Origin: Promethearchaeota archaeon
GTDB lineage: Archaea; Asgardarchaeota; Lokiarchaeia; Sigyniarchaeales; SOKP01
Reading direction: 5' to 3'
DNA length: 64,000 nucleotides
Assembly (NCBI GenBank): GCA_016839705.1
Contig: JAEOTR010000079.1
Coordinates: 1 to 64,000, forward strand
Part shown: positions 1 through 64,000 of the stretch, piece after piece
Position numbering within the stretch: the first letter of the stretch is position 1
Layout of the letters: every line of letters starts with the position of its first letter
The notes under the pieces: generated by a model
What the model saw: the letters and a program-made list of their open reading frames with translations, nothing else
What the model was told of the DNA's origin: nothing
Databases searched by the model: none
Position numbers and translations under genes: made by a program

Positions 1-1313
1 GAATCGCTCTTATTTCTCATTTGCGCGTATGTATCATCCCATTTTTTCCAAATTTTTGTGATTATGTCTTTCCTTTCTTCTTCGTTTACAGCCTTGTCTA
101 TTTCTATCTGTATGTCTACAACTTGTGGAAAATCAAAACGTTGGTAGGCATAACCATTTACTGTTACAAACATAGGACCACCCCCTACGAAGAAACTTTT
201 CCGCTTCTGTCCTTTTGCAGGAGATTCCAGACCTTCAGTTAGATACAGCTCATCAAATAACGGACTACAAGGATCAGGGATATTCTCTACGATCTGACGT
301 CGAGCGAGAATCCGTGCCGGCGGAGTTGGTTCCCAAGTAACTTCTATGGGCTGTGGGGGAAGATTAGTGATAGGACGGGATTGTAACATCCAGAGTTTAC
401 CATCAGATATGCCCCATTCGATATCTTGAGGAGCACCTTCGAAAATTTGTTCTACATTAAGTGCAACTGATGTCAGCTCCTTGAGTAATTTTTCAGACAA
501 GGACGACTGGTTGCGTTCATGTTCAGAGACATCTTGTAATACTGTTCCTTGTTTGTCACTGGAAATAATCTTCTGTGCCTTTGGACCGATCATAGTCTCT
601 TTCACGGTAAGAGTTCTCCGATCTACCACATAACTATCCGGTGTTACTTGTCCACCAACTACTGCCTCACCTAGACCAAAGCTTGAATTGATGATGATTT
701 CTGATCTGTCTCCATTTACAGGATTAGCAGTAAATAATATCCCCGATACATCTGAGGGTACCATAATTTGGACAACTACAGCCATAGCTACTATTTCTTG
801 CTTAATCCCCATTTGGTGTCGGTAGCTGATCGCCCGTGGTGTCCAGAGAGATGCCCAACAATCGCGGATTGCTTTTATCAGTTCTTCATTACCATGAACA
901 TTCAGATAAGTATCTTGTTGTCCAGCAAAAGATAAATCTGGTAGATCCTCAGCATTAGCCGAAGAACGTACAGCCACAGCTGGATTCTCTCCACTTAATC
1001 TATCGTAAGCCTGCCGGATTTCATTAGTAATTTCATCAGGCAGTTCCACTCCTTTTATCAGCTTTTGAATATGCTTCGATGCTGATTCAAATGATAGTGT
1101 CTTACCTATAATTTCCGGTTTTGCTAGATTGATGATATCTTTCTGTAAATTATTCTTTTCAACAAAATCCTTGTATGCAGATGTCGTTAAGTAAAAGCCT
1201 GTAGGCACTGACATTCCTGCTGATGCCATCTTTGCTAAAGACTTTCCTTTACCACCGATCAATTCCAAAGAGACTGTTTTCGTATCAATTGGTAAAATAT
1301 ATTTAAAATTCAT
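1..1313 (-). CDS. PEP synthase/pyruvate phosphate dikinase-type enzyme, N-terminal part (runs off window)
   Basis: An open frame starts at ATG 1313 and runs off the left edge, about 437 codons without a stop. It reads as the PEP/pyruvate-binding (ATP-grasp) domain. Visible motifs are GGKGKSLAKM at residues 20-29, AVRSSANAEDLPDLSF near residue 115, and the domain-end signature IEWGISDGKLWMLQSRPIT. In this family the domain binds ATP and passes phosphate to a mobile histidine domain, which would lie beyond the edge. After the ATP-grasp end comes a segment with CSPLFDELY, as in longer PEP-utilising enzymes and rifampicin-phosphotransferase-like proteins. Pyruvate,water dikinase for gluconeogenesis is therefore likely but not certain. 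Confidence 0.85.
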   Translation of the reverse strand, partial: MNFKYILPIDTKTVSLELIGGKGKSLAKMASAGMSVPTGFYLTTSAYKDFVEKNNLQKDIINLAKPEIIGKTLSFESASKHIQKLIKGVELPDEITNEIRQAYDRLSGENPAVAVRSSANAEDLPDLSFAGQQDTYLNVHGNEELIKAIRDCWASLWTPRAISYRHQMGIKQEIVAMAVVVQIMVPSDVSGILFTANPVNGDRSEIIINSSFGLGEAVVGGQVTPDSYVVDRRTLTVKETMIGPKAQKIISSDKQGTVLQDVSEHERNQSSLSEKLLKELTSVALNVEQIFEGAPQDIEWGISDGKLWMLQSRPITNLPPQPIEVTWEPTPPARILARRQIVENIPDPCSPLFDELYLTEGLESPAKGQKRKSFFVGGGPMFVTVNGYAYQRFDFPQVVDIQIEIDKAVNEEERKDIITKIWKKWDDTYAQMRNKSD

Positions 1314-1484
1314 TTAAATTTCCTATTCAAATTATAAGTAGGAAAGTATTATACTAAATTTTAATTTTTTGGATTGGTTGATGGCTACCTCTCTAAAAAA
1401 TCATTTAAGCAAATTTAAAATACTTAATGAATTTTGCAGTACTATCGTATTTAAGATAAAATTTAATTTTAGAAGAGAGTTAAT

Positions 1485-2084
1485 ATGAACGATCTTGAAA
1501 AGTGGGAATTCGGTTCTTTAGAGTGGTGCAAGTTTGCTGCTGAAACAGGTGTAAAACTCCTTAACCAAGCAAATTTAGATCTCGATAAATATGAATGGGG
1601 TTTCAGCGAAGAATATACACACATACCAAAACGACTTTTAGCTGGACGTGAAAAAGTAGGCTTTCATTTTATGATCCACAATGGAAAGGTCAGCGGAGGA
1701 GCATCATTACCGATCGAATGCCTAGAACTTCCTGGATTTCATGCTCGTGTCGAGTGGGCAAAAATAGCACATGCCTCATCCTTTATTTATGATCTAAAGG
1801 GTCAAGCAAAACGAGGGAATGATGAAAAAATTCTGGAGAATGACTTGATGATGGTTGGAAAAGGGAGTAAAACAAATACGTTTAGAAGTAAACCAATATG
1901 GCCACCAGGTATTGGAGAGGCACTCGTTGGCATTGATGGTGAGGGACTTCATAATATTACCGCTAGACGCCTTATACATTCACCCGAGGTTAAGGGTTTT
2001 CCTCAAACAGAATTTGGTGTACCCATTCTTACCAAGATGACAGATGAAGAAAAAGAGCGATTCTATAAATTGTTGGGACGATAA
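1485..2084 (+). CDS. hypothetical protein, 199 aa
   Basis: I do not recognise the family. The protein is soluble with no signal peptide or membrane segment. It is rich in aromatic residues and histidine (FHFMIHNG, FHARVEWAKIAHASS), and has a Gly/Pro-rich stretch, PIWPPGIGEALVGIDGEG, near residues 138-155. It starts at ATG 1485 after a purine-rich GAAGAGAG. It ends five bases before the convergent phosphatase gene. It lies divergently beside the PEP-synthase-like gene. Confidence 0.7.
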   Translation: MNDLEKWEFGSLEWCKFAAETGVKLLNQANLDLDKYEWGFSEEYTHIPKRLLAGREKVGFHFMIHNGKVSGGASLPIECLELPGFHARVEWAKIAHASSFIYDLKGQAKRGNDEKILENDLMMVGKGSKTNTFRSKPIWPPGIGEALVGIDGEGLHNITARRLIHSPEVKGFPQTEFGVPILTKMTDEEKERFYKLLGR

Positions 2085-2089
2085 TTGAG

Positions 2090-2800
2090 TTATTTTAACC
2101 AATGTGGAATTGGCACTTTTTTTAACTCTCCATATTCTAATAATAAAAAGTGATCATCTTGTATCGTGAATGCAAATCCGCCCAAGAAATCCACCCATTT
2201 TCGAGTTAGTGGAAGTGCAAACCACCCAAATCTAAGAACCATTATATTAAAATCATGAGTAACAAATATATCTAATCCTTTATCAGGAGAGTTTTTTGCT
2301 TGGTTTAAAATAACATGAGCCATTGATTGACAATATTGGTTGAATGGTATCCAATCTTTAGGATTATAGAAGCCTACTACCCATCGATAAAAAGCTTTAA
2401 GAATAGGCGTGTTATTAAATAGTTCAAAATAAAACTTTTTATCAGAAATTCCAATATATGCAAGGGCTTCAAGTACTCCTAATACATCGCTTGTTCCCCC
2501 AACTTTTTTAAAACCTTCATTGATATCATTAGCAGTTTCTTCGCATCTCCATATAATGCTATGATATAATTTGATAGATCTATTTATGGGTAAACTTTCA
2601 CCAAATTTTTTAGCAATTGCATGACCTTGGGGTGTTAATCTTGTTTTTTGAGCACCTTCCAATGCTGTTTGAGGATTTCGATGAGAATGTCTTAAAACTA
2701 AGATTATTTTTGAATTATCAGGAAACTCTTTAAGCCCATCAATTATTTGACGTGCTTCAGTTGCCCAATCACCTTCTTTCCAAATTTTTTCAGTATCCAT
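2090..2800 (-). CDS. histidine phosphatase superfamily protein
   Basis: The 236-aa protein carries the phosphohistidine motif in the form VLRHSHRNP near residue 36, where the usual form is RHG. A second catalytic histidine lies in FVTHDFNIMVLRFG near residue 180, and an Arg/Glu pair (IIWRCEETAND) lies near residue 85. This matches branch 1/2 histidine phosphatases, which form a phosphohistidine intermediate. The substrate cannot be told; small phosphoesters or sugar phosphates are typical. The RHS in place of RHG is a small deviation. The gene is convergent with the 1485-2084 gene. Confidence 0.75.
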   Translation of the reverse strand: MDTEKIWKEGDWATEARQIIDGLKEFPDNSKIILVLRHSHRNPQTALEGAQKTRLTPQGHAIAKKFGESLPINRSIKLYHSIIWRCEETANDINEGFKKVGGTSDVLGVLEALAYIGISDKKFYFELFNNTPILKAFYRWVVGFYNPKDWIPFNQYCQSMAHVILNQAKNSPDKGLDIFVTHDFNIMVLRFGWFALPLTRKWVDFLGGFAFTIQDDHFLLLEYGELKKVPIPHWLK

Positions 2801-2958
2801 TTTTATGAAAATAATTCTTTATTTTAGAAAATTTTCTATTTCATCATCACTCAATTAAACTGTTTAGTAAAATAAAGATTTATGGTTCCGAAAATAAGAG
2901 ATTAAATGGTTAATATTATAGAATATGTAATAATAGAGCCCAGATCAACAATTTTCCG

Positions 2959-3948
2959 TTATTCTCTTTGGATCAATCTTATCATGATATTACCGCTGTT
3001 TTCACGAGCATCAAAACAAACAAAAGCAGGGCCGTTTTTAGGTTTACCACTGAGCACTACGGGCATACCCCTATATATCATAGCTTCTGCTTCTTTCTCA
3101 AGGTCAGCTACTGTAAAGGAAATATCGGCAACACCTTCACCTCTACTCTCCATTGATTCATGATAGACTGAAGCTCCTTCAAGGGGTTGAATGAATTCAA
3201 AAGCCACTGGTCCTACTTGACCAACCCTTACTCTCGTCTTGAATTTCGATTCCTTAGATTCACTGGAAACATTGATTGGATCAAAAGAGCCGCTATTAAG
3301 TTCAGATTCAGATTGAAAATCGATAATGTCTAACTTCTCCCAGTACTCAACTGTTTTATCAAGATCCCTCACTCCAATGCCAAGTCCATGGAATTTCCAT
3401 TCTTTTAGATACGGATACGAACGATGGTGATCTATCCATGCTTTTTCATTTTTGAGTACAGGAGGTCTGAATGATATGTCCACGTTACCGTACTTGCGAG
3501 TATCAATATGATTTTCCAAAATAATATCACCTTGAATGAAATGCATCATTTCGGCACAACCTTTTTCCAACAGGTTTTCTGTCTCTTCGTTGATATTTGG
3601 AACATTGAAACAAATGTGGGTAATTCCTTCTAATGGGATACCCATATCTTCCCCAATTTCAAGTAATAGATCTCCAACCTGGCAATCTTTATCCATATAT
3701 TTATAGAAATTGTCTCGTCTTCCTCGTTTAGATTCCTTCAAAGGTTTTCCTGGTCCCAAACCTCCCCTTGTCCGCGGAACGTCTTTATTAAAGTAGGAAT
3801 CGACAGGTCCACCATCTCTATAATCCAAGCCCATTACTTGAGGTCCTACATTTATTCCCATTCTTTTATTTTGATAATATTCTATAGTTTTATTCCAATC
3901 CCTAACAACGAGACAAATATGGTGCAATTCCCAGTCTTTTTTCAACAT
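2959..3948 (-). CDS. VOC (glyoxalase/bleomycin-resistance) family protein with two domains
   Basis: The 329-aa protein contains two vicinal-oxygen-chelate modules. The first begins ELHHICLVVRDWNKTIEYYQ (residues 7-26). The second begins FHGLGIGVRDLDKTVEYWEK near residue 186. Metal-binding His/Glu residues are present in each half (HHICL, THICFNV, FHGLG, VAFEFIQP). The family includes methylmalonyl-CoA epimerase, glyoxalase I and dioxygenases, so the reaction is unknown. It is divergent from the 4-hydroxybutyryl-CoA dehydratase-like gene, which makes a role in acyl-CoA metabolism possible but unproven. Confidence 0.75.
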   Translation of the reverse strand: MLKKDWELHHICLVVRDWNKTIEYYQNKRMGINVGPQVMGLDYRDGGPVDSYFNKDVPRTRGGLGPGKPLKESKRGRRDNFYKYMDKDCQVGDLLLEIGEDMGIPLEGITHICFNVPNINEETENLLEKGCAEMMHFIQGDIILENHIDTRKYGNVDISFRPPVLKNEKAWIDHHRSYPYLKEWKFHGLGIGVRDLDKTVEYWEKLDIIDFQSESELNSGSFDPINVSSESKESKFKTRVRVGQVGPVAFEFIQPLEGASVYHESMESRGEGVADISFTVADLEKEAEAMIYRGMPVVLSGKPKNGPAFVCFDARENSGNIMIRLIQRE

Positions 3949-4353
3949 TTTATTTTACACTTTAGTTGATTGAATATTAATTGTTTTAACTTTTCTAAAT
4001 ACTCAAATGAAGAATATAAAAAAAGGTTTTATTTAAAGATCCGATGCTGATTAAATATTGATATTTTTAAACTAAAACAATAGCATTTTAATTCTAGGTA
4101 TCCCGTTATTATTATTCCCTTTACCAGATTATTTATCGTCAATAAATTGGATAATGTAATCATTTAATAAATTTGTATAGTCAAAAATATTTGCGCCAAC
4201 ACTTTTCTGTGCGACTTAATTAATCCTCGTAGATATGAATGAAATTGTAATCTATATGTTTAAAATGTTCAGTATGGGTAGAGAAAGACAATGATCTTAA
4301 TATATAAGTATAAGTAAAAACTTGTAACTTTAAAACAAATTAAAGTGATCAAT
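3949..4353. other. intergenic region with promoter of the dehydratase-like gene
   Basis: About 400 AT-rich bases between divergent genes. No coding frame is visible. A TATA-like TTAATATATAAG lies at 4297-4308, a reasonable distance upstream of the gene. A Shine-Dalgarno-like AAAGTGATC at 4342-4350 lies 3 bases before ATG 4354. That match means the GTG at 4345 is part of the ribosome-binding site and not the start. Confidence 0.5.
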
Positions 4354-5865
4354 ATGAGAACTAAAGAAGAATATATGGAAGATTTAGGTAAAATGAAGAA
4401 CAACATTTACTTTAATGGTGAAAAAATCAATCGTTTAGATGAACAACAGATTAATACTATCAATACAATGGGAACGACGTTTGAGGTTATTGATAAATAC
4501 GCTGATTTAATGAAGGTAAAATCCCATTTAACTGGTGAGATTATTAGTAGATTTACACACATCCATCAAAGTACAGATGATCTTCATAAAAAGCAGGATA
4601 TGACACGTAAACTTTGTCAAATAGTTGGTGGTTGTATCCAACGTTGTATGGGTTGTGATGCATCTAATGCTTTATATAACGTTACCTATGAAGCGGATAA
4701 ATCAAATAATGGAGAAACTAATTATCATGGGAACTTTATAAAATGGTTGGAACGATTTCAGAAGGAAGATTTGGTTGCTGCCTGTGCACAAACCGATGTT
4801 AAAGGTAATCGAATAAAACGCCCCGCAGATCAAGAAGACCCTGATATGTATGTTCATGTTGTAGACAAACGAAGTGATGGAATAATAGTTCGCGGTTGTA
4901 AACTTCACATTTCAGAAGCGTCTGTATCTGATGAAATCTTGGTTGTCCCCACAAGAGGATTGAGACCAGAAGATAGTGATTATTCTGTAGCATTCGCATT
5001 ACCTGCAGATTATGAAGGGGTAAAACATGTGGTTACCATTCATAATTTGCGGGAAAGGAAACATTTTAAGCGTGGTTTTATGCCGGGGGGTACAGACTCA
5101 TATATCATTTTTGATGATGTATTTGTTCCATGGGAAAGAGTTTTTCTCTGTGGTGAACATCAACATGGTGGTGTTCTTGCCTTATTATTTGCTTTATTTC
5201 ATCGCCATAGTTATTCTGGATGTAAACCGGCTATTGGGGATTTAGTTGTTGGTACTGCTGCTTTAGCAGCAGAATATAACAATATTCATAGAGCCTCACA
5301 TGTAAGGAGTAAATTAGCTGAATTAATTATGGTTTCAGAACTTGGGTATGCTGCAGGATACACCGCTTCTGATTTAGGTAAACCAGAAGTCTATATGCCT
5401 GGCTTAGGAGTTATTCCATATGGACCAGGAAGTTATATTCCAAATTCAATTTATTGTAATGTTGGAAGATGTTTATCGGGAGAAAATGTATTTCGGGAAG
5501 CTGAAATTATAGTTGATCTTTGTGGAGGTATTCCAGCAACTTTTCCACATGAAGGAGATTTTGTTAATCCTGAAATTAAGGATTATCTAAATAAATACAT
5601 AATGAGAAATCCTAATATTTCACCTGAAAATGCAGCGCAATTCTGGCGGTACATTGGTGACGTTTGCGTTTCTGCGACGTCAGGAGTCTCTCTCTTTGGA
5701 AATTATCATGGAGGCGGATCCCCTGTAATGGAAAGTATCGCAATAACGAGTCAATATGATATCGAATCCAAGAAAGAAATAGTCAAAAGAATTGCTGGAA
5801 TTAGCGATGAATTAAATGAAGAAATGAAAAAAGAGAAAAAAGTAATTTTAGAAACAAATATATAA
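4354..5865 (+). CDS. abfD: 4-hydroxybutyryl-CoA dehydratase / vinylacetyl-CoA isomerase family flavoprotein
   Basis: A 503-aa protein of the 4-hydroxyphenylacetate 3-hydroxylase/AbfD fold. It keeps all four [4Fe-4S] ligands known from clostridial AbfD. The C-x3-C pair is in GGCIQRCMGC (C94 and C98 from ATG 4354), and H-x6-C is in FHRHSYSGCKP (H283 and C290). FAD-binding segments such as DKRSDGIIVRGCKLHIS and FDDVFVPWERVF are also present. This favours a true dehydratase over a monooxygenase. The reaction is 4-hydroxybutyryl-CoA to crotonyl-CoA, used in aminobutyrate fermentation or the hydroxybutyrate carbon cycles. The start was chosen from the GTGATC ribosome-binding site just upstream. It lies alone, without CoA-transferase partners nearby. 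Confidence 0.88.
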   Translation: MRTKEEYMEDLGKMKNNIYFNGEKINRLDEQQINTINTMGTTFEVIDKYADLMKVKSHLTGEIISRFTHIHQSTDDLHKKQDMTRKLCQIVGGCIQRCMGCDASNALYNVTYEADKSNNGETNYHGNFIKWLERFQKEDLVAACAQTDVKGNRIKRPADQEDPDMYVHVVDKRSDGIIVRGCKLHISEASVSDEILVVPTRGLRPEDSDYSVAFALPADYEGVKHVVTIHNLRERKHFKRGFMPGGTDSYIIFDDVFVPWERVFLCGEHQHGGVLALLFALFHRHSYSGCKPAIGDLVVGTAALAAEYNNIHRASHVRSKLAELIMVSELGYAAGYTASDLGKPEVYMPGLGVIPYGPGSYIPNSIYCNVGRCLSGENVFREAEIIVDLCGGIPATFPHEGDFVNPEIKDYLNKYIMRNPNISPENAAQFWRYIGDVCVSATSGVSLFGNYHGGGSPVMESIAITSQYDIESKKEIVKRIAGISDELNEEMKKEKKVILETNI

Positions 5866-6155
5866 TTATTTTTTACATTATATTTATCTCGGGTAATTTA
5901 AACAGAGCAGATACAAAACACCACATCCATTTGGCAGACATTAGAAAAATTTTATGAAACAAGTCAAGTCCTTGAATTAAGAGACAATCCTCCCCTAAAA
6001 TCACTTATAACAGAGATATTTATCAGTAAAAAATTATAAATACTGTTTTTCAAACTCTATCAAAATTTCATTAAATATTTGTGAAATCCAATTTTTTTTA
6101 AAACAACTTTAATTTCAATACATAGTTGTCATTTTTAATCTGAGGAGATCATAAG
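5866..6155. other. intergenic region with possible gene remnant
   Basis: Mostly AT-rich. From 5902 to 6039 (+) there is a 45-codon open frame ending in TAA. It has a protein-like composition (TSIWQTLEKFYETSQVLELR is part of it) but an in-frame stop directly upstream and no ATG, GTG or TTG start. It may be a decayed gene end. A strong ribosome-binding site, GAGGAGATC at 6142-6150, belongs to the following gene. Confidence 0.35.
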
Positions 6156-7808
6156 ATTATCGAAGAGGAAGAATTCATAGATTATGCGGAGTTTTTAGAG
6201 AAGATTAGAGCATGCGAGGTAAAGATTAGGGATATCGATGATCCCGTGAAGAGAACAGAATCAATACAAGAAATTATCTCATCATCGATTAACTATTCTA
6301 ATGAAATTGCACAGTCCGGGGAATATTTTGAAGCTGGTGAGTTTTTATATGCAGCGGCAATGATTATAGAGGATCTTGATTTTTCTGAAGCGCTTAAATT
6401 ATATGAACGGATTATTGAGTTATATAAGAAGCAAATTGTTGATTATAAATTACAGGCAAAGCTTCACGAAATCGCGGAGTTATATCTCAGAATTTCCGAA
6501 ATATCCATGGAAAAATTTCAAGACATAATTTCGGAAAAAAAAAATATCTTGAGCAGTATACAATTCTTAAAGCAAGAAAGCACTCTCCTAAAGGAATTTA
6601 ATGAAACAAGGAAACTTGCCCAAAATTACCAAAATATTGCAGAGTTATATCTAAAATTATCTGATTTTAAGAATTCTATAAAGTATTACGGTAGAGTTAT
6701 CAAAATTTCGAAAATTCATTATTACTATGATATGCTTTCTTACTCCTATCAGCAAATTGGTACTTGCTATGAAGAAATAGATGATTATAGCACATCTCAA
6801 GACATAATTTTAGAAGGTGTAGAATTTTTCTCAAATTTGGCAACAGAACTCGAAGAAAATAACGAGAATTTAACCTTAGCTCAAATATATCAGATATTAA
6901 AAAACCTTTATAAGATTTTAGCTGAAGAAGAAAACTATATTAATTTTTCCAAGAAAGAAGCTGGAGCTTACTTAGATATAGCAGAAGGTCTAGAAAAAAA
7001 CACTGAAAATTATCATAAGATTGCAAGATATTATCGGGGCGCGGGATTATGTTATCAAGAAATTGAAAATAATTTGATTGAATGCGCTTCCTGTTTTCTA
7101 TTAGCTGGAAATTTTTCTGAGAAAATTGAAGATTATAGTCAGGCGGCTATGAACTTTTTCGACGGTGCGAATATATTCAAGGGATTGAATAATATGGATT
7201 TAGCTTATAAAAATTTTATAAAGGCAGGGGATGATTACTGGAAAATAGGAAGTATTAATGAATCTACTGAAAGTTACTTGAATGCGTATGATATTGCTAT
7301 TGAAGGACAATTGGAATTTGACAGATACGGTATTTTCAATCAAATTGTTAGGGGATTAAATAAAATAGCAGAAGAAGATTTAAAAAATAAGAAGTTTTTT
7401 ACCGCAGCAACTCTCATTTTGGAGAGTATAAAATTTTATGAACAACTTGATACAGCCAAAGATTTTCTTTTACGGGAGATGGTTAATAATGTGTATCGCT
7501 ATTATTACCGTGCGGCAAATCTTAAGAAGATAAGTTCATCTCACATCATATTAAGCTATGTATTAGCCTCAATTTCATTAATTTTAAATGGGAAATTAGA
7601 TAAAGCTTGGAAAGTCATCTCGGAAATTGATTCAGAAGGTATTACTGTAAGAAAATTCAAAGAAATAATAAAGATAATGATTAATCGAATATCCGAAGGA
7701 GAAGAGGTTGTATTAGATGATTTTCCTTATAATTTAAGGAGACTCATTGAAAGTTCAGGAGAAATACTGTTTCTTTTAAAGTTATTTAAAGGATTTAAGT
7801 TAAATTGA
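6156..7808 (+). CDS. TPR-repeat (SNAP-like helical) protein, probable ATT start
   Basis: The protein is almost entirely helical hairpins of TPR type, for example QNYQNIAELYLKLSDFKNSI, YSYQQIGTCYEEIDDYSTSQ and YRGAGLCYQEIENNLIECAS. The overall look recalls soluble NSF attachment (alpha-SNAP) proteins and other TPR scaffolds. The first ATG/GTG/TTG start is GTG 6246, giving 520 aa. The frame continues upstream with coding-like sequence (IIEEEEFIDYAEFLEKIRAC) to a TGA at 6141. A Shine-Dalgarno GAGGAGATC precedes ATT 6156, so I place the start there (550 codons). No membrane segment is seen. It probably makes protein-protein contacts; the partner is unknown. Confidence 0.75.
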   Translation: MIEEEEFIDYAEFLEKIRACEVKIRDIDDPVKRTESIQEIISSSINYSNEIAQSGEYFEAGEFLYAAAMIIEDLDFSEALKLYERIIELYKKQIVDYKLQAKLHEIAELYLRISEISMEKFQDIISEKKNILSSIQFLKQESTLLKEFNETRKLAQNYQNIAELYLKLSDFKNSIKYYGRVIKISKIHYYYDMLSYSYQQIGTCYEEIDDYSTSQDIILEGVEFFSNLATELEENNENLTLAQIYQILKNLYKILAEEENYINFSKKEAGAYLDIAEGLEKNTENYHKIARYYRGAGLCYQEIENNLIECASCFLLAGNFSEKIEDYSQAAMNFFDGANIFKGLNNMDLAYKNFIKAGDDYWKIGSINESTESYLNAYDIAIEGQLEFDRYGIFNQIVRGLNKIAEEDLKNKKFFTAATLILESIKFYEQLDTAKDFLLREMVNNVYRYYYRAANLKKISSSHIILSYVLASISLILNGKLDKAWKVISEIDSEGITVRKFKEIIKIMINRISEGEEVVLDDFPYNLRRLIESSGEILFLLKLFKGFKLN

Positions 7809-7961
7809 CTCTTCTGTAAGATCTCCTTATAAAGCATGGTTAAACATATTAATAGAAATTTATATCTTTCTTTTAATATCGAACCAAATTAGAAATTTAG
7901 ATATATATCTAATTATAAATTGGTTACACTGACAAATCAAAGTTCGATAAAGGGTTAAAAT

Positions 7962-9128
7962 ATGAAGAAAGCGACTAAACATTTAGTGTTTATAATTATC
8001 TTAGGGGTAATTCTAGGGGCGGGTATCCCTATTACCTATGTATACTTTTTTAAAACTTCTACTGCTCCTCCTGGACCTGTTCATCCTGCACATGTTCGTA
8101 TCTACGTCAATTCTACAATATACACTAGTTTATCAACAGAAATTTCTCAATATAGTCAAGATATCATCGATCAAGGATATACTGTAGAAACTGTTAACTG
8201 GTCGAATAACAACGTAACAGTTTTAAGAAATGATTTGATTAACGCAAGTATTCAAACTCAAGGTTTAGAGGGTGCTGTGTTAATTGGAGATCTTCCTTCC
8301 GCCATGATGCAATACTTCGATATTCCTTGGGGGGTTTGGAGGACTTATCCAATAGATCTCTATCTTACTGATTTGGATGGTCAATGGGTTGATATTGATC
8401 AAGCAGATGATCTATTTGATGCTCATAATAACGGAACAGGGGATATTTATCCAGAAATTTGGGTGGGGAGAATTTGTCCTGAATCATTAAATAACACCAA
8501 TCACCTTTCAGCTTATCAAAATTATTTTGCTCGTAACCATGCTTATCGTATCGGCCAACTTTCTCGGCCTCATTCACAATTAGTCTATATTGATGATGAT
8601 TGGGCAACAACGCAACAACTCGTGGATGAATGGCTAGGTGATATGACAGCCTATAATAATTTGACAAGTGTTAGTTTACCTACGACCACAACAACAGCAG
8701 CAGATTACCTGAACCGTTTGACACACTCTTATGAATTTATTCATATCTTTGTACATTCTTGGCCTTATGAACACATGTTTGGACCAGGTGGTTTTGGAGC
8801 AGAAGGAAAGGTTACTTATACTAATATCTTAAATGCAAACACTCAGGCACTATTTTATAATCTCTTTGCGTGTTCTGCAGCTAATTTTGAATATCAGAAT
8901 AACTTAGGGACTCAATATCTCTTTTCTAATAACACATTGACAGTAGTGGGATCATCAAAAATAGGAGGCATGACAATGAATAGTTATTTTTACACTCCTC
9001 TAAGCCAAGGAAAAGTCTTTGGTGAAGCAATGCGGTTATGGTACTGGAATCCATTACATGGTCCGAGTGATCCTAATTCAATGGGTATGACAATATTAGG
9101 AGATCCCCTGCTCACGATCTTAATGTAA
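7962..9128 (+). CDS. membrane-anchored C25 (gingipain)-like cysteine peptidase
   Basis: Residues 8-30 form an N-terminal signal/anchor helix (LVFIIILGVILGAGIPITYV) followed by a Pro-rich linker, so the body should lie outside the cell. The body has the caspase-like layout of peptidase family C25. It shows GAVLIGDLPSAMMQYF, a candidate catalytic histidine in FIHIFVHSWPYEH, and a candidate catalytic cysteine in YNLFACSAANFEY. The LPSAMM segment and the 'DIYPEIWVGRI' segment match C25 domains. At 388 aa it lacks the long adhesin tails of bacterial gingipains. A T-tract at about 9149-9159 may end the transcript. Peptidase activity is inferred. Confidence 0.75.
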   Translation: MKKATKHLVFIIILGVILGAGIPITYVYFFKTSTAPPGPVHPAHVRIYVNSTIYTSLSTEISQYSQDIIDQGYTVETVNWSNNNVTVLRNDLINASIQTQGLEGAVLIGDLPSAMMQYFDIPWGVWRTYPIDLYLTDLDGQWVDIDQADDLFDAHNNGTGDIYPEIWVGRICPESLNNTNHLSAYQNYFARNHAYRIGQLSRPHSQLVYIDDDWATTQQLVDEWLGDMTAYNNLTSVSLPTTTTTAADYLNRLTHSYEFIHIFVHSWPYEHMFGPGGFGAEGKVTYTNILNANTQALFYNLFACSAANFEYQNNLGTQYLFSNNTLTVVGSSKIGGMTMNSYFYTPLSQGKVFGEAMRLWYWNPLHGPSDPNSMGMTILGDPLLTILM

Positions 9129-9212
9129 AAGATAAAATCCTAAACTTCTTTTTTTTTTAATATTTATACTTCAAGAAAAACAATATAAAATTCCCTAACT
9201 TATGGATTAAAT

Positions 9213-9887
9213 ATGCATAATTCTCAGAAGACTATTTTAAGCTTTGATTTGGATTACACCTTAATTGATAATAGGAAAGGAATTGTCAAATCTTTTAATT
9301 ATGCTATGAGGAAATTTAATCTACCTGAAGTAAGTAAATCTGTCATTGAAAAAATGATAGGTATTCCTTTAAATGATATGTTTGCAACATTCACTAAATT
9401 AGAACCTTCGAAATTATCATATGCTTTTCGAGAATATTATGGGGCTAAAGGAATATATCAGTCTAAATTGCTATCAGGTGTCAATAATAAATTAAAGGAG
9501 TTAAGAGACTATGGCTTCCAATTAGGAGTCATAACCTCAAAAAAGCGGGAACTTGCTATTAAAATAGCAGAACATTTGAAAATTGCTGAGTTTTTCGAGT
9601 ACATTCTAGGAGAATCAGATCAAATAAAAAGTAAATTGGATCAAAATCTAAAGTCAATTTTATATGAAAAATATCCAAGATCTAGTTTTATAATAATTGG
9701 AGATCATCCTAAAGATGCCCTCCTTTCCAAAAACCTGAACTGTCCGTTTATAGGTGTATTGACTGGTTCTCACACTGAAGACTCATTAAGAAAAGCTAGA
9801 GCAAATATCAAACTAACTTTAATTTTAAAAAGTGTAAAACAAATTAGTATCGGTAAGATCTTGACTCTATTAAATAAAACTAATTAA
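9213..9887 (+). CDS. HAD-superfamily hydrolase (phosphoglycolate phosphatase-like)
   Basis: A 224-aa protein with the HAD nucleophile motif SFDLDYTLIDN at residues 10-20. Motif II is GVITSKK near residue 108. The motif III lysine and motif IV are represented by KSKLDQN and IIIGDHPKDALLSKN. The helical cap between motifs I and II is of the C1 type, as in phosphoglycolate phosphatase and beta-phosphoglucomutase relatives. Substrate unknown. The second Asp of DxD is present. Confidence 0.8.
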   Translation: MHNSQKTILSFDLDYTLIDNRKGIVKSFNYAMRKFNLPEVSKSVIEKMIGIPLNDMFATFTKLEPSKLSYAFREYYGAKGIYQSKLLSGVNNKLKELRDYGFQLGVITSKKRELAIKIAEHLKIAEFFEYILGESDQIKSKLDQNLKSILYEKYPRSSFIIIGDHPKDALLSKNLNCPFIGVLTGSHTEDSLRKARANIKLTLILKSVKQISIGKILTLLNKTN

Positions 9888-9935
9888 AAATAACAGAATT
9901 TATTTTTCAAAAAGATAAAAGAAGAAAAAACTTAT

Positions 9936-11387
9936 TTATTTTTCCCAGGATTCATATTCTTTCATAAATTCATCTGGTTTCCATTGAGATTCCATGAATT
10001 TGAGAATTCCACTGCTATCTCGTGGTCCAACCACAACAAAAGCATCAGCTTCATCTTCTAGAGCACCACTTAAACGTGCAGCCATACCAGGAATAACAAG
10101 GACTCGATGTTTCACGTTATCAAACACATTAAACTCTTTAACTGCTTCTGCAATTCCTCCGGCATTAAACTGACCACCTGCTACGGCACTTTCAATACCT
10201 ATTCCTTCTGTATCAACAACTAAAAGCCAACAGTTCAGGTTAGCTCCTTGCAAATCCTGTTCAACAGGGATCTTCGTCATACGATAATTACTCGTGACGA
10301 AAATTGGGTCCATTTCACCTGGTTCGCCAACTTTATAAAGACCAGCATCAACAGCAGGATATATTCTCGGATCTGAAAATACACTCTGGCGTAAAGTCAT
10401 TAATGCTAAGAGTGCCCAAATATCCTCCTTTTTCTGACCTGTATGTAAGATAATTAAGCTGGTGCCAATGGATTCCATTATTGCTCCCATGATTATTTCT
10501 TGAAATTTATGCTCCCATAGTTCTTTATCCTCCCCGATCTTCACTTGACTCCAATATACAGCCGGAACTCCCATAACTGGCCATCCTGCGTTAACATCTT
10601 CTTTGTCAATAGCAGCACTTCTTAATTGCATAATATTATCGTAGGTTACTGAAAGATTACCAGGACCGAAAAACGAACCTGAATCTAATACTATTTCTTT
10701 TACTCCTAACTTCTGTAATGTTGCGCTAACTGACATAAGTTCATCCAGATCGTTTGAAAACACAGCAACGGGTAAGTTATTCTTTACAGCAAATGTTCCT
10801 AATTGTTCCCAAGAATCCTTTGTTGCAGCATAGAGTAATGGTTTTTTACTTTTTATTGCTTCTGCGGCATATAACAAATTATCAGTATTAAAGGTGCATA
10901 ACATAATGGGAAGGTTTGAAACCTCTCCTATTTTGTTAGCAGCAAGTTTAAATTGTTCCTTATCTCCCGATACGTTTCGTAAAGCAATACCATCTAAAGT
11001 AAGCACATCACCAATCCTCTCTAACTTAATATCAGTAAGATATTTGATAGTTTCCTCTAAATCCGCATCATCGTCTGCGATTTCAATGAATATTGCGGTT
11101 TGATTGTAAAAAGTTAATTGATGCCTCATTAGCACTTCCTCTCCACCTATAGTAACAGCACGTTCACCAGTTCCAATGACTACTGGTTTTTGAGGGGGTG
11201 TGATTAATTTAATAAGCTTGTCTCGATTTTTTGCCTGTTTAGGTAGGCTTAAATGAGTACAATCCCGAACACTTACCTTTCTTTCTAGGATATCTGTCGC
11301 GAAAGCCATGCAGGTATCATATCCGCATTCTTTACAATTACTTTTATCTAAAACAGCGTAAACTTCTAATGGACTTGGCCTCGGCAT
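9936..11387 (-). CDS. cdhE: acetyl-CoA decarbonylase/synthase complex, corrinoid/iron-sulfur subunit gamma
   Basis: A 483-aa protein beginning MPRPSPLEVYAVLDKSNCKE. The N-terminal [4Fe-4S] motif C18-x2-C21-x4-C26-x16-C43 is intact. The TIM-barrel methyltransferase-like region and the C-terminal corrinoid-binding region follow (GMAARLSGALEDEADAFVVV, DSSGILKFMESQW). Within the Wood-Ljungdahl pathway this subunit accepts the methyl group from tetrahydropterin and passes it to the acetyl-CoA synthase. Other cdh genes are not adjacent here, so the complex must be encoded elsewhere. Length agrees with archaeal CdhE. Confidence 0.9.
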   Translation of the reverse strand: MPRPSPLEVYAVLDKSNCKECGYDTCMAFATDILERKVSVRDCTHLSLPKQAKNRDKLIKLITPPQKPVVIGTGERAVTIGGEEVLMRHQLTFYNQTAIFIEIADDDADLEETIKYLTDIKLERIGDVLTLDGIALRNVSGDKEQFKLAANKIGEVSNLPIMLCTFNTDNLLYAAEAIKSKKPLLYAATKDSWEQLGTFAVKNNLPVAVFSNDLDELMSVSATLQKLGVKEIVLDSGSFFGPGNLSVTYDNIMQLRSAAIDKEDVNAGWPVMGVPAVYWSQVKIGEDKELWEHKFQEIIMGAIMESIGTSLIILHTGQKKEDIWALLALMTLRQSVFSDPRIYPAVDAGLYKVGEPGEMDPIFVTSNYRMTKIPVEQDLQGANLNCWLLVVDTEGIGIESAVAGGQFNAGGIAEAVKEFNVFDNVKHRVLVIPGMAARLSGALEDEADAFVVVGPRDSSGILKFMESQWKPDEFMKEYESWEK

Positions 11388-11990
11388 ATCATTTTCTCCA
11401 AATACTTAATTCTTGATATCTCTCTTTAGAATATTTTGATGATTAGACTAATTGTAAATTCAATTAAAATGTTATTAAAGAGTATTTTAATTCCATTAAA
11501 TTTTGATAATCAAACAATAAAATACATCATTTTTAATCTAAGCTTATAGGAAACATTTTAGGAAAGTAAAAATAATTTAACCTTACAAATCTTGATATAA
11601 GATAATTTTAGGAATCTTTCATTTTTCTGATTCTTTTTTAAGCACTGGCATAACTTACAATTCTTTTTGACAAATAAATTAAGGATGCAGGAAAATCTTA
11701 ATATAATAAAAGAAATATAGAGTTAGAATCCAAATTGGATTCTACTAATCCTTTATGGTTGTGTCTCCCCTTGAAATGGCATTGTAGTAAACCTCTTCCC
11801 CAACTATAAATGCTTAGGTAGTTACATATCATATTTTATTTATATAAAGTACGAGAAAAAATGGAAGGATCTTAGCACGGCAAAAATCTTATAAGTAAAT
11901 TTATCGAAGTAAAATTATATATATCTAACAAGATTATTAAAAAAGTAGAAGATTTTCAACAACGGGTTAAAAATGTAAATATAATTATTC
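11388..11990. other. 600-base intergenic region with inverted repeat
   Basis: No supported gene. An 8-bp perfect inverted repeat (TAGAATCC at 11724-11731, GGATTCTA at 11737-11744, 5-base loop) lies mid-region. It is followed by a slightly more GC-rich stretch to about 11900 that contains no open frame. This could be an operator, a processing signal or part of a small RNA. The last 100 bases are AT-rich and presumably hold the promoter of the large downstream gene. Confidence 0.35.
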
Positions 11991-14900
11991 ATGTCAACTC
12001 TAAAAAATTTAAACATATTGAATAAAATATTTAGCATACAAGAAAACAAGTCGATTCAATATTATTTTGAATTAATAATAACGGATTTAGGTGATTATTT
12101 AGATTTACAGCCAATTAATAAAAATGTTGAAATTAGGTTACTTTCTGAAGATATTGGAGTTGAAGAGAATGTAAAAATCCTTGATCTAGGTGTTAATAGA
12201 ACCTATAAAAATAGTTCTCTCATAATTGAGATCTATGAAAAGAATGAGGATTTTCTGCCCTTTATTTTACTTCGGGAGGCATATTACTGTTTTGTGCCAA
12301 AGGAAGTGAAAGACAATGAAATGATTAAAGTTTATATTAATCAAATTATAGAAAATGATCTTGAGAAAGCAGATGGTTTTAGAAATTGGCATACTTTTAT
12401 TCGAGATAAATTAGTCGATAGAGATTTTTTAATTGCACAAGTGGATAAACTACGGAAGTTTTTTAAGATTGAAGCATCTGAAGAGCATGAAACCCCAGTT
12501 CAATTTTTTTTTAGCGAGATTCATGAAAACGCATTAATTATTGAAAATCGAAATATAGCTAATTTCTATAATGAATTATTTGAGAAATACACATACAAAA
12601 CTTCAAAATCTCTCTATAATGAAGATATCATTAAAACTCTACAAAAATTATTGAAATTATTTTATAAAAACAAAAAATATGTGAATCTTACAGATTATCA
12701 AAATTTGTACAAAAAACTATTAGAAGAGGAGAAGATAGAATCAAATTTAAGTTCATTAAGATTTTATAACAACTTGTTATGGATTAATAATTGTACATCA
12801 ATCGCTCCTAGCTATAATATTGTTTATAATGCAATAGGTCGTTCTCCTCTTATTTGTGAAATAACATTCAATCCTCTTTTAGAAAGGAATAAAGTAAAAA
12901 GATTATTTGAAAATTTCCCCTTTGTAAGTTCACCAAAAACCATAGAAAACAGTTTTGCTAGTAAAATTACTATGGTAATTAATCTACCAAAAGTTTATTT
13001 AAAAGACTTAAAAAAGTATTTAAATAAATGTAAAGCACACGGATATATTATTGACAAGCGTGTTTACTTTTTTAAATCCGTAAAGAACTTTCTAAATTTA
13101 AACTATTATTCAGATATCTCCAACTCCTCAAAAATAATTAATCCATCGTTAAGAAGTTACAATAAAGATTATGAGTGCGAACATTTAATTAATTTTCCCT
13201 TTAATCCTCCTATATATCCACTCTCACTATTTGAGAGTACTATTCTTGATAGAATAACTTATCTTTCGGTTACAGGGTTAACATTTGATAAAAGAGTTGA
13301 GACTTTAAATGCTATAAAAGAGGATGTAGAAAATGAATACCGAAAACAATTGACATATATAACAGATTTCAAGGAAAGTTTTAAAAAATTGTTAAATTCT
13401 GCACAATTAAAGGAAGAATTCATAACCTTTCTTACTCAAAATCAAAATCAAGGTTTTTTCTTTGTGCATGAAACTTTGAGCTTGTTAATAAAGAATTTAA
13501 CTGTGATAGAAAAAATTTCAAATAAAAATCCGAAAATCTCAAATGCTTATAAACTCACTAATTTCTTACAAAAAAATAACGTTTCTAATGTTCTTGAAGA
13601 AAATTTACTTTTCCAAGACATTACTATTAAAAAAATTATTTTTAATGATATTCTTCCAAAGTATTTTCAATCTATTATATCACTTAAGAAAGAAATTGAA
13701 AAAATGCAGTTGTTTTACGAAGTAATAAATTCTTGTTATAACCTTAAACTCTTTAATATAAATTCAATAACCTCCATTATAAAAAATCCAGATTTAGTTA
13801 CAAAGATAAATAGAACAAAAGAAGAAAGGCTGAAAAATGCATTCAAACGTGCTAAATCATATAAAATAACAAATCAAAAAATTGAAGCAACTATTACCAA
13901 ATTCTTAGCTAACACGCCCCCTATTATCGTTCCAATGCTTCTAAATACGATTATAACGAGTCAATTTGCTAAATATTATCCCGAGACATTTCTCAAAGAT
14001 ACTCCTGAAAATCATAAGAAGCTTGAAAAATTTAAATCATATTTTCCCCGAGTTCTAACTTCAGAATTGGAAGATAGTGACACTAAAGACAAGCTAATAC
14101 AAATATTACCTTATTCTGTAAATATCAATGAAAAGGGGAAATATATTTCAAGTTTATTTCAAACCTTCAAGGAGGATTTGATTGCAACAAGAAGGAATTT
14201 TTGGAGAGGTATTGTCAGAAAATCCCAAATTAGAGTAAAAGATTTTTATGATTTTGAGAACAAGGAGTTTTTTTATACTAAAGATTTCTTCGAACAGTTT
14301 TATATTTATTCTCAAAAGATTTTAGGTAAAGGTAACTTAGGGAAATATGAGAAAAAGAGAAAATCATTAAGGCCTAATTTGTTCTGGTCAACGGATCATA
14401 GGATGGAAAATTTAATAAAAAATGAAAGAAAAAGAGTCTCTCATCAAAAAATTAATTTTGATTCAAATAATATAAACAAATTAATTGAATTTAGAACCGA
14501 GTTAGAACACTTATTATTAGACCATGGTGAGTTCATTGATGCAAAATCATCTGATTTTTTTAACACTTATGTTAAGTCGATAAAGTTTATACCAGCTTTT
14601 AGAAAATATGGTCTAGCTCAATATTACATATTTTTTTTACCTCACGATTGGAATGATATAGACTTAAAACTATTATTTATCAACTCATTTCAGAGTATTA
14701 AATATCCTGCTCAATTTGAACAGAATCAACCAGTATTCATAAAATCTCTTTTTCCTTACAGAACACCTAACAAATCATATATAAACTGGCTAGCTAAATC
14801 AAAAAAAGCAGTACAGGAGTGTTGTTTCTTTTTTATCAAAAAATTTTATGATACAACTCATTTTGATCATAGCATCAGCACTGCGGGATGGCATTATTCA

Positions 14901-15665
14901 TCAAATCATTTCAAACTTCACACCCAAAATGTTCTTTTTAACCCAACTTATATCCCTCAAATAAAAAACGTAAGAGAATTTAATATTGATAAATATTCTA
15001 ACACAGCAGTGTTTGGTCCTGAAACCCCCGAGTTTGAAATGTTGACTCAAATTTATAATTGTCGTCCTTTGGATATTAAATCTTACTTAGGAACTAATAA
15101 ACAATCAATTATCAATAGAATTACTTCTCTTCTAAGGAAAGAGTTAATTTTTCCTATCCTCTCATTTAAAAATTTAGGATTTCAAGAAAAAATCTCACTA
15201 ATTCTGCCTAATGTTAAAACAGACTTAAAAGATAAGATAGTTAAATTATTCAGTTTCTTCAATAGGTGTCGGATATATGAGATTGAAGGAGATTTTTATT
15301 TCCATGGTTTTAAGGAGATGAAGTCATTTGAGACGGGATTTTTGATTGAAATTTGGTTCCCCAAATGTGAATTGGACGAAATTTTTGATGTGTTTGTTTA
15401 TTTGTTTGAATATTTAGAAATAAATCACTATCTTATATTAACTGATTTAGTCAATGGTAATACTCTAATTAAAAATGCATTTGGTAATTTAAAATTCTTA
15501 GAAAAATATAATCCACTAATTAACCTCAAATGGAATGCTAAAGATAAAATTTGGATGAACCATAAAATATTCAATGAGAAATTTGAACCAATTTATCCCG
15601 ATTTGTTTTATGGTTCTAAAATAGATAAAACTAAATTTAGTGATAGAGATTATGAAGATCAATAG
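11991..15665 (+). CDS. very large orphan protein, 1224 aa
   Basis: I do not recognise this protein. It is rich in Lys, Asn, Ile and Phe, with no signal peptide and no convincing membrane span. The N-terminal part has FILLREAYYCFVP near residue 90, and a helix-rich region follows. Two alpha/beta segments may be compact domains: around residues 280-365 (ICEITFNPLLERNKVKRLFE onward) and around residues 1075-1165 (RCRIYEIEGDFYFHGFK, FDVFVYLFEYLEI). Both loosely recall Lrp-type ligand domains, the second preceded by a possible helix-turn-helix (NKQSIINRITSLLRKELIF). No enzyme motif was found. It stands alone between long intergenic regions. Confidence 0.8.
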   Translation: MSTLKNLNILNKIFSIQENKSIQYYFELIITDLGDYLDLQPINKNVEIRLLSEDIGVEENVKILDLGVNRTYKNSSLIIEIYEKNEDFLPFILLREAYYCFVPKEVKDNEMIKVYINQIIENDLEKADGFRNWHTFIRDKLVDRDFLIAQVDKLRKFFKIEASEEHETPVQFFFSEIHENALIIENRNIANFYNELFEKYTYKTSKSLYNEDIIKTLQKLLKLFYKNKKYVNLTDYQNLYKKLLEEEKIESNLSSLRFYNNLLWINNCTSIAPSYNIVYNAIGRSPLICEITFNPLLERNKVKRLFENFPFVSSPKTIENSFASKITMVINLPKVYLKDLKKYLNKCKAHGYIIDKRVYFFKSVKNFLNLNYYSDISNSSKIINPSLRSYNKDYECEHLINFPFNPPIYPLSLFESTILDRITYLSVTGLTFDKRVETLNAIKEDVENEYRKQLTYITDFKESFKKLLNSAQLKEEFITFLTQNQNQGFFFVHETLSLLIKNLTVIEKISNKNPKISNAYKLTNFLQKNNVSNVLEENLLFQDITIKKIIFNDILPKYFQSIISLKKEIEKMQLFYEVINSCYNLKLFNINSITSIIKNPDLVTKINRTKEERLKNAFKRAKSYKITNQKIEATITKFLANTPPIIVPMLLNTIITSQFAKYYPETFLKDTPENHKKLEKFKSYFPRVLTSELEDSDTKDKLIQILPYSVNINEKGKYISSLFQTFKEDLIATRRNFWRGIVRKSQIRVKDFYDFENKEFFYTKDFFEQFYIYSQKILGKGNLGKYEKKRKSLRPNLFWSTDHRMENLIKNERKRVSHQKINFDSNNINKLIEFRTELEHLLLDHGEFIDAKSSDFFNTYVKSIKFIPAFRKYGLAQYYIFFLPHDWNDIDLKLLFINSFQSIKYPAQFEQNQPVFIKSLFPYRTPNKSYINWLAKSKKAVQECCFFFIKKFYDTTHFDHSISTAGWHYSSNHFKLHTQNVLFNPTYIPQIKNVREFNIDKYSNTAVFGPETPEFEMLTQIYNCRPLDIKSYLGTNKQSIINRITSLLRKELIFPILSFKNLGFQEKISLILPNVKTDLKDKIVKLFSFFNRCRIYEIEGDFYFHGFKEMKSFETGFLIEIWFPKCELDEIFDVFVYLFEYLEINHYLILTDLVNGNTLIKNAFGNLKFLEKYNPLINLKWNAKDKIWMNHKIFNEKFEPIYPDLFYGSKIDKTKFSDRDYEDQ

Positions 15666-16179
15666 AACTCAGCTTTGATATATAATTAAGATTAAGATTT
15701 ATGTTATAAACGCCGATAATTAATATTCTTATAGCTTTCTTTATTATTATTAGCAAAATTCTCTAAGCTATTTTTTTCCATAACTACTTTGGTTATAAGT
15801 TTCACTTTTTTCAACACAAAATACAATTTTCCTCAATTGACAATTATGTTAATGAGGACTAAAATTGAAATTTTCTAGAATTCGACATTATTGTCAAATC
15901 GATTTTATAGAGTAGAACGCTTCTACTTACCGATCAAGTCTCTCATGATTATATTTAAATATAATACTCCTTCCCAATATCTTTTAAGACAAAATTTTTC
16001 GGTAAGAAAAGTTATTATCCAGAGTGAGGCAGGAAATAATTTTCCTCCAACCAATAACGTTGGAGGATCCTTTTTTTCTTGACTACTTGTTAGGTAAATA
16101 TTCCTTTAATTTTTTGAGTTACTCGTTAAATGTAATAAAAAGAAAAAAATAAAATTATCTTTATTCATTCAAATTGAAG
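15666..16179. other. 500-base intergenic region ending in a hairpin
   Basis: It separates the large orphan gene from a convergent membrane-protein gene. A 63-codon frame at 15891-16082 lacks any recognisable family and overlaps the hairpin, so I do not call it a gene. The only clear element is the hairpin and T-tract listed separately. Confidence 0.4.
16044..16080 (+). terminator. hairpin followed by T-tract
   Basis: CCTCCAAC at 16044-16051 pairs perfectly with GTTGGAGG at 16059-16066 around a 7-base loop. ATCC and a run of seven T follow. It lies about 380 bases after the stop of the 1224-aa gene. It could end that transcript or a small RNA in between. Archaea usually need only the T-run, so the GC-rich stem in this AT-rich region is notable. 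Confidence 0.5.
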
Positions 16180-16746
16180 TTAATAGTACTCCGTTTTCGA
16201 CACTAGCAAAGCGAAGAATCCATAGAAAATAATATTTACTATACAACTGATAACCAGAAAGATTATCATCACTTCGACTGTAATTGTAATCACAATTGTA
16301 GACCAAGCTGGACCATATAAGGTTGTCAAGGTTCCTTGAAATATAGGGCTTAAAAATGCACCAATAATTACCGCTACAGTACTTATAACAGCAGTTAACA
16401 ACCATCCTGCAAATCCTTGAAACTTACTCTCCGCGAATTTTCCCGCTAGAATCGCTGCGATAAGAGGTGCAATTAGAAATCCCAATCCCACAATAAGAAA
16501 ATCCATTACATTTGGGGGAAAAATAGGTAGAATAATAACCCAATTTAAAATTATTGAAGGGATACTAGCGATCGAGCCAAATAGATAATATATAATCATA
16601 AGTGGGGCATATTGAGGTGAACTAGGGTTAAATCTATTAAGCAATTCACCAAATCCTGGTCCTAATGCTAAATACAATATTGAAAATATAAAATTTAATC
16701 CCACGAAAGCAACTAAACTTAATAAAAATGTTTTCCCAAATCCCAT
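16180..16746 (-). CDS. multi-pass membrane protein, 188 aa
   Basis: Five or six hydrophobic segments are visible: about residues 6-27, 47-66, 68-101 (possibly two), 110-131 and 147-181. Only short polar loops separate them. No family motif is recognised; Gly/Pro/Ser-rich loops such as NRFNPSSPQYAP face one side. It could be a small transporter or an organelle-like membrane scaffold. It is convergent with the gene upstream of the 16044 hairpin and stands alone. Confidence 0.7.
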   Translation of the reverse strand: MGFGKTFLLSLVAFVGLNFIFSILYLALGPGFGELLNRFNPSSPQYAPLMIIYYLFGSIASIPSIILNWVIILPIFPPNVMDFLIVGLGFLIAPLIAAILAGKFAESKFQGFAGWLLTAVISTVAVIIGAFLSPIFQGTLTTLYGPAWSTIVITITVEVMIIFLVISCIVNIIFYGFFALLVSKTEYY

Positions 16747-16994
16747 TTTTCTCAGACTCGTCTATTAATTAATTTTAATTAAGAATACTATTTATTAAGA
16801 TATAAACGTAAATAATTTTTAAATTTTAGTGTAAGAGAAAATTAAAATTCAGCTATGTCAAACTAAACATAAAGTTCTTTGTTAAATATTAAATGAGATT
16901 AAAAGGAGCATATTAACTTGGTTAAATCAAAAAACATGAGGAACGGTAAAACCAAATTTAAATATTTTTATTCTCTTAATATATTGATTATTAA

Positions 16995-18023
16995 ATGAGA
17001 AGAAATAGCAAGAACTTTGCTCTTGGAAAACTTAAACACAAATATTTAGCTGACTTAATTGCGAATCTCGAAATTCATGATGAAAGGGTAATTTCGGGTT
17101 CTAAAATCGGAGAAGATGCTGCGGTGATTGACATTCCAGGTGATAAATATTTAGTAGCTAAGACTGATCCAATCACCTTTGCCACAGAAGAGATAGGATA
17201 TTATGTAGTAAATATTAATGTTAATGATCTTGTATGCACTGGAGCAAAACCGCAATGGTTTCAATCTACAATATTACTACCTGAAAAAAACACCACTGCG
17301 GAACTAATTGAAAAAATATATGAGGATATTAATAACGCATGTAAATCTATGGGAATTACCGTAATCGGGGGACATACCGAAATTACACCACAACTCAATA
17401 GACCAGTGATCATAGGTTCATTATTAGGAGAAGTCGAAAAGAATAAACTTGTTCTTACTTCTGGTGCAGAGCCGGGAGATGCATTAATATTAACTAAAGG
17501 TATATTCATTGAAGGAACATCTATAATAGGGCGCGAGAAACAAAAGCAGTTAGTAGATCAAGGATTTGATCATGATTTCATACAAAAGTGCCAAGATTAC
17601 TTATTTGATCCAGGCATAAGTGTTTATAGAGAAGCTTTACTAGCACATAGTAATTTTGAAATCAAATCCTGTCATGACCCCACTGAGGGGGGATTATATA
17701 CCGCGATAGCTGAAATGACAATTGCTTCAATGACAGGAGTACAAATCGAAGAAGAAAAAATTACTATATTACCTGAGCCCAAAATCCTTAGTAAATTGTT
17801 TAATCTTAATGCTTATAATACAATTTCATCTGGATCCTTATTAATCGCTGCAAATCCAGAAGATTCACCTGAGTTAATTGATCTTTTAAGAAAAAATAAA
17901 ATAATTGCAGAAAAAATTGGAAAATTTGTATCTCAAGAAAAAGGGTTAAGAGTTAAGAAGAAGGATGGTAAATTTTATCCCTTAAAATACTCAGAAACTG
18001 ATGAGATAACAAAAATCTTTTAA
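16995..18023 (+). CDS. AIR synthase-related protein (HypE/ThiL/SelD-like fold)
   Basis: A 342-aa protein with the PurM-type ATP-binding layout. SGSKIGEDAAVIDIPGD (residues 36-52) holds the usual acidic residues, NINVNDLVCTGAKPQWF holds the ND motif, and GITVIGGHTEIT (residues 116-127) and CHDPTEGGLYTAIAEM follow. The last two closely resemble HypE. A HypE hydrogenase maturation factor would end in a conserved cysteine used for carbamoyl/cyano transfer. This protein ends YSETDEITKIF without one. It is therefore a HypE-like paralogue of unknown substrate, not a demonstrated HypE. Confidence 0.8.
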   Translation: MRRNSKNFALGKLKHKYLADLIANLEIHDERVISGSKIGEDAAVIDIPGDKYLVAKTDPITFATEEIGYYVVNINVNDLVCTGAKPQWFQSTILLPEKNTTAELIEKIYEDINNACKSMGITVIGGHTEITPQLNRPVIIGSLLGEVEKNKLVLTSGAEPGDALILTKGIFIEGTSIIGREKQKQLVDQGFDHDFIQKCQDYLFDPGISVYREALLAHSNFEIKSCHDPTEGGLYTAIAEMTIASMTGVQIEEEKITILPEPKILSKLFNLNAYNTISSGSLLIAANPEDSPELIDLLRKNKIIAEKIGKFVSQEKGLRVKKKDGKFYPLKYSETDEITKIF

Positions 18024-18161
18024 CTCATAATAAAATTGATTTGTTTTAAAGAATATACTAATATTTTTATTTTCAAAGTTTTATTTTATTAGTAAATAGC
18101 TTTAATTTGGGTTGTAAGGTATCGAATATTCTACACTTAATACATACATAATTGATAAAAT

Positions 18162-20090
18162 TTGGATAATAAAGGATTAGGTACTACATTAGAATATTTA
18201 GAAGAAAAAGTTAAAGGATTAGGGTATGACCTTAAATTGGAAACTGGTGTGCTCTTCGAAATTTTAGAAAGAAAAGAAGAGGATTTCAAAGAATTTCAAA
18301 ACGAAATCATTTTAAAATGGGATGAGTTTACCCAAAAAAACCAGAAAAGGGTTATAAAGAGAACATTTACAACCTTTTTCTATGATAATTTTCATAATTT
18401 TTTTAAATATTTTTTGCGTAACTTCTTTGGATTTAATGAAGGTTCTTTAGAATTGATAAATAAAGAGAAAGTTTCTGATGAATTCTTATTTTTGGAGTAC
18501 AATTATTACTTAACCCAAGAGGAAGAAGAACTTTTTCAAAAATTTTCACGAAAATTCGAATCTGAAGTTTTTTTTGGTTTTTCTTTTCCAATGGGGTATC
18601 TCTATTTTATTATTCGACTTTTAGGTATTTTATTTCGGAAAGCAATTAAGGAACATATATTCATCTTGCTAGATGCAGCGATCGTCAAAACAAGCGACGA
18701 GAATACATCGTTGAATTTTATGATTATAATCAAGAACAGTAAAGATGAACTTTTACATAGCTACTTTGACATGGTGCTTTACTATTTTCTTAGACCCATT
18801 AAAGGCATTTCCGAAGATTACTTCAACAAACTTCTGAAAGGAAGAGAAAAATTATATCAAATGGCCCTGAATGATTATCCATTTGCAAAAGAAAAATTAG
18901 TTGATTTATTATATTATTTTTATACAAAATGTAGACTATTACAAAGCTTTTCTCCATTGTTGGATTTTTTTAATTTTGTGGGAGCAAGGGTGGAAGATTC
19001 TATATTTTCGAAAGTTAATATTATAAGAAAGGAATTTTTAGCAAATCTGGATGATTATAGTACTGAGAAAAAAAATGCTTTACTAGGATTTTTTGATTTC
19101 CTTGATAAAAAATCAACATTATACTCAACATTTCAAGCAAACAATCTACCCTCTCAAAAATCGCAACTAAATTTGTTTCTTTTATATTTGAAATATTATT
19201 TTGGAAGTGGACTTGAAGCTTTAGAAGTTGGAGATCTGCTCTTTTTACCCACAGTTTTTAAGAAAGCCTTAGATAGACACAATAAGAAAGTAGAGGACGT
19301 AATAGGGACAAATTCGATAAAAAATATTAAAAATTTTTTGAAATTCCTCTACACTCTGTCTAACATTGAGCATATTGATCTCTTTTTCTTAAAAATCTTC
19401 AAAAAAACCATATCACATGTGAATTATGGCTTTTTTAAGACTTTTTTAAAAAGCTTCAACTCGAATTTTACATCTAAAATTAATCAAGAAAATGAACTAC
19501 TCTCGGAAAACCCCGAAAACTTTCCCTTTACCTTTGATATAATTGTAGATCATATATGTAGAATTCTTTATGTAATAATCGATAAAATTTTTCTAAGGAC
19601 TAATCCTGATGATGCCTCCAAAAACTTTATTGATCCTAGGAGTCGTTATATAGGGAAAAACATTGCATTGAGGGTTTTAGAATTATTTGTATTTCAAGAT
19701 ATCAACTATAGCGACGATATTTGGCCCGATTTCGTAATTAGCTTAAATAAAGAACAGATTAGGAAGAATATTAAAAAAAAGTTCGATATTTTAATTCCAG
19801 AGACAAAATTCTATACAGATGAAGAGTTAACACAGATAATGATTACTTACAATATACAATCTTTCTCAGATCATCCATATTTTGAGGAATGGTTGATTGA
19901 CGAAGTGATCATCCCATTAAATGATTTCATTCTAAATATCCGTAATTTAGTAAAGGAACCATCTAGTGACATTGAAGTATACGAACAGCTAAGAGAGTAC
20001 TTCCTCTCTGATATTGAAGATAAAGAAATAATAAAAGAGTTTAAGTTTATTTGTCAGGAACTTGCCCCATTTTGGAAAAATCTTGATTAA
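18162..20090 (+). CDS. orphan helical protein, 642 aa
   Basis: Not recognised. It starts at TTG 18162 and is mostly alpha-helical with many Phe, Lys and Glu residues. One hydrophobic stretch lies near residues 130-150 (FFGFSFPMGYLYFIIRLLGI) and might touch a membrane, but there is no signal peptide. Charged helices follow to the end. No catalytic motif is seen. Composition resembles the 1224-aa orphan upstream (Asn/Lys/Ile/Phe-rich), although I see no clear sequence repeat between them. It is convergent with mobB. Confidence 0.75.
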   Translation: MDNKGLGTTLEYLEEKVKGLGYDLKLETGVLFEILERKEEDFKEFQNEIILKWDEFTQKNQKRVIKRTFTTFFYDNFHNFFKYFLRNFFGFNEGSLELINKEKVSDEFLFLEYNYYLTQEEEELFQKFSRKFESEVFFGFSFPMGYLYFIIRLLGILFRKAIKEHIFILLDAAIVKTSDENTSLNFMIIIKNSKDELLHSYFDMVLYYFLRPIKGISEDYFNKLLKGREKLYQMALNDYPFAKEKLVDLLYYFYTKCRLLQSFSPLLDFFNFVGARVEDSIFSKVNIIRKEFLANLDDYSTEKKNALLGFFDFLDKKSTLYSTFQANNLPSQKSQLNLFLLYLKYYFGSGLEALEVGDLLFLPTVFKKALDRHNKKVEDVIGTNSIKNIKNFLKFLYTLSNIEHIDLFFLKIFKKTISHVNYGFFKTFLKSFNSNFTSKINQENELLSENPENFPFTFDIIVDHICRILYVIIDKIFLRTNPDDASKNFIDPRSRYIGKNIALRVLELFVFQDINYSDDIWPDFVISLNKEQIRKNIKKKFDILIPETKFYTDEELTQIMITYNIQSFSDHPYFEEWLIDEVIIPLNDFILNIRNLVKEPSSDIEVYEQLREYFLSDIEDKEIIKEFKFICQELAPFWKNLD

Positions 20091-20100
20091 ATTAAATAGG

Positions 20101-20622
20101 TTATTTAATTTTAAATATTTCTAAGAATTTTTGAAAGTCTCTTTCAAGCTCTAATATAGGTGGATCATAAATAATATCTCTATACTTTTCATCAGAGCAG
20201 ATTATTCCTGTGATCATTTTAACATTTTTCTTCAACTGTGGTTCAATCTCCTCTAAATTTTTTACACATAATAGAGTTGGATGGTTCAAATGTCGGAATC
20301 CTTCAGTAAAAAACAAGTCTATATCATATGGACCTTTCTGAAGCCATGTAATAAGTCCATCTAGATTATCTTCTTTGATTTTTAAAAAAATACCAATATC
20401 GTTAGTAATGTTTTTAATAATTGAAAATAATGCACCAGATTCTGCGAATCTATATGAATCTTTTCCCTCTTTATCTATTTGGTGATGTTTAACGTTCTTA
20501 ATAACAGCTACCTTATAATTCATCTGCTTTTTAAGTAATTCTATCGCTTTTGCTATAAAATATGTCTTACCTGAACCAGAATATCCAATAACATCAATTA
20601 TTTTAATTGAAATCACACACAC
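20101..20622 (-). CDS. mobB: molybdopterin-guanine dinucleotide biosynthesis protein B
   Basis: A 173-aa GTP-binding protein with a Walker A motif GYSGSGKT at residues 13-20. It also has the MobB hallmark region AVIKNVKHHQIDKEGKDSYR and ESGA, and DLFFTEGFRHLNHPTLL (residues 101-117). MobB helps attach GMP to molybdopterin together with MobA, for molybdenum or tungsten enzymes. Neither mobA nor other moa/moe genes are nearby. Ten bases separate it from the convergent orphan gene. Confidence 0.88.
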   Translation of the reverse strand: MCVISIKIIDVIGYSGSGKTYFIAKAIELLKKQMNYKVAVIKNVKHHQIDKEGKDSYRFAESGALFSIIKNITNDIGIFLKIKEDNLDGLITWLQKGPYDIDLFFTEGFRHLNHPTLLCVKNLEEIEPQLKKNVKMITGIICSDEKYRDIIYDPPILELERDFQKFLEIFKIK

Positions 20623-20764
20623 TAATTTTGAATATTTCTCAAAGTTTAACTACCTTAGTTGTTTTTAATTATACTATTTTCAATAAAAAAGATTATAATA
20701 TTTTACTATTTAATATTTATTTAGTTAAGATTTTCTATATATCTCAAAATTAAGTTATTCTCGA

Positions 20765-22756
20765 ATGCCCGATAAAAAACAAAGGTTAGTGTTTGACGCC
20801 AATTTCTTCATTTGTATGCTACAAATTAGAGCCCGTAATATTATAGAAAACCTAGCCAAAGCTGCTAAGGAATTGGGTTATGAATATTATATCTCAGAAA
20901 TTGTGTTTGATGAAATAAAGGCACCTCATACTTACAAAGATAAATTGAGGCAAATTATAGACGTAGAAAAAATCTTACCCATTGAAATTGAAGATGTAAA
21001 AAATGACCTTATTCCATTTAACGTAAGGTTCCCGGCACAAGATCCAGATCTATCTCTTGTTTATATAGCAAAAAATTTACTAGAAAAAGCTGATTCCTCA
21101 CCTGTTCACCTGGTAACGGATGATTTTAAACTAGTAAAAAACACGAATATGCTCTATAAAGGGAAAATTAACATCTTGTCTCTTTCAAGTTTTTTATTAA
21201 AAGTTCAGAGAAGCACTACTAATTCTCAAATGAGAAATTATTTTAAAGATATCTGGAAAAGAAGCCTTAATTATACTTTATCATATATGATTGAACGATC
21301 TAAAACTTATCCTGCTGAACAAAAAATTACTTGGTTAATTGAAAAAGCAATAACAGTTACAGAGGACTCAATTTTAACTCAAGATATTGAAATCGAGAAT
21401 CCAGATGTGGGAGTGAAATTTGAAATCGGAGCATCTCGACATTTAGAAGAAATAAACATTGCTGAAAAATATATTTCCAATCAAGATCTCCCTCAAAGTG
21501 AAGAGGAACAAGTAGTCGGTATTATTAAGTTTCTTGAAAATTTGAGAATTTCTAGAGAATATGTTAATAGGGCAAGAGAAGCGATTGTAAAAAGTGAATC
21601 AAAGGATGCAATAAAATATTTGAAAAAAGGAAATCAGTTTTTAATATCTTTACTTCAGGTGGCTTCAGGAGAATTAACAAAAATAAAAGAATATGAGATT
21701 ATTGAACAAATTATTTGTTCGGAAATTAGTAAAATGGAATTTTTGCGAGCTTTTTTACTAGTTTCACTAGGAAGGATAAATTCATCCATTAGCTCACTTG
21801 AAAGAGCAGCATTATTCTCAACCATTATTCATAATCATAAAACTTGTTTAACTCTTAATTATGTCAAGGCTTTGATCTATTTGTTCCATGGATTATACAA
21901 GAGTGCAATAATGCAATATAATTTTACTGAAGAATTGGCAGAAATTTATAATGACGATCGATTAAAACTCAAATGTTTAATTGGAAAAGCGATTTCTCTC
22001 TATATTCAAGGAGATGATAAGGATACTGCCATAAATATTATGGAACATATCTCAAGTATAAATTTGGATGAAAATTTTCTGGATGCTGTTATTGTATTTA
22101 GTGAACTTGGGGATTATTTTTTAGCATTAGGGCATTCCCAAATTGCCGCAAATTTATATAACCAAGCATTAGAGGTATCTATTGATTATAAATTAACTCA
22201 TAAAAGTGAAATCTTAATAGAGAAACTCAAAAGGGCCTATATTTCCACCGTGTTAGAAGGATATTCTGCGGAGGACATGGTTGATAAACTAGATCTACTA
22301 TTAGATAAAGCATATAGTATAAAAGATGTTGAAAAATATAACGAACAAATCAAAAAGATATCAAGTTTTAATCTTTTATTTTACACCCCATTTCCATATA
22401 TTACTGGGAAGAAGAAGGTAATTTCGTTTTCAAACTTACCAAAAGAACTAAAGGAAGATTACCTTGAGGTGGTATATTTTCAAAAAACAACAGAAAATCA
22501 AGATCAAATACTTTTTATAGTGTCTCATTTTGAATTAGGACTTTTAGGTATTAAAGTCAAAACTAGTCAAAATATAACTGGAATTGCGGAAAACTATACC
22601 TTAAAAATAAAACCCACAGCAAAAGCAAAAATCTACAAACCTGATGAGACTTTAAAAAATGACTTCTTGATCCGGGCTATTATTGAAATAACACAGAAAG
22701 ACACAGTTCAAATTAACTATTCTCTTCCATCTTTTTTTAAACAGTTAAATTTGTAA
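20765..22756 (+). CDS. PIN-domain ribonuclease-like protein with long TPR-like C-terminus
   Basis: Residues 1-150 form a PIN domain. D11 in LVFDANFFI, an acidic residue at E45 or E50 in SEIVFDEIK, D93/D95 in AQDPDLSLVY and D119/D120 in LVTDDFKL are placed as the metal-binding acids. About 300 residues of TPR-like helices follow (for example GDYFLALGHSQIAANLYNQA). The C-terminal 130 residues are beta-rich (DQILFIVSHFELGLLGIKV). PIN domains are usually RNases of about 130 aa. The 663-aa fusion suggests a scaffolded nuclease acting on ribosomal or messenger RNA. Target unknown. Confidence 0.75.
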   Translation: MPDKKQRLVFDANFFICMLQIRARNIIENLAKAAKELGYEYYISEIVFDEIKAPHTYKDKLRQIIDVEKILPIEIEDVKNDLIPFNVRFPAQDPDLSLVYIAKNLLEKADSSPVHLVTDDFKLVKNTNMLYKGKINILSLSSFLLKVQRSTTNSQMRNYFKDIWKRSLNYTLSYMIERSKTYPAEQKITWLIEKAITVTEDSILTQDIEIENPDVGVKFEIGASRHLEEINIAEKYISNQDLPQSEEEQVVGIIKFLENLRISREYVNRAREAIVKSESKDAIKYLKKGNQFLISLLQVASGELTKIKEYEIIEQIICSEISKMEFLRAFLLVSLGRINSSISSLERAALFSTIIHNHKTCLTLNYVKALIYLFHGLYKSAIMQYNFTEELAEIYNDDRLKLKCLIGKAISLYIQGDDKDTAINIMEHISSINLDENFLDAVIVFSELGDYFLALGHSQIAANLYNQALEVSIDYKLTHKSEILIEKLKRAYISTVLEGYSAEDMVDKLDLLLDKAYSIKDVEKYNEQIKKISSFNLLFYTPFPYITGKKKVISFSNLPKELKEDYLEVVYFQKTTENQDQILFIVSHFELGLLGIKVKTSQNITGIAENYTLKIKPTAKAKIYKPDETLKNDFLIRAIIEITQKDTVQINYSLPSFFKQLNL

Positions 22757-22777
22757 TACAATCTAGAAATAGAATGG

Positions 22778-23050
22778 CTATTCTTTCCTTAAACTTTTAT
22801 CTCGTTGTGAGATTTGATGACCATGGATGGCGCACGAAATACAGTAGTATTTTGTCTTACTTGGAGCTTGAATTATCGTTCCTGACTTTTTTAATTCAGT
22901 ATACATCCGGGAGTCAACTAGAGAGACCCTTCTTGTTACCGCTTTAGCTTTGCTACGAGCAACAGTTCTACCACACTTAGTGCACTGAACTTTAGCATAC
23001 TGACCTTTTCTCGAGCCGCTCTTTCCACCGCTTTTTCTCTTTTTTGGAAT
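22778..23050 (-). CDS. rps26e: ribosomal protein eS26, apparent ATT start
   Basis: The 90-codon frame begins IPKKRKSGGKSGS when read from ATT 23050, which aligns with the MPKKRK start of eS26. The zinc site is intact: C23-x2-C26 in VQCTKCGR and C70-x2-C73 in YYCISCAIH, the family signature. It belongs to the small ribosomal subunit near the mRNA exit. There is no ATG, GTG or TTG start: upstream codons are GTT, ATA, CTG and then a TAG stop. ATT is the best start because of the alignment and because it lies four bases after TGAT, the same spacing as in two other genes here. eS26 occurs in TACK/Asgard archaea and eukaryotes. Confidence 0.88.
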   Translation of the reverse strand: MPKKRKSGGKSGSRKGQYAKVQCTKCGRTVARSKAKAVTRRVSLVDSRMYTELKKSGTIIQAPSKTKYYCISCAIHGHQISQRDKSLRKE

Positions 23051-23190
23051 AACTATCAGCTAGTTTTTATTTTTTTACGATTTAATTTCACGTTTATTTA
23101 CTAATTGAATTTTAGAAAACTTAAATATTTTTTCCTTAAGCGTAAAGAATTATGAGAATAAAATTAGAAAAAGAAAGAGTGTAGTTTACG

Positions 23191-23931
23191 TTAACTTTCC
23201 TTTTGATTTACATTCGCGTTCTTTAAATTTCTAAAAGTAAAGCTTAATCTCTGGATGATCGTGTAAACTAATGTAAATATAAATATAATAATACCTATGA
23301 GAAAAATCGGTGTAACAGGTACTCGGGTTATTAATGGTATATAAATGGTTAAGGGTTCACCATATATCAATAATGTTGAAAAATAAAAGATTAAATCAAT
23401 ACTGATTGTAAATAATAAAAAAAGTAGTCGTTCAGCTCGTTCCATGAATCCAACTCCTTTCATGTTTACTCCTTCATTTTCAGCTCTTGAGCGTGTATAA
23501 GATATCATTATGACCAAAAACAAAAGAATGTAACCCAATAAAAAATTAATCAAACCTCCATATATCAAACCTAAAATAAGTAGACCATCGGAAAGTCTAT
23601 CTAAATTCGAATCTAGATATGCTCCTGCTGGTGTTTCATTGCCCGTTCTTCTTGCCACTGCTCCATCGAAGAGATCAAAGGCTCCTGCTAATCCAATAAA
23701 GGCAGGAATAATCCAAGAAAACCAAAGGGATGCATATAACCAACCCATTGCGATTAAAAATGACCCTAATAATGATAAGCTGAATCCTATAAAAGATATC
23801 TTATTTGGTGTTATATTATGCTTAATTAAAAATTCCACGGGGAGTTTTATGTATCTATTTGAAATTTCTCTCTGTCGAGTTCTTTTTTCTGTTTCTTCTA
23901 TGTCGTTCAATTCCTTGACAAATCCTAACAT
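23191..23931 (-). CDS. CDP-alcohol phosphatidyltransferase (archaetidylinositol-phosphate synthase-like)
   Basis: A 246-aa integral membrane enzyme with the complete CDP-OH-P motif D-x2-D-G-x2-A-R-x8-G-x3-D-x3-D at residues 86-111 (FDLFDGAVARRTG to DSNLDR). Hydrophobic helices lie at about 44-64, 68-85, 115-140 and 160-235. It transfers a phosphoalcohol to a CDP-activated lipid. In archaea the product is most often archaetidyl-inositol-phosphate, but glycerol or serine head groups are possible. The initial 30 residues are charged and cytosolic. Probably co-transcribed with nothing else. Confidence 0.82.
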   Translation of the reverse strand: MLGFVKELNDIEETEKRTRQREISNRYIKLPVEFLIKHNITPNKISFIGFSLSLLGSFLIAMGWLYASLWFSWIIPAFIGLAGAFDLFDGAVARRTGNETPAGAYLDSNLDRLSDGLLILGLIYGGLINFLLGYILLFLVIMISYTRSRAENEGVNMKGVGFMERAERLLFLLFTISIDLIFYFSTLLIYGEPLTIYIPLITRVPVTPIFLIGIIIFIFTLVYTIIQRLSFTFRNLKNANVNQKES

Positions 23932-23981
23932 TCAATAATTTAGATTATTATTTTTAAAATTTCTCTCTAATAAAAAATTTG

Positions 23982-24575
23982 TTATAATGCAAAGATTTGT
24001 AATTTCAATAATCGAATGACTGAGGAGGCTAAATAAGATTGAGTTCCAATACTAACAATTGGTAGATTTAATGCTTTTAATTCTTTTGAATTAAGAAATT
24101 CATCTTCTTGACTTCCAAGGATGAAAACAATATTTTTATTTTCTAAAAAAGTATTTCCTAATTTTAAAAAATTTACCCCTTCTTCTCTTAAAGCATAGAT
24201 TTTATAATTTTGAGTTTGAAACTTTTTGATAGCGTCTATTATATTTAAGTTAGAGATTCTAATAGAGTTCAGTGGATTATGGATGAGTTGTTTTCTTGAG
24301 TTTAATTTTAGTAAAAGGTCAACAAAACAATCGGTGAGTAACAACTCATTTTTTGGTAATTTCTCATAATTTAATTCAGAGTTAAAAATGAAAGTGCCAT
24401 AATTATCTAAAAACGCCCAGATTTCAATATTTTCTTCAAAGCCATCCTTTTTTATTATAGCTGCAAGAATACACCTCGAGATTACATCTAATCTGCCGGA
24501 AGACCCGGGAATATCTTTAATGGTATAGTTATCTATGTTAACTGTTGATGATTTAATAAAAAAAATTAGATTCAT
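23982..24575 (-). CDS. trmY: tRNA (pseudouridine-54-N1) methyltransferase TrmY
   Basis: A 197-aa SPOUT methyltransferase. DIPGSSGRLDVISRCILAA near residues 22-40 corresponds to the conserved LPGT-GR-D--RC motif of TrmY. The SAM-binding knot is represented by NIVFILGSQEDEF and LPIVSIGTQSYLASS at the C-terminus. TrmY makes N1-methylpseudouridine at position 54 of archaeal tRNA. The gene neighbours lipid-synthesis and small membrane-protein genes, not other tRNA genes. Confidence 0.85.
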   Translation of the reverse strand: MNLIFFIKSSTVNIDNYTIKDIPGSSGRLDVISRCILAAIIKKDGFEENIEIWAFLDNYGTFIFNSELNYEKLPKNELLLTDCFVDLLLKLNSRKQLIHNPLNSIRISNLNIIDAIKKFQTQNYKIYALREEGVNFLKLGNTFLENKNIVFILGSQEDEFLNSKELKALNLPIVSIGTQSYLASSVIRLLKLQIFAL

Positions 24576-24686
24576 AAATAACTCAGAGTTGATTCGTATT
24601 TTACTAAATAGAAACTGTTTACTATAGATTTTTTAACAATATAAATTTGGATATGTGTAATTTAGAAACAATATAACAAATTTTTT

Positions 24687-24884
24687 TTATGTTTTCTTTT
24701 TCCTTACCAGTCTTAAAAAGTAAAAAACAGACATGATGATTCCTAAAGTAAGAATAATACCTATAAAACCAGCAACATAATCGTTTGAGATCCAATTTAA
24801 GAAAGGTATCCAAGGAGAAGCGAGATTATCCAGCCATTCTTCTCCGTATTGATGTTGTAATAAAATCCGGTTTAACCTTATCAT
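24687..24884 (-). CDS. small single-span membrane protein, 65 aa
   Basis: The frame reads an amphipathic N-terminus, one strong hydrophobic helix (AGFIGIILTLGIIMSVFYFL, residues 38-57), and a basic tail (VRKKKT). This is a sensible topology with the tail inside. An overlapping frame on the same strand (24622-24813) lacks this pattern. No family is recognised. The moderate confidence reflects its short length. Confidence 0.5.
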   Translation of the reverse strand: MIRLNRILLQHQYGEEWLDNLASPWIPFLNWISNDYVAGFIGIILTLGIIMSVFYFLRLVRKKKT

Positions 24885-25287
24885 ATGATGATATTCTCTC
24901 TCTTTTTACAGAAAAAGAATAAAGCTTAAATGATTAAAAGTGGCATAGATTTAGCCTAAGGACACTAACACGATATTTTCATTTTAGGGTAATGCCTTTA
25001 AAATCAAATACGTTCTCTCGTGCTAGGCAATAACCTCTATGCGCTTTTGGGGCCATAATCATGTCTGCAATCTAGGGATTACTGACTCAATCCTCATTGC
25101 ACTGGTGTTTACCTTTGCTAAGATAAGAGCCCATATAGTTTATGCATTTTTTGATTATTAAACTCAAGATTTTCGCGTTGTTTTGCACTACATAATCATT
25201 TTTTAGTCATATAAGTCCTCGATAACGCGGTTTTTTCCGTCATCGTGTTCCCGTTACTATAACAGAATAATAAGGTTATAAAATTAT
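24885..25287. other. non-coding island of higher GC, candidate structured RNA
   Basis: Between about 24950 and 25260 the sequence is clearly less AT-rich than its surroundings, yet it holds no open frame on either strand. Complementary segments are visible: GCCTA at 24953 region with TAGGC near 25027, CACGA with TCGTG in the same arm, and CGCGTT (25174-25179) with AACGCG (25224-25229). TATA-like elements exist on both sides (CTTAAAT near 24934 and, on the minus strand, ATTTTATAACC near 25280). I looked for SRP RNA, RNase P RNA, 5S rRNA and tRNA signatures and found none. Confidence 0.4.
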
Positions 25288-25785
25288 TTATTTTTTCGTG
25301 AAAGGAAAAGGTTCTTTTTTACTTATGCCTTTGATCTTATCTTCAATTCTTAAAATTAAGCTTTGTAAGCAATTAAAGAGAATTTTTCTTATTATTTCAT
25401 AGTTAAGGTCGATTTCAATATCATTATCATGAAATTCATCAAATTTATAAAAGGCTTTGTAAACATTTTCAGTTTTTAGGATTTTATAAGAAGAATCGAC
25501 TAAAAAAGCATATAAATCTTCACTGTTATATTCGATTTTCATTATTAGAGAAAGCATAGCAAATTCTTTTTTACCACGAGCCCACTTAGACGGAAGCTCA
25601 AAATGGAAATTGATGATTTTCTTTTTCTTTGTAATAAGAACGATTTCAAAAAATGTGTCATCGATCTCTAAGTCAAAAAATTTCTTTAACTTATTTATGA
25701 TGTTTTCTTCTAGTCTTTCATCTGGAAAGGAAAGTAACACACTTGGACCTTGTATCCCGTCAAAATAAGACAAAACTAAATGCAC
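25288..25785 (-). CDS. longin-like small protein, Asgard type
   Basis: A 165-aa protein that starts HLVLSYFDGIQGPSVLLSFP. This is the beta-strand plus Gly-Pro turn seen in longin-like domains of Asgard small proteins. Alternating strands follow, then a C-terminal helix (EIIRKILFNCLQSLILRIED). Longin and roadblock folds act as platforms or regulators for small GTPases and vesicle trafficking in eukaryotes. It sits 37 bases downstream of a roadblock gene on the same strand, which suggests a shared operon and complex. No GTPase is encoded in the window. Confidence 0.6.
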   Translation of the reverse strand: MHLVLSYFDGIQGPSVLLSFPDERLEENIINKLKKFFDLEIDDTFFEIVLITKKKKIINFHFELPSKWARGKKEFAMLSLIMKIEYNSEDLYAFLVDSSYKILKTENVYKAFYKFDEFHDNDIEIDLNYEIIRKILFNCLQSLILRIEDKIKGISKKEPFPFTKK

Positions 25786-25822
25786 CTAAATACTCACCAG
25801 ATGGTTATAATATTTTTTTAGC

Positions 25823-26293
25823 TTACAACAATCCAACGGAATCGGATCGAAACAATTCTTTCATTTCCTTGCTCATTTGACCCTGTTCTGCTTGTAAATA
25901 CTGATTTAGTATTGCAGCAATACGGGGTGCATGTTTTTTCATAGTAGCAATAATGAAACCAATTTGAACTTTTTTATCAGTAGCAATACATAAAACTCCT
26001 TTCCCTACTTTCATTGAAAAGATCATTCCTTCAAAATATTCTGTAATCTGTAAGGATATATTTCCATATCCTAAGATATGGCCTTGTTCTTCCCCAGCAA
26101 TAAAGACTGCGCCCCCAATCGCACCAATTTTTTCAATGGATATTGTATTATTATCAGAAAAAGTAAATTTAGATTGACTCAAAATAGTAATTCCTGTATC
26201 ATCAACAATTACTGCATATTTCAATCCAGGAGTACTATTGATAATATTATTTAGAATTTTTTTTAATTTTAACTCATCTTCTGAAAAACTCAA
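25823..26293 (-). CDS. roadblock/LC7-domain protein
   Basis: A 156-aa protein with the roadblock pattern: an N-terminal helix (EDELKLKKILNNIINSTPGL), strand KYAVIVDDTGITILSQSK, helix ISIEKIGAIGGAVFIAGEEQ, and strands YFEGMIFSMKVGKGVLCIAT. Residues LKYAVIVDDTG match the family's entry signature. A C-terminal extension of about 30 residues (YLQAEQGQMSKEMKELFRSD) is helical. Roadblock proteins dimerise and control small GTPases. It precedes a longin-like gene on the same strand. Confidence 0.75.
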   Translation of the reverse strand: MSFSEDELKLKKILNNIINSTPGLKYAVIVDDTGITILSQSKFTFSDNNTISIEKIGAIGGAVFIAGEEQGHILGYGNISLQITEYFEGMIFSMKVGKGVLCIATDKKVQIGFIIATMKKHAPRIAAILNQYLQAEQGQMSKEMKELFRSDSVGLL

Positions 26294-26498
26294 ATGTATG
26301 TCAACCTAATAAGTGTTATAACGATATAAAATGGTTTTCTTAGATTTTAAAACTATTTATTAAAACCTAACGTTATATTTTTTCTCAAACCTACTTTAGT
26401 AAATGATGAAATTTTATGTATAAAAATTTTAGTAAACTTTATGTTTTTTTACGGTTCGCTATAAAAAACTCTAATTAATCTGTTTGGAGATTAAAATC

Positions 26499-26834
26499 CT
26501 AGAAAAGTTCCTGTGATTTAATTAAGGTTTTTAGAGGTTTTAAACGATTTTTGTAATCCTTAGATTTTTCTAATAAAATCATTAACCTATAGTTTTTGCT
26601 CTTATCTAAATCACGCTTTATTTGAACCAACTTAGAGTCTTCTATAAAATCACGATTTTTTGTAATGGCAGATAATGCTAAAGTGTTTTCAAGTACCCAT
26701 AATTTCTTAGAAATCTTACTGGCTAAAGGAAAACCATGTTTGTCGGTAATAATTCCTGCTACAAAATTAGGGAAGTTTTTTTCTATCCTATATAAGAAGT
26801 AATTAACATCATCTTGATTTAGTATATTACCCAA
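26499..26834 (-). CDS. roadblock-like short protein, 111 aa
   Basis: The strand-helix order looks like a compact roadblock domain: helix DDVNYFLYRIEKNFPNF, strands VAGIITDKHGFPLASKISK, helix TLALSAITKNRDF, strands LVQIKRDLDKSKNYRLMIL, and a short C-terminal helix. It lies about 200 bases upstream of the roadblock/longin pair on the same strand. That makes it a third member of this small regulatory cluster. Divergent sequence keeps confidence moderate. Confidence 0.55.
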   Translation of the reverse strand: MGNILNQDDVNYFLYRIEKNFPNFVAGIITDKHGFPLASKISKKLWVLENTLALSAITKNRDFIEDSKLVQIKRDLDKSKNYRLMILLEKSKDYKNRLKPLKTLIKSQELF

Positions 26835-27157
26835 TTTTATAACACCTAATCTATCAATTTTTCAAGTTAATAATTAAGAAATAAAAAAGTTCAGTCATTA
26901 AATGTTATATGATGGGGATATTACGCTTAGAACTAAGGATTTGAAATAATGCAAATCGAATCTATCAATCATCACGATGATATCTTTGCTCTTTCTTGGG
27001 ATTACCCCTATTAGAATATCCATCTGTTTGCCAATATCCCAATCTATCTTCCTTTAGAGATGTAATTGTAATTGAATAATTTAAAACTAATATTACTTTA
27101 AACTTTTTTGATATAAAATTCTTTGGGTAAATAATAATATTACTAAGAAGAAGTTAA
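26835..27157. other. intergenic region with candidate structured RNA
   Basis: A 12-base arm at 26911-26922 (GATGGGGATATT) pairs with 27033-27044 (AATATCCCAATC) with a single mismatch, enclosing about 110 bases. Inside are CTTAG/CTAAG and ATCATC/GATGAT complementary pairs. The only frame is a 20-codon one at about 26949, too short to support. A TATA-like TTTTAAATTATTC near 27080 would suit minus-strand transcription. The rest is AT-rich spacer before tfb. Confidence 0.35.
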
Positions 27158-28135
27158 TTATTTCGAGGTTTTTTTTAATGATATACCCAGATTAAGGTTT
27201 TCAACAAGCTCACTAAAACGATTCCGAACAGTAACTTCTGTTACACAACTAACACGAGCTATACTTCTTTGAGTTCTACGTTCATTAGCAATAATACTTG
27301 AAGCATAAATCGCAGCAGCACATACACCTGTAGGCCCTCTACCTGAGGTCAATCCACGACTTTCTGCCATTCTAATAATTGATTTCGCTGTTTTCTGGCA
27401 TTCTGTTGTTAAATCTAACTCTGAAATAAATCTTGTAAGAAAATCCATTGGTTTAGTAGGATTTAGATTAAGCTCGAGCTCGATTGAAATAAATCTAAAC
27501 GATCGACTGATTTCTTTTTTGTCGACACGAGCAACTTCAGCAATTTCGTTCAACGTACGTGGTACTTTATACATTCTACATGCAGCATATAAACTTGCTG
27601 CTGCAACTCCTTCAATACTCCTACCACGGATTAAATGAGCACCAACAGCATCACGGTAAATTTTTGCGGCACACTCTCTTAAGTTTTTTTGAAGATCAAG
27701 ATTTGAAGCCATTCTATCAAGTTCACTAAGAGCAAATGTAAGGTTTCTTTCAGTTGCATCAGCTACTCTTATTCGACTTTGCCACTTTCGAAGTCTATAT
27801 ATTTGATCTCTTAATTTTGCAGGGATTTCCTTGCCAAAGATATCCTTGTTTTTCCAATCTATCATAGTACTGAGTCCTTTATCATGTATCATATACGTCA
27901 TAGGAGCACCGGTTCTAGTTCTCTTCTTCTTCTGATCTGCATCGAATGCTCTCCATTCTGGACCATTATCAATATATTTTTCGGAGTGTACTAAACCACA
28001 ATCTTCACAAACTAGCAAACCTCTATTTTCATCAAAAAATATATCATTCCCGCATTCTGTACAAATATCACCTTCTATTATCAAGTTTTCATTAGAACCC
28101 GAGTTTTTTTCTCTCCAACTTGAAATAGATACCAC
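27158..28135 (-). CDS. tfb: transcription initiation factor B (TFB, TFIIB homologue)
   Basis: A 325-aa protein with an N-terminal zinc ribbon (C25-x2-C28 and C43-x2-C46 in CTECGN and CEDCGLV). The B-reader/linker follows ([20 protein letters not shown]), then two cyclin repeats. Each repeat has the [20 protein letters not shown] / [20 protein letters not shown] pattern. It bridges TBP, BRE DNA and RNA polymerase in archaeal promoter opening. It lies directly downstream of gar1, a pairing found in many archaea. Length matches the family. Confidence 0.95.
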
Positions 28136-28179
28136 CTTTTTAATTTAAAACTAATATTTCGATTAGAACTTGTTATAAA

Positions 28180-28434
28180 TTAAGGTAATTTTGTATAAAA
28201 CCTTAGATTAGGGTCAAATTGTGAATTTGGATGAGTTTTTATAGAAACAAATGGTAGGGTGATCGGACCAAAAATATCTTTTACTAAGCCTATGACTTTA
28301 TAGTTCTCATCATATATGGGTTGTTTTAAAATTCTCTCAAGATTATTATTCCATTGTTTTACTCTAAAAATTTGGTGCTTTTTTGCTGATTGTCCAATAT
28401 AGAATAGGTTTAATTTAACCCATTTTTTTTTCAA
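28180..28434 (-). CDS. gar1: H/ACA ribonucleoprotein protein Gar1
   Basis: An 84-aa beta-barrel protein. Its core ERILKQPIYDENYKVIGLVK and DIFGPITLPFVSIKTH is typical of Gar1. Gar1 joins Cbf5, Nop10 and L7Ae in the guide RNP that makes pseudouridine in rRNA and tRNA. The gene sits 44 bases upstream of tfb on the same strand. The N-terminus (KKKWVKLNLFYIGQSAKKH) replaces the Gly/Arg-rich tails of eukaryotic Gar1, as in other archaea. Confidence 0.88.
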   Translation of the reverse strand: MKKKWVKLNLFYIGQSAKKHQIFRVKQWNNNLERILKQPIYDENYKVIGLVKDIFGPITLPFVSIKTHPNSQFDPNLRFYTKLP

Positions 28435-28647
28435 GAGATCCCCTTGCTAAATAGAACAAAATTTAATTTAAAATTTAAGATGGTAGCTAATATTTAAATA
28501 TAATGTTTTTTACTAGTCAACGTTACAAAAATGGCAAATAAGTTATAGCTGGGTTTTCCATACAGGAGACGCTCAAGCAGTAAAATAAAGAAGCTGTTTC
28601 TTAATATTAAATTGTTAATAAGGACTTACAAATTAGTAGGCGTAAGT

Positions 28648-29760
28648 TTAGTAGAAATATTTTTGTAATTGATATTTTCTTCTACAATCGCATTCAACTT
28701 CCACGTTTTCTAATGAAGCTAATTCCTGAGAGAAGACAAAATGTTGAAGCCTATTTTGAGCGGTTTTCTCACATTCTCTTTTTAAACAATTATGAATCCC
28801 TCTTTTTGTTCCAGCTCCCGACGGATCAGAAATAACTCTTACTGTTGCTAGATCCTTTTGAGTTAGGGATTTTCTTAAGACTTTAAAAAGTGAATGAAAC
28901 CAAGGTGGGCGATATTTATTTTTGTACCATAAATATTCTGCAAGAGTTCCTCGCTGAATATTTAAAGGATTAATGGATATAGTATTGATTTTTAAATCAA
29001 TTAACTTTCTAATAGAATTTATACAATCATCGATTGCTCCTGCTTCGTTGAGGAAGGGAGGTTTAAGCAATAGATAAGCTTTTAAACCTACCGTATTTTC
29101 TTTACAAATTTGTAATATATTTTTAAAATCCTCAAATCTCATGCCTTTATTTATGTAAATATTTCTGAAATAATCATTAACAGTCTCAATTCCAATCGCA
29201 ACTTCAGTATATTTTCCTTTTAGTTTTTCTTTAAGATCTTTAAGTTTTTCTGCGTCTATATACTCTAAACGACTTTCTATCGTGAATTCTTTAATATTTT
29301 CAATAGTTACAACCTTTTCATAGATATATTGCCTAGTTTCTTCAGATATTTCATTTTCATCGAAAAAGCTACCGGAATTGAATATTTTTAAAGAGTACTT
29401 CTCATCATCCTCTGAGATTTCATTAATTTTATTGTTTAACACATAATCTATTTGACTTTGTAATTGTTTTTGATTTACTTCTTCAATATTAGCATCTTGA
29501 ATGTAACCACACATTGTACATCCACCAGTCTCACCTAAAGACCAACTACACCCCTTTGTTCTTAGAATAATAGTTAATGTTTTCCCAACTTCACGGATAA
29601 GTCTGTCCTTTTTAATCCAAAAACTAACAGGGCGGTTCAAATCGGTTCCACTAATTCGTTTCCTCTTTTTCAAGGCTTTTTGCCTGATAGATTTTATTCT
29701 CTCAGAGAATAATTGTTGATAATTATTAGAACTGCTATTTTTTCTCACTAATTTTAACAA
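28648..29760 (-). CDS. raSEA: archaeosine biosynthesis radical SAM protein RaSEA
   Basis: A 370-aa radical SAM enzyme. Near residue 69 it has TKGCSWSLGETGGCTMCGY, a C-x9-C-x2-C cluster motif of the Elp3/RaSEA type. The TIM-barrel region follows (GSFFDENEISEETRQYIYEK, VAIGIETVNDYFRN, LKAYLLLKPPFLNEAG). C-terminal Cys residues are in CDCRR. With ArcS it converts the lysine adduct of preQ0 in tRNA position 15 into archaeosine. It starts at TTG 29760, inside the end of arcS (26-base overlap), so the two are translationally coupled. Confidence 0.9.
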   Translation of the reverse strand: MLKLVRKNSSSNNYQQLFSERIKSIRQKALKKRKRISGTDLNRPVSFWIKKDRLIREVGKTLTIILRTKGCSWSLGETGGCTMCGYIQDANIEEVNQKQLQSQIDYVLNNKINEISEDDEKYSLKIFNSGSFFDENEISEETRQYIYEKVVTIENIKEFTIESRLEYIDAEKLKDLKEKLKGKYTEVAIGIETVNDYFRNIYINKGMRFEDFKNILQICKENTVGLKAYLLLKPPFLNEAGAIDDCINSIRKLIDLKINTISINPLNIQRGTLAEYLWYKNKYRPPWFHSLFKVLRKSLTQKDLATVRVISDPSGAGTKRGIHNCLKRECEKTAQNRLQHFVFSQELASLENVEVECDCRRKYQLQKYFY

Positions 29761-31825
29761 CTCTCCCTGTTTTAGAATTTTTAATAAAATTTGAGCCGAC
29801 AGTTAGCGTACCAGTTCCAATTATCTCCTTTTTTTCTTTATCAATAATGATGACACAATTATTAGAGATCAGATCTGGACTAAATTCTAAGATGCCTTGT
29901 CGAAATAGATTATTACCTCGAATATTTTCCCCATCAAAAACGATTAGATTAGAATCAATAGAAAATGGTAATTGAACCATTCTTTCCAATCCGTGTATCG
30001 TTAAAATTATTTGACCTGATGAAGTACTAAATACTCCTAATTTTTTCTTAGTTTTTAAATCTATCAAGTCTATTTGTGAACTAGAATGAATTTTGATGGG
30101 ATATAGTTCGTTTTTAATAATATTGCGTCCTGATTCCTGACCAAATTGATAATCTAAAATTTTTACAAATTTTCTAATCCATTTGTTAGATAAATAACCA
30201 CTTTCAGGTATTTTTTTTAAAGGTTTAAAATCCTTTATATGCTGCTCTACTATTGACTTGAGAGATTTAAGAGATTCTTTAGAAGTCACTTTTTCATCAA
30301 CATTTGTAAAGTAGAATTTATGCGGTAAGTTAGAATTGACTTTTTCAGCAATTTCACGATAATCACTCTCAAGATGACAAATTATCGGTATATTTTCATC
30401 ATATTTTGTCAGAATTTGGTATAACATACCTGCAGTAATTTCTTTTTCACTATCATCCCATTCTCCGGTAACAGATATATCATATAAATTAACGGGATAA
30501 ACGTTTTCTAGCTGTCTTGGAATAGCTCCAAGAGGTGATGTTAGAATAATTTCTTGAAAATCAGTGAACTCTGGAAACTTCCCAAGCACACTGTGAAAAA
30601 GTTTATGTGATTTTGAGAATGAATAAGGTTTCTTAGCTGAACAGGGTAGTAAAATAATCATAGTTGTCCAAGTCTCTGGTACAAAATTTCTAATCGTTCT
30701 TAACCTAAATTCACTAAAATCAGGTCTATAATATGAGGAAAGTCCTAGACATTTAATTTTTTTAACTTTTTGGGTGATTGGGGTTTCATACCGGATGGTA
30801 TCAAAATAATCTTTATCCAAAATTTTCAACATTGAAATTAAGGCTGTATCATCAAGAGATGACTTTTCGACAAATACTCTATAATCTTCATACCGTAGAT
30901 ATTGTTTGATTTTCATCATGTAATTATAGGCTGTTATTAGGTTATGTAAGCAGAGTAAATCTATCTTTTCACTAGAATATTTAGCATCAACTAGATTTTT
31001 TAAGTTTCCTTTACATACAATGCAAGAGCATGTCAAATATTTTACTTTATATATTGGAAGTAAATATTCTATTGTATCATATAAACTTTCTGCCGATAAG
31101 TATAGTAAAAAGGAGGTGTCAATTAGGTCTACCCCTAGGTAAACCAACATAGGAAAATATTTAGGAATTATTCTCCCAGATGCCATAATAACAATATTGT
31201 TATCCAACTGTGTTTTTATTTCGATAATAGTGGTTATAATCTTCCTAAAATTGCTAAAGTTATCAAATAAATCAACTAAATTGAGGATTTTTATGTTATC
31301 ATTTTCCTTAATTATTGGGAGATAAAGAGATATTAACTCTGAATAATCAAAAAGTCTAATTGATAAACCAAAACTAATTGTGGGATGAACTTTTAAAATT
31401 TTGACCACGTTAGTAAGATAATTTCTAATTTCACTCTGTGCAAATTCTCTCCCAATTGTCGCTGAGGGAATGTTAAAAGGTATTATCGATATTACATTAT
31501 CTTTTGTGAAAATCTCCTTATTTTTATTTAAAATCTCTTCATAATTTTCGAAGATCCCAGGATAGGAAAAAATAAATCCTGTATTTTTGAATTTTTCTCT
31601 AAGAAAACCTATTTTCAAGAAAATTTCTTTAGATATAACGAATAAGTCATGATTTTCAAATTCTTGTATGAAACTAAATTGCTTCATTAAGACATTTTTA
31701 ATTGGGATTATGACATTAGGTGTTCTTATATAGAGTTTCCTCTCTTTTGATAAATTAATCCTACCTATTCTTGAAAAACCTATTCTATTTTCCAACAGTT
31801 CAAAAAAATGACTCATTCTCTTCAA
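29735..31825 (-). CDS. arcS: archaeosine synthase subunit ArcS (TGT-like, PUA domain)
   Basis: A 696-aa protein. The N-terminal half has a tRNA-guanine transglycosylase-like barrel with a zinc site CSCIVC plus LLCLHNL. The middle carries LPCSAKKPYSFSKSHKLF, the ArcS signature involved in attaching lysine to preQ0-tRNA. The last about 80 residues form a PUA RNA-binding domain (FSPDLISNNCVIIIDKEKKE, GTGTLTVGS). It acts on G15 of tRNA in the D-loop, where archaeosine stabilises the fold. It overlaps raSEA by 26 bases. Length is close to the family's. Confidence 0.9.
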   Translation of the reverse strand: MKRMSHFFELLENRIGFSRIGRINLSKERKLYIRTPNVIIPIKNVLMKQFSFIQEFENHDLFVISKEIFLKIGFLREKFKNTGFIFSYPGIFENYEEILNKNKEIFTKDNVISIIPFNIPSATIGREFAQSEIRNYLTNVVKILKVHPTISFGLSIRLFDYSELISLYLPIIKENDNIKILNLVDLFDNFSNFRKIITTIIEIKTQLDNNIVIMASGRIIPKYFPMLVYLGVDLIDTSFLLYLSAESLYDTIEYLLPIYKVKYLTCSCIVCKGNLKNLVDAKYSSEKIDLLCLHNLITAYNYMMKIKQYLRYEDYRVFVEKSSLDDTALISMLKILDKDYFDTIRYETPITQKVKKIKCLGLSSYYRPDFSEFRLRTIRNFVPETWTTMIILLPCSAKKPYSFSKSHKLFHSVLGKFPEFTDFQEIILTSPLGAIPRQLENVYPVNLYDISVTGEWDDSEKEITAGMLYQILTKYDENIPIICHLESDYREIAEKVNSNLPHKFYFTNVDEKVTSKESLKSLKSIVEQHIKDFKPLKKIPESGYLSNKWIRKFVKILDYQFGQESGRNIIKNELYPIKIHSSSQIDLIDLKTKKKLGVFSTSSGQIILTIHGLERMVQLPFSIDSNLIVFDGENIRGNNLFRQGILEFSPDLISNNCVIIIDKEKKEIIGTGTLTVGSNFIKNSKTGRVVKISEKK

Positions 31826-31969
31826 TAGGGAGGATTAATATTTTGATTTAAATTTATTCACTTTAAGTTCTCTAATCCGCCAAATTTATTAAGAATTTAG
31901 TAAAAAGAAAATTGTTCATTGGTGAAGAGAATAATATAGTTTCATAAATCATTTGGAGACCTCTTTTTT

Positions 31970-33268
31970 CTAAGAAATGATAAAATTTGTATAGGTTATT
32001 AGCTCATCCAATACAAAATTCGTATAAGTATCTTCAATTTCATCCGTATTATATAAATTCTTGATGAATTCGGCATAATTTTCGATTTCTCTTACCCTTA
32101 CAATAGCAAATAGTCCATATTGTTCGCCTATTCTAAATAAATCAGTAATACTCTTTTTCATAGCTAATCTAACCGCAATTTCATTATATTTTGAAGGATC
32201 TTTTGGCTTAATGCGAAGAAGAAATTTTCCCTTAAATCCCATTTTTTTCGGACTAAAATTCACAGTATAATTTAAGATAACACCCTCTGTTTCAAGCTTT
32301 TTAATTCTGTTATGAATAGTTGATTGGGAAATTTCTAACTCAAGTTGTTCTTTAAAAACTCTACTTATCTCATAGGTAGATATTGGTTTAAGTCCTTGAC
32401 TATCTCGTAATATTTTTAAAATGCTATAATCAATATTGTCTAATTCAAAATTTAAACCAATTTTTTTTTTTTTTAAATTAAAACCAGAATTATTTTTGAT
32501 TTCATTAATTTTGTTTATAACAAGTTCTGCTTCTGTTGCATTCTTTAAACCCTTCACAACCATTTTACCATTTGAGAAGATTATAATTGATATAGACAGA
32601 TTTTCAATCTTAATAACAATCCCAGGGAACCTCTCCGGATTATAATCAATAAATTCATTGTTTTGAGCAATTTGATACAAATCAATTCTTTCTGGAATAT
32701 TAATTTCTATATTTTCATTTTCATAGACCTGTTTTTCTTCGATTTTATCAATTAATCGATCTAAAAGTTTCTGAAGAAGAGCTTCTTCAATAGTCATTTT
32801 TGACTTCTTTAGACTAATCCCATTCGTTTTAAAAACCATGATAGTGTCAATTATTTGATATTTTTTAAAATATGATTTTGCCATTATTTTGTCAATAGTA
32901 TTTAATATCTGATAATATTCCTCAGGGGAATTGAAGATAAATAAGGCGAATAAAGAAAAGTCTCCAATTATTCCATCCAACATTCTTAACTGGGGAACTT
33001 CTAACAATTCTTTGACCAATTCAGGTTCTTTAGGGTTGGTTTTGATTTCAAGCATCACGTATTTCAGATTATTTGGATAAATACGTGGATTAATATTTAT
33101 AGTGAAATTGGTAATTATTTGTTGGTCTCTCAAGCCATCAAGCTTGTTTTGATAAGTTTGTCTTGTAAGTCCTACGGCACGAGAATTTCTTGATATAATA
33201 AATTTGGTTTTTCCACTTAAATTTTTAATATAACTTTGAGCTTCTAGCTTATTATTAGTGTTCTCCAT
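31970..33268 (-). CDS. regulator with Lrp/AsnC, TBP half-repeat and second Lrp/AsnC module
   Basis: A 432-aa protein with five parts. Residues 8-60 look like a helix-turn-helix (NSRAVGLTRQTYQNKLDGLR). Residues 65-148 are an Lrp-type ligand domain (KYVMLEIKTNPKEPELVKEL). Residues 183-258 match one half of TATA-binding protein, notably YNPERFPGIVIKIEN and IIFSNGKMVVKGLKNATEAE. Residues 275-335 form a second helix-turn-helix (ISQSTIHNRIKKLETEGVIL) and 345-425 a second ligand domain. The TBP-like part keeps the FPG and FSNGKMVV hallmarks. Lrp proteins set transcription of metabolic genes, and TBP binds promoter DNA or TFB. What the fusion binds is unknown. Confidence 0.8.
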   Translation of the reverse strand: MENTNNKLEAQSYIKNLSGKTKFIISRNSRAVGLTRQTYQNKLDGLRDQQIITNFTININPRIYPNNLKYVMLEIKTNPKEPELVKELLEVPQLRMLDGIIGDFSLFALFIFNSPEEYYQILNTIDKIMAKSYFKKYQIIDTIMVFKTNGISLKKSKMTIEEALLQKLLDRLIDKIEEKQVYENENIEINIPERIDLYQIAQNNEFIDYNPERFPGIVIKIENLSISIIIFSNGKMVVKGLKNATEAELVINKINEIKNNSGFNLKKKKIGLNFELDNIDYSILKILRDSQGLKPISTYEISRVFKEQLELEISQSTIHNRIKKLETEGVILNYTVNFSPKKMGFKGKFLLRIKPKDPSKYNEIAVRLAMKKSITDLFRIGEQYGLFAIVRVREIENYAEFIKNLYNTDEIEDTYTNFVLDELITYTNFIIS

Positions 33269-33405
33269 TTTCTTACAATTTTTCAGATTTTTTATTTGTT
33301 GTTAATCAAATGTTAAATTTCATTTATAAATATTTGCCCTTCACCAAAAAAAGCTTTATTAATTAATTAAAACTAATAATCTTAAAAATCAAAAAGTGAA
33401 TTCAA

Positions 33406-34674
33406 ATGGTAAATTTTAAAATTGCTGACGAAAATTTAGCAGAAAAAGGATTAGAAGCGTTATATGTTGCGGAAAACAAGATGCCGGTGACTGCTAAGGT
33501 TATTCGGGAGCGATTCGCAAAGGAAAAACCTTTGGAAGGCATAACTATTGCAGGATGCTTACATATAACTAAAGAAACTGCCAATCTAGCGCGAACCTTA
33601 AAAACTGGTGGTGCTGATGTTTGGTTATGTGGTAGTAATCCATTATCCACTCAAGACGATGTAGCTGCCGCTTTAGTAAAGGAAGATATCAATATTTTTG
33701 CATGGCACGGCAATACTGATGAAGAATTTTATTGGTGTATTCGTGAGTGTTTAAAAGCTAAACCTAATATCCTCATTGATGACGGGGCTGATATGATCGT
33801 TACAGCTCATAAGGAGTTTCCCGAATTAATAACTGATGGTGTAATCATAGGGTGTCAAGAAGAAACAACTACTGGTGTAAAGCGTTTTAAGGCAATGGAT
33901 GCAGCCGGAGATTTGAAAGTCCCTCTCTTCCCTGTAAATGATGCTCGATGTAAAAATCAGTTCGATAATGAGTTAGGAACCGGGCAAGGAATAGTGGCTG
34001 CAATCTATGGGATGCATGTGCTATTTGCCGGTAAGACCGTAGTAATTGCAGGTTATGGACATTGTTCTTCTGGTATGGCTTTAAGAGCTCGGGGATTGGG
34101 TGCTGATGTAATAGTGACTGAAATAGATCCGATTAAAGCTCTTCAAGCTAGATTTGCTGGTTTTCAGGTAATGCCAATTGAAAAAACACTCCCAATTGCT
34201 GACATAATCCTAACTGCTACAGGATGTAAGCATGTAATTCAACCATCAAAAGAGATGTTTGATAAACTAAAGGAAGGTGTTATCCTCGGTAATTTGGGTC
34301 ATTTTGACATTGAGATTCCCACTAAAGAATTGTATGAATATGCTAAGGAAATAAAACCTATCAGGCAGAATGTTGAAGAATTAATTTTTCCTGATGATAA
34401 AAGGATATATCTCCTAGCTAAAGGAAGATTAGCTAACCTGGTACTCTCTGAAGGACATCCTGCTGAAGTTATGGATATGTCATTCGGTCTTCAATCTTTA
34501 ATGTCCGAATTTATTGTCAAAAATAAAGATTTATTAAAACCAGGAATGGTTGATATACCTGTAGAGATAGATGACAGAGTAGGATTCCTAAAACTTCAAT
34601 CAATGGGTGTGGAAATAGATAAACTCAGTAAGGAGCAATATAATTATATCCACGGCTATGAAGAAGGAACCTAA
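33406..34674 (+). CDS. ahcY: S-adenosylhomocysteine hydrolase
   Basis: A 422-aa protein. It shows GITIAGCLHITKETANLART near residue 45, CGSNPLSTQDDVAAAL, and VNDARCKNQFDNELGTGQGI. The NAD site is VVIAGYGHCSSGMALRARG with the acidic partner VTEIDPIKA. It cleaves S-adenosylhomocysteine to adenosine and homocysteine, removing product inhibition from the many SAM-dependent methylations. The C-terminus ends near HGYEEGT, as in archaeal enzymes. AAAGTGA lies just before ATG 33406 and serves as ribosome-binding site. It is divergent from the Lrp/TBP-like regulator, with a 137-base shared promoter region. Confidence 0.95.
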   Translation: MVNFKIADENLAEKGLEALYVAENKMPVTAKVIRERFAKEKPLEGITIAGCLHITKETANLARTLKTGGADVWLCGSNPLSTQDDVAAALVKEDINIFAWHGNTDEEFYWCIRECLKAKPNILIDDGADMIVTAHKEFPELITDGVIIGCQEETTTGVKRFKAMDAAGDLKVPLFPVNDARCKNQFDNELGTGQGIVAAIYGMHVLFAGKTVVIAGYGHCSSGMALRARGLGADVIVTEIDPIKALQARFAGFQVMPIEKTLPIADIILTATGCKHVIQPSKEMFDKLKEGVILGNLGHFDIEIPTKELYEYAKEIKPIRQNVEELIFPDDKRIYLLAKGRLANLVLSEGHPAEVMDMSFGLQSLMSEFIVKNKDLLKPGMVDIPVEIDDRVGFLKLQSMGVEIDKLSKEQYNYIHGYEEGT

Positions 34675-34728
34675 AATCTTCCTTTCTTTTTGACCTGAAT
34701 CTCAAATATTTTAAGTTTATTTCTAATT

Positions 34729-35742
34729 TTAAGGGCTTAGAATGTCGTTTGGATTATTGATATCCCCATAAACCTCACGAGCTAAGTTTCTTAATCCTTT
34801 TAAACCAAAAGGTTCTTTTTCAAGTCTATTCGATTCCCAAATCTTTAAATTTTTAAATTCTTTTCGAATCTGTCCCACATAATTAAGTTGAATATTCCGT
34901 ACATTGCTACAAAACTCACATTCATCATGTTGCGGAGTAATTAAATTAATATGTACCCCATCAAGATTGATATATTTCTCCGTTAAGTCTCTGGCTCTTT
35001 TTATTTCTTCAAAACTTGGTTTTTCTGCTATTGTTACAAGCCGTAATGATCCAAAAGTATGGATTAACTCCGTTATTCTTTCCCCACGTTCTTCTAGATC
35101 TACCAACATCTTAAAAATTTCCTTCCCTAATTCTCGTCTTTTCTTAGGATCATCAAAAGGCTTTATAATATTTCTGAAAACTTTGGAAAATTTTCTTACA
35201 GCATCTTTAATTGAATTATAGAAATTCAAAGAATATTTTAATACAACTTTAACCTGATCTTCGGGTATTTCAAATAAAGCAACCATGTTTCCTGTTGGGG
35301 GGAAATCTGCTACAATTATGTCAAATTTTTGGGATTGTTGATTTTCAGCATCTAAAATTTCCTGAAAAAACATTGCATTTTTTAGTGCAAGTGGGATAGA
35401 ATCAGCCGTAAATGTAGTATCCATAAACTTCTCTATTTGAGGAATTAATCCTACTAAGGGCATTTCTCTCATTAATGCTTTCATCTTCGATATTAAATTT
35501 TTTGTGTATTTCTCAGCATATTTATGTGGATCTGGCTCAATTGCCCATAGGTTATCAGATATAAGGGTTAATTTATTCCCAATTTCAGAATTAAATAAAT
35601 CCGTTAGGTTATGAGCCATATCAAAGGAAATAAGAAGGATCTTTTTATCAGGGAGAAGATCTGATAAGACTACTGCTGTAGCTGCACTTATAGTGCTTTT
35701 GCCAACACCCCCTTTTCCCCCAAGTACAATAATTTTCTCCAA
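34729..35742 (-). CDS. Get3/ArsA-family ATPase
   Basis: A 337-aa protein starting at TTG 35742, with a deviant Walker A GGKGGVGKST at residues 8-17. The switch region FDMAHNLTDLF corresponds to DPAHSLSD in Get3/ArsA. The signature ADFPPTGN corresponds to DTAPTGHT. A C-x2-C pair (HDECEFC, near residue 271) matches the zinc-binding cysteines that hold the Get3 dimer. Get3 delivers tail-anchored membrane proteins; ArsA powers arsenite export. The CxxC and lack of tandem domains favour Get3. It is monocistronic. Confidence 0.85.
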   Translation of the reverse strand: MEKIIVLGGKGGVGKSTISAATAVVLSDLLPDKKILLISFDMAHNLTDLFNSEIGNKLTLISDNLWAIEPDPHKYAEKYTKNLISKMKALMREMPLVGLIPQIEKFMDTTFTADSIPLALKNAMFFQEILDAENQQSQKFDIIVADFPPTGNMVALFEIPEDQVKVVLKYSLNFYNSIKDAVRKFSKVFRNIIKPFDDPKKRRELGKEIFKMLVDLEERGERITELIHTFGSLRLVTIAEKPSFEEIKRARDLTEKYINLDGVHINLITPQHDECEFCSNVRNIQLNYVGQIRKEFKNLKIWESNRLEKEPFGLKGLRNLAREVYGDINNPNDILSP

Positions 35743-36323
35743 TTACTTAATTCTCCACAGATTCCTTAATTTTGCATAACTATTTACTTAATTTTATATT
35801 ACAAAAACAAATATGACATAAAAAACTAACCAAATGATTTAGATAAGTGTTTTAAAATTCTTTAAATTAACAAAAAATAAATACTTTGTAAGATGTTATG
35901 AGTATATAAGATTACTATTATACATATCTTAAAATTTAAATCAAAAAGATTAATCAAACAGATTACATCATTATAATTTTCAATCAAATTAGTAAAATAT
36001 CAAATTTTATCAATTAGTAAAAAAAATTATTCAATTACATAAATCAAACAAAAAAATTATTAGAAATATAATCCGTTCAGTAAATTTAAATATAATTGAT
36101 CAGACTTATAACAAGATATAAGAAGTAGGTTCATAAGTTAAGCTTAACAATAATCATAAGATTTCTATAATATCTAAAAGATATAGTATCTCTATTAGGA
36201 AAATCTAATTAGCATTGTTTCTAACTTAAAGAGTTAGATACTACTTCTTTTTTATGAGTTTACTCTAAATTTTGATTTATTGAATATAAAAATCAAACAT
36301 TAAATATGAAATAATAAAAGGAA
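35743..36323. other. AT-rich intergenic region with candidate small RNA
   Basis: From 35743 to about 36080 the sequence is extremely AT-rich with no gene. Positions 36118-36254 look like an independent RNA (listed separately). Then 36255-36316 is the immediate leader of dnaG. Confidence 0.45.
36118..36254 (+). ncRNA. candidate small structured RNA upstream of dnaG
   Basis: AAGAAGTAG at 36120-36128 pairs with CTACTTCTT at 36241-36249, closing about 112 bases, and a run of T follows. Inside lie the 12-base palindrome GTTAAGCTTAAC (36137-36148), and the hairpin TCTAAC (36220-36225) with GTTAGA (36233-36238). A TATA-like TTTAAATAT at about 36085-36093 is placed about 30 bases before the first stem. 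No open frame. It could also be a structured 5' leader of dnaG. No known family is recognised, so this is a structural inference. Confidence 0.4.
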
Positions 36324-36329
36324 GTGATT
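36317..36329 (+). promoter_or_regulatory. ribosome-binding site that decides the dnaG start
   Basis: AAGGAAGTGAT is a near-complete match to the anti-Shine-Dalgarno complement GGAGGTGATC. It covers the GTG at 36324, which is therefore unlikely to be the start. The next in-frame candidate, ATT at 36333, lies four bases after TGAT. The ATG of the dehydratase gene at 4354 has the same spacing from its TGATC. Confidence 0.5.
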
Positions 36330-37508
36330 AGAATTAATACTCAATCAGATTTTACAACTAAATATATTATTGAAGTGAAATTTAATATTAAAGGTGTGGT
36401 GGAGAAGAGTGACATTGTGGGGGCTATTTTTGGACAAACAGAAGGTCTGCTTTTGGATCTAGATTTAAGAGATCTTCAAAAATCTGGAAGAATAGGTAGA
36501 ATAGAGGTTGAGACTGAATCAAAAGAGGGAATATCAGAAGGTATCATCAAAATTCCCTCATCTTTAACTCGAAAGGAGACAGCATTATTAGCAGCTACTG
36601 TAGAAACAGTTTCAAGAGTTGGTCCTTGCGAAGCTGAGATTTTACTGATAGAAATCCGTGATGTGCGTGAAACTAAACGTCTGAAAATTATAGAGAGAGC
36701 AGCAGAACTTTTAAAAAAATGGGATCAGAAATCATTGGAGCAGAGTGAAATTGAAGAAAAGATGGATACTGACATTAAATTAGGAGAAATAATAACTTGG
36801 GGTCCTGAAAAACTCCCAGCCGGTCCGGAAGTAGATAGTGATAAAGATCTTATTATTGTGGAAGGTCGAGCCGATGTTCTTAATTTGTTACGTATAGGTA
36901 TTAAAAATACGATAGCAGTTCAGGGGACCCAAATACCCAAATCAGTGAAGGATTTAGTAAAAACGAAGAAAACAATCACTTGTTTTCTTGATGGGGATCG
37001 TGGTGGTACTATTATATTAAACGAATTAATGCAATTGATGAAATTAGATTATGTTGCAAGAGCTCCCGATGGATTTGAAGTTGAGGAATTAACAAGAAAA
37101 CAATTGGTTAAAGCATTGCAAAACAAGAGACCACCAAAAAAACTTAAAGAATTAAATACTAAAATTACAGAAGAAAGCGGAGATAGTAGTAAGGGAAACA
37201 GGCTTCATAAATTCTTAAAAAAGATGAAAATAAAAGATGATTCTAAAATAATGGAATTCATCAATGGGATTAAAACCGGTCATAGTATAGGTTTGGATAA
37301 GAATCTTGAGAAACTATTTGAGATTCCAGTTGGCGAATTGTTCGGAAAGATTAGAACCTTTAAGGATACTCATTACTTAATAATTGATGGAATTTTAACA
37401 AAACGTTTACTCTCGATTTCTATAAACATGAAAATTAAATTTATTGCTTGTAAAAATAAGGAAGAGGAATTAACCATTCCCGAGCAAATAATGGTGTTTT
37501 ATATTTAA
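36324..37508 (+). CDS. dnaG: archaeal DnaG-like primase (exosome-associated), likely ATT start at 36333
   Basis: About 394 aa. The N-terminal domain reads KGVVEKSDIVGAIFGQTEGL and SGRIGRIEVE, diagnostic of archaeal DnaG. A TOPRIM domain follows with DLIIVEGRADVLNLLRIG (the glutamate) and FLDGDRGGTIIL (the DxD-like acids), then a C-terminal helical domain. In archaea it can prime but is mainly found with the RNA exosome. The GTG at 36324 lies inside a strong ribosome-binding site, so translation more likely begins at ATT 36333. A structured RNA candidate is directly upstream. Confidence 0.9.
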   Translation: MIRINTQSDFTTKYIIEVKFNIKGVVEKSDIVGAIFGQTEGLLLDLDLRDLQKSGRIGRIEVETESKEGISEGIIKIPSSLTRKETALLAATVETVSRVGPCEAEILLIEIRDVRETKRLKIIERAAELLKKWDQKSLEQSEIEEKMDTDIKLGEIITWGPEKLPAGPEVDSDKDLIIVEGRADVLNLLRIGIKNTIAVQGTQIPKSVKDLVKTKKTITCFLDGDRGGTIILNELMQLMKLDYVARAPDGFEVEELTRKQLVKALQNKRPPKKLKELNTKITEESGDSSKGNRLHKFLKKMKIKDDSKIMEFINGIKTGHSIGLDKNLEKLFEIPVGELFGKIRTFKDTHYLIIDGILTKRLLSISINMKIKFIACKNKEEELTIPEQIMVFYI

Positions 37509-37545
37509 AAAACATCCATTTTATTTTGTTTAAAGTATTAATTAA

Positions 37546-37785
37546 TCAACCAATGGGTAAGGCTACAGAAAAGATTAGTTGGATAACAAAGGAAAGAGCG
37601 CCCAAAACAACAGATCCTATAGCACATATTTTAAAAACAGTAAAATAATCTTTTCTACTAGGTTTATTAGCTATTTTTAATATTCTTCTTGAATTTTGAT
37701 AGAAAATCCCTAACCGTGCAAAAAAACCAGGCTTTTTTTGCTTATCATGTCTTGAATATTTTTCATATTTGGGGTAGTTTGACAC
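37546..37785 (-). CDS. secE: protein translocase subunit SecE/Sec61-gamma (Sss1)
   Basis: A 79-aa protein with a polar, basic N-terminal half that contains the amphipathic helix YQNSRRILKIANKPSRKDYF. One transmembrane helix follows (residues 52-75, CAIGSVVLGALSFVIQLIFS). This is the topology of SecE/Sec61-gamma, which clamps SecY. It lies downstream of ftsY on the same strand, joining targeting and translocation genes in the ribosomal-protein operon. Confidence 0.85.
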   Translation of the reverse strand: MSNYPKYEKYSRHDKQKKPGFFARLGIFYQNSRRILKIANKPSRKDYFTVFKICAIGSVVLGALSFVIQLIFSVALPIG

Positions 37786-37837
37786 ATTAAATTAAATCAA
37801 TAAAGTTATATTAAGTTTATCTACTTCGAAAAATACC

Positions 37838-38749
37838 TTATTTGAAATCAAGAATACTTGAGAGAAAAATATCTCGATTGAATGGTTTTAAGTCGTTATA
37901 TCCTTGTCCGATACCTAATAAGATAATCGGTTTTTTTGTTTCATAAGCGATAGATAAGGCAGCGCCCCCTTTCGCATCAGCATCTATCTTAGTTAAAATA
38001 TTTGCATCGATTCCAACTTGTTTATCAAATTCTCTAGCTTGGTATAAAATATCATTTCCCGCTAGGCTATCTCCTATAAACACCTTCAAATCAGGATTAG
38101 CAACTTTACAGATTTTTTGCATTTCCATCATTAAATTCCGGTTTGTTGTTTGCCTTCCAGAAGTATCAATCAAAACCACGTCGATGTTTTTAGCTCTAGC
38201 ATGTTCAATAGCATCCCAAGCAACTGATGCTGGATCTGATTTATATTCGTGTTTTATAACCTTAATTCCTACATTATCCATATGCTTAGTTAGTTGTTCA
38301 ATAGCTCCCGCTCGGAATGTGTCTGAAGCAGCTGCCACAGAACTTATGCTATTATCTTTTAGGAAATTAGCAACTTTAGCAATTGTAGTGGTTTTTCCTG
38401 TTCCATTTATTCCAAAAAAAACAAATACATATGGTAAACCTAACGAGTTTTTTGCTTTAATTTCTTTAATTATATCAATTTCCTCTTCAGGTGTTAAGAT
38501 TTCAATTATAACTTCTTTTAATGTATCTAATAATATTTTTTTAGTTGATGTTAATCGAGTAATTTGTTGACCTTTAAAAGATCCAATAATACTATTACAA
38601 ATTTCATCAGCTGTGTCAATTGCAACATCATTACTAATAAGGAGAATTCTCAACTCATGTATAGCATCATCTAAATTTTTTTCAGTTAAAGTTTTTTTAA
38701 CAAATGTTGAAAATACATTTTTTAGTTTTTCAAGCATATAATTCTCCAC
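37838..38749 (-). CDS. ftsY: signal recognition particle receptor FtsY
   Basis: A 303-aa SRP-type GTPase. The four-helix N domain occupies residues 1-95. The G domain has GINGTGKTTTIAKVA (P-loop), AASDTFRAGAIEQL, LIDTSGRQ (where DTAGR is usual) and TKIDADAKGGAALS. No acidic N-terminal A domain is present, typical for archaea. It docks ribosome-SRP complexes at the membrane. The gene is in the block secE-ftsY-pfdA-LX-eif6-eL31-eL39-pdcd5-eS19, read right to left. Confidence 0.93.
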   Translation of the reverse strand: MENYMLEKLKNVFSTFVKKTLTEKNLDDAIHELRILLISNDVAIDTADEICNSIIGSFKGQQITRLTSTKKILLDTLKEVIIEILTPEEEIDIIKEIKAKNSLGLPYVFVFFGINGTGKTTTIAKVANFLKDNSISSVAAASDTFRAGAIEQLTKHMDNVGIKVIKHEYKSDPASVAWDAIEHARAKNIDVVLIDTSGRQTTNRNLMMEMQKICKVANPDLKVFIGDSLAGNDILYQAREFDKQVGIDANILTKIDADAKGGAALSIAYETKKPIILLGIGQGYNDLKPFNRDIFLSSILDFK

Positions 38750-38806
38750 AAAAATTAGAATTCTTATCGTAAATTTTGTTAAACTACACTAGTTAACCAA
38801 GTTTAA

Positions 38807-39220
38807 TTACTTCTGAAGATATCCCTGTTGAAGAAGTTGAGATGTTTTTTGTAAATTTATTTCAAAATTCTGTAATTGAGTTCTTATAAACTGTATTTCT
38901 TTATTGTGTTGTTCTATCCGTTTCTCAAGGAATTCAATTGCGGCATCTATGCCTTTCTCAATTATCACATCTTGAGTCACAGCTACCAATACCTTTTCAG
39001 TGTCTTTAATAGTTGCTTTAATATTTGCTAATCCTCCAATTGGTAAAAGAATTTCATCACCCACTTTTACACCTTCTTTTATATTTTCAAGGGTAGCCTT
39101 AGTATTTAAATAATTGGCAAGAATAGCATTGACATATTCTAATTGTCCCTGATATACATCTCTTTGTTGCTTTAAATAGCTAAACATTTGTAATTGATCC
39201 TGATAAGTTTGAGGTTCCAT
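38807..39220 (-). CDS. pfdA: prefoldin subunit alpha
   Basis: A 137-aa protein with two long coiled-coil arms: residues 1-50 (QDQLQMFSYLKQQRDVYQGQ) and 85-137 (AAIEFLEKRIEQHNKEIQF). Between them is a beta-hairpin core (KVGDEILLPIGGLANIKATI). It forms the hexameric prefoldin with the beta subunit and hands unfolded proteins to the thermosome. Neighbours ftsY and LX are the usual archaeal ones. Confidence 0.92.
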   Translation of the reverse strand: MEPQTYQDQLQMFSYLKQQRDVYQGQLEYVNAILANYLNTKATLENIKEGVKVGDEILLPIGGLANIKATIKDTEKVLVAVTQDVIIEKGIDAAIEFLEKRIEQHNKEIQFIRTQLQNFEINLQKTSQLLQQGYLQK

Positions 39221-39247
39221 TTTCTTTTGCTCCGTTTAATAAATTAT

Positions 39248-39475
39248 TTATTCTGATAATTCCCTTATCAGATAATCTTGAGATTCTTCAAAGGTTATTT
39301 CCCTAATATCTTGAATATTAATTTGGCGTCTATAAATTCCTATAGATGTAATTTGACTTAGTACCTTTTCAATAGCATCTTCCTCTTTCAAAGCACGAAC
39401 TTCTTTACGAAACAAATATTTCTTGAAATTTTTTCTGTAATTCCCAATGATTCTATAAATTTTTATCTCTGACAT
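39248..39475 (-). CDS. rplX: ribosomal protein LX (eL20/L18Ae family)
   Basis: A 75-aa protein starting MSEIKIYRIIGNYR at ATG 39475. An upstream in-frame start would add an unlikely eight residues. The central RREVRAL-like segment is LFRKEVRALKEEDAIEKVL. The family binds the large subunit; archaeal LX corresponds to half of eukaryotic eL20. It sits between eif6 and pfdA in the standard archaeal order. Confidence 0.85.
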   Translation of the reverse strand: MSEIKIYRIIGNYRKNFKKYLFRKEVRALKEEDAIEKVLSQITSIGIYRRQINIQDIREITFEESQDYLIRELSE

Positions 39476-39569
39476 TGCTATTAAGATCCATTGATTCAAT
39501 GTTTATAAAAAAGACTAATATTATAAAAAATATTAAATTTTGCTTTTTACCAATACTTCTTCTTAAGTG

Positions 39570-40250
39570 TTATAACTGCAGAACGCTTGTAATTCTCATC
39601 ATTTCAGGTCCTGTACAATTTGCACCAAAAATACCACTTCTATCATTTACGATTGCCCCTGAACTTAGATAAGGTATCCCCCGATTTACAGTTGAGACGT
39701 CCGTTTCATTCACTTTCAATATTGAAGATATATATTCTATTTCATCATCAGTAGAGAGAGGATGCACCAAACAACCATTGTTATTCACTAATGAAATTGA
39801 ACCGGGAAGGTAACTATTAGCGAATTCATAAACTACAGTTTCAACACATAGAGTATCTTCAATTTCTTTCCTATAATCTTTTAACAGAGAACTAATAATA
39901 GCCCCTTTATCGTTACAGAGAATCAAATTACCATATGCATTATCTATGGATTTAAGGACGCCTATTTGAGAGGGATTTTTTTCTTCCTTCAAAAATTCTC
40001 TTAACTGATCCAACTCATCATCCTTAATAATGTGTGGCACGATTATCCCAAATTTATTTGACGCGGTATAGGCTCCTAAGAGATAAGAATTATGAATTGT
40101 AATAGGATAAAAAGGTACTTGAAAAATATTTCTGAATTTTTTAAGTATTGGTTTTAGTAATGTTGGTGGATAAAGTATGTATGCATTGTTAGCAGTAAGA
40201 TAAACTCCAATTAAACTACGTCCAAAAACTTGAGATCTTAAAATTGCCAT
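39570..40250 (-). CDS. eif6: translation initiation factor aIF6
   Basis: A 226-aa protein made of five repeats of about 45 residues, the pentein-like propeller of IF6. Repeats begin LIGVYLTANNAYILYP, LLGAYTASNKFGIIVP, QIGVLKSIDNAYGNLIL, SISLVNNNGCLVHP and SGAIVNDRSGIFGANC. It binds the large subunit and blocks premature joining. It lies in the operon between eL31 and LX. Confidence 0.95.
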   Translation of the reverse strand: MAILRSQVFGRSLIGVYLTANNAYILYPPTLLKPILKKFRNIFQVPFYPITIHNSYLLGAYTASNKFGIIVPHIIKDDELDQLREFLKEEKNPSQIGVLKSIDNAYGNLILCNDKGAIISSLLKDYRKEIEDTLCVETVVYEFANSYLPGSISLVNNNGCLVHPLSTDDEIEYISSILKVNETDVSTVNRGIPYLSSGAIVNDRSGIFGANCTGPEMMRITSVLQL

Positions 40251-40324
40251 GTGATAAATTTGTACTTGTTTAATAAATATATTAAAAATAGGATACTTCC
40301 GTCAAAATTAATTTAGTTTATTTC

Positions 40325-40780
40325 TTATGCTAAATATACAACACAGAGGCCATCAATATTTTTTGTTACTCTTACCTTTAATTTTCTCGGTGGTTTCTGA
40401 ATTCCACGTTCCCATATTCGTTCATTAACTTCTTGAGATATTACTAGAGATTCTGGTTTAAAATGACGGGTCATGAATTCTCTAAGATATCGGATCGATT
40501 TTTTAGCCCATTTATTTCTAGGTCCTTTTCTAGCTTTCGCAAGGGGGATAATATAAATTCTCTCATCAATAATTTCTTCTTCAGGAGCTAGTTCTTCAAC
40601 TTCTTCAACAGCTTCAATCTCCTCTTCAAAAATCTCACTTATTTCTTCTTCTTCTGAAATTTCATCTAAACTAAATTCCTCAATCTCTTCAATTTCTTCT
40701 TCAGGTACTTCTTCCTCTGTGTCTACTAACTCTTCTTCCAAATTATCTAAATTAATTTCCTTTGATTTCTTTTTAGCCAT
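40325..40780 (-). CDS. rpl31e: ribosomal protein eL31 with long acidic N-terminal extension
   Basis: Residues 72-151 are a normal eL31: DERIYIIPLAKARKGPRNKW, KSIRYLREFMTRHFKPESLV and LKVRVTKNIDGLCVVYL. It binds near the nascent-chain exit of the large subunit. The first 71 residues are almost all Glu, Ile and Asp (EEEVPEEEIEEIEEFSLDEI), which is not present in usual archaeal eL31 of about 90 aa. The start is ATG 40780. No internal ATG lies at the core boundary, so the extension is probably translated. Confidence 0.92.
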   Translation of the reverse strand: MAKKKSKEINLDNLEEELVDTEEEVPEEEIEEIEEFSLDEISEEEEISEIFEEEIEAVEEVEELAPEEEIIDERIYIIPLAKARKGPRNKWAKKSIRYLREFMTRHFKPESLVISQEVNERIWERGIQKPPRKLKVRVTKNIDGLCVVYLA

Positions 40781-40816
40781 TTTGATTACGACATATTTTT
40801 TTCTGCTAATTTAAAT

Positions 40817-40978
40817 TTAGTCTTTCTTTAACTTCGTATTTCTCCAGGTTCTATTAGAATGTGGGCTACTCCTTACTTTTCCTTTTGTTCTCATCACAAT
40901 CCAATTCGGGATAGAATTATTTTGATTCATCTTTTTTGCTCTACGCAATTTGGAGGGAAGATTTTTATTACGAGCCAT
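40817..40978 (-). CDS. rpl39e: ribosomal protein eL39
   Basis: A 53-aa basic protein starting MARNKNLPSKLRRAKKMNQN at ATG 40978. It continues through NSIPNWIVMRTKGKVRSSPH to the family end RTWRNTKLKKD. The WVxMRT segment (here WIVMRT) and the RxWR end are diagnostic of eL39. It lines the peptide exit tunnel of the large subunit. It lies between pdcd5 and eL31 on the same strand, the usual archaeal order. It is 10 bases downstream of pdcd5. Confidence 0.95.
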   Translation of the reverse strand: MARNKNLPSKLRRAKKMNQNNSIPNWIVMRTKGKVRSSPHSNRTWRNTKLKKD

Positions 40979-40988
40979 TTTTCTCTCT

Positions 40989-41330
40989 CTACTTTTTAAT
41001 TTTATACTGTTTTTTATTTCCTAATGTTGCTAATTGCTCTAAGAGATTTTTAAATGCTTTATCTGGTAAAGGTATTGCTCCTCTCAATTTTCCGCTTTGT
41101 AATAGTTGAATAAGTTGGATCTCGATTTGCTCTGCATATTGTGGTTTTACAATTCGAATATTTTCTAATCTTTGTCTGCCCTCAACACTAAGAATTTTCC
41201 TCATTAGTATGTATTTTTTTTCTTCAAATTCTTTTTGCTGAGATTCAGCAATATGTTGTTGTGCGGCTTGCTGTTGTAATTCTTCTAACCTTCTCCTTCT
41301 AATTTTCTCTAATTCGTCGTCTTCACTCAC
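40989..41330 (-). CDS. PDCD5/TFAR19 family DNA- or RNA-binding protein
   Basis: A 113-aa protein. The first 45 residues form a charged helix (DDELEKIRRRRLEELQQQAA, QKEFEEKKYIL). A compact helical core follows (SVEGRQRLENIRIVKPQYAE, IEIQLIQLLQSGKLRG, ITDK-like PLPDKAFKNLLEQL). It is the archaeal homologue of PDCD5. The usual role assumed is nucleic acid binding or chaperone cofactor. It is next to eS19 and eL39, as in most archaea. Confidence 0.9.
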   Translation of the reverse strand: MSEDDELEKIRRRRLEELQQQAAQQHIAESQQKEFEEKKYILMRKILSVEGRQRLENIRIVKPQYAEQIEIQLIQLLQSGKLRGAIPLPDKAFKNLLEQLATLGNKKQYKIKK

Positions 41331-41361
41331 TCTAAATCCCTAAGATATGCCATTATTTTTA

Positions 41362-41790
41362 TTATTGGTCTTTACTTCTTAGAATCTCATATGCCGTTCG
41401 TTCTATTAAACTCGTTCCTTCAGCAGAAAGAACTCTTCCTCGTCTTTCATTCATTACTAATAAATTTGCATCTCCAAGTTGTTGGAGTGCAACCCTTATT
41501 ATTTTTCCACTTGCTTTAGCAGAATGATGTAACCCTCTCCCCTTCCTATTTTTCCCACCGTAGTATTTCCGAAGTTTATTGACCCCTATAGGTCCATATT
41601 TCTTCACTTTTCTAAGTATTGAAGCACATCGTATGTACCAGAAATTCTCTGAATCCGATGGGGCTAATTCCTTAAAAAATGCAGTTTTCCAAAATTCTGA
41701 ACCTTCCGGGGGTGATATCTCTGGATATTCTTTTAATTTATTTGCTAAATTTTCAATTATCTTCTCCGGTTGAACGACAAAGACGGACAT
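41362..41790 (-). CDS. rps19e: ribosomal protein eS19
   Basis: A 142-aa protein with EFWKTAFFKELAPSDSENFW and YIRCASILRKVKKYGPIGVN. The conserved GGKNRKGRGLHHSAKASGKI and a C-terminal QQLGDANLLVMNERRGRVLS follow. It is the first gene of the minus-strand operon that runs through pdcd5, eL39, eL31, eif6, LX, pfdA and ftsY. It assembles into the small-subunit head. The promoter region (41791-41891) is shared with the divergent yhbY gene. Confidence 0.95.
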   Translation of the reverse strand: MSVFVVQPEKIIENLANKLKEYPEISPPEGSEFWKTAFFKELAPSDSENFWYIRCASILRKVKKYGPIGVNKLRKYYGGKNRKGRGLHHSAKASGKIIRVALQQLGDANLLVMNERRGRVLSAEGTSLIERTAYEILRSKDQ

Positions 41791-41891
41791 GTTAATCTTT
41801 AATTCAATATTTCTTTAATATATATAATAGGTTTTTAAAGCTAAAATAGGTTAAAAATTTTTGTATTTTGTTATTTTTGAGCTCTGGAACG

Positions 41892-42164
41892 ATGGATTAT
41901 AATAAAGAATTTAAGAAAGTGTTATTATCACAACCTCATTGTATTCTGGGCAAAAGTGGAATTACAAATGATTTTATCAGCCACGTAGATAAAATGTTAA
42001 AAAGGTATAAGGTTATTAAAATAAAGGCATTAAAAACAATAGCAACCAAGTTAAACGTTAAAGATTTAGCTAATGAAATCTCACAATTAACAAATTCTCA
42101 TTTATTAGACATAAGAGGTAGAATATTTATTCTTTCACTTAAGTATACAAAAAAATTGAATTAA
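41892..42164 (+). CDS. YhbY/CRM-domain RNA-binding protein
   Basis: A 90-aa protein taken from ATG 41892 (MDYNKEFKKVLLSQPHCILG). An upstream TTG would add eight unlikely residues. The CRM fold is visible: GKSGITNDFISHVDKMLKRY, IKIKALKTIATKL and DIRGRIFILSLK. The usual G-x-x-G loop is GKSG here. Such proteins bind pre-ribosomal RNA. It is followed closely by rpp21 and nep1, so the operon is for RNA maturation. Confidence 0.85.
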   Translation: MDYNKEFKKVLLSQPHCILGKSGITNDFISHVDKMLKRYKVIKIKALKTIATKLNVKDLANEISQLTNSHLLDIRGRIFILSLKYTKKLN

Positions 42165-42180
42165 TAGTTAGTTATTTGAA

Positions 42181-42537
42181 ATGGGGAAAAAAAGAAAGAA
42201 CCACCGCGCTATAATAAAAAAAATAGCAAGAACTCGGATGATTTATTTACTTCAAAAAGCTCATGAAATTTTTCCTAAAAACAAAGAACTTTCAAACAGA
42301 TACATTTATTTAGCTAGACGGTATGCCCAAAGAGCAAAAGTTGAAATACCTCTTAAATGGAGAAGACGAATTTGCAATAAGTGTAAAAAATTTTTATATC
42401 CTGGAATGAATTGTAGAATTAGATTACACTCACATAAGGGAAAGGGTTCTCATGTCTCTTTAACATGTTTTGAATGTAACCATACAACCCGATATTTTAT
42501 AAAAATAAAGAGAGAAAAAAAAGAACTTTTTAATTAA
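42181..42537 (+). CDS. rnp4: RNase P protein Rpp21/Rpr2 (Rnp4)
   Basis: A 118-aa basic protein. Two N-terminal helices (RMIYLLQKAHEIFPKN, NRYIYLARRYAQRAKVEIPL) are followed by a zinc ribbon with C65-x2-C68 and C96-x2-C99. The family motif RRRICNKCKKFLYPGMNCRI is present. It joins the RNase P RNA and Rpp29 in the specificity half of RNase P, which trims the tRNA 5' ends. It starts 16 bases after yhbY. Confidence 0.92.
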   Translation: MGKKRKNHRAIIKKIARTRMIYLLQKAHEIFPKNKELSNRYIYLARRYAQRAKVEIPLKWRRRICNKCKKFLYPGMNCRIRLHSHKGKGSHVSLTCFECNHTTRYFIKIKREKKELFN

Positions 42538-42559
42538 AATTAACTATTTAAAGAAAAAA

Positions 42560-43234
42560 ATGCCTTTAATTATAATTTTAGTAGAATGTGGCATAGAATT
42601 AATACCAAAGGAAATTAGAAACCATTCTGCTGTTAGAAAAAATTTTTCAACTCAACTATATTCCTCACAACTTTTAGATACAGCACTCCATCATACTGCT
42701 ATGAGAAATTTAAAAAATCCAGAAAAAAGAGGTAGGCCTGATATAGCTCATCTATGTTTACTTAATGCTTTAGGTTCACCCTTAAATAAATCAGGAAAGT
42801 TAAAGCTATATATTCATACAATCAATAATAAAATTTATAGATTTAACCCAGAAATTAAAATAGCAAGAAATTACAATCGATTTAAAGGATTAATGGCAAA
42901 AATTTTGATTGATGGAGATGTAAATTTAAATGGGATACCACTAATTTCGGAGTTCAAAGGAGAATTGCAGGAAATCATTGATAAGTTTAAATCTCCTAGA
43001 ATTTTTTTATTTTCAAGCAGAGGAAAACTAATCCAAAATTATAAAGAATTATTTGGTGATGAGGAATCTGAAGAGATAGTAGCAATTATTGGGGGTTTTC
43101 AGAAAAGCGAGTTCTCAGATTATATTAAGCATTTATCTAAAAATATAATTTCTATCTCAAAGTATTCTTTAGATGCATGGGTAGTTATAAGTAAGATTAT
43201 AAATTTCTATGAACTGTCTTACAGCGTTATCTAA
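42560..43234 (+). CDS. nep1: rRNA pseudouridine N1-methyltransferase Nep1 (Emg1)
   Basis: A 224-aa SPOUT methyltransferase beginning PLIIILVECGIELIPKEIR. Features: LDTALHHTAMRNLKNPEKRG, RPDIAHLCLLNALGSPLNKS, a knot region with AIIGGFQKSEFSDY, and SISKYSLDAWVVISKII at the end. Nep1 methylates a pseudouridine in the small-subunit rRNA helix 35 and aids assembly. It closes the yhbY-rpp21-nep1 block and lies just before tRNA-Gly. Confidence 0.93.
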   Translation: MPLIIILVECGIELIPKEIRNHSAVRKNFSTQLYSSQLLDTALHHTAMRNLKNPEKRGRPDIAHLCLLNALGSPLNKSGKLKLYIHTINNKIYRFNPEIKIARNYNRFKGLMAKILIDGDVNLNGIPLISEFKGELQEIIDKFKSPRIFLFSSRGKLIQNYKELFGDEESEEIVAIIGGFQKSEFSDYIKHLSKNIISISKYSLDAWVVISKIINFYELSYSVI

Positions 43235-43308
43235 ATTTACTAAAAGCAGAAAAGTTAAAAGAAACTAAACACTTTATTTTATACTACTATTAATCAATGG
43301 TGTATAAA

Positions 43309-43380
43309 GCGCTCGTTGTGTAGTGGCTATCATCCAGGACTTCCAATTCTGGGACCCGGGTTCAATTCCCGGCGGGCGCA
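43309..43380 (+). tRNA. tRNA-Gly (TCC), no intron
   Basis: A 72-base cloverleaf. Acceptor GCGCTCG pairs with CGGGCGC followed by A73. The D arm, an anticodon arm with loop CTTCCAA (anticodon TCC), and a T arm CCGGG-TTCAATT-CCCGG are complete. CCA is not encoded. A TATA-like TTTATTTTATA lies about 30 bases upstream (43273-43283). This is the only tRNA gene in the window without an intron. Confidence 0.93.
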
Positions 43381-43625
43381 TAGCTAATTTCTAAACTATA
43401 TTTTAAATATATTAAGTTATTTTTTGAAAACCAAAAAATTATATTTACAAAGTTGTATGTTATAATCGAAAAAGCGTCAGCTAAATTTTTTTTCCATTTC
43501 CATAGATCACTTTTTTGTTTAACTGGCGTTTTTTCTCATTTTAGATCTTACTTCTGTATTGTTCTTTTCAATAATCTTAAATTTTTACATTTATTATTGA
43601 GGAATACAAAACTTTTTTCAATGTC

Positions 43626-44762
43626 ATGGTCAAGTATAGATATAAGGAATTTAAATCAGTCTTAAACAAACTAAAATACCCTGATTCATGGTTTTGGGCA
43701 CGATATACATTGAACACATATTCTGGGTGCGCTCATGCTTGTATTTATTGTGATGCACGAAGTCAGCGGTATTATTTAGAGGATTTTGAAAATGAAGTTG
43801 TAATCAAAACCAACTTTGATAAAAAACTTGATCAGAGGCTGAAAAGAGCGCGTACATTATTACCTGATGTAATCGCCCCAGGGGGAGTAAATGATGCTTA
43901 CCAGCCTATTGAAAAAAAGATTGAACATACGAAAAAAGTTCTACAGGTGATTGCGAAACATAAATTTCCTATCAACATTGCTACTAAATCAAATTTAGTT
44001 GTAAGAGATAGTGATATTTTACAAAACATCGCCACCGATACTTGGTGTACCGTAGGCTTTTCAATTACTACAACAAATGAAGAACTCGCAAGTTTTTTAG
44101 AACCTTATTCTTCACCTCCCTCGGAAAGATTTGAAGCTATAAAGAAAATAAAAAAGCAAGCCCCTAATATTCAAGTTGGTACATATTTAATGCCAATTAT
44201 TCCGTTTCTTGAAGATGACGATGATAATTTAGAAGATGTAATTAAACAATCCAAAAATTCTGGTGCAGATTTTGTCTTGTTTTCACCAGGATTGACACTA
44301 CGTGATTCCCAAGCCAATTTTTTTATAAAAAAATTAATGAACAGTAAATATAATAAAGTTGTGAAACCATTACTTGAACTATATAAGGGTCAGATATATC
44401 CTCCTGCTGAATATTTCAGAAAGATACACCCTAAATTACTGAATTTATGTGAAAAGTATAATATTCCTGTCAGAGTCAAAAGGTGGATTCCCTCTGATTA
44501 TCGTAAATGGAATTATAAGATTTCAGAATTGTTATTGAATAAAGAATATCTAAACGGCTTAAGAACAGGAAAATCAGGTAAAACAATGATGTGGGCAGGT
44601 TTAAATCTAAATAATTTAGAAGAATCTATTATAGATGTATTCAAACGAGGAGAACTTTCACAAATAAAAAATTTTACAGGTAAAATAATTGAATTTATAA
44701 CCCCATATTTAGAAAAGACTAAAGATCTAAAACAGAATACGGGTATTGATAAATTTTTATGA
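43626..44762 (+). CDS. radical SAM protein of the spore photoproduct lyase-like (SplB-related) family
   Basis: A 378-aa protein with the cluster motif C35-x3-C39-x2-C42 in YSGCAHACIYCDARSQRYY. This resembles proteins annotated as SPL-like or Rv2578c-like radical SAM. FSITTTNEELASFLEPYSSP, GTYLMPIIPFLEDDD and a C-terminal region MMWAGLNLNNLEES follow. True spore photoproduct lyases repair DNA thymine dimers; this wider family is uncharacterised. It overlaps the following AlkD-like gene by four bases (ATGA), so both are probably coupled. A DNA repair role is inferred from that pairing. Confidence 0.8.
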   Translation: MVKYRYKEFKSVLNKLKYPDSWFWARYTLNTYSGCAHACIYCDARSQRYYLEDFENEVVIKTNFDKKLDQRLKRARTLLPDVIAPGGVNDAYQPIEKKIEHTKKVLQVIAKHKFPINIATKSNLVVRDSDILQNIATDTWCTVGFSITTTNEELASFLEPYSSPPSERFEAIKKIKKQAPNIQVGTYLMPIIPFLEDDDDNLEDVIKQSKNSGADFVLFSPGLTLRDSQANFFIKKLMNSKYNKVVKPLLELYKGQIYPPAEYFRKIHPKLLNLCEKYNIPVRVKRWIPSDYRKWNYKISELLLNKEYLNGLRTGKSGKTMMWAGLNLNNLEESIIDVFKRGELSQIKNFTGKIIEFITPYLEKTKDLKQNTGIDKFL

Positions 44763-45499
44763 TTGAGAAGATAATTAGTGAGATTAAGGCATTTTTAAAG
44801 AGAAACGCTCCTCAATTAACAAAGGAACAAAAATTGAGAATGTATAAGATTTTAAACTCCGATAATCCAAATTTTGTTATTTATGGAAATAAACATTCTG
44901 AAATAGAAAAATTTGTTAGGAATATTCACAATAATTTTAATTTATCATATGGCACTGCTTCTGAGATTTTTGAACGCTTGGTTAAATCTAACGTTCATGA
45001 TGAAAGAATTACAGGAATTTTCTTATTAAATCGATTTAAAAAATATTTCAACGAAGAAACGGTAGATATGATCCACAAAGTGATTCCCGATTATTTTGAT
45101 ACTTGGGCAATAACCGATACAACCATGATAAGAGTTGTTGGACCATATCTCGCAAAAAGTGGGAACGAAAAACTAGCAGAAAAAACTATTGAAAAATGGT
45201 CTAATTCAGAAAATTTATGGATACGACGTGCAGCTTTAGTCATTTTTCTCAAAATTATAATGGTTAAAAAGGAATTCAATAGTGATAATGTATTTAAACT
45301 CGTAGAAAGAATGCGTAAAGATCCAGAAGATTATATTCAAAAAGGAATCGGGTGGCTTTTAAAAACGTGCTCTAATTATAAATCCGAAATAATATTTGAA
45401 TATTTAATGAAAAATACTGAAAACCTCTCTCGGACAATCCTTAGATATGCAAGTGAAAAATTACCAAAAGATAAAAGAACACAAATATTAAAGAAATAA
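44759..45499 (+). CDS. AlkD-like DNA alkylation repair protein (HEAT-type)
   Basis: A 246-aa all-helical protein of HEAT-like repeats. Conserved elements include PDYFDTWAITDTTMIRVVGP and SENLWIRRAALVIFLKIIM, and YIQKGIGWLLKTCS near the C-terminus. These residues (a W, D pair and R in the concave face) are the DNA-alkyl recognition site in AlkD. AlkD removes positively charged alkylpurines without flipping. It begins within the stop of the radical SAM gene (ATGA overlap). Confidence 0.83.
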   Translation: MIEKIISEIKAFLKRNAPQLTKEQKLRMYKILNSDNPNFVIYGNKHSEIEKFVRNIHNNFNLSYGTASEIFERLVKSNVHDERITGIFLLNRFKKYFNEETVDMIHKVIPDYFDTWAITDTTMIRVVGPYLAKSGNEKLAEKTIEKWSNSENLWIRRAALVIFLKIIMVKKEFNSDNVFKLVERMRKDPEDYIQKGIGWLLKTCSNYKSEIIFEYLMKNTENLSRTILRYASEKLPKDKRTQILKK

Positions 45500-45526
45500 A
45501 AAAGTAATGGTAGAAAATGTTCAAAT

Positions 45527-46882
45527 ATGACCAAAGAGAATTTAGAAAAAAGCGATAATGATACCTCAATTTCTGAGGAATTGGTAGTTATTATTAAAAA
45601 CACGATTGAGAAATTCAATAAATCTGACCTTGTATTAGATGAAATTGAAGAATGGAAGGGAGTTATCCAATTTAATTTGGATGACAATTCTTCTTTTTAT
45701 ATTTTCAATTCGGACTCAAAAATAAAATACACTGAGGGCAAAGCGAATGATCCAGACTTTACCTTAATATTAACCCCAATGTTAGCTAAGAAAATTTTTT
45801 CTGGAGAAATGGACATTAGGAGTTTCTTTAACGCATTAACAAATAAAGAATTGGAATTACAAGGAGATTCCTCTCATTTTATGAAACTTACTGTACTACT
45901 TGAATTTCTTGAAGAGAATAAAAGTCAAGAATTAAAAAGTGGGAAAGAAGATTGGATTGTAGAAACCCCAGAGAACCACGGAATGAGATCAGATCTTCTA
46001 GAGGATGCTGCTAGAAAATTGAAAGAAATAGATATAAATCGTAATAGTTTTGTGGTAATTCGACATGGAGTATTAATATATGAAGAATACTATGGCCAAC
46101 GCAGTTATGACACACGCCTAAAATGGCATTATGATATTGCTTCAGTTACCAAAACAATAGCTGCTTTAGTCGTCGGAGTTGCAGTAACTAAAGGATTATT
46201 TAGTGTTGATGATCTTATTACTGATTGGATTCCTAATCCTGCAAATGGTATCGTACCCGGTTCAAAAATTAAACATGTATTAACTCAAACCTCTGAAAGT
46301 GAACCAGCTGGAACAAAATTCAAGTATAATAGTGAAGATGAAGTAAATACATTAGGTAAAATCATAACTATAGCATCTGGAATACCCTCTAAACAATTCG
46401 CACAAACTAATCTCTTCCAACCCTTAGGAGTTAATAATTATTCCTGGGGTGAGGTAGTAGCTGATATGACTGATCTTCCAATTGGTTATGGAATGAAAAT
46501 ATCCTCTAGAGATGCAGCAAAACTGGGGCAATTAATGCTAAACAAAGGTAGATGGAATGGGAAACAACTTATATCTGAAGAATATCTAGAAGAAATGACT
46601 AAACCTAGTTTTCTTGAGACTAATAGTGGTTATGGATATCTTATGTGGTTAAACAACTCTTTAGGAAAATGGCAAAGACCGTTTAAAAATGGTACAGGAA
46701 GTATGATCCCTAACGCTCCCGAGGATATGTTTATGGCAACTGGCTTCTATGGACGATTTATTTTTGTAATTCCTAGTTTAGATATAGTTATCGTCACCTT
46801 TGGGAAAAAATTTGTAATGGAAAGCCTGGATACAGCAAGAAAATTTTTTAACGCATTTGCACCAGCATTACCTTCTCAATAA
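45527..46882 (+). CDS. SCP2 sterol-carrier domain fused to NylB-like serine hydrolase
   Basis: A 451-aa protein. Residues 10-130 form an SCP2-type lipid-binding fold (WKGVIQFNLDDNSSFYIFNS, DPDFTLILTPMLAKKIFSGE, LQGDSSHFMKLTVLLEFLEE). Residues 145-451 form a beta-lactamase/penicillin-binding-like hydrolase. S-x-x-K is in YDIASVTKT and Y-N-S in FKYNSEDEVNTLG. The latter spacing is like NylB (6-aminohexanoate-dimer hydrolase). A nucleophilic serine at SVTK is expected. The two domains together suggest an esterase or amidase acting on a hydrophobic substrate; no signal peptide, so cytosolic. Confidence 0.85.
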   Translation: MTKENLEKSDNDTSISEELVVIIKNTIEKFNKSDLVLDEIEEWKGVIQFNLDDNSSFYIFNSDSKIKYTEGKANDPDFTLILTPMLAKKIFSGEMDIRSFFNALTNKELELQGDSSHFMKLTVLLEFLEENKSQELKSGKEDWIVETPENHGMRSDLLEDAARKLKEIDINRNSFVVIRHGVLIYEEYYGQRSYDTRLKWHYDIASVTKTIAALVVGVAVTKGLFSVDDLITDWIPNPANGIVPGSKIKHVLTQTSESEPAGTKFKYNSEDEVNTLGKIITIASGIPSKQFAQTNLFQPLGVNNYSWGEVVADMTDLPIGYGMKISSRDAAKLGQLMLNKGRWNGKQLISEEYLEEMTKPSFLETNSGYGYLMWLNNSLGKWQRPFKNGTGSMIPNAPEDMFMATGFYGRFIFVIPSLDIVIVTFGKKFVMESLDTARKFFNAFAPALPSQ

Positions 46883-46997
46883 ATTTTTCAAATTTTCATA
46901 ACAACCAGAATTTTGTAATAGAATTTATGAAGAGATAAGTTATTTAAATACAAAAAATAAATAATAAAAAAGAGATTTTAGAGGTGAAAAAAATAAA

Positions 46998-48026
46998 ATG
47001 CGAGCCGCCTTAATTCAAGAATATGGTAAAGTTAGTATAGTAGATGTTCCTAAACCTTCTCCCGCATCTGGGGAAGCCCTAGTTAAAATTACTACCGCAG
47101 GTGTTTGCCATTCGGACTTGCATCTTGTAATGGGCGATTGGATGAAACTACCAACACCACGTCCTATTGGTCATGAAGGTATTGGGATAGTTGAGGAATT
47201 GGGTCTTGACAATAAATCTGATATAAAAGTAGGTGATAGGGTTATATTAGGACTTGGTGGAACAGGCGGATATTGGTGTGGAACCTGTGAGTATTGTCTT
47301 GCTGGAGAAACTAACTACTGTCCCCAAAGTAAACCTATATTCGGAATATTTAGTGAATATATTTCTCTTTGGGCACCCTCTTTGGTAAAAATTCCTGATG
47401 AACTAAGTGATACTGAAGTACCTTTAGCATGCGGTGGGTTAACTGCCTATGGAGCAATCAAAAAACTAAAGAGGCTGAACATATCCCCTGGGAGTAATAT
47501 TGCCATTATCGGAGCTGCTGGAGGACTTGGTCATTATGCTGTGCAGATCGCAAAAACATTTGGGTATAAAGTTATTGGTGTTGATACAGGTCCAGAAAAA
47601 TTAGAAATCGTCGAGAAACTTGGTGCTGACTATGCAATAGATGTTAGTGAAGCAGGGAAATTTGTTACACAAAATTTAAAGGGAGTTCAAGCAAGCATAG
47701 TATTTGCAGCAAATATTTCTGCTTATAACCTTGGATTAAGTTTACTCAAGGTAGGAGGAACATTAATTGGAGCAGGCTTACCGCCATTCAGCGAAGGAGG
47801 AATCACAATTACCCCATTCATCCTAATAATGAGAAATTTACACATCACTGGATCTAAAACTGGGACTGTAGAAGATATGAAAGATTTAGTCCAATTAGCT
47901 GTAGAAGGCAAGGTTAAAACTCATGTCGGTAGAACTGCAAATCTTTCAGAACTTAATGAAGTATTTGAGGAAATGCTCAACGGAAAATTCGTAGGAAGAG
48001 CCATTATTAATAATCTCATGAAATAA
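46998..48026 (+). CDS. zinc-dependent alcohol dehydrogenase
   Basis: A 342-aa medium-chain dehydrogenase. Catalytic zinc residues are in GVCHSDLH and IGHEGIGIVEE, and the structural zinc site is CGTCEYCLAGETNYC. The Rossmann dinucleotide loop is IGAAGGLGHYAVQIAK, and D in IGVDTG points to NAD rather than NADP. Substrate unknown; similar enzymes act on primary or aromatic alcohols. GAGGTGA precedes the start by 12 bases. It ends 53 bases before a HAD gene on the same strand. Confidence 0.92.
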   Translation: MRAALIQEYGKVSIVDVPKPSPASGEALVKITTAGVCHSDLHLVMGDWMKLPTPRPIGHEGIGIVEELGLDNKSDIKVGDRVILGLGGTGGYWCGTCEYCLAGETNYCPQSKPIFGIFSEYISLWAPSLVKIPDELSDTEVPLACGGLTAYGAIKKLKRLNISPGSNIAIIGAAGGLGHYAVQIAKTFGYKVIGVDTGPEKLEIVEKLGADYAIDVSEAGKFVTQNLKGVQASIVFAANISAYNLGLSLLKVGGTLIGAGLPPFSEGGITITPFILIMRNLHITGSKTGTVEDMKDLVQLAVEGKVKTHVGRTANLSELNEVFEEMLNGKFVGRAIINNLMK

Positions 48027-48079
48027 TACCATGAAAAATTATTCTAATTGCGATAATCTAAATAGAAAATTAAAATCCT

Positions 48080-48760
48080 ATGAAATACAAGGCTATTATT
48101 TTTGACCTATTTGGTACTCTTGTCGATAGTTATTCTGTTCAAGGATACAACAAATTATTAACAGATATGGCTTCAGCTCTCGAATTACCTCGTGAAGGTT
48201 TTTCAAAGCTTTGGCGTGATACAACTTATGAACGTGGAACTGGGATTTTTAAAACCACTGAAGACAGTATAAAGTATATTTGTGATATTCTTAAAGTATC
48301 TATAAGTGAGGAAAATATTAAGAAATGTGAACAGATCAGACAAAAAACTTCACGCAAAGCTTTAGCTCCTAAAAATGGAGCTGTTGGGATTTTAAAACGT
48401 TTAAGAGGATTAGGATATAAGATTGGATTAATAACTAATTGTTCTGCCGAAGTACCTCTCCTATGGAAAAATACAGAATTTTCTCATTTATTTGATGTTA
48501 CCATATTCTCCGCTTCAGTTGGTATGAAAAAACCCGACGCTCAAATATATAATTTAGCATGTGAACAATTGGGTGTCGAACCAAGTGAATGCCTCTACTT
48601 TGGGGATGGTGATAGTAATGAACTATCGGGAGCTTCTCAGCTTGGTATGGATGCTGTTATGATTCGGGATCCGAATGAGTTGGACCCCTATCGTTTAGTT
48701 GAGGTCGTGTGGGATGGTCGGAAAATTGAAAATTTCACAGAGATAATGGATCTGATATAA
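48080..48760 (+). CDS. HAD-superfamily hydrolase
   Basis: A 226-aa protein with FDLFGTLVDS (residues 9-18), motif II GLITNCSAE and the KKPD lysine, and GDGDSNELSGASQLGMDAVM as motif IV. The helical cap between residues 20 and 90 resembles haloacid dehalogenase and phosphoglycolate phosphatase. One of three HAD proteins in the window. It follows the alcohol dehydrogenase on the same strand and may form a two-gene unit with it. Confidence 0.88.
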   Translation: MKYKAIIFDLFGTLVDSYSVQGYNKLLTDMASALELPREGFSKLWRDTTYERGTGIFKTTEDSIKYICDILKVSISEENIKKCEQIRQKTSRKALAPKNGAVGILKRLRGLGYKIGLITNCSAEVPLLWKNTEFSHLFDVTIFSASVGMKKPDAQIYNLACEQLGVEPSECLYFGDGDSNELSGASQLGMDAVMIRDPNELDPYRLVEVVWDGRKIENFTEIMDLI

Positions 48761-49133
48761 CTGTTTTTATATTATCAAAAAAGAAGTTTCCTTTTAAGAA
48801 CTAAAAATATTTTTCTATTTATTTTAATTGTTTCAAATGAAATTTCATTGAAATCAGACCCCGAATTTACCTTTCCATTTCAACTTCACAGAAAATTGGG
48901 AAGAAATTTAAAAAAGTTCTAATCTTGTATCTCTTATTATTATTTGATAATAGATCCTGGAGGTTCAGATTAATTCATATTTAATAGGCTTGAAGTATAT
49001 TTCTTTATTTCCTCAGAATTTTTTTTCAACTTATTTTAAAAGTATTTCCTTCTAAAAGTATTAAAATCAGAAAATCTTTTAAAATCAAATTCATTGTTGG
49101 TATTAATTATCATAGAAATTAGAAATCAAAAAT
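48761..49133. other. intergenic region with first copy of a diverged repeat
   Basis: No gene. A 36-base unit at 48841-48876 is repeated at 49679-49714, on the other side of the next gene. Neighbouring segments (AACTAAAAATATTTTT near 48800) also recur near 49900. The rest is AT-rich. Confidence 0.5.
48841..48876 (+). repeat. direct repeat unit, copy 1
   Basis: A 36-base unit, AATTTCATTGAAA followed by a variable core and GAATTTACCTTTCC. The second copy at 49679-49714 matches 31 of 36 positions with no gap. Its function is unknown. Confidence 0.6.
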
Positions 49134-49571
49134 ATGCAATTCGACATGAAAAAATTTATTAAAATAATTTTAGGAGTTTTCTCAATCTTCATAGTTTTAT
49201 TTGCACCTTATGGATATCATATTCATTTAAATCCTGGTCCTAATTCAATAGTCGCTATGATTTGGGAATATTCTACCTATTACTCTTTTAGATATTTTTC
49301 TCCATTAGGTTATTATATTGAATTTTATATATTTCGAATTGTTGTTCTTTACTACATTTTTAGATTCCTTTTAGAAAAAACTTCAAAAAAGAGAATGATT
49401 ATTTTAGGTATAATTAATGAGATAATACCCTTAATTCTATCAATTCTAGGCGCGTTAATAGTTAACTCAGAAGGGGAATATCTCAGGGCTATCATAATTT
49501 CGATCCCAATTCTATTTTTATTTGATCTTTTCGTTGTTTATATATATCCTAAACTCAATAATATCGTCTAA
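49134..49571 (+). CDS. small multi-pass membrane protein, 145 aa
   Basis: Four hydrophobic helices are visible: about residues 10-26 (IILGVFSIFIVLFAPYG), 52-75, 88-108 (RMIILGIINEIIPLILSILG) and 115-140 (AIIISIPILFLFDLFVVYIY). No family motif is seen. It lies between two copies of a diverged intergenic repeat. It is not clearly linked to either neighbour. Confidence 0.65.
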   Translation: MQFDMKKFIKIILGVFSIFIVLFAPYGYHIHLNPGPNSIVAMIWEYSTYYSFRYFSPLGYYIEFYIFRIVVLYYIFRFLLEKTSKKRMIILGIINEIIPLILSILGALIVNSEGEYLRAIIISIPILFLFDLFVVYIYPKLNNIV

Positions 49572-49993
49572 AAAATATACTATTTTCGAGAGTGGACATC
49601 ACGGGGGAGAGAGGTAAAATAAAAGTAGAAAATATGATGATTAAAATAAATCTATAAATATGATTCTCTTCTAAATTAAATTTCATTGAAACCAAAGTCT
49701 GAATTTACCTTTCCGGAGATTTAAGAAGTCTTGAATCTTAATATACTTCCCTTTAGAAAAAATAATTAGTGGTGCATTTCTAAATTAGGAAATCTTTAAG
49801 AAACCGCGGATAAATGAAAAAAAAATTTTAAATGAGATTTCTTCCCCTTGAATTTGTACTTTTTATCCCTTTTCTCACTTTTTATGTTCTCATTTAAGGA
49901 CTAAAAATATTTTTATGAGATTCTTTACTTTAATTTCTATCTTATTTATGATAATAAATTGTATATTATCAAAAAATAAGATATTTCATAGGT
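49572..49993. other. intergenic region with second repeat copy
   Basis: Contains the second repeat copy at 49679-49714 and a GACATCACGGGGGAGAGAGG stretch (49595-49614), unusually G-rich for this region. No gene. The last 30 bases before 49994 are AT-rich and may hold the promoter of the tRNA. Confidence 0.45.
49679..49714 (+). repeat. direct repeat unit, copy 2
   Basis: Matches the unit at 48841-48876 at 31 of 36 positions. Five substitutions are concentrated in the middle, so the ends look constrained. Confidence 0.6.
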
Positions 49994-50195
49994 GCCAAGG
50001 TGGCGTAGCCCGGTTCATCGCGTTAGAGCTCCTTATTGTAGGGTAAGAACGCACCAGATTCATCGGAGTTACCGATAAAGGTGAAACTGAAGATCTGGGT
50101 ATCGAGAAAAAATTGGGTCTCTTCGACCGTTTTCGGGAAGGTTCAAAAGAAAAACCCGCATTCGAGCTTTTTGGGAACTCCCTCCCTTGGCACCA
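49994..50195 (+). tRNA. tRNA-Phe (GAA) with four apparent introns, CCA encoded
   Basis: 202 bases that reduce to a standard tRNA-Phe of about 76 after removing four insertions. Acceptor GCCAAGG (49994-50000) pairs with CCTTGGC (50185-50191), followed by A73 and encoded CCA. D stem GCGT (50003-50006)/ACGC (50049-50052) encloses an insertion of about 31 bases. Anticodon stem CCAGA (50054-50058) and loop-stem CTGAAGA-TCTGG (50087-50098) are split by 28 bases at 31/32. T stem GAG (50104-50106) and GG (50140-50141) are split by 33 bases at 51/52 and pair with CCCTC (50180-50184). The T-loop holds about 31 extra bases. The anticodon is GAA. Intron borders are exact for 31/32 only if splicing follows the stem; others are approximate. 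Confidence 0.85.
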
Positions 50196-50208
50196 CTCTT
50201 AAGATTTA

Positions 50209-50358
50209 TTATTGATTATTTATATCCCTCTTCTTCTTAAAATTAGATTCTAGCTCTTTTACTACTCCTTTACCATATATATTTAATTTCCCAAATCCTT
50301 TCCTTTTGTCCGTTAATGCTTTTTCAATTGCTTTTATAATTGTATTATCATTTACCAA
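50209..50358 (-). CDS. possible small protein, 49 aa, TTG start
   Basis: The frame begins at TTG 50358 and overlaps the end of the HAD gene by 11 bases. It reads VNDNTIIKAIEKALTDKRKG, continues with GFGKLNIYGKGVVKELESNF, and ends in a Lys-rich tail before TAA at 50209-50211. The composition is protein-like and the position suits coupled translation. No family is recognised and the short length keeps confidence low. Confidence 0.4.
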   Translation of the reverse strand: MVNDNTIIKAIEKALTDKRKGFGKLNIYGKGVVKELESNFKKKRDINNQ

Positions 50359-50995
50359 TAATAAAACCTTTCACTTTATCCAATTTCTTTACAACAGCTT
50401 TGGTTATCGAAGTTAATTGCTCATAGTTTTGATGCCCATTAGCAATTAAAACGTGATTACAATCGCATTCTTGAGAAACTTCGAAATCATGGCTCGTATC
50501 ACCTATGAACCATGTTTTTTTCGGGTCTAAATCAGAATTTTCGATAAAATTTTTGGCGATAACGGCTTTACTAACAGCTAAATTATTTGATAAACCTAAA
50601 ATTGAATGAAAAAAACCATTTATCTTTTTTTCTCGCACAGATTTGGTTAAGATTCCTTGTTCCATAGCAGATATTATCGTTTGCTTGTAACCCAATTGGG
50701 AAAAATAGTGCAGATTTTCTTTTACACCGGGAAATAGTTGACAAGATGGTAATCTGGAATTATATTCTGATATGAATTCTTCGGTGATTTTCTTAAAATT
50801 TTCTGTGGATGTATCAAAACCTAATTTGCTGTAGTAATTTTGAACTGGGAACGTGAATATTTTTTTATAGGATTCTTTAGAAATAGTTTTTTTATTATAT
50901 TTTGACAATAAAGCATTGATCGAATCAATGCAGATATCAACATCATCTAAGAGCGTACCATTCCAATCCCAAATGATCGTAAAATTGTCTATCAT
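50348..50995 (-). CDS. HAD-superfamily hydrolase (Cof-unrelated, C1 cap)
   Basis: A 215-aa protein with the nucleophile motif IIWDWNGTLLDDVD at residues 8-21, where Asp-Trp-Asn is less common than DxD. Motif II is QTIISAMEQG, and motif IV is KTWFIGDTSHDFEVSQEC. The cap domain spans about residues 22-85. DWNGTL occurs in a known subset of phosphoglycolate-phosphatase-like HADs. Substrate unknown. Confidence 0.85.
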   Translation of the reverse strand: MIDNFTIIWDWNGTLLDDVDICIDSINALLSKYNKKTISKESYKKIFTFPVQNYYSKLGFDTSTENFKKITEEFISEYNSRLPSCQLFPGVKENLHYFSQLGYKQTIISAMEQGILTKSVREKKINGFFHSILGLSNNLAVSKAVIAKNFIENSDLDPKKTWFIGDTSHDFEVSQECDCNHVLIANGHQNYEQLTSITKAVVKKLDKVKGFIIGK

Positions 50996-51149
50996 TACGT
51001 TTTATTTATTTCTTGTTCCGATTTTTTAGTTGTATATATAAAATAATTTCCTGAAAACCAGTATTTCTTTAATTAAGTGGGTTTTTCAAATTAAATTTTT
51101 TTATTAAATCCATAACATCGGAAAACCAACAATTGCTTTTAAGAAAATC

Positions 51150-51680
51150 TTAAGTGAGAATGTCTTTTCTTCTTACATCATATTTTATAAATTCTTGAAA
51201 TTGTTCATTATCCTCATCAATAAACTCCCAAAACTCATCGTAGAGTTCCCGCAGTGTTTTGTCTTTATTTTCTGATTTGATCTGTATCTCTTGTTTTTGA
51301 AAATTCTTAATTTTATTCTGACGATTCGGTATATATTCGAGATAATCCCCCTCTAAGACTAAATTTTCAAATAATTCCTGATCATCTTTGATACTGTTCT
51401 TAGGTTGTTGGTTTTGTTCGATCTTTGTCTTTTCAAATTCAAAATCTACTCTTTGATACCCTCTTACCACAAAATTTTTATCTACAAACGCTTGAAATTG
51501 GTGTTCACAAACTAGACCTCTTGCTATTGACATTGTAGTTAAACCTTTTGTTTTATCAACAATTGATCTAGGAGATTTCAAGCTTTTTTTAGATTTACAA
51601 ACGGGACAGATAAACTGAATCTGGGTAAAATTAGTTGAGGTAATTATTTCGGGGCTTTGGGCTAGTTTAGTAACTGCCAT
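51150..51680 (-). CDS. zinc-ribbon protein with Asgard-type CPxC...VCEH domain
   Basis: The 176-aa protein has FICPVCKSKK near residue 24 and VCEHQFQAFVDKNFVVRGYQ near residue 58. C-x2-C and C-x-H provide four possible zinc ligands. The C-terminal 80 residues are acidic and helical (TLRELYDEFWEFIDEDNEQF). I recall similar CPVCK/VCEHQFQAF modules in Asgard proteins, but cannot check. No enzyme motif. It may be an adaptor. The next gene downstream on this strand is the HAD gene, 155 bases away. Confidence 0.65.
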   Translation of the reverse strand: MAVTKLAQSPEIITSTNFTQIQFICPVCKSKKSLKSPRSIVDKTKGLTTMSIARGLVCEHQFQAFVDKNFVVRGYQRVDFEFEKTKIEQNQQPKNSIKDDQELFENLVLEGDYLEYIPNRQNKIKNFQKQEIQIKSENKDKTLRELYDEFWEFIDEDNEQFQEFIKYDVRRKDILT

Positions 51681-51785
51681 AATAACACCTTCTTTTTATA
51701 CTCAGAAATTAAACATAAAAACTCCTATATAAATTATAACAGAGTGAAAGGAAAAGTAAAACCCAAATTTCAAAACTTGGGATTA

Positions 51786-52265
51786 TTAGGTATTTTGAGG
51801 ATCAAGTTTTAAATTCATGTTTGTTTCATCCAGCTCAAAATTAATTATGAAATTTGACACTATATCGCTTTCAATTTTAAAAACATGCTTACCCTCAACT
51901 AAATTTTCTAAAATACTCGCGTTAAGCTTAAATAATACACTGATGGTATCACCTAATTCTATCATTCTACCACTAAATTTACCTTCAAGAATGTCGTCTA
52001 AATCAAATGATTCTCCTTTATGATAAATGATAAATTGACTCTTTAAATTTTCAATTTTAATTGATTCTTTTGGAATATTGATTGGATTATCGTCTAAATA
52101 CAGTGTTGCGTATTCAGATAAATCAAAAGTGTTTATATCAATACTGTTTAAATCAAAATCCCCAAGTTCGATATTTTCTGGAACTGAAAAGGGGATTATT
52201 AAATTTTTTACCTTTATTTTTAAGGAATCTGCTTTTCCATCTCCCGTTGTATCTATTGTAAACAC
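51786..52265 (-). CDS. hypothetical protein, 159 aa, perhaps longer with ATT start
   Basis: Not recognised. It starts at GTG 52265, directly before FTIDTTGDGKADSLKIKVKN, which resembles a calcium-binding-like loop (DTTGDGKAD, type I dockerin-like spacing). The rest is beta-rich (FKLNASILENLVEGKHVFKI). The frame stays open upstream with coding-like sequence (IPFDLSAFKVLIKRLFPPKE) to a TAG, with ATT 52328 as candidate start. That would give 180 codons. No signal peptide. It may bind metal; there is no proof. Confidence 0.6.
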   Translation of the reverse strand: MFTIDTTGDGKADSLKIKVKNLIIPFSVPENIELGDFDLNSIDINTFDLSEYATLYLDDNPINIPKESIKIENLKSQFIIYHKGESFDLDDILEGKFSGRMIELGDTISVLFKLNASILENLVEGKHVFKIESDIVSNFIINFELDETNMNLKLDPQNT

Positions 52266-52398
52266 GCTTTCTTTAGGAGGAAAAAGCCTTTTAATTAAAA
52301 CTTTAAAAGCAGATAAATCAAATGGAATATTCTATACACCAATTTTTTAAAATTAACTTTTAGAATTTGGGGTACTTTATTAAAGATTTTATTTTAAA

Positions 52399-53421
52399 CT
52401 ATAGATTAATTTCAGAAATCTTTACAGGGCGATTTTCTTTGTATGATCTCTGAACTGCAGTTGCTATTATCGCATTTATTAAACCATCTTCTCCGTTTGG
52501 AGAGGGTTCATTATTATAACGTAAGCTTTCGAAGAACGAATGTAATTCTAATGCATATGATTCCATATATCTCTCTAAGAAGAAGTATGGGATGTTGTCT
52601 TCCTTTGTCTTTTCAGCTGTATAGAGGCGAACAGTATTGGTCGGTTCATTATCCGCAACAGCACATCCTTTCGAGCCAAAAACTTCAACTCTTTGGTCGT
52701 ATCCATATATAGCTTGACGAGAGTTATCAATTATACCAATAGCACCATTATCAAGTTTTAAAATAATCGCAGCAGTATCAATATCTCCAATTTTCCCTAC
52801 TTCAGGATCAACAAGAGCTGCTCCAGTAGCATATACTTCTTCAACTTCGCTTCCCGTTTGAAAGCGTACCATATCCCAATCGTGTATTGTCATATCAAAA
52901 AACATTCCTCCTGAACTTTTTAAGTACTCAATTGAAGGGAGTGCTGGATCTCGAGCAGTCACTTTAACGATTTGAGGGATTCCGATTTGGCCGGATTTAA
53001 CAATCTCTCTAACTCTTTTAAAGTTTTTGTCAAATCGCCTATTAAATCCAATCATAAGTTTGATTCCTTCATTTTTAACAATTTCTAGAGTTTCCTTGAT
53101 GAGTTTCAAATCTGTATCAATCGGTTTCTCACTAAAAACATCTTTTTTAAGGTGGGCTGCTTTTTGAATGAACTTAACATGTGTATCTGTAGAGGAAGCA
53201 ATCACTACAGCATCAATCCCAGGGTCATTAAAAATATCGTCTGCATCTTGGATGAGTAAAGGAACTCCTACTTTCTTTGCCCATTCTTTCATTTGATCAT
53301 CGATGTTAATATCAGCAACCATTTTCAACTTTAATCCGGGTACATTCCGTATAATATTTTCAATGTGTATTTTCCCAATTCTACCGACGCCTATAACCCC
53401 AACATTAAATGTAGACTTCAC
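52399..53421 (-). CDS. Gfo/Idh/MocA oxidoreductase (inositol 2-dehydrogenase-like)
   Basis: A 340-aa protein. The Rossmann loop is GVIGVGRIGKIHIENI (residues 8-23), the hallmark EKP is in FSEKPIDTDLKLI, and MIGFNRRFDKNF follows. The catalytic DMTIHDWDMVRF has the Asp-x3-His pair. MVADIN after strand two suggests NAD binding. This closely resembles bacterial myo-inositol 2-dehydrogenase. Inositol is a lipid head-group in archaea, and a CDP-alcohol phosphotransferase is encoded at 23 kb, but no direct link is shown. It is divergent from the MFS gene. Confidence 0.88.
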   Translation of the reverse strand: MKSTFNVGVIGVGRIGKIHIENIIRNVPGLKLKMVADINIDDQMKEWAKKVGVPLLIQDADDIFNDPGIDAVVIASSTDTHVKFIQKAAHLKKDVFSEKPIDTDLKLIKETLEIVKNEGIKLMIGFNRRFDKNFKRVREIVKSGQIGIPQIVKVTARDPALPSIEYLKSSGGMFFDMTIHDWDMVRFQTGSEVEEVYATGAALVDPEVGKIGDIDTAAIILKLDNGAIGIIDNSRQAIYGYDQRVEVFGSKGCAVADNEPTNTVRLYTAEKTKEDNIPYFFLERYMESYALELHSFFESLRYNNEPSPNGEDGLINAIIATAVQRSYKENRPVKISEINL

Positions 53422-53579
53422 AATATATCACATACAACGCTTTGTTATCTAATTGGAATATGAAAAATGAAAACTACCTTTAAAATCTATAAATGAGAAT
53501 TAAAGTTTTAAATTTATGTAAGTCTAAATTGAATTAATCACATAAAAATTTATTAACAATTAATAAAAGTGTAAGTTTA

Positions 53580-54791
53580 ATGAATGAAACGAATATACAA
53601 GTGTATAGCTATAGATGGATTGAGTTATTACTATTTATGTTTGTGAATATAACATTACAGATGCTCTGGATTAGTTTTGCAGCAGTTACTTTAGAAGCAA
53701 CAGCCTTTTATAATGTAGATGAGTTATTAATATTACTTTTATCAATGTCCTTCATGATTGTTTATATTCCAATCACATTTCTAGCATCTTGGTTGATAGA
53801 TAAATATGATTTTAAAATTGGGGCAGGAATTGGTGCGTTATTAGCTGCCATATTTGGTTTCTTAAGATTTTTTGCCTTCACCGATTACACTTTAGTATTA
53901 GTATTTCAAATTGGAATAGCTATTAGTCAACCATTTATTTTAAATAGCATAACAAAATTATCCTCAAACTGGTTTCCAGAATCGGAACGTACTACTGCTA
54001 CGGGATTATCTCTAATTTCTCAGTTTTTGGGAATTGCCTTCGGGGTGTTAATAACTCCTATCCTCGTTACAGGAAATGATTTGGGTCTAATGTTATTAAT
54101 ATATGGTATAATAGCAATGATTTCAGGCATTTTATTCCTGGTGTTTGCTAAAGACAAACCCCCTACTCCACCATCAAAAGTAGCTACAAGTGAAAAAGTA
54201 TTCATGTCTGAGGGGCTTAAACAACTATTTACCAATAGACAATTCTTGATTTTAGTAATGATATTTTTCATCGGATTAGGCACATTTAATATGATTACCT
54301 CCTATATCGAATTAATAGTTATTCCTAGAGGTTATGGAGCAGAAGAAGCTGGGATTCTTGGAGGGATAATGTTGTTTGGCGGAATCATTGGTGCGATTGT
54401 AATGTCTGCTCTATCTGATAAATTCAAAAAACGGAAAATCTTGATACTTATTTCTGTTTTAATTGCCGCTATTTCTCTATTTGTTCTGTCTTTTACTAAT
54501 GATATTACTTTATTATATGTTTCTAGCTTTTTACTAGGATTTGGAATTCTGTCTGCGGGACCTGTTGCTCTTGAATTCGCTGTAGAAAAGACACGACCTG
54601 TTCCAGAATCGTCTTCAAATGGCATCTTAATGATGATAGGACAAGTTGGTGGTATTCTGTTTATTCTTGGACTGGTAGATTTCACCCTTAATGGAGATTA
54701 TCTCCCTGCATTACTTCTGCTGGCAAGCTTAACGGTTTTGATATTCATTTTAGGATTTTTCTTAAAAGACACAAAACATGAAATTGATTGA
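53580..54791 (+). CDS. MFS transporter, FLVCR-like
   Basis: A 403-aa membrane protein with about twelve helices. WISFAAVTLEATAFYNVDEL, FLASWLIDKYDFKIGAGIGA (the loop 2-3 motif) and SNWFPESERTTATGLSLISQ are like the heme/choline FLVCR and DIRC2 branch of MFS. Substrate unknown. It stands alone between two divergent/convergent genes, with its own promoter. Confidence 0.85.
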   Translation: MNETNIQVYSYRWIELLLFMFVNITLQMLWISFAAVTLEATAFYNVDELLILLLSMSFMIVYIPITFLASWLIDKYDFKIGAGIGALLAAIFGFLRFFAFTDYTLVLVFQIGIAISQPFILNSITKLSSNWFPESERTTATGLSLISQFLGIAFGVLITPILVTGNDLGLMLLIYGIIAMISGILFLVFAKDKPPTPPSKVATSEKVFMSEGLKQLFTNRQFLILVMIFFIGLGTFNMITSYIELIVIPRGYGAEEAGILGGIMLFGGIIGAIVMSALSDKFKKRKILILISVLIAAISLFVLSFTNDITLLYVSSFLLGFGILSAGPVALEFAVEKTRPVPESSSNGILMMIGQVGGILFILGLVDFTLNGDYLPALLLLASLTVLIFILGFFLKDTKHEID

Positions 54792-54894
54792 TTAATCTTT
54801 TCTTTATTTTTTTTATTTCTTTTATTCAAACAAAACTTTTTATATCATTTTAGTCTATTTTTTGTTATTCCTTACTTATTGGAGATTTAAGCAA

Positions 54895-55563
54895 ATGAAC
54901 GAAGACAGTAAAAATGGATTTGAGAATGAAGAAGAGGATCTTGAAATAAAAGAAGTTGAATTTGATAAAGAGACAGAAAATAAGAAGCAAGAAATTGCTA
55001 CTAAAAAAAAATTAGCTTTTTTATTAGACCAATCAAAAGATTCGGTGGAAGAAAGTAATGAATGGGGTACTTTTAGAATAAGATCAACTAATTCTACCGA
55101 AATTTTAGAAAATGAATCATTTTACAGAACTCCTCTAACAAATGTGATTGAAAATGAGACCGAATATTTTTTTCTTGTAGAATTACCTGGATTGGATAAA
55201 CGACATGTAAATATTACTCTTCAGGAAGATATATTAGAAGTGTTAGGTGAAAAAACGCTAAAACATGTAGAAGAAAAAGAAGAGAAAAAAAAGAAAGAAA
55301 AAAAGGAAGATAAAGAAAAAAAAGATGAGAAGAAAGATAAGCATAAAGATAAAAAAGACAAGAAAAAAGAGAAACACAAAGATCTCAAAGGAGATTTTTT
55401 AAGAAGAGAATTTAGGTCATCCAGCTTCTATAGAAGCTTTGTCCTCCCTGAAGAGATAAATTCAGAAGGTATCGATGCAAGTTTTAAAAATGGCATTCTA
55501 AGATTAAGAATACCCAAAAAGATTACTGAAATTGGGGATAAAAAGACAATTGAAATAAAATAA
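54895..55563 (+). CDS. Hsp20/alpha-crystallin protein with Lys/Glu-rich insertion
   Basis: A 222-aa protein from ATG 54895 (MNEDSKNGFENEEEDLEIKE). An upstream TTG would add 11 unlikely residues. The alpha-crystallin core begins TPLTNVIENETEYFFLVELP and its end is SFVLPEEINSEGIDASFKNG, ILRLRIPKK. About 55 residues of almost only Lys, Glu and Asp (KEEKKKKEKKEDKEKKDEKK onward) are inserted between two core strands. Usual Hsp20 proteins of 140-180 aa lack this. The first 60 residues are acidic. It binds unfolded proteins as an ATP-free chaperone. Confidence 0.85.
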   Translation: MNEDSKNGFENEEEDLEIKEVEFDKETENKKQEIATKKKLAFLLDQSKDSVEESNEWGTFRIRSTNSTEILENESFYRTPLTNVIENETEYFFLVELPGLDKRHVNITLQEDILEVLGEKTLKHVEEKEEKKKKEKKEDKEKKDEKKDKHKDKKDKKKEKHKDLKGDFLRREFRSSSFYRSFVLPEEINSEGIDASFKNGILRLRIPKKITEIGDKKTIEIK

Positions 55564-55614
55564 AATTCATTTTCTATCTCATTTTTTTTTAAAAAAAGGG
55601 AAAAAACTAAATTT

Positions 55615-56112
55615 TTAGATTTTCGCACCACAATAGGCACAATATTGCGCAGACTCCTTAGTTTTGGGAGTACCACAATTTGCACAAAACTTTGCTTGCT
55701 CTCCCGAAGTTACTTCTTTTTCTGGGTGTAAAAGATGTTTCATTTGGCCTGTTTGTGAGCTAAATTTTGCTCGAAGTTGACCTGATGCTTTAAGATCCAG
55801 TACTATTGCGTGAATATCTTTTATCGTAATTCCTGTACTCTTGCTGACCTCTTCTACTGTAGCCTCTGGATTCTCATTAAATTCAGTTAGTACAACATTT
55901 CTTAGTTTACTTCTGTTTGTCAACGCGAAAATTTGTCCGATTAAAATTGCTAAGCCGATTCCCGTTGATACAAAACCCCACCACTCCCAGCCTCTGCCCC
56001 AGTTTATAAATCGTTCAATCCCCCACCATAGAAACGCCCCAGCAATAATTAGGGTGCATATTGAGAACCCATCTGAATATTGGTTTTTCTCATATTTCAT
56101 TTTTTTTTTCAC
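55615..56112 (-). CDS. membrane protein with winged-helix and zinc ribbon
   Basis: A 165-aa protein with two N-terminal hydrophobic segments (FSICTLIIAGAFLWWGIERF, and around WWGFVSTGIGLAILIGQIFA). A winged-helix-like region follows (NVVLTEFNENPEATVEEVSK, GITIKDIHAIVLDLKASGQL). It ends with a zinc ribbon, CANCG-x8-YCAYCGAKI. The arrangement suggests a membrane-tethered sensor or regulator. No close family is recognised. It is convergent with the Hsp20 gene, 52 bases apart. Confidence 0.7.
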   Translation of the reverse strand: MKKKMKYEKNQYSDGFSICTLIIAGAFLWWGIERFINWGRGWEWWGFVSTGIGLAILIGQIFALTNRSKLRNVVLTEFNENPEATVEEVSKSTGITIKDIHAIVLDLKASGQLRAKFSSQTGQMKHLLHPEKEVTSGEQAKFCANCGTPKTKESAQYCAYCGAKI

Positions 56113-56256
56113 TTATTTTTCTGTTTCTGAATTATTAAGATTTAATTCTGTTAAGTAATTTACTTGCTATTATAAATTTTACTCTAGGAATCTCTTTCAA
56201 ATGAAGAAAACAATGGTAAATTTTTTAGATTTACCAGATGGAACTCCTTTACTGAT

Positions 56257-56685
56257 TTAATTAGTAATTATACATTTGTTTATTATATCAAAAATAGATG
56301 AAAAATCAATTTGATCTTCCATAAGAAGTATAATAATCTTATTTAAGATTTTTAGTGAAAGCACGTAGAAGTTATCTGAGTGAATTACTGTGAAGTCAGG
56401 AGAGTGTACACCAATATCAGAAGTGATTTCCTCAGCTAATTCATATAATTGAGACACATTTAACCCTATTGACGTTTTATTGAATTCTTGGTTAATATAT
56501 GACTTTATAACTGCACCATTTTCAGAGGTTATTAGTATGAAATATAGTCCAGAACCTAGTTCTTTTACTAAAGTATCCAATACTAAATCAACTTCTAGAG
56601 TTGCAGTCATTGTGATATAATTTATTAGTCTGTTTATATATAATTTGTGGTGAAAATTATTATTTCGATACAATTTCTCAAACAT
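56257..56685 (-). CDS. roadblock-like protein
   Basis: The 142-aa frame starts at ATG 56685, but ATG 56610 (TATLEVDLVLDTLVKELGSG) is a likely alternative start of about 117 aa. The fold reads helix, strand LYFILITSENGAVIKSYINQ, helix, and strands FTVIHSDNFYVLSLKILN, IIILLMED. The roadblock order is recognisable although the sequence is divergent. Probably with the neighbouring longin-like gene a small GTPase-related module. Confidence 0.6.
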   Translation of the reverse strand: MFEKLYRNNNFHHKLYINRLINYITMTATLEVDLVLDTLVKELGSGLYFILITSENGAVIKSYINQEFNKTSIGLNVSQLYELAEEITSDIGVHSPDFTVIHSDNFYVLSLKILNKIIILLMEDQIDFSSIFDIINKCIITN

Positions 56686-56766
56686 AAATCATCTTTCTAA
56701 ATTTAAAAATGTTGATTAGATTTTGTTTGAGTATGATTAATTCTATAAAATACTGTAGAAAATACT

Positions 56767-57240
56767 TTAAATCTCAAAATATTGGTCTATAACAGTGTCA
56801 AAACTGTGAAAAGGTGAAACATCTCCTTTAAAATTAGTGATATAAGGATAATAATATTTTTCTATAAATTTGTCTACTACTATATGAATGTACTTATCGA
56901 AATTTTCCGTGAGTTTATCTCTTTCAATAAAATACGCAAAAATGACATTATTCTTGATATTAACATAAAAATGATGACTTCCCAAATTGATATCTTCGAG
57001 CCTTAATTCAGGATCCTCACCACTGATAAAATCCTTCGAATAGATTAATATCGCTGAAATAAAACCAGCAATTTGAAATATGTTTTTAGATATCTTTTTT
57101 CTATTTTTATTCACTTTAGAGAAGTATAATAGTCCTGTTTTATCTAAAGCAAGAAAGCATACTAAACCTTTTGCTCGAGGAAATTGAATTGATTTAATAT
57201 AAATTCTTTTTTTTACATATAGATACGAGATAATGGACAA
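56767..57240 (-). CDS. longin-like or roadblock-like small protein
   Basis: A 157-aa protein. Strands LVCFLALDKTGLLYFSKV and HHFYVNIKNNVIFAYFIE, with helix KNIFQIAGFISAILIYSKDF and C-terminal helix YIHIVVDKFIEKYYYPYI, resemble the small Asgard longin proteins at 25.3 kb. The start is uncertain. It lies 81 bases upstream of the roadblock-like gene, the same strand, which repeats the pairing seen at 25-26 kb. Confidence 0.5.
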   Translation of the reverse strand: MSIISYLYVKKRIYIKSIQFPRAKGLVCFLALDKTGLLYFSKVNKNRKKISKNIFQIAGFISAILIYSKDFISGEDPELRLEDINLGSHHFYVNIKNNVIFAYFIERDKLTENFDKYIHIVVDKFIEKYYYPYITNFKGDVSPFHSFDTVIDQYFEI

Positions 57241-57274
57241 AAAATCTTTTTATAAAATAATATTTTTAAAATAA

Positions 57275-57664
57275 TATTTAGATATCCCGGAGAGACGAGA
57301 CTTCAATGTAGATAGAATTAGACTCCAGCAAGTAATTACTAATATCTTATCTAATGCTATTAAGAATACGCCTTTAAATGGGATTATTTACCTTAGGTTA
57401 ATTAATAAACCTGAATATGTCGATATTATTATAAGAGATACTGGAGTGGGGATAACACCAAAAGAAAAAGAATTATTATTTGAGAAATTTGGCAAAATTG
57501 AAAGATATGCTATGGATTTAGGTGTAGACATCGAAGGTTCTGGTCTGGGTCTATACATATCAAAGGAAATTGTAGAATTACACGGTGGTCAAATACTAGT
57601 AGAGTCTGAAGGAAGAAATAGAGGATCCCGGTTTATCATTCGATTAAGTAAACCTCAGTTTTGA
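57275..57664 (+). pseudogene. remnant of a sensor histidine kinase, ATP-binding domain only
   Basis: The open frame after a TAA at 57272-57274 reads DRIRLQQVITNILSNAIKNT (N box), IIIRDTGVGITPKEK (G1 box) and GSGLGLYISKEIVELHGGQI (G2 box). These are the HATPase motifs of a histidine kinase. No start codon, no phospho-acceptor histidine domain and no sensor domain precede it. The upstream 100 bases are AT-rich and belong to a divergent gene. I read it as a 3' fragment left by deletion. A short protein from GTG 57446 could in principle be made, but would lack the N box. Confidence 0.7.
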
Positions 57665-57672
57665 ATAAAAAG

Positions 57673-57806
57673 TGGGCCAGGCAGGATTCGAACCTGCGAC
57701 ATCCCAAAACGAAGTTCGCCGAAAAACGCCGAATTTGTCCGAAGCCGGGCACCCTTGCTGGTGTTTTCCATATTGGAAATAAAAATCCAGGCTAGATTAC
57801 AGGCCC
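57673..57806 (-). tRNA. tRNA-Arg (TCG) with two introns
   Basis: 134 bases on the minus strand. Acceptor GGGCCTG with CTGGCCC has one T-T mismatch; A73 follows and CCA is not encoded. D stem ATCT/GGGT encloses an insertion of about 28 bases after AGCCTGG. Anticodon stem CCCGG (57749-57745) pairs with TTGGG (57707-57703). The loop starts CTTCGG (anticodon TCG), with a canonical 37/38 insertion of about 30 bases (57738-57709). T arm GCAGG-TTCGAAT-CCTGC is intact. Inserts contain their own hairpin (TTTCC/GGAAA in the D-loop insert). Confidence 0.85.
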
Positions 57807-57975
57807 ATAGTTGGTCTAAATGTGATATTTTCTTAAATTTAATTCTTAAAAATTAAAATCATCTAACTTATAATATTTTCATCTATTATTTCAAAAAAAC
57901 ATTTGCTTGTATTCTTCAAAATTTAATTCAATAGAATTGATATCGATCTCATGATCAAGAAAATATAATTTAGAA

Positions 57976-58082
57976 TGGCGCGGCTAGCGGGATTTTCTAA
58001 AAAGCTCGAAGGGAACTTTCTTTTGAACCCGCGTCGCAGGAGTGACAGTCCCGAATGCTAGACCGGGCTACACTATAGCCGC
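57976..58082 (-). tRNA. tRNA-Asp (GTC) with T-loop intron, CCA encoded
   Basis: 107 bases on the minus strand. Acceptor GCGGCTA/TAGCCGC, discriminator G and encoded CCA. D arm intact; anticodon arm CGGGA-CTGTCAC-TCCTG with GTC. T stem GCGGG (58032-58028) and CCCGC (57991-57987) enclose 36 bases instead of 7, so the T-loop carries a 29-base intron. The insert reads AAAAG...TTCGAGCTTTTT, matching the T-loop insert of tRNA-Phe at 50145-50178. The AAAAG/CTTTT helix is the expected central helix of a bulge-helix-bulge splice site. Confidence 0.88.
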
Positions 58083-58254
58083 ATTTTCAGATTTTTTTTT
58101 AAAAATCTAGAGTACTAAATCAATAAAAATATAAAAATTTTCCGTTTAGAAGGCAATTAGACTTCGAAAAGACTAATAGAAACATTTATATTAATAAAAA
58201 GTAATGTAGATTATAAGGAGTATAGAGGTATAACAATATATTTTATTCGGTATT

Positions 58255-58692
58255 TTGCCACAAGTATATATGCTCAATTCAAAAAGTTTCAGCTCAGTTG
58301 TACACGAATTAGAAAACAACGATGAAGAGTTTGTTACCACAATAGATAGAGTTATTAGTTTTGCGGTAAATATTATTAGGAATACTGAAGAACTTAGAGA
58401 AGAAATTCGAGATTATAATGATTTATATCAAATTCTATTGACTGATATAAATTTTAATTTTTGGTTAAAAGTATCCAATGGTTCTATAATATACAAAAAA
58501 GGGATTAACAGAAGTGCGACATTTAGAGTTACATATGCAAAGGATATTTTCATTAAAATTCTTAAACGCGATATAGCAGGAACGGATGCATATATGAAAG
58601 GTCAAATTAAAGTGGATGGTAATCTGAGTGATGGTTTAAGATTCATTAAAATTTTTAGGTTGTTTATAAAATATATTGAGAATATAATGTAG
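58255..58692 (+). CDS. SCP2-domain-like small protein (first of a tandem pair)
   Basis: A 145-aa protein starting at TTG 58255 or ATG 58270 (LNSKSFSSVVHELENNDEEF). The SCP2-type core reads LLTDINFNFWLKVSNGSII, SATFRVTYAKDIFIKILK and YMKGQIKVDGNLSDGLRFIK. It aligns along its length with the next gene (FWLxV, AYMxGxIxVxGNL). The family binds lipids or acyl chains. It is more basic and diverged than its neighbour. The two are separated by 222 bases on the same strand. Confidence 0.7.
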   Translation: MPQVYMLNSKSFSSVVHELENNDEEFVTTIDRVISFAVNIIRNTEELREEIRDYNDLYQILLTDINFNFWLKVSNGSIIYKKGINRSATFRVTYAKDIFIKILKRDIAGTDAYMKGQIKVDGNLSDGLRFIKIFRLFIKYIENIM

Positions 58693-58914
58693 AAGAGATA
58701 ATTTTCTTTTCATACTTTGAAAGTTTTGAATTTGAACCTGGGTTTTTCAAAAATTTTATTAGTTGTCTCTGGATTCATAGATCTTCTATCAAAAGCGACA
58801 CAAATAAAACCTTTTTATACTACTAAATCCTTTTAATATTGTTATTTTAAAGAATATTCATCTATAATTCTCAAGATAATAGAGAAAAATTATACAAAAA
58901 GGTTGAAAATAAAA

Positions 58915-59349
58915 ATGGTTGATGAATCATTATTAAAGGAAATTAAAGCCGCTCAAGATGCGGGAGCTTCAGCTGCTTCAGCTGATGACGTGAAGAAATC
59001 CCTAGCTTTTATTAAACAAGTTTCTGTAGAAAACGAAGATCTTAAGGAAGAACTCGAAGATATGGATATTGCAATACAGTTAGTTTTTTCTGATGTTGAC
59101 ATAAAGTTCTGGTTGACAGTAAAAGAAGGAGATTTAGATTTTGGGGAAGGTGATGTTGATAATCCCTCATTCACGCTGACCTCCACCCTGGAAGTTGGAG
59201 CGGGAATTGTTATGGGTGAGGTTGATGCGACTTCCGCTTACATGGCTGGTGATATTACCGTTGAGGGCAATCTTCAGGATGCAATGGCCTTTCAAGAGAT
59301 AATTGAACTCGCTCTCGAAGCTTTCGAAGATCTTGTTGAAGATTTATAA
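58915..59349 (+). CDS. SCP2-domain protein (second of a tandem pair)
   Basis: A 144-aa acidic protein from ATG 58915 (MVDESLLKEIKAAQDAGASA). The N-terminal helix is followed by an SCP2 sterol-carrier fold: LVFSDVDIKFWLTVKEGDLD, NPSFTLTSTLEVGAGIVMGE and AYMAGDITVEGNLQDAMAFQ. The hydrophobic groove and the GD-I-V-EGNLQDA strand-helix match bacterial/archaeal SCP2 proteins. It carries lipids or steroid-like molecules. AAAGGTTGA upstream is the probable ribosome-binding site. The gene is followed by a hairpin terminator at 59378. Confidence 0.85.
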   Translation: MVDESLLKEIKAAQDAGASAASADDVKKSLAFIKQVSVENEDLKEELEDMDIAIQLVFSDVDIKFWLTVKEGDLDFGEGDVDNPSFTLTSTLEVGAGIVMGEVDATSAYMAGDITVEGNLQDAMAFQEIIELALEAFEDLVEDL

Positions 59350-59656
59350 AAAAACAATAATTTAAAACAACCTAAACGGCTTTTAAAGAAGCCCCTTCTT
59401 TTTTATTTATAAATTACTTTTTTCTTTTTTTAGTAAATTAACACTAAATAAAATGGTTTTATTTTATTTTTATAACGGGAAGTATCAAATTATAAAAAAA
59501 GACAATTTTCTTTCACATAGTATTATTTTTATATTATTTAGCTTTATTACCCAATTCAGAAAAATATTGGGTGATAAAGCAAAAAATTAAATCCTTGAAT
59601 TATCATGAATCTTTTAAAGAAGATATCTTGACAAAATTAGGAGTTATATCTGAGAG
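59350..59656. other. intergenic region with terminator
   Basis: Contains the terminator at 59378-59405. After it the sequence is AT-rich with no supported frame until the gene at 59657. An ATATTATTTAG stretch near 59530 could be promoter, but support is weak. Confidence 0.4.
59378..59405 (+). terminator. hairpin terminator after SCP2 gene
   Basis: GGCTT (59378-59382) pairs with AAGCC (59389-59393) around a 6-base loop, followed by CCTTCTTTTTTA. It lies 29 bases after the stop of the SCP2 gene, a position typical for transcript ends. Confidence 0.6.
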
Positions 59657-60274
59657 ATGAGTATGGATCAATTGTTAGAAGCAACGAGTAATCTCATTGA
59701 ACAACAATTCAAGATTCCAGGTAGAGACATTATCATTGGTAGAACTCCAGAAGTTTCTGTAAAGATAAGCAAATCTGGTCAAATTGTAAAAAAATTTAAG
59801 GATCTATTCAATTCCAATTTACATTTATTTATTGAAGGTAAATATCTGCAATTTCTAAATTTATTTAAAAAAATCAAGGGGATAGATGAGAATCATATTA
59901 ACGAAATCTATCAAGACCTTGAGCTTAAGTTTGAAAATTTAAAAGATACTGACAACATAAATATTGTTGTTCTGTACGCGATGGTATTGAATTCTCTTAT
60001 TTCAAGTATAAGAGATCTCAATTTTGCTGAAACAATAAGGGAAATAAAAAAACGTGTAAAAAATAGGATTTCTGCTAACGAAACCCAAATTCAGAAGGAA
60101 TTGGATAAACTCTTTATGATGAACGATGGTAATGTGTCGATTTTATATAATATATCTTATTTAGATACCTTAGCAGAATCCTTTAACTATAATAAGGTTG
60201 CTCACACTTGTAAGATTCAGGAGAGTAAATTTATTAACCGAATTGTAAACCTAATTATTTCTCCAAATAATTAA
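59657..60274 (+). CDS. hypothetical helical protein, 205 aa
   Basis: Not recognised. Starts ATG 59657 (MSMDQLLEATSNLIEQQFKI). The middle (GRDIIIGRTPEVSVKISKSG) may be beta; the rest is helical with coiled-coil-like spacing (EIYQDLELKFENLKDTDNIN, REIKKRVKNRISANETQIQK). No signal peptide. It is convergent with the amidohydrolase gene, 18 bases away. Function unknown. Confidence 0.65.
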   Translation: MSMDQLLEATSNLIEQQFKIPGRDIIIGRTPEVSVKISKSGQIVKKFKDLFNSNLHLFIEGKYLQFLNLFKKIKGIDENHINEIYQDLELKFENLKDTDNINIVVLYAMVLNSLISSIRDLNFAETIREIKKRVKNRISANETQIQKELDKLFMMNDGNVSILYNISYLDTLAESFNYNKVAHTCKIQESKFINRIVNLIISPNN

Positions 60275-60292
60275 ATGATTCTTCCACAATTA

Positions 60293-61063
60293 CTATTTCT
60301 CAAGAAATTCCTGACTTAGAATATGTGCAAGAACATCTAAAACAATTCCCCTGAACTTATTATCCTGAATTCTAATTCTATCTGAAAATTCAATTTGTAT
60401 TGCTTGACTTCTTGGAATTTGAGAAGCACCATATTCTTTTGTTATATAACCACCAGTTAATACGTATTCTTTTCTCTTGGGATGACCTGGAGCAATAGGT
60501 ATTTCCAAATCAAGAAAATTTTGGATTATTTTCCCACGTATGTTATTTCCTAGATCTTTTCTAGGTATTGGCTCAGGGAAGAATGATTCTAAATTATTCG
60601 TTCCTAAAATGATATCTACATCTCTAAAACCTGGTGGACGTTTATTTTTTTCAAAACCATGGATATCAATCAGTAGAGAACAATTAAACAGTTTTAAATT
60701 ATCCATTACATAATCTTTAATTTTATCATGATAAATCTTGTAGATCCTTTTAGCGATACTAGAACTCTGAATAAATGCTTCCTTTTCCTCTCGATTCATA
60801 TCGATTTTACTACGACGAACCTTAGAAATTACATATGAAGGGATTTTATATTCTAAACCATGTTCCTTATATTTTGATTTAATACTTTCAATTAACATTT
60901 TAGCAATCTCAATAGTCCTACCATCAATTCCTAAAATACCTTGCGATCTTTTTGGGATTTTCTCACATTCTAAAGTTCCACCATGCGGCACAGAGATGAT
61001 TAAGGGTAACGTACCTTTTTGAAATTCCACACAATCTTTCAGATTTACCATTTCATTAAACAT
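60293..61063 (-). CDS. N-formylglutamate amidohydrolase-like protein
   Basis: A 256-aa protein of the FGase family. LPLIISVPHGGTLECEKIPK near residue 15 has the His used for metal binding, LLIDIHGFEKNKRPPGF near residue 130 has the Asp-x-His-Gly motif, and SQIPRSQAIQIEFSDRIR follows. Members hydrolyse N-formyl or N-acyl amino acids. Here the substrate is uncertain. It lies alone, convergent with the 59657 gene. Confidence 0.82.
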   Translation of the reverse strand: MFNEMVNLKDCVEFQKGTLPLIISVPHGGTLECEKIPKRSQGILGIDGRTIEIAKMLIESIKSKYKEHGLEYKIPSYVISKVRRSKIDMNREEKEAFIQSSSIAKRIYKIYHDKIKDYVMDNLKLFNCSLLIDIHGFEKNKRPPGFRDVDIILGTNNLESFFPEPIPRKDLGNNIRGKIIQNFLDLEIPIAPGHPKRKEYVLTGGYITKEYGASQIPRSQAIQIEFSDRIRIQDNKFRGIVLDVLAHILSQEFLEK

Positions 61064-61149
61064 TAATAATATAAAAAGATAATTAAGATTTTTTTAAATG
61101 ATCGGGGAGATATGAGAAATAAGAAAATGGAAATATAGAATAGTGGAAA

Positions 61150-61605
61150 TTAAAATTCAAGAACCAAATAGATTACAAAGAATACCACGAACAAAAGAGC
61201 ATTGGAGAGAAAAAACAGTAGAAATTCATATTTCCTCACTTTTTCATATAAAAGATAACCAAAACCCCAAATTATTAGAGCACTAATACTACCTAGAACT
61301 ATATCAGCAATGGCATTTATTATACTATCTGCTTGATTCATATGTTTTAAACCCCATTGTAATATAAGAGTATTTTCTACAATCTCCCAAATTACCGCAA
61401 ATATAACTGTACCAACAAAAAACCACATCCAATGAGATTTTTGGATCTTAAAATGATTAGGATCAAAAAGATTTCTTATCGTTGAAACTAATGAGAGAAA
61501 CGAGAAAACGGCGACTCCCATCGCTAAATGACCAAAACTAAAGAAATCAAACACAGATTGACCGACCTCACTTGGTAAAATTGCCCATAACCAATTAAAT
61601 ATCAT
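61150..61605 (-). CDS. four-helix membrane protein (DUF2585-like)
   Basis: A 151-aa protein with hydrophobic helices at about residues 16-40, 58-80 (HWMWFFVGTVIFAVIWEIVE), 95-125 (INAIADIVLGSISALIIWGF) and 128-150. The conserved-looking WEIVEN and AIADIVLG segments resemble DUF2585-type membrane proteins. No catalytic motif. The function is unknown. Confidence 0.7.
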   Translation of the reverse strand: MIFNWLWAILPSEVGQSVFDFFSFGHLAMGVAVFSFLSLVSTIRNLFDPNHFKIQKSHWMWFFVGTVIFAVIWEIVENTLILQWGLKHMNQADSIINAIADIVLGSISALIIWGFGYLLYEKVRKYEFLLFFLSNALLFVVFFVIYLVLEF

Positions 61606-61728
61606 TATAATATCAAATAATATCCTTTTTTTATTGTTATAGAATAACTAACTATAGATTTAGTTTAAAAAATATTGTAATATATTATATCTAATCATTC
61701 ATCGCATAATATTTAGGTTAGCCTTTAC

Positions 61729-63009
61729 TTGAAAAAAATTGCTTTTGTAATCTATTATCATAGACAGAACTTTTATAGCTTGAATGCAATAGCTGGTGCA
61801 CTCGAGACAGATAAGATATTTGAGAGTATTGACTTTTACTTCTCAAGCTCTATTGAAGAACTCATGGAAACCCTCAAAGAGTTAGTCAAATCCTATAATA
61901 AAATTATAGTGGGGATTTCATTTTTCACTTCCCAACTCTTTGAAACTCATGACTTAGTTCAAAAGATAAAAAAAAAATATGATATGAAGTGCCTGTTGGT
62001 AGCAGGCGGTTCTCATCCAACAGGAGACCCCGTTGGCACCATTAAAATGGGATTTGATATAGTAGTAGTTGGTGAGGGTGAAGAAACGATAATTGAACTC
62101 ATGCAGAAAATAAAATCTGACGAAAATCTAAATAAAGTGAGAGGAATTGTTTATAGAAATAAAGCAGGTGAACATATCTTAACAAGCAAACGCTCTTTAA
62201 TCAATATGAATGATTATCCTCCTTTTCCTTTAAAAAATACGAGATATGGAGCTATTGAAATCACAAGAGGTTGCCCTTATGTATGCTATTTCTGTCAAAT
62301 ACCCTTTATTGTAGGCACTATCCCAAGACATAGAAGTATCGAAAATATATGTAAATATGTCCAAGAGTTGCATAATCATTATGGAGATCTTACCGATATA
62401 AGATTTATAACACCAAATGCCTTTTCGTATGGTTCAAAAGATGGAAAAAGTTTAAATTTAGAAAAACTTGAAACTCTACTAATAAATATTAGAAAAATTA
62501 TTGGTACAAAAGGGAGAATATATCTTGGAACGTTTCCCTCAGAAGTAAGGCCTGAACATGTCACCCAAGATACATTAAATTTAGTTTTAAAGTATGGTAA
62601 TAATGACAATATTACTATTGGGGCACAATCTGGTAGTCAAAAAGTCCTTGACTCATGCCATCGAGGACATACAGTTGAAGATGTTAATCGAGCAGTAAAA
62701 TTGACTTTAAAAAATAACCTTAATATAAATGTAGATTTCATTTTTGGCTTGCCGGGAGAAGATGATGAAGATGTCAAGCAAACAGTAGAACTTATGACAC
62801 ATTTATCAACTCAGGGTGCAAAAATTCATGCCCATGCGTTTATTCCTTTACCTCAAACACCGTTCTCAAAAACAAAAGCTAAAAGAGTTAATGATATTTA
62901 CAAGAATGAGATTAAAACCCTAATTTCAAAGGGATTAGCTTTTGGTAATTGGAAAAACCAAGAAAAATTAGCAAGGAAAATTACTGATTATTTTAAGAAT
63001 AGAAATTGA
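61729..63009 (+). CDS. B12-binding-domain radical SAM protein
   Basis: A 426-aa protein starting at TTG 61729 with KKIAFVIYYHRQNFYSLNAI. Residues 1-130 form a cobalamin-binding-like Rossmann domain (VVVGEGEETIIELMQ, with GGSHPTGDPVGTIK). The radical SAM cluster is C-x3-C-x2-C in GCPYVCYFCQIPF. The barrel has DIRFITPNAF, NITIGAQSGSQ and FIFGLPGEDDEDVKQTVELM. The domain pair matches archaeal B12-binding radical SAM proteins of the TIGR04013 kind. Substrate unknown. It is convergent with the MutY-like gene. Confidence 0.85.
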   Translation: MKKIAFVIYYHRQNFYSLNAIAGALETDKIFESIDFYFSSSIEELMETLKELVKSYNKIIVGISFFTSQLFETHDLVQKIKKKYDMKCLLVAGGSHPTGDPVGTIKMGFDIVVVGEGEETIIELMQKIKSDENLNKVRGIVYRNKAGEHILTSKRSLINMNDYPPFPLKNTRYGAIEITRGCPYVCYFCQIPFIVGTIPRHRSIENICKYVQELHNHYGDLTDIRFITPNAFSYGSKDGKSLNLEKLETLLINIRKIIGTKGRIYLGTFPSEVRPEHVTQDTLNLVLKYGNNDNITIGAQSGSQKVLDSCHRGHTVEDVNRAVKLTLKNNLNINVDFIFGLPGEDDEDVKQTVELMTHLSTQGAKIHAHAFIPLPQTPFSKTKAKRVNDIYKNEIKTLISKGLAFGNWKNQEKLARKITDYFKNRN

Positions 63010-63028
63010 TTTCTAGAATATTCAATAG

Positions 63029-63889
63029 TCACTTTACTATATATACAATTTCTTCTTTGATTTCAATAAATTCTTCCTTTTCTAATTGAGAAAGAATAGT
63101 TTTAAGTTTTTTATTATCAACAGTTTTTAATTGTTTCTCGATTTCAGATATATTGAAGGATTTACCTGAAATTAACATTTTTAAAACTTTTCCCCTAATT
63201 TGTCTATTTGAGCCTTTGAATGATGCTTGTTTTCGGTAATGAGCACTTCTTTTATTCAAATCGGGATGTAATTTTTTGAGCATAACTCCATAATCCATTA
63301 GGGCATAATACCATTCCCGAGGATTAGTTTTATCCATTGTTTTCTCCACAATTGGAAATATTTCTTTATCTGTGATATCATCCTTGCTGCGAAAGAAAAA
63401 ATAGATGTAAACTCTCCTAATATTTGTCTCAATAAAAATCGTAGATTTATTAAACGCAAACGTAGCAATTGAGGATGCAGTATTATGTCCAATTTGAGGA
63501 AAGGATTTTAATATTTCTATTGAATTAGGTAAATTACCATTATATTCATTGATTACAATATCGGATATTTTCTTTAATGCTATTGCCCTTCTATTATACC
63601 CTAAACCTTGCCAAGCTTTAAGAACATCTTCTAGTGGGGCTTTTGATAAGACTAAAAAACTTGGAAATTTTTCTATAAAAGTTAAAAACTTTTCTGAGAC
63701 TCTTCCTGTCTGAGTTTGCTGTAGCATGATTTCAGATACTAGTACATTATAAGGAGTGATCTTTTCTCTAAAGGGAAAACTTCTTCTATGTTGTTTATAA
63801 TAACTATAAATTATAGTTCGGAATTGGCTAATAATTTCTTTTGACAACCCGTGTTCTTTATAAGATTTATGGAATTCAGATATAAGCAA
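63029..63889 (-). CDS. MutY/HhH-GPD-type DNA glycosylase without Fe-S cysteines
   Basis: A 286-aa protein with VSEIMLQQTQTGRVSEKF near residue 51, the MutY glutamate region. The helix-hairpin-helix is SFPQIGHNTASSIATFAF. IFIETNIRRV follows, where the catalytic Asp of DTN/DGN is Glu. There is no cysteine in the whole protein, so the C-terminal [4Fe-4S] cluster is missing. Some archaeal relatives also lack it. A C-terminal helix-turn-helix-like tail remains (NISEIEKQLKTVDNKKLKTI). Probable base-excision repair, possibly reduced in activity. Confidence 0.8.
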   Translation of the reverse strand: MLISEFHKSYKEHGLSKEIISQFRTIIYSYYKQHRRSFPFREKITPYNVLVSEIMLQQTQTGRVSEKFLTFIEKFPSFLVLSKAPLEDVLKAWQGLGYNRRAIALKKISDIVINEYNGNLPNSIEILKSFPQIGHNTASSIATFAFNKSTIFIETNIRRVYIYFFFRSKDDITDKEIFPIVEKTMDKTNPREWYYALMDYGVMLKKLHPDLNKRSAHYRKQASFKGSNRQIRGKVLKMLISGKSFNISEIEKQLKTVDNKKLKTILSQLEKEEFIEIKEEIVYIVK

Positions 63890-63949
63890 ATATATTCACT
63901 ATATTTTAGTTTTTATTATCTAAATCTATTCAATTAGAATGTGACCTCC

Positions 63950-64000
63950 TCATTTTGAAAGACTAAAAACGAATTCAGTTACTCCCCCTTCGATTCTTTT
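63950..64000 (-). CDS. C-terminal end of a gene entering from the right edge
   Basis: The minus-strand frame from the right edge reads KRIEGGVTEFVFSLSK and stops at TGA 63950-63952. The visible 16 residues look protein-like, with a strand-rich end as in histidine kinases, but are too short to assign. The 60 bases between this stop and the MutY-like start are AT-rich. Confidence 0.35.
   Translation of the reverse strand, partial: KRIEGGVTEFVFSLSK

Follow-up and report, generated by a model that had tools for sequence, protein, structure and literature searches.

Sequence comparison confirmed and enlarged a proposed AUU start for the ribosomal protein gene eS26: AUU, AUA and AUC (together AUH) appear to be used as start codons lineage-wide, fixed in eS26 within the genus of the source genome and in the fidelity factor aIF1 (SUI1) throughout the family. 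The window analysed is a stretch of 64,000 nucleotides from a Candidatus Lokiarchaeota MAG of 3.36 Mb in 97 contigs (G000). We suggest, at about an even chance, that a minority of genes in this Lokiarchaeial genus start at AUU or, more rarely, at AUA or AUC, that the output of these genes is set by aIF1-controlled stringency, and that aIF1 is self-limiting.

The eS26 gene and its first codon

The minus strand was re-read against the initial annotation, which had described a complete eS26 frame without ATG, GTG or TTG start, with GTT, ATA and CTG as the sole other codons between the upstream TAG and the ATT, and with a TGAT ending four bases ahead of that ATT. All three descriptions and the coordinates agree with the sequence, the frame reading TAG (23062-23060) CTG ATA GTT ATT (23050-23048) CCA AAA AAG AGA ... 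TAG (22780-22778) (Table 1). The encoded protein scores 51.7 bits against the PF01283 profile (49.6 bits minus the start residue; cut-off 27 bits) and carries the basic N-tail and two CxxC pairs of the family, the Cys residues and PKKRK being invariant. The first in-frame ATG, GTG or TTG after the upstream TAG is the ATG of 'RMYTELKK', 48 codons past the ATT, and a start there would cost eS26 its basic N-tail and first Cys pair.

We detected eS26 in 100 of 117 relatives and read most of those loci. The codon ahead of CCN AAR AAR is ATT in 15 of the 17 separately assembled genomes read within the genus and ATA in the other two. ATG, GTG and TTG occur in none of them (0/17), so that ATG in close relatives, which the initial annotation had named as the sign of a sequencing error, is absent from the genus. 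Although the source data are a MAG, the probability of a sequencing or assembly error is negligible, because relatives assembled separately show the same codon (17 genomes with differing synonymous backgrounds). ATG and TTG occur only outside the genus, in the rest of the family and in more distant groups: the first codon is ATT (13), ATG (11), TTG (10), GTG (1), ATA (1) or GTT (1) in the other genera, mostly ATG (8) and TTG (13) in other Asgard classes, and ATG or TTG at the Bathyarchaeial loci. Genus-wide fixation of ATT/ATA at the eS26 start is supported by these counts. Prometheoarchaeum MAGs carry ATG (L328, L334) or ATT (L332), Sigynarchaeum has TTG (L329) and Harpocratesius has ATG (L346).

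The true eS26 start could lie elsewhere, and an upstream CTG, ATA or GTT as well as an internal ATG all exist in the window copy, but we consider this highly improbable. Several relatives have the CTG in another frame or separated from the gene by an in-frame stop. In L032, L041, L071, L072 and L081 a TGA that lies in frame two to three codons 5' of the ATT (for instance TGA TTT TTT ATT CCT) leaves almost only the ATT, so the CTG is not a general eS26 start. The codons upstream of the ATT have no protein-level conservation among relatives, and the internal ATG drops the conserved N-tail and the first zinc ligands. With the homologous first codon kept in relatives and the alternatives barred by stops, the gene has the characteristics of a conserved AUH start, and initiation of the window eS26 at AUU is supported. 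At one further locus (L055, eS26 of G026) the N-terminus is seemingly doubled in another frame (ATG CTC AAA AAA AGA ... GTT CCC AAA AAA CGT), which may reflect a frameshift or an alternative start.

The 16S rRNA of the source genome was not found in its assembly, and the anti-SD was taken from two genus members, G015 and G017, whose 16S 3' end is GGATCACCTCCT. The C of the GCTGAT element mismatches this end, and the eS26 SD is therefore weak (median duplex about -3.3 kcal/mol, control-gene median -3.0). The TATA-like element is conserved with its centre about 72 nt upstream, a position from which a leader of roughly 40 nt is predicted for eS26. No unusual fold was detected in the leader (z = 0.73).

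Table 1. Features in the window and, where a contig or locus is named, elsewhere in the source genome
Feature	Position	Strand	Support
eS26 CDS, ATT start to TAG stop	22778..23050	-	PF01283 match; PKKRK N-terminus conserved across Asgard
eS26 start codon ATT	23048..23050	-	ATT 15 / ATA 2 among 17 genus genomes; nearby upstream in-frame stops in several relatives
TAG in frame upstream of eS26	23060..23062	-	sequence
GCTGAT, weak SD-like element in GGTGAT register	23055..23060	-	kept in most ATT-type relatives
TATA-like element AATATTTAAGTTTTC, predicted promoter	23115..23129	-	position and sequence (ATAAATTTTTTAAG type) conserved across genus
aIF1 (SUI1) gene without ATG/GTG/TTG start	L154:11934-12251 (G000:C76)	-	AUH starts fixed in family
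TFB gene, ATT start 28126-28124, SD-like AAGGTG	27158..28126	-	Pfam TFIIB 151 bits
TPR/SNAP-like protein gene, ATT start at 6156	6156..7808	+	Pfam SNAP 36 bits
HIT protein gene, fixed ATT/ATC start	C81:83098-83622		codon columns in genus
Small conserved protein, own start GTG	25288..25785	-	relatives, same codon: ATG (5), ATT (2), ATC (1)
Toprim protein gene, probable ATT start	36333..37508 (ambiguous gene also as 36318-37508)	+	

AUH starts in aIF1 and other genes

The aIF1 start region in most genus genomes reads AGG TTG TGA nnn nnn nnn ATT AAA GAC GAC, and the start is ATT in 14/14 readable genus genomes, genome rows not being phylogenetically independent. In each of the 27 family genomes read, the primary copy has ATT at its start, apart from one genus with ATC and one with ATA, and an in-frame TAG lies one or two codons ahead of the ATT in L370 and L106. 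Fixation of an AUH start in aIF1 across the family is supported by this comparison. Among other Asgard families, ATA follows AGGAGG at the aIF1 start in f12 and in three f18 genomes; f2 has ATA in three genomes, and f17 has it where sister genomes instead carry ATG. CTG occurs once, and the start is otherwise ATG, GTG or TTG. The aIF1 SD is strong in the genus (-9.3 kcal/mol against the control median of -3.0). The gene thus combines the sequence features of a candidate infC-type start, namely a fidelity factor, a fixed near-cognate start and a strong SD.

Scanning of 335 kb of the source genome for ORFs without an early ATG, GTG or TTG detected about 15 outliers, including eS26 and aIF1. Start codons were compared column by column across at most 12 genomes of the genus within two syntenic regions, replacing an ortholog-pair scan that antisense ORFs had swamped. 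A hand count over both regions gave about 55 genes whose start column could be read, four of them with fixed AUH starts, a rough share. The TFB column is nearly always ATT in 30 family genomes (few ATC or ATA), and in many of them an in-frame TAA or TAG separates the GTG of the SD from the ATT. The TPR/SNAP-like gene has ATT in 9/9 genus genomes, with an in-frame TGA five codons upstream in eight of the nine. The S10-operon controls (uL22, uS3, uS19, uL29 and two neighbours, named from sequence and operon position) gave 98 NTG starts and no AUH. SD-anchored codon enrichment over all ORFs showed an ATT excess in the source genome and none in G015. For the Toprim gene the start is kept ambiguous, as the SD itself holds an in-frame GTG.

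Other candidate ATT starts that follow an SD-like sequence were seen at L160:2394-2855, L202:8488-9036 and 18921-19298, and L152:721-1596, in genes that include universal-stress-like, small GTPase and other proteins. Separately, an HdrA/FlpD-like (Fe-S, MvhD-type) gene on the minus strand (L150:13429-15825, G000:C81:73429-75825) is split by in-frame TGA codons that are conserved in G015 and probably encode selenocysteine.

Two genes (window 25288-25785 and C81:42505-42666) swap ATG and ATT/ATC at the same codon in close relatives, and since they alternate freely, some AUH use may be neutral. The same free switching makes neutral relaxed initiation the strongest rival explanation: the start machinery of these AT-rich genomes would tolerate AUH, and ATT would be a further allowed start with no regulation of eS26 or aIF1. 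We regard this as a serious possibility, while leaning against it. It agrees with the presence of AUH also in genes unrelated to translation and with the mixture of ATT, ATG and TTG at eS26 in other Lokiarchaeia genera. It accounts less well for the generally preferred ATG never being found at eS26 (17/17 in the genus) or aIF1 (27/27 in the family) when neighbour and operon genes mostly have it, and it fits poorly with the AUA at aIF1 in distant Asgard families, two of which have AGGAGG ahead of it. The lack of ATG in both genes therefore argues for constraint on eS26 in the genus and on aIF1 in the family.

In the source genome and in G015 the initiator tRNA carries a CAU anticodon whose loop contains an intron (L153:9714 onward and L191:17636 onward, both plus strand); ARAGORN missed it with the setting used. 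An AAU-anticodon initiator, considered from the initiator-like loop GGGCTAATAACCC, was rejected: the loop sits in an ORF and ARAGORN predicts no tRNA there. Because the only initiator tRNA found has CAU and the AAU loop was a false lead, the simplest reading is that the normal CAU initiator decodes AUH, presumably through a third-position mismatch. The set AUU, AUC and AUA would suit an inosine-type anticodon, and a dedicated initiator tRNA or a modified anticodon could read these codons as reassigned starts. We judge this very unlikely: in the genome, which is about 93% complete, the only initiator tRNA found has CAU, and the sole AAT-loop candidate lies in an ORF with no tRNA.

Proposed stringency control and comparison with known systems

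Archaeal aIF1 favours discrimination against non-canonical starts (PMC6237735). Since aIF1 disfavours non-AUG codons and itself starts with AUU, we infer that its own start would create a negative feedback loop, as in infC/IF3 and SUI1/eIF1. A fixed near-cognate start combined with a strong SD would be the expected design of a self-limiting fidelity factor. Translation of eS26 and of the other genes that share the weak codon would then scale with how far start-codon stringency is relaxed. In eS26, the weak codon together with the weak SD would give a low, tunable dose of a protein that competes with SD pairing. The wider form of this proposal, an aIF1-controlled AUU/AUA regulon in Asgard in which aIF1 limits itself and thereby governs how much is made from eS26, TFB and the other AUH genes, so linking the infC and SUI1 loops in the lineage closest to eukaryotes, is tentative and falls somewhat short of an even chance. 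No feedback logic is evident for the TFB, TPR and HIT genes.

Autocontrol of infC is lost when its AUU is changed to AUG, according to the title of Butler 1987, cited in PMC9845219. The initial annotation had compared the eS26 start with infC. The parallel holds for the type of start, while specificity to eS26 does not, since fixed AUH starts are present in at least four further genes. The nearest functional counterpart of infC is aIF1, an analogous fidelity factor with a fixed AUU/AUC/AUA start and, in the genus, a strong SD; eS26, a ribosomal protein, has a weak SD. The archaeal factor differs from IF3 in being non-homologous, in using AUA and AUC too and in sharing AUH with several other genes, and the feedback is a proposal made here. 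Eukaryotic SUI1/eIF1 resembles aIF1 in that the proteins are orthologous (PF01253) and their own genes carry weak start signals. There, as cited in PMC6237735, the autoregulation of eIF1 relies on an AUG in a poor context, while here the near-cognate codon itself would be the weak signal, behind an SD that is strong in the genus.

For eS26, the suggestion that low-efficiency AUU initiation sets its dose is plausible, because the SD is also weak, eS26 competes with the SD duplex and its occupancy is low on purified Saccharolobus 30S subunits (PMC11698992). Archaeal eS26 acts at the exit channel, wrapping the 16S 3' end and excluding the SD:anti-SD duplex (PMC11698992). The TACK protein (Saccharolobus, PMC11698992; Bathyarchaeia loci) belongs to the same family as the Asgard one, but Bathyarchaeial genes start with ATG or TTG. 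Against dose control stand the frequent ATG or TTG outside the genus and an SD no stronger than controls, unlike that of aIF1 or the bS21 gene.

An eS26-specific feedback, in which eS26-free ribosomes would favour the eS26 mRNA because eS26 blocks the anti-SD, has a precedent in Flavobacterium, where bS21 blocks the anti-SD and rpsU is autoregulated with an exceptionally strong SD (PMC9976891), and it draws on the mutual exclusion of eS26 and the SD duplex (PMC11698992). Both are mRNA-exit-side ribosomal proteins that block SD pairing and have an unusual start region of their own. Bacteroidota rpsU, however, has a strong extended SD, while eS26 here has an AUU start and a weak SD (-3.3 against the control median of -3.0 kcal/mol), so the defining feature of the bS21 type is missing and we rejected feedback of that type for eS26. 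AUH starts also reach beyond eS26, and feedback through eS26 itself is unlikely.

We know of no role of eS26 in start-codon discrimination, and control through aIF1 stringency remains the reading that we prefer.

Implications for Lokiarchaeia

No description of AUU as a start codon in archaea was found in the archaeal literature searched. If the AUH starts are correct, gene callers limited to ATG, GTG and TTG would overlook or shorten eS26, aIF1 and a TFB in Lokiarchaeia, with effects on the start-site and SD statistics of these genomes. The proposal makes it testable whether fidelity factors have come to control start-codon stringency through a weak start of their own genes in all three domains, and in it eS26, an exit-channel protein, would share this kind of start.

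Follow-up and report, generated by a model that had tools for sequence, protein, structure and literature searches.

The window, by which we mean the whole 64,000-nucleotide stretch of Lokiarchaeial DNA analysed here, carries an open reading frame for a protein with two Lrp/AsnC modules and a genuine TBP half-repeat in the linker between them, and this gene stands head-to-head with the gene of S-adenosylhomocysteine hydrolase (SAHH) (Table 1). The architecture had been proposed in a sequence-only reading of this DNA from the motifs YNPERFPGIVIKIEN and FSNGKMVVKGLKNATEAE, hallmarks of a TBP repeat, and our analysis confirms it: both motifs are present in the 432-residue product, the full frame searched against Pfam matches PF00352 over residues 187-257 with E 1.7e-16 and 60.3 bits (cut-off 22.9), residues 180-268 searched alone against PF00352 give E 1.1e-17 and 64 bits, and archaeal TBPs are matched by phmmer against the PDB at E 9e-20 and 2e-19. 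A chance TBP motif is ruled out by the strength of the PF00352 and PDB matches. The C-terminal module lies above the Pfam cut-offs for both AsnC_trans_reg and HTH_24; the N-terminal module, taken as a separate piece, falls below the Pfam cut-off (E 0.057), and profile-profile comparison shows it to be homologous to the C-terminal one (probability 97.7, E 2.4e-12).

An AlphaFold model built on a 43-sequence alignment (mean pLDDT 80) predicts the HTH and RAM topology alike for both Lrp modules, and the fusion thus has the HTH and RAM domains of Lrp/AsnC regulators in both halves, in the N-terminal one by profile-profile comparison and topology. For the middle segment the model predicts, with moderate confidence (pLDDT ~60-78), the order S1-H1-S2-S3-S4-S5-H2 of a TBP lobe. 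Foldseek brings up archaeal TBPs (E ~2e-7, probability 1.00) and Lrp proteins; the TM-scores of the TBP alignments are low because these alignments extend beyond the lobe, and we therefore base the assignment of the lobe on sequence and topology. A 110-codon insert would stay open by chance with P ~3e-5 at this base composition. An assembly artefact or a gene misjoin is ruled out by the 13 genomes in which the fusion lies within conserved flanks.

Table 1. Features of the regulator/SAHH locus (positions in the window) and of a second protein family with a TBP lobe (positions in its own loci)
Feature	Position	Strand	Basis
Lrp-TBP-Lrp fusion gene	31970..33268	-	432 aa + stop, ATG start; same architecture in 12 further genomes
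N-terminal Lrp module, residues 1-152 (HTH ~25-48, then RAM-like domain)	32813..33268	-	Profile-profile match, predicted topology
Variable linker, residues 159-186, missing from lobe-less orthologues	32711..32794	-	AlphaFold model, pLDDT ~55
TBP lobe of repeat-1 type, residues 187-262	32483..32710	-	Pfam, predicted fold, tree
Pfam TBP match inside the lobe, residues 187-257	32498-32710	-	PF00352
Phe214, stirrup intercalating Phe	32627..32629	-	Alignment; 13/13 fusions
Phe231, L5.1 Phe	32576..32578	-	Alignment; 10/13 fusions; L5.1 role PMC7221094
C-terminal Lrp/AsnC module, residues 276-428	31985..32443	-	Pfam
Divergent promoter region shared with SAHH, 137 bp between start codons	33269..33405	.	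Sequence
TATA-like element, probably of the regulator gene	33323..33330	-	Inferred from sequence
TTGCCCTTCACCAAAAA, candidate operator, part of the conserved block	33334..33350	+	Conserved in 18 clade members, with or without lobe
TATA-like element, probably of SAHH	33354..33372	+	Inferred from sequence; conserved
S-adenosylhomocysteine hydrolase (ahcY), head-to-head neighbour, likely target	33406..34674	+	TIGR00936, 515 bits (cut-off 498); conserved pairing
Second half-TBP family, genus g8	L174:1976-2926(-), L047:1312-2271(-), L227-L229, L231, L232		

Several known systems resemble the fusion in part. Archaeal Lrp/AsnC (feast/famine) regulators, such as Ptr2, LrpA and LysM, likewise combine HTH and RAM, but they have a single module and the TBP that they contact is a separate polypeptide, whereas the fusion unites two modules and a lobe in one chain. 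The best whole-chain Foldseek match is siroheme decarboxylase NirDL / AhbA-AhbB, also with two AsnC-fold units per chain. This identity is rejected by the NCBIfam models (20-22 bits against cut-offs of 125-140), and the fusion gene, unlike siroheme decarboxylases, is paired with SAHH. In the N-domain of RNase H3 one TBP lobe is joined to another domain as it is in the fusion, and a single TBP-fold lobe is able to bind a duplex (PMC4132731, PMC7221094); lobes of the RNase H3 type, however, are ancient, divergent and located on enzymes, while the fusion lobe was copied recently from a true TBP repeat and sits on a transcription regulator.

A search of 228 genomes of the phylum found the full architecture in 13, all within one Lokiarchaeia family of 65 genomes: eight belong to genus g1, that of the window's genome, which is counted among them, and five to four other genera. 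A scan of genome contigs with patterns taken from the Lrp part names the carriers as Lokiarchaeota or Lokiarchaeia MAGs from several isolate series. In about 50 orthologues without the lobe, ~310-390 residues long, the two Lrp modules are joined by a short linker, and in the five that are nearest to the fusions the N-terminal module is ~80% identical. On the tree of the Lrp part these five lobe-less relatives and the 13 fusions form one clade (bootstrap 100, SH-aLRT 99), where a minimum of three changes is interpreted as one gain and two losses. The lobe was gained once, in an ancestor within one family, and was lost later at least twice. A topology in which the 13 fusions make a clade of their own without losses is rejected (AU p 0.013).

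In a tree of 148 TBP lobes the fused lobes nest among the repeat-1 lobes of the family's canonical TBP. The alignment has 92 columns and the fusion branches are long, which leaves the precise branching point unsure, but the distinction between repeat 1 and repeat 2 is clear. The lobe was copied from repeat 1 of the native TBP of these organisms, and sequence, predicted fold and stirrup Phe are common to both. It differs from TBP in that a single lobe is present per chain (13/13 fusions) instead of the two of a saddle, without the central TATA contacts and inside a gene-specific regulator. Repeat 2 and a divergent second TBP were considered as sources and are rejected by the same lobe tree. Both kinds of TBP are encoded in the window's genome, the canonical one as a 253-residue open frame and the divergent one with 199 residues (G000:C63:7101-7631; L003, L005), relatives of the latter being present in most genomes of the genus. 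A 65-residue open fragment of TBP repeat 2 at L177:916-1113(+) (G111:C2) is probably a piece of a TBP pseudogene.

The association with SAHH has a longer history. Regulator and SAHH gene are head-to-head in all 59 loci with sufficient contig, the window included, whether the regulator is fused or unfused, and the pairing spans the same genus, other families of the class and phylum-level Asgard relatives; it is older than the lobe. Within the spacer a block at 33326-33350 is conserved in all 18 members of the clade, and the spacer is unchanged in kind between the 13 fused and the five lobe-less forms. The core of the block has a single exact match in the genome, at the SAHH promoter, which fits a local regulator, and a regulon search of the genome with the block gave one-mismatch matches near the control count. 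Because the neighbourhood is conserved in 59 loci, the regulator very probably controls the SAHH gene and itself. The divergent SAHH gene, the repeat-1 origin and the loss of the lobe from some orthologues had no place in the sequence-only reading, whose description of the domain order stands.

Other genes accompany the pair. Archaeosine genes adjoin the locus at 28648-31825 on the minus strand (RaSEA with 338 bits, above its cut-off, and an ArcS-like protein below its own) and are kept with it in many relatives, and a Get3/TRC40/ArsA-type ATPase lies near SAHH at 34729-35742 on the minus strand, likewise in many relatives. In genomes G117 and G103 SAHH appears as two ORFs (L052:2704-4004(-), L074:1427-2742(+)), a frameshift-like split that is possibly a sequencing error.

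It would be logical to place the lobe in the context of this promoter, and we tentatively suggest, with a probability of about 0.4, that an old two-module Asgard Lrp regulator of SAHH and of itself uses the repeat-1 lobe as an accessory clamp at the TATA region. The protein represents, in Lokiarchaeia, an old Asgard type of Lrp regulator with two HTH-RAM modules per chain; it most likely binds the shared promoter and regulates both SAHH and its own gene, with a methyl-cycle metabolite as the probable ligand. A copy of repeat 1 of the organism's own TBP was inserted into the inter-module linker in one family ancestor. The Lrp modules may then occupy the conserved block, as a presumed operator between the back-to-back TATA-like elements, and the lobe, tethered by the linker, would be positioned beside a TATA element, where it may touch DNA by the stirrup Phe and basic residues and, as a putative clamp, strengthen binding or block TBP. 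Archaeal Lrp regulators do act near the promoter alongside TBP-TFB: Ptr2 touches TBP directly when it activates, and repression by LrpA works through the exclusion of RNA polymerase (PMC2995911).

Residues of the lobe bear on this proposal. In the window the stirrup Phe and the L5.1 Phe, which make the DNA wedge, are both present (F214 and F231); we take them to be the equivalents of F99 and F116 of yeast TBP, and the places of R105, K120, Asn69, Val71 and Thr124 in the lobe are likewise our assignments by yeast TBP numbering. The stirrup FP is invariant in the fusions and FPG occurs in 12 of 13; a basic residue is found at the R105 equivalent in 12/13 and at the K120 equivalent in 13/13. Together with the L5.1 Phe, kept in ten fusions, these residues appear to make the clamp the most likely role. 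At the Asn69 place, by comparison, Asn is retained in one fusion and lost in 12/13 (Tyr in the window), Val is lost at the Val71 place in S1, which is the strand at the lobe-lobe border of TBP, and at the Thr124 place in S5 Thr is found in 6/13 and lost in 7/13 (Lys in the window). Since the Asn, often the Thr, and the first Glu of the acidic pair that contacts TFB are missing, a saddle centred on TATA in the usual way, or the usual contact with TFB, seems less likely than an accessory clamp; the lobe may still wedge into a minor groove, line it or touch another partner. Against a clamp, the lobe is dispensable, because no fewer than two losses left the promoter unchanged; its pN/pS is raised, its central TATA contacts are gone and three fusions have lost the L5.1 Phe.

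A rival reading makes the lobe a passenger: a chance duplication, inserted once, which keeps a fold and which the flexible linker tolerates, but which would serve no particular function and would now be disappearing. Such a history agrees with the losses of the lobe, with the erosion of its central DNA contacts, with a promoter identical in kind with and without it, with its presence in only 13 of the 65 genomes of the family, and with its rate of evolution: computed over all fusion pairs with a bootstrap interval, pN/pS is 0.55 (95% 0.45-0.65) in the lobe, roughly three- to fourfold the values of the Lrp modules (0.14 and 0.19), and inside the lobe it rises from 0.45 in the stirrup-to-S5 part to 0.74 in helix H2. 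The interval, however, stays short of 1 and the lobe is thus constrained, though weakly; a passenger would also have to account for the invariant stirrup and for a reading frame that is open in 13/13 fusions and persists across several diverged genera. The lobe is fast-evolving yet under purifying selection, and we hold the passenger to be rather unlikely.

We regard it as improbable that the lobe works through protein contact, as a mimic of repeat 1 or as a partner of TBP, by which the regulator would bring the basal machinery to the SAHH promoter or titrate it there. Its descent from repeat 1 and the stirrup kept in 13/13 are in line with this, and Ptr2 is an established case of an Lrp protein that touches TBP directly (PMC2995911). 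The L5.1 Phe and the acidic pair C.L3.2/C.L3.4, the latter for TFB contact, are TBP signatures (PMC7221094), and the pair is absent here: the window has N210 and E212, and among the 13 fusions C.L3.2 is Asn, Ser or Asp, never Glu, while C.L3.4 is mostly Glu and acidic in 9/13. This pattern resembles an ordinary repeat 1, the acidic pair belonging to repeat 2, and the TFB-contacting half-saddle considered in the sequence-only reading is not supported. For repeat 1 of TBP we know of no archaeal partner.

Protein contact is also favoured by a lobe of the same kind on a second, unrelated protein of sister genomes. This protein of ~320 residues occurs in seven genomes of genus g8 and ends in a repeat-1-like lobe, which has lost the same Asn in the two members checked. 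Its N-terminal part is found without the lobe in other genomes, yielded no family in a Pfam search and is poorly predicted (mean pLDDT 52), whereas the fold of the TBP part is predicted well. An AbrB-like identity, guessed for the N-terminal part, was not supported. That one family has two such carriers suggests that the TBP lobe is a reusable part there. We may even think of a single TBP repeat as a portable module, for binding promoters or for contacting the machinery, on gene-specific regulators such as these two unrelated Lokiarchaeial proteins; one polypeptide would then recognise its operator, sense a metabolite and exert control at the level of TATA/TBP, though this wider idea is doubtful.

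A full saddle, in which two chains would join their lobes into a TBP-like DNA-bending structure as had been imagined for the dimer, is very improbable, for although archaeal TBP is a tandem of two such lobes and Lrp proteins make dimers and higher oligomers (PMC2995911), S1 is variable and has lost its Asn and Val contacts, the S5 Thr is lost in about half of the fusions and both lobes would be repeat 1.

The component families are all known, and their combination is apparently undescribed: in agreement with the sequence-only reading, no description of an Lrp-TBP fusion was found in a search of 5.39 million open-access papers. A common view derives TBP from a single lobe that was duplicated and fused, and the Lrp-TBP-Lrp protein lets one ask directly what half of a true TBP does alone; close lobe-less orthologues at the same promoter provide a comparison that isolates the effect of the lobe. 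The regulator and SAHH are a very well conserved regulator-target pair in Asgard archaea, and the fusion shows that, among the archaea most closely related to eukaryotes, parts of the basal machinery can become attached to gene-specific regulators.

Follow-up and report, generated by a model that had tools for sequence, protein, structure and literature searches.

Transfer RNA genes with several introns are known from the Thermoproteales, and the relevant passages of the literature on Pyrobaculum and Thermofilum describe non-canonical bulge-helix-bulge (BHB) introns, several per gene, together with an (alpha-beta)2 splicing endonuclease (PMC8450103, PMC4390854, PMC4033280, PMC3218864, PMC4090602). 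Passages of three of these papers give the number of introns per tRNA gene as "up to three" (PMC8450103, 2021; PMC4033280, 2014; PMC4390854, 2015). Among the Asgard archaea, 92–95% of the tRNA genes of Atabeyarchaeia and Freyarchaeia were described in 2024 as having introns, over half as having several, often non-canonical ones; the main text contains none of the phrases "three introns", "four introns" or "up to four", and no per-gene maximum was found in its passages (PMC11291895). Two further genes, as far as the passages on them go, share single features with the locus described here. The tRNA-Ile(UAU) gene of Cyanidioschyzon merolae likewise has introns in the D-, anticodon and T-arms, but is eukaryotic and has three (PMC9602550), and the Lokiarchaeota tRNA-Sec gene likewise has a T-arm intron in a Lokiarchaeal setting, but only that one and in another isotype (PMC5330540). 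In a literature search covering mainly openly accessible journals, we found no report of a four-intron archaeal tRNA or pre-tRNA.

Here we describe a tRNA-Phe(GAA) gene in a 64,000-nucleotide stretch of Lokiarchaeal DNA (the window). It resembles the Thermoproteal genes in its several non-canonical BHB introns, and presumably in the (alpha-beta)2 type of its endonuclease, and differs from them in having four introns, where the available passages on Thermoproteales put two or three in print, in belonging to the Lokiarchaeia, and in being one of 8 such genes among 45 distinct ones. As with the multi-intron genes of Atabeyarchaeia and Freyarchaeia, the host is an Asgard archaeon, but these are other Asgard classes. 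A first-pass annotation of the window had called multiple non-canonical tRNA introns established in Thermoproteales, which agrees with the two or three per gene in print, and had known of no four-intron tRNA from an Asgard-type genome. The number four does exceed the literature found; multi-intron Asgard tRNA genes as such are already in the available text of PMC11291895. The gene stands out by the number four, the Lokiarchaeal setting and the natural series in relatives, and not by its mechanism.

We consider it highly probable (about 0.92) that this is a working four-intron tRNA-Phe gene, the only one detected in its assembly, with the introns cut out by an (alpha-beta)2 EndA and the exons joined by RtcB. 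Comparison with relatives places the gene on the forward strand at window positions 49994–50192, and the encoded CCA end, absent from several relatives, at 50193–50195, so that five exons, four introns and CCA make up a 202-base locus (49994–50195). Exon 1 (49994–50013) contains tRNA positions 1–19, that is, the 5' strands of the acceptor and D-stems and G18G19. The first intron, at site 19/20, is 33 nt long (50014–50046) and has the central helix GCCC/GGGT with bulges GG-T and AA-G, the hyphen marking the predicted cut. After the 11 nt of exon 2 (positions 20–30; 50047–50057) comes a 28-nt intron at site 30/31 (50058–50085), with central helix CACC/GGTG, bulges AG-A and AA-A and a covarying inner helix. 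Exon 3 (positions 31–51, including the anticodon GAA; 50086–50106) is followed by the 33-nt intron of site 51/52 (50107–50139; central helix ATCG/CGGG with 3/4 pairs, bulges AG-A and AA-G), and the 8 nt of exon 4 (positions 52–59; 50140–50147) by the 31-nt intron of T-loop site 59/60 (50148–50178; central helix TTCA/GGGA with 3/4 pairs, bulges AA-A and AC-T). Exon 5 (50179–50192) holds positions 60–73.

Much of the first-pass annotation survived this comparison. Its 202-base tRNA-Phe locus, with stems that pair only once four inserts are removed, was confirmed by the relatives, gene and boundaries alike, as were two of its insert placements (51/52, 33 nt; T-loop 59/60, 31 nt); the D-loop insert measures 33 and not about 31 nt, and the one placed at 31/32 lies at 30/31. 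Within the window either placement of the latter gives the same product; two relatives (L058 and L065) yield the mature template only at 30/31. The clean GAA tRNA with A73 and CCA was recovered as a 74-nt mature form with 7/7 acceptor, 5/5 anticodon, 5/5 T and 4/4 D-stem pairs, and four BHB-type introns in an Asgard (here Lokiarchaeal) tRNA-Phe remain the best reading. The gene was not detected by ARAGORN or by Rfam at the gathering threshold when these were run on the window, and the sole tRNA that they saw there was a tRNA-Gly (43309–43380). Downstream on the forward strand, a small heat-shock-like ORF whose middle part contains a long lysine/glutamate-rich insert (54862–55563) and two adjacent ORFs that resemble paralogues of one small domain (58255–58692 and 58903–59349) were noticed by eye.

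Homologues were collected by five routes. The window's own genome and 57 relatives were searched with the DNA sequence (28 of the 58 genomes matched) and with an exon pattern allowing 2 mismatches (44 matched, chance cases included). The pattern was also run without mismatches over genome_contigs, where it gave 36 loci, and with 1 mismatch allowed over 83 genomes from the class (43 matched, again including chance cases). Targeted stretches formed the fifth route. Because the genome collections overlap, counts are of distinct gene sequences and not of genomes. Thirty-two of the 36 genome_contigs loci were from Candidatus Lokiarchaeota or Lokiarchaeia, and the other four (L040, L049, L060, L071), bacterial chance matches, were dropped, as were three pattern matches without a parse that look like chance (L209, L217, L218). 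Thirteen loci of the 2-mismatch set that did not fit the template (L154–L163, L166, L167, L175) were also dropped, and the 45-gene count therefore refers to the window's own family type; second near matches with 1–2 mismatches (in G024, G030, G032, G035, G036 and others) were mostly left out. Among the template misfits, six from family f2 of the order (L158–L163) are tRNA-Phe-like by eye; L159 has no intron, and a single insert in the D-loop, the anticodon arm or the T-loop interrupts each of the other five. The other misfits have the appearance of chance matches by eye, L157 and L167 aside.

Each gene was parsed against a mature template, the plain 74-nt tRNA-Phe of two intronless relatives (L067 and L075), under a rule that demanded a 4-nt exon-intron helix with at least 3/4 pairs, 3-nt bulges cut after the second base (2-1), and full acceptor, anticodon and T stems. 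Exactly one solution was obtained for each of the 45 distinct template-fitting genes (38 at first, then 7 from the class search). When any pairing demand was lifted, exact splicing was unique in 13 of 38 genes, with 2–16 solutions in the rest. All 74 distinct introns of the first 32 genes formed the helix, which is partly by construction, as the parse demanded it; with shuffled intron letters a mean of 9.8 and a maximum of 21 of 74 did so. Off-register decoys mostly scored far lower, with diagonal exceptions (72, 65, 50 and 35 of 74) that are expected where the helix extends beyond four pairs. Over all 105 introns, 70 had 4/4 central pairs and the remainder 3/4. Compensatory exon-intron changes were seen at 30/31 (CACC/GGTG, CACT/GGTG, CACT/AGTG) and at 52/53 (TCGG/CCGA, TCAG/CTGA), and covariation extends to the inner helices, as at 59/60 and 30/31. 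Two other parses were discarded. The first splice search, which demanded a regular inner helix, spliced several genes wrongly, the window's D-loop intron included, and was replaced by the exact mature template plus central helix, later widened. A looser dynamic-programming parse misplaced some T-arm introns at 47/48 or 48/49, the window's 51/52 intron among them, because the T-stem was unscored. It also missed L053, and the genes that it had added were parsed again under the strict rule.

The 45 distinct Lokiarchaeal genes form a series from no intron (2 genes) through one (10), two (12) and three (13) to four (8), so that 43 of 45, the window's included, are interrupted. The eight four-intron genes are the window's and L042, L046, L053, L057, L065, L074 and L025 (in G026), and the two naturally intronless 74-nt genes, which supplied the template, serve as natural negative controls. 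As far as seen in these sequences, the four-intron state would belong to the window's family, the neighbouring family looking less split. The 105 introns occupy ten positions: 30/31 (23), 19/20 (20), 59/60 (18), 15/16 (15), 51/52 (12), 58/59 (6), 52/53 (5), 22/23 (2), 53/54 (2) and 37/38 (2). The count at the last of these, the classical site, is biased low, because the exon pattern spans it and misses genes cut there; both known cases came from the DNA search. In one gene (L050, Zod_Metabat.578) two introns, at 15/16 and 19/20, share a single D-loop with 5 exon bases between them.

In the proposed mechanism, the precursor of Lokiarchaeal tRNA-Phe would carry four short introns, each forming a BHB or half-BHB. 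The central helix would join the end of the exon, just before the 5' bulge, to the four intron bases preceding the 3' bulge, and in either bulge the cut would follow the second base. The 4-bp central helix and symmetrically cut 3-nt bulges of the archaeal BHB are found under one 2-1 rule for all introns. In the window the central helix is complete (4/4) at 19/20 and 30/31 and has 3/4 pairs at 51/52 and 59/60, and the flanking helices vary from site to site. At 19/20 the outer helix, the D-stem, has 3/4 pairs and the regular inner helix 1/5; at 30/31 the values are 1/4 and 4/5, and at 51/52 4/4 and 4/5. At 59/60 the outer helix has 3/4 pairs (4/4 once the other introns are removed) and the inner helix 5/5. 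Under the strict hBHBh' definition, two of the window's introns thus fit but for one central mismatch and two are half-motifs; judged by their pairing, the introns at 30/31 and 19/20 look like the HBh' and hBH forms in the terms used in passages of PMC6379350. The first-pass annotation had concluded that relaxed motifs must be accepted by the endonuclease, and this holds for 30/31, which is without the outer helix, and for 19/20, which is without a regular inner one. It holds less well for 51/52 and 59/60, which own both helices, although with central pairs of 3/4.

Among 92 introns, fewer than 3/4 outer pairs were present in 44 in the full precursor and still in 40 with the other introns removed. 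The T-stem is the outer helix of the 59/60 intron and is split by the intron at 51/52, and for that reason the arrangement suggests that the 51/52 intron would be removed before or together with that at 59/60; dependent introns of such a type are described in passages of PMC8450103. In local minimum-energy folds, three or more central pairs appeared in 42 of 88 constructs; when the introns were shuffled, the mean number of such constructs was 1.0 and the highest 3. By site, the proportion was 13/17 at 19/20, 9/12 at 51/52, 8/16 at 30/31, 3/12 at 15/16, 1/6 at 58/59 and 1/15 at 59/60. The window's own constructs formed 4 central pairs at 19/20, 3 at 51/52 and none at 59/60.

This last result bears on the possibility that fewer than four inserts are excised and that one, for example that at 59/60, is kept as an unusual loop. 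The window's 59/60 intron is without its central helix in the local fold, and a single construct of 15 for that site forms one. Retention would nevertheless break the T-arm, D-arm or anticodon stem, and for each of the four sites there are other genes in which the exon sequence runs through uninterrupted. In the 11 distinct 30-nt introns at 59/60, moreover, inner pairs 1–9 are kept in 8–11 of 11 with changes on both sides. We regard retention of an insert as very improbable.

Whole-precursor folding with RNAfold left the central helices unformed in any splicing state (maximum probability 0.18, for one pair), and the same program gave no cloverleaf even for the mature tRNA; as evidence, such predictions may be uninformative or mildly against the splicing model. 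Self-splicing was set aside, since Rfam reported no group I or II intron in the window and 28–33 nt is far below the size of such introns. That the RNA is made and is spliced with the cut sites as predicted we infer from the sequences compared here.

Removal of the four introns would give a 74-nt tRNA with the GAA anticodon and A73. The acceptor (7/7), anticodon (5/5) and T (5/5) stems were required by the parse and were found complete, and the D-stem GCGT/ACGC is 4/4 by sight. After the predicted splicing, the product would thus have the stems, anticodon and conserved loop bases of a functional tRNA-Phe. All exon bases of the window's gene are intact, and its mature sequence is identical to that obtained from five other gene sequences. 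Three of these reach it from other sets of sites (L054 with three introns, L066 with two, L041 with one), and two from the same four sites with diverged introns (L046, L065).

The same comparison weighs against a decayed pseudogene with random insertions whose work is done by an uninterrupted copy elsewhere. Standard tRNA finders do miss the gene, and the assembly is 92.99% complete (6.8% contamination), so a missing copy is possible: one in a gap, or one itself cut within the searched stretch, would escape the search. Decay is hard to reconcile with undamaged exons whose joined sequence is the mature form of five other genes, and random insertion with sites that obey one pairing rule in a family in which 43 of 45 distinct genes are interrupted. 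The first-pass annotation had named an uninterrupted second tRNA-Phe gene as one of the findings that would speak against its reading. A BLAST search with the gene and an exon-pattern search that tolerated up to 3 mismatches found no second tRNA-Phe gene in the 3,356,501-base assembly (3.36 Mb); near matches at C46 and C56 lie inside coding-like sequence. Two genomes of the class, G058 (L193, L216) and G078 (L210, L211), each have two different parsed tRNA-Phe genes on separate contigs, all four of them interrupted; duplication or mixed bins would account for them. Given these two genomes, a second copy is possible in principle in the window's organism too. The working-gene reading is retained, and the pseudogene appears to us very improbable.

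For the excision itself, a heteromeric (alpha-beta)2 splicing endonuclease would cut all eight sites and RtcB would join the five exons. The assembly contains RtcB and one EndA gene of 197 aa with the PF01974 catalytic and PF02778 N-terminal domains (Pfam). The best match of this alpha protein among solved structures was 3p1z_B, which we take to be the A. pernix enzyme, and a lysine of the Lokiarchaeal protein falls opposite residue 44 of that chain in the alignment. According to passages of PMC6379350, the lysine of a Crenarchaea-specific loop (K44 of A. pernix) is linked to relaxed substrates, and relaxed introns are removed efficiently only by (alpha-beta)2 and epsilon2 enzymes. By sequence alignment the loop lysine is thus present in the Lokiarchaeal EndA alpha, and both it and the catalytic histidine motif were found at all 38 alpha loci examined, 30 of which were the best-scoring of a longer list.

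A second, beta-like EndA gene was not found in the window's assembly, and of the endonuclease subunits that the first-pass annotation had proposed to look for elsewhere in the genome, it is the catalytic one that was recovered. The absence looks like an assembly gap. In 47 of 58 genomes, two PF01974 genes exceeded the cut-off, one strong and one weaker. The strong gene alone was present in G000 (the window's assembly), G007, G010 and G019, the weaker alone in G006, G016, G030, G048, G049 and G052, and neither in G036; in the single-EndA assemblies the missing partner is likely to be a gap. All 11 proteins examined of the weaker kind lack the catalytic histidine (3 by alignment, the rest by eye); judged by eye, all 11 retain the lysine and 9 the tyrosine. 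The pair in most relatives is an indication, from gene content, of an (alpha-beta)2 enzyme, and the window's own organism would presumably have the same form.

In the neighbourhood of the tRNA-Phe gene, 28 of the 32 Lokiarchaeal genome_contigs loci have one or more genes homologous to window proteins, and at 20 of the 32 these neighbours include the ORF at 51153–51680; we are therefore dealing mostly with one orthologous locus. On an EndA alpha gene tree of 26 genomes, a minimum of 47 changes in total is needed to explain the ten sites, the tree being weakly resolved (6 of 23 inner branches starred, 13 open). Well-supported pairs differ sharply: G022 has introns at 19/20, 30/31 and 51/52 where G035 has one at 22/23 only, and G011 has two where G001 has none. 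Ten positions in one tRNA of one clade, with close neighbours sharing none, would by these comparisons make a strong case of turnover.

Comparison with L054 (CSMAG_1226) revealed a mosaic. Window positions 49994–50106, including the introns at 19/20 and 30/31, match it in 112 of 113 columns, whereas of the 300-base flanks at most 180 of 333 and 182 of 334 columns align, and six neighbouring proteins are 58–81% identical. The 51/52 intron is missing from L054, and the 59/60 introns of the two genes are only 50% alike; the median identity of 19/20 introns over all gene pairs is 0.59. The simplest account of this pattern would be partial gene conversion or transfer, with the conserved exons acting as homology. 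No second copy of the core of the 30/31 intron, of the kind that intron transposition might leave, was found in the assembly within 3 mismatches.

These data also bear on whether the gene is simply an ordinary multi-intron tRNA of the Thermoproteales or Asgard sort, in which four extends the known distribution. Such a description is compatible with our reading of the gene and differs from it in newness. The multiple non-canonical introns published for Thermoproteales and for Atabeyarchaeia and Freyarchaeia, in the passages cited above, favor it, and so does the agreement of the cut rule and the proposed enzyme type with the pathway already described; against it are a published maximum that those passages state as three, and the turnover at ten positions just described. 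We give it a little less than an even chance. A more far-reaching view, which we put forward tentatively and think rather less probable than not, is that of live intron traffic, in which introns would be exactly gained and lost at ten positions, partly by exchange of segments between lineages, the splicing order would be forced, and tRNAs with four or more introns would be common, with a large part of the tRNA set missed by standard tools.

The last point can be set beside counts from the Rfam tRNA model at an E value of 0.001. An archaeon needs 40 or more tRNAs. The model gave at least 20 matches in the window's assembly, at least 20, 21, 16, 25 and 32 in five other genomes of the phylum, and 12 in G057; the first six counts are lower bounds, with 150 candidates scored for each, while in G057 all 103 of 103 candidates were scored. 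Some of the matches in the window's assembly have inserts in the anticodon arm or variable region, and introns may conceal some of the tRNAs of these genomes. Because ARAGORN and Rfam both miss the window's gene, this suggests that tRNA counts from the usual tools are too low for such genomes.

The four introns of the window's gene raise the number per tRNA gene from three, the maximum in the literature found, to four, and the gene that holds them belongs to the Asgard archaea. Eukaryotes are relatives of this group, and their own tRNA endonuclease has been proposed to descend from an (alpha-beta)2 enzyme (passages of PMC6379350). With one gene that carries from none to four introns at ten sites in the Lokiarchaeia, the gain, loss and splicing order of tRNA introns become directly testable.

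Follow-up and report, generated by a model that had tools for sequence, protein, structure and literature searches.

Partly shared T-loop introns in tRNA-Asp and tRNA-Phe genes of a Lokiarchaeial genus point to probable intron movement between tRNA isotypes

Within the window analysed here, a stretch of 64,000 nucleotides of a Lokiarchaeial contig, a tRNA-Asp(GTC) and a tRNA-Phe(GAA) gene each carry an insert in the T-loop, and the two inserts have in common a sequence, TTCGAGCTTTTT, that lies beyond structure-imposed chance and forms the specific part of their likeness. We interpret both inserts as BHB-type introns that belong to a genus-wide population and have moved between tRNA isotypes, the Asp type originating from the Phe lineage, and we give this reading a probability of about 65%. 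The original prediction, according to which the T-loop intron of tRNA-Asp resembles that of tRNA-Phe, was borne out: both genes are present, and both GTTCAAAAGAAA and TTCGAGCTTTTT occur exactly in each of them, with no other mismatch-free occurrence in the window. The genome concerned is a draft of 3.36 Mb (93% complete; G000 in our numbering of relatives), and the closest named records to one protein of the window are 'Candidatus Lokiarchaeota archaeon' bins (90-92% identity).

Architecture of the tRNA-Asp and tRNA-Phe genes

ARAGORN missed both tRNA-Asp and tRNA-Phe, as did the Rfam tRNA model when its gathering cut-off was applied, and absence from such tRNA lists is therefore uninformative; as in these two cases, standard tools overlook many Lokiarchaeial tRNA genes. 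Upon removal of the 29-nt insert ARAGORN called tRNA-Asp(gtc), whereas the unspliced form was missed. Likewise, tRNA-Phe(gaa) was recognised once all four of its inserts had been taken out (Table 1), while retention of any single one abolished detection. Searches of the G000 genome revealed no further copy of tRNA-Asp or tRNA-Phe, each gene being single-copy as seen, and both genes are therefore presumably needed and spliced. Another tRNA gene, located directly downstream of tRNA-Asp, was missed by default scans; it displays a D-loop and an anticodon-loop intron and, as read by eye, the anticodon TCG (Arg).

Table 1. Positions of the tRNA genes, their introns and the shared sequence in the window, and of the adenosylhomocysteinase loci
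Feature	Position	Strand	Basis or remark
tRNA-Phe(GAA) gene, four introns	49994..50195	+	3' end ACCA
tRNA-Phe intron 1, D-loop, 33 nt	50014..50046	+	removal test
tRNA-Phe intron 2, anticodon stem/loop border (about 31/32), 28 nt	50059..50086	+	boundary ambiguous by 1 nt
tRNA-Phe intron 3, within 5' strand of T-stem, 33 nt	50107..50139	+	removal test
tRNA-Phe intron 4, T-loop 59/60 (1-nt shift possible), 31 nt	50148..50178	+	removal test
TTCGAGCTTTTT inside tRNA-Phe intron 4	50161-50172	+	
tRNA-Asp(GTC) gene, one T-loop intron	58082..57976	-	3' end GCCA (discriminator G, then CCA)
tRNA-Asp exon 1, nt 1-59, up to TTCAAA	58022..58082	-	BHB and intronless orthologs
tRNA-Asp T-loop intron, 29 nt, AGAAAGTTCCCTTCGAGCTTTTTAGAAAA	57993..58021	-	BHB, 9-bp inner hairpin
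tRNA-Asp exon 2, nt 60 to 3' end	57976..57992	-	spliced form recognised
TTCGAGCTTTTT in tRNA-Asp intron, 3' arm and part of loop	57999..58010	-	common to tRNA-Phe T-loop intron
Further tRNA gene downstream of tRNA-Asp	57673-57806	-	
Adenosylhomocysteinase ortholog in the window, without insert	33406-34674		
Adenosylhomocysteinase loci with insert (L252, L256, L259)	about locus position 1410		ABR15, bin106 (G021), LW60_5 (G011)

In the minimum-energy fold, the splice sites of tRNA-Asp are framed by the T-stem, a UUC/GAA central helix and two 3-nt bulges (AAA and AAU); compared with the standard BHB central helix of 4 bp, the fourth pair is an A-A mismatch. The AAAAG/CTTTT pairing originally noted next to the splice region is present, but it is only a part of the pairing found in the Asp intron, which amounts to a hairpin of 9 bp (AGAAAGUUC/GAGCUUUUU) with the loop CCUUC (-15.7 kcal/mol, z -3.7, for the T-arm fold). 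The full tRNA-Asp precursor folded identically to the T-arm alone. Across 28 Asp and Phe genes, the T-stem and the TTCA/NGAA pairs were intact in 88.5% of cells, a value exceeding all 500 shuffles as well as all slid versions.

The T-loops of intronless Asp and Phe orthologs read TTCAAAT, and for tRNA-Arg(CCT) the intronless T-loop reads TTCAATT and that of intron-bearing orthologs TTCAAT...T. Based on these orthologs, and for Asp on the BHB as well, we placed the Asp and Phe junctions at 59/60, an intron position already recorded in archaea (PMC4090602). Moving the Asp junction by one nucleotide (58/59) yields an identical mature tRNA.

For the Phe T-loop intron of the same genome the minimum-energy fold is not a BHB, and a relaxed BHB was obtained only with the T-stem imposed. 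The central helix CACC/GGTG of Phe intron 2 is a by-eye reading and is absent from the minimum-energy fold. The T-stems on the exon side differ between the two genes, as first described (GCGGG in Asp, GAGGG in Phe); the Phe GAGGG, however, is not contiguous but is composed of GAG, a 33-nt intron and GG.

Several BHB-type introns per gene, up to three, have been described for archaeal multi-intron tRNA genes, some introns being visible only once others are removed (PMC8450103, PMC4390854), and the account given in a broad survey puts the maximum at three (PMC8450103). The tRNA-Phe gene studied here resembles these genes, and it contains four introns, as do those of seven relatives (loci L095, L096, L099, L103, L106, L110 and L112); the four-intron gene thus occurs in eight genomes of the family (G000, G016, G006, G013, G008, G015, G020 and G026). 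We found no report of a four-intron tRNA gene among open-licence papers. The four-intron tRNA-Phe goes beyond the described cases and may matter more than the Asp-Phe likeness itself.

Each of the 19 genomes of the genus contains the splicing endonuclease family PF01974, and 14 of them have two paralogs; in our own draft genome (93% complete) only one subunit was found. Two paralogs would fit a two-subunit endonuclease, and heteromeric endonucleases are described as going together with introns at unusual positions (PMC4090602). Most likely, the Asp and Phe inserts are removed in the cell by the tRNA-splicing endonuclease; tRNA ligase would then seal the exons.

Generic and specific parts of the intron likeness

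With a T-arm-with-intron model, we detected at least five T-loop introns in the G000 genome, in tRNA-Asp, tRNA-Phe, tRNA-Ser(GCT), tRNA-Thr(GGT) and tRNA-Val(TAC). All five start with TTCRAAAAG or TTCAAAAAG, followed by AAA in four of them, and the first half of the Asp-Phe likeness, consisting of a run of A and a G, is therefore generic. Of the start and the internal motif noted for both T-loops, TTCGAGCTTTTT is thus specific and TTCAAAAGAAA is not; we rejected the latter as a signature of the shared insert, as its TTCAA is exon and its A/G-rich remainder runs through the T-loop introns of the whole genome. Of the 82 T-loop introns examined in the genus and family, roughly half have a hairpin loop of 5 nt, most often NNUUC and regardless of isotype; the TTC of TTCGAGC is therefore partly generic as well, and the NNUUC loop is a possible recognition or stability feature.

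Several observations bear on TTCGAGCTTTTT. Measured from the 3' splice site, it has the same position in the Asp and the Phe intron, and in the whole G000 genome the pattern TTCRA-N6..32-TTCGAGCTTTT was found solely in tRNA-Asp and tRNA-Phe. Dinucleotide shuffling of the five introns of this genome produced a shared run of at least 12 nt 6 times in 2000, and 3000 shuffles preserving all hairpin base pairs gave P = 0.0007 for such a run; for the likeness by alignment score, structure-preserving shuffles gave P = 0.010. When all Asp x Phe pairs were considered, the longest run was 16 nt, compared with at most 12 nt in 200 structure-keeping shuffles (0/200). The top in-register runs between isotypes among the 82 introns (16, 15, 14 and 12 nt) were all Asp-Phe, whereas introns of the same architecture from different isotypes usually share 4-6 nt only. 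Outside the T-loop consensus the Asp and Phe exons are unlike, the likeness being confined to the intron.

To assess the occurrence of T-loop introns in the genus, the T-arm-with-intron model was run over its 19 genomes with up to 150 candidates scored per genome, so that all counts are minima. At least about 75 matches were obtained, mostly in recognisable tRNAs, and they represent at least about 20 isotype or anticodon classes (isotypes were assigned by visual inspection of the anticodon loops, and some, such as Ile/Met-like TAT, Ser and Leu, may be mislabelled). In alignments, 23 cross-isotype pairs scored 13 or higher, compared with a mean of 0.5 and a maximum of 2 in structure-preserving shuffles. 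Because orthologs recur among them, the pairs are not independent of one another; they fall into few sets, i.e. Arg(CCT)-Phe, Asp-His, Ile-Cys, Asp-Phe and some weaker ones, and the first three display the same pattern as Asp-Phe. Taken from sequence comparison, these look-alikes probably reflect a spread of T-loop introns between tRNA genes.

An alignment of T-loop introns from this genome and its close relatives gave results in the same direction. The TTCGAGC type was seen again in G013 (tRNA-Asp) and in G004 and G016 (tRNA-Phe), and TTCGAGTTTT is present in tRNA-Phe of G018 and G012. The original prediction, that the intron spread by copying between tRNA genes, is partly supported: the genus alignment favours a spread, but a recent copying event inside this genome finds no support. 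Matches to TTCRA-N-TTCGAGCTTTT in the relatives were mostly non-tRNA, a reversed-pattern control giving matches of the same order, and those judged by sequence to be tRNAs comprise only tRNA-Asp and tRNA-Phe of G000, tRNA-Asp of G013 and tRNA-Phe of G004. A search with GCATTCGGGACTGTC, allowing up to 2 mismatches, did not find the tRNA-Asp of G004.

A second T-loop intron family, GAGATTCGCCTTGRACGRATTCCGAAC, is common to tRNA-Arg(CCT) and tRNA-Phe of different species (L147 and L162 for Arg(CCT) of G005 and G017; L099, L100, L103, L106, L108 and L121 for Phe). Its whole-intron likeness score of 19 is above that of the Asp-Phe pair.

Direction, age and origin of the Asp intron

In the Phe introns of G000, G004, G016, G018, G012, G003 and G006, the loop is rich in C and T and leads into TTCGAG, TTCGGA or a similar sequence, and this type is also present in the Phe intron of G019, which belongs to another genus. 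Among Asp introns, it is restricted to G000 and G013. The introns nearest to that of G000 tRNA-Asp are the one of G013 tRNA-Asp and then seven Phe introns, with no other Asp intron among them. Being widespread in Phe and confined in Asp to two genomes, the type likely had Phe as its donor, and the sequences suggest a direction from Phe to Asp.

A fresh copy between Phe and Asp within this genome is not supported, and we discarded it as the simplest reading. The best match of the Asp intron is to Phe of another species (G000 Asp and G004 Phe, 16 nt), and likeness between isotypes is only marginally higher within than between genomes (p = 0.03 by score, p = 0.29 by longest run). The presence of the same type in the distant congener G013 likewise suggests that the event was not recent.

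In a tree of ten proteins, G000 groups with G003, G016, G007 and G014, and G013 groups with G001 and G011; a second protein splits the two groups likewise. The Asp T-loop intron is absent from G014, G016 and G003 of the G000 clade and from most of the other clade, in which G013 has it, and where other Asp genes of the genus do possess a T-loop intron its stem is different; this distribution would fit gain and loss alike. As G000 and G013 are not sisters, the Asp copy either is old and has since been lost many times, or travelled from one species to another together with tRNA-Asp; a single copying event would therefore need several losses or such a horizontal transfer.

Under our preferred reading, the Asp intron type of G000 and G013 most likely descends from the Phe T-loop intron lineage and entered tRNA-Asp early in the genus. 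The transfer was probably intron-sized: an excised intron may have been reverse-spliced into another tRNA offering the same TTCAA T-loop target, and then fixed via reverse transcription and recombination. Alternatively, gene conversion over a very small stretch, with GGTTCAA as its anchor, may have served as the route. The shared borders consist of the T-loop consensus only, which fits either route, be it reverse splicing at a fixed target or conversion over a very short tract. Points that count against the preferred reading are the poor BHB of the Phe T-loop intron in this genome, the single endonuclease subunit found in it, the intron tree (see below), the small difference in likeness within and between genomes, and the separate clades of G000 and G013.

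A wider version of this reading takes the T-loop introns of the genus as a mobile population that would be reverse-spliced at a fixed target, across some 20 tRNA classes and between species, while BHB introns served by the same machinery would also have invaded the adenosylhomocysteinase gene (see below). We put it forward tentatively, as a possibility with the odds against it; if it is true, BHB-intron mobility would have a second hotspot in Asgard archaea, independent of the first.

Among the alternatives, horizontal transfer of an intron-bearing tRNA-Asp allele between the G000 and G013 lineages, following a Phe-to-Asp copy in one of them, is the strongest, although still somewhat unlikely, and it is compatible with the preferred reading. 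The tRNA-Asp gene of G013 is 95% identical to that of G000, intron included. Moreover, the acceptor-stem alleles GCGGCTA and GCCCACA of tRNA-Asp (L033-L062, L191-L198) cross both clades in conflict with the species tree, as does a strongly conserved D-loop intron, a distribution that suggests exchange of tRNA-Asp genes between species. The flanks just outside tRNA-Asp of G000 and G013, however, are unlike by eye, and the tRNA exons vary too little to yield any phylogenetic signal.

Slightly less probable is an old common ancestry, in which the Asp and Phe introns were already alike in the ancestor of the family, G000 and G013 kept this form, and the other Asp introns diverged or were lost. Asp T-loop introns do occur across the family, several with a Phe-like YUUUC loop, and in a tree of the 30-nt introns (31 columns) a single clade of all Asp introns was not rejected (AU test, p = 0.144). 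But several of the other Asp introns share a different stem, ATGTGYG/CRCACAT, and do not rank among the introns nearest to the G000 and G013 ones; the intron would also have to have been lost in parallel many times within the genus, and copying between isotypes would still be implied, merely at an earlier time. Given the AU value, and given that likeness within genomes hardly exceeds that between them, direction and timing are inferences.

Local gene conversion, instead of transposition, between the linked tRNA-Asp and tRNA-Phe genes, which lie 8 kb apart on opposite strands, is improbable. Close linkage of the two genes is seen in several genomes (e.g. G000, G003, G006, G012 and G014), and they have GGTTCAA in common at the left border; against this, no exon sequence is shared beyond the T-loop consensus, the closest intron matches are found between species and not within one genome, and linkage is not established for the Arg-Phe, Asp-His and Ile-Cys look-alikes. 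Equally improbable, and already disfavoured, is convergence, i.e. a likeness arising only from BHB and T-loop needs (TTCAA, a purine-rich 5' arm, a pyrimidine-rich 3' arm and an NNUUC loop) in an AT-rich genome, since the exonic TTCAA, the A/G-rich start, the frequent 5-nt loops ending in UUC and the T-rich 3' arms, which raise chance matches, leave the above shuffle results, the excess of cross-isotype pairs and the short runs shared by other introns of the same architecture unaccounted for.

Related systems and an insert in a protein gene

The Asp-Phe case is probably a new instance of tRNA intron transposition, judged from the sequences, located in Lokiarchaeia and focused on a single T-loop position. 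That BHB introns transpose from one tRNA isotype to another is known from Thermoproteales (Fujishima et al. 2010, via PMC4090602 and PMC4390854), in the literature consulted the one order for which this is documented, and the mechanism of intron movement there is called unknown (PMC4090602). As in Thermoproteales, the similarity is confined to the intron. In contrast to Thermoproteales, the host here is a member of Lokiarchaeia (Asgard), the look-alikes examined are all at one T-loop position, and the sharing is older and weaker, with about 70-86% identity over about 30 nt. Lokiarchaeia are relatives of eukaryotes, and intron gain can here be compared within one well-sampled genus whose members vary in intron presence and sequence.

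In Atabeyarchaeia and Freyarchaeia, most tRNA genes are reported to bear introns, often several and often at non-canonical positions (PMC11291895). Our case is similar with respect to the Asgard host and the multiple non-canonical tRNA introns; the part of that account dealing with tRNA introns gives abundance and position, and cross-isotype intron likeness was not seen in it (PMC11291895). In tRNA-Thr of Caldiarchaeum, an intron is described as gained via a mobile element (PMC3293823). Like it, the present case would involve a tRNA gene that gained an intron, with presence of the intron varying between near relatives; unlike in Caldiarchaeum, neither a mobile element nor a tRNA fragment was noticed beside the Asp or Phe gene, the open reading frames being considered as listed.

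An insert of 32 nt was found in the adenosylhomocysteinase gene of three Lokiarchaeia (3 of 67 loci; Table 1), where it introduces an in-frame stop after codon 303. Its fold is BHB-like, with TATTGA/TCAATA, AAA bulges and a hairpin whose stem displays a compensatory change from G-C to A-T, and removal of the insert restores an adenosylhomocysteinase frame of 422 residues. The insert is likely a spliced BHB-like intron in a protein gene, present in at least two genera. The cbf5 mRNA is named in a 2020 paper (PMC7714728) as the only earlier additional archaeal BHB intron of such sort. The adenosylhomocysteinase intron thus goes beyond the described cases and, like the four-intron tRNA-Phe, may matter more than the Asp-Phe likeness. 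Two independent metagenome contigs (L254 and L258) end at about codon 304-305 of adenosylhomocysteinase, which is the site of the insert; these contig ends could reflect variation in the population between presence and absence of the intron.
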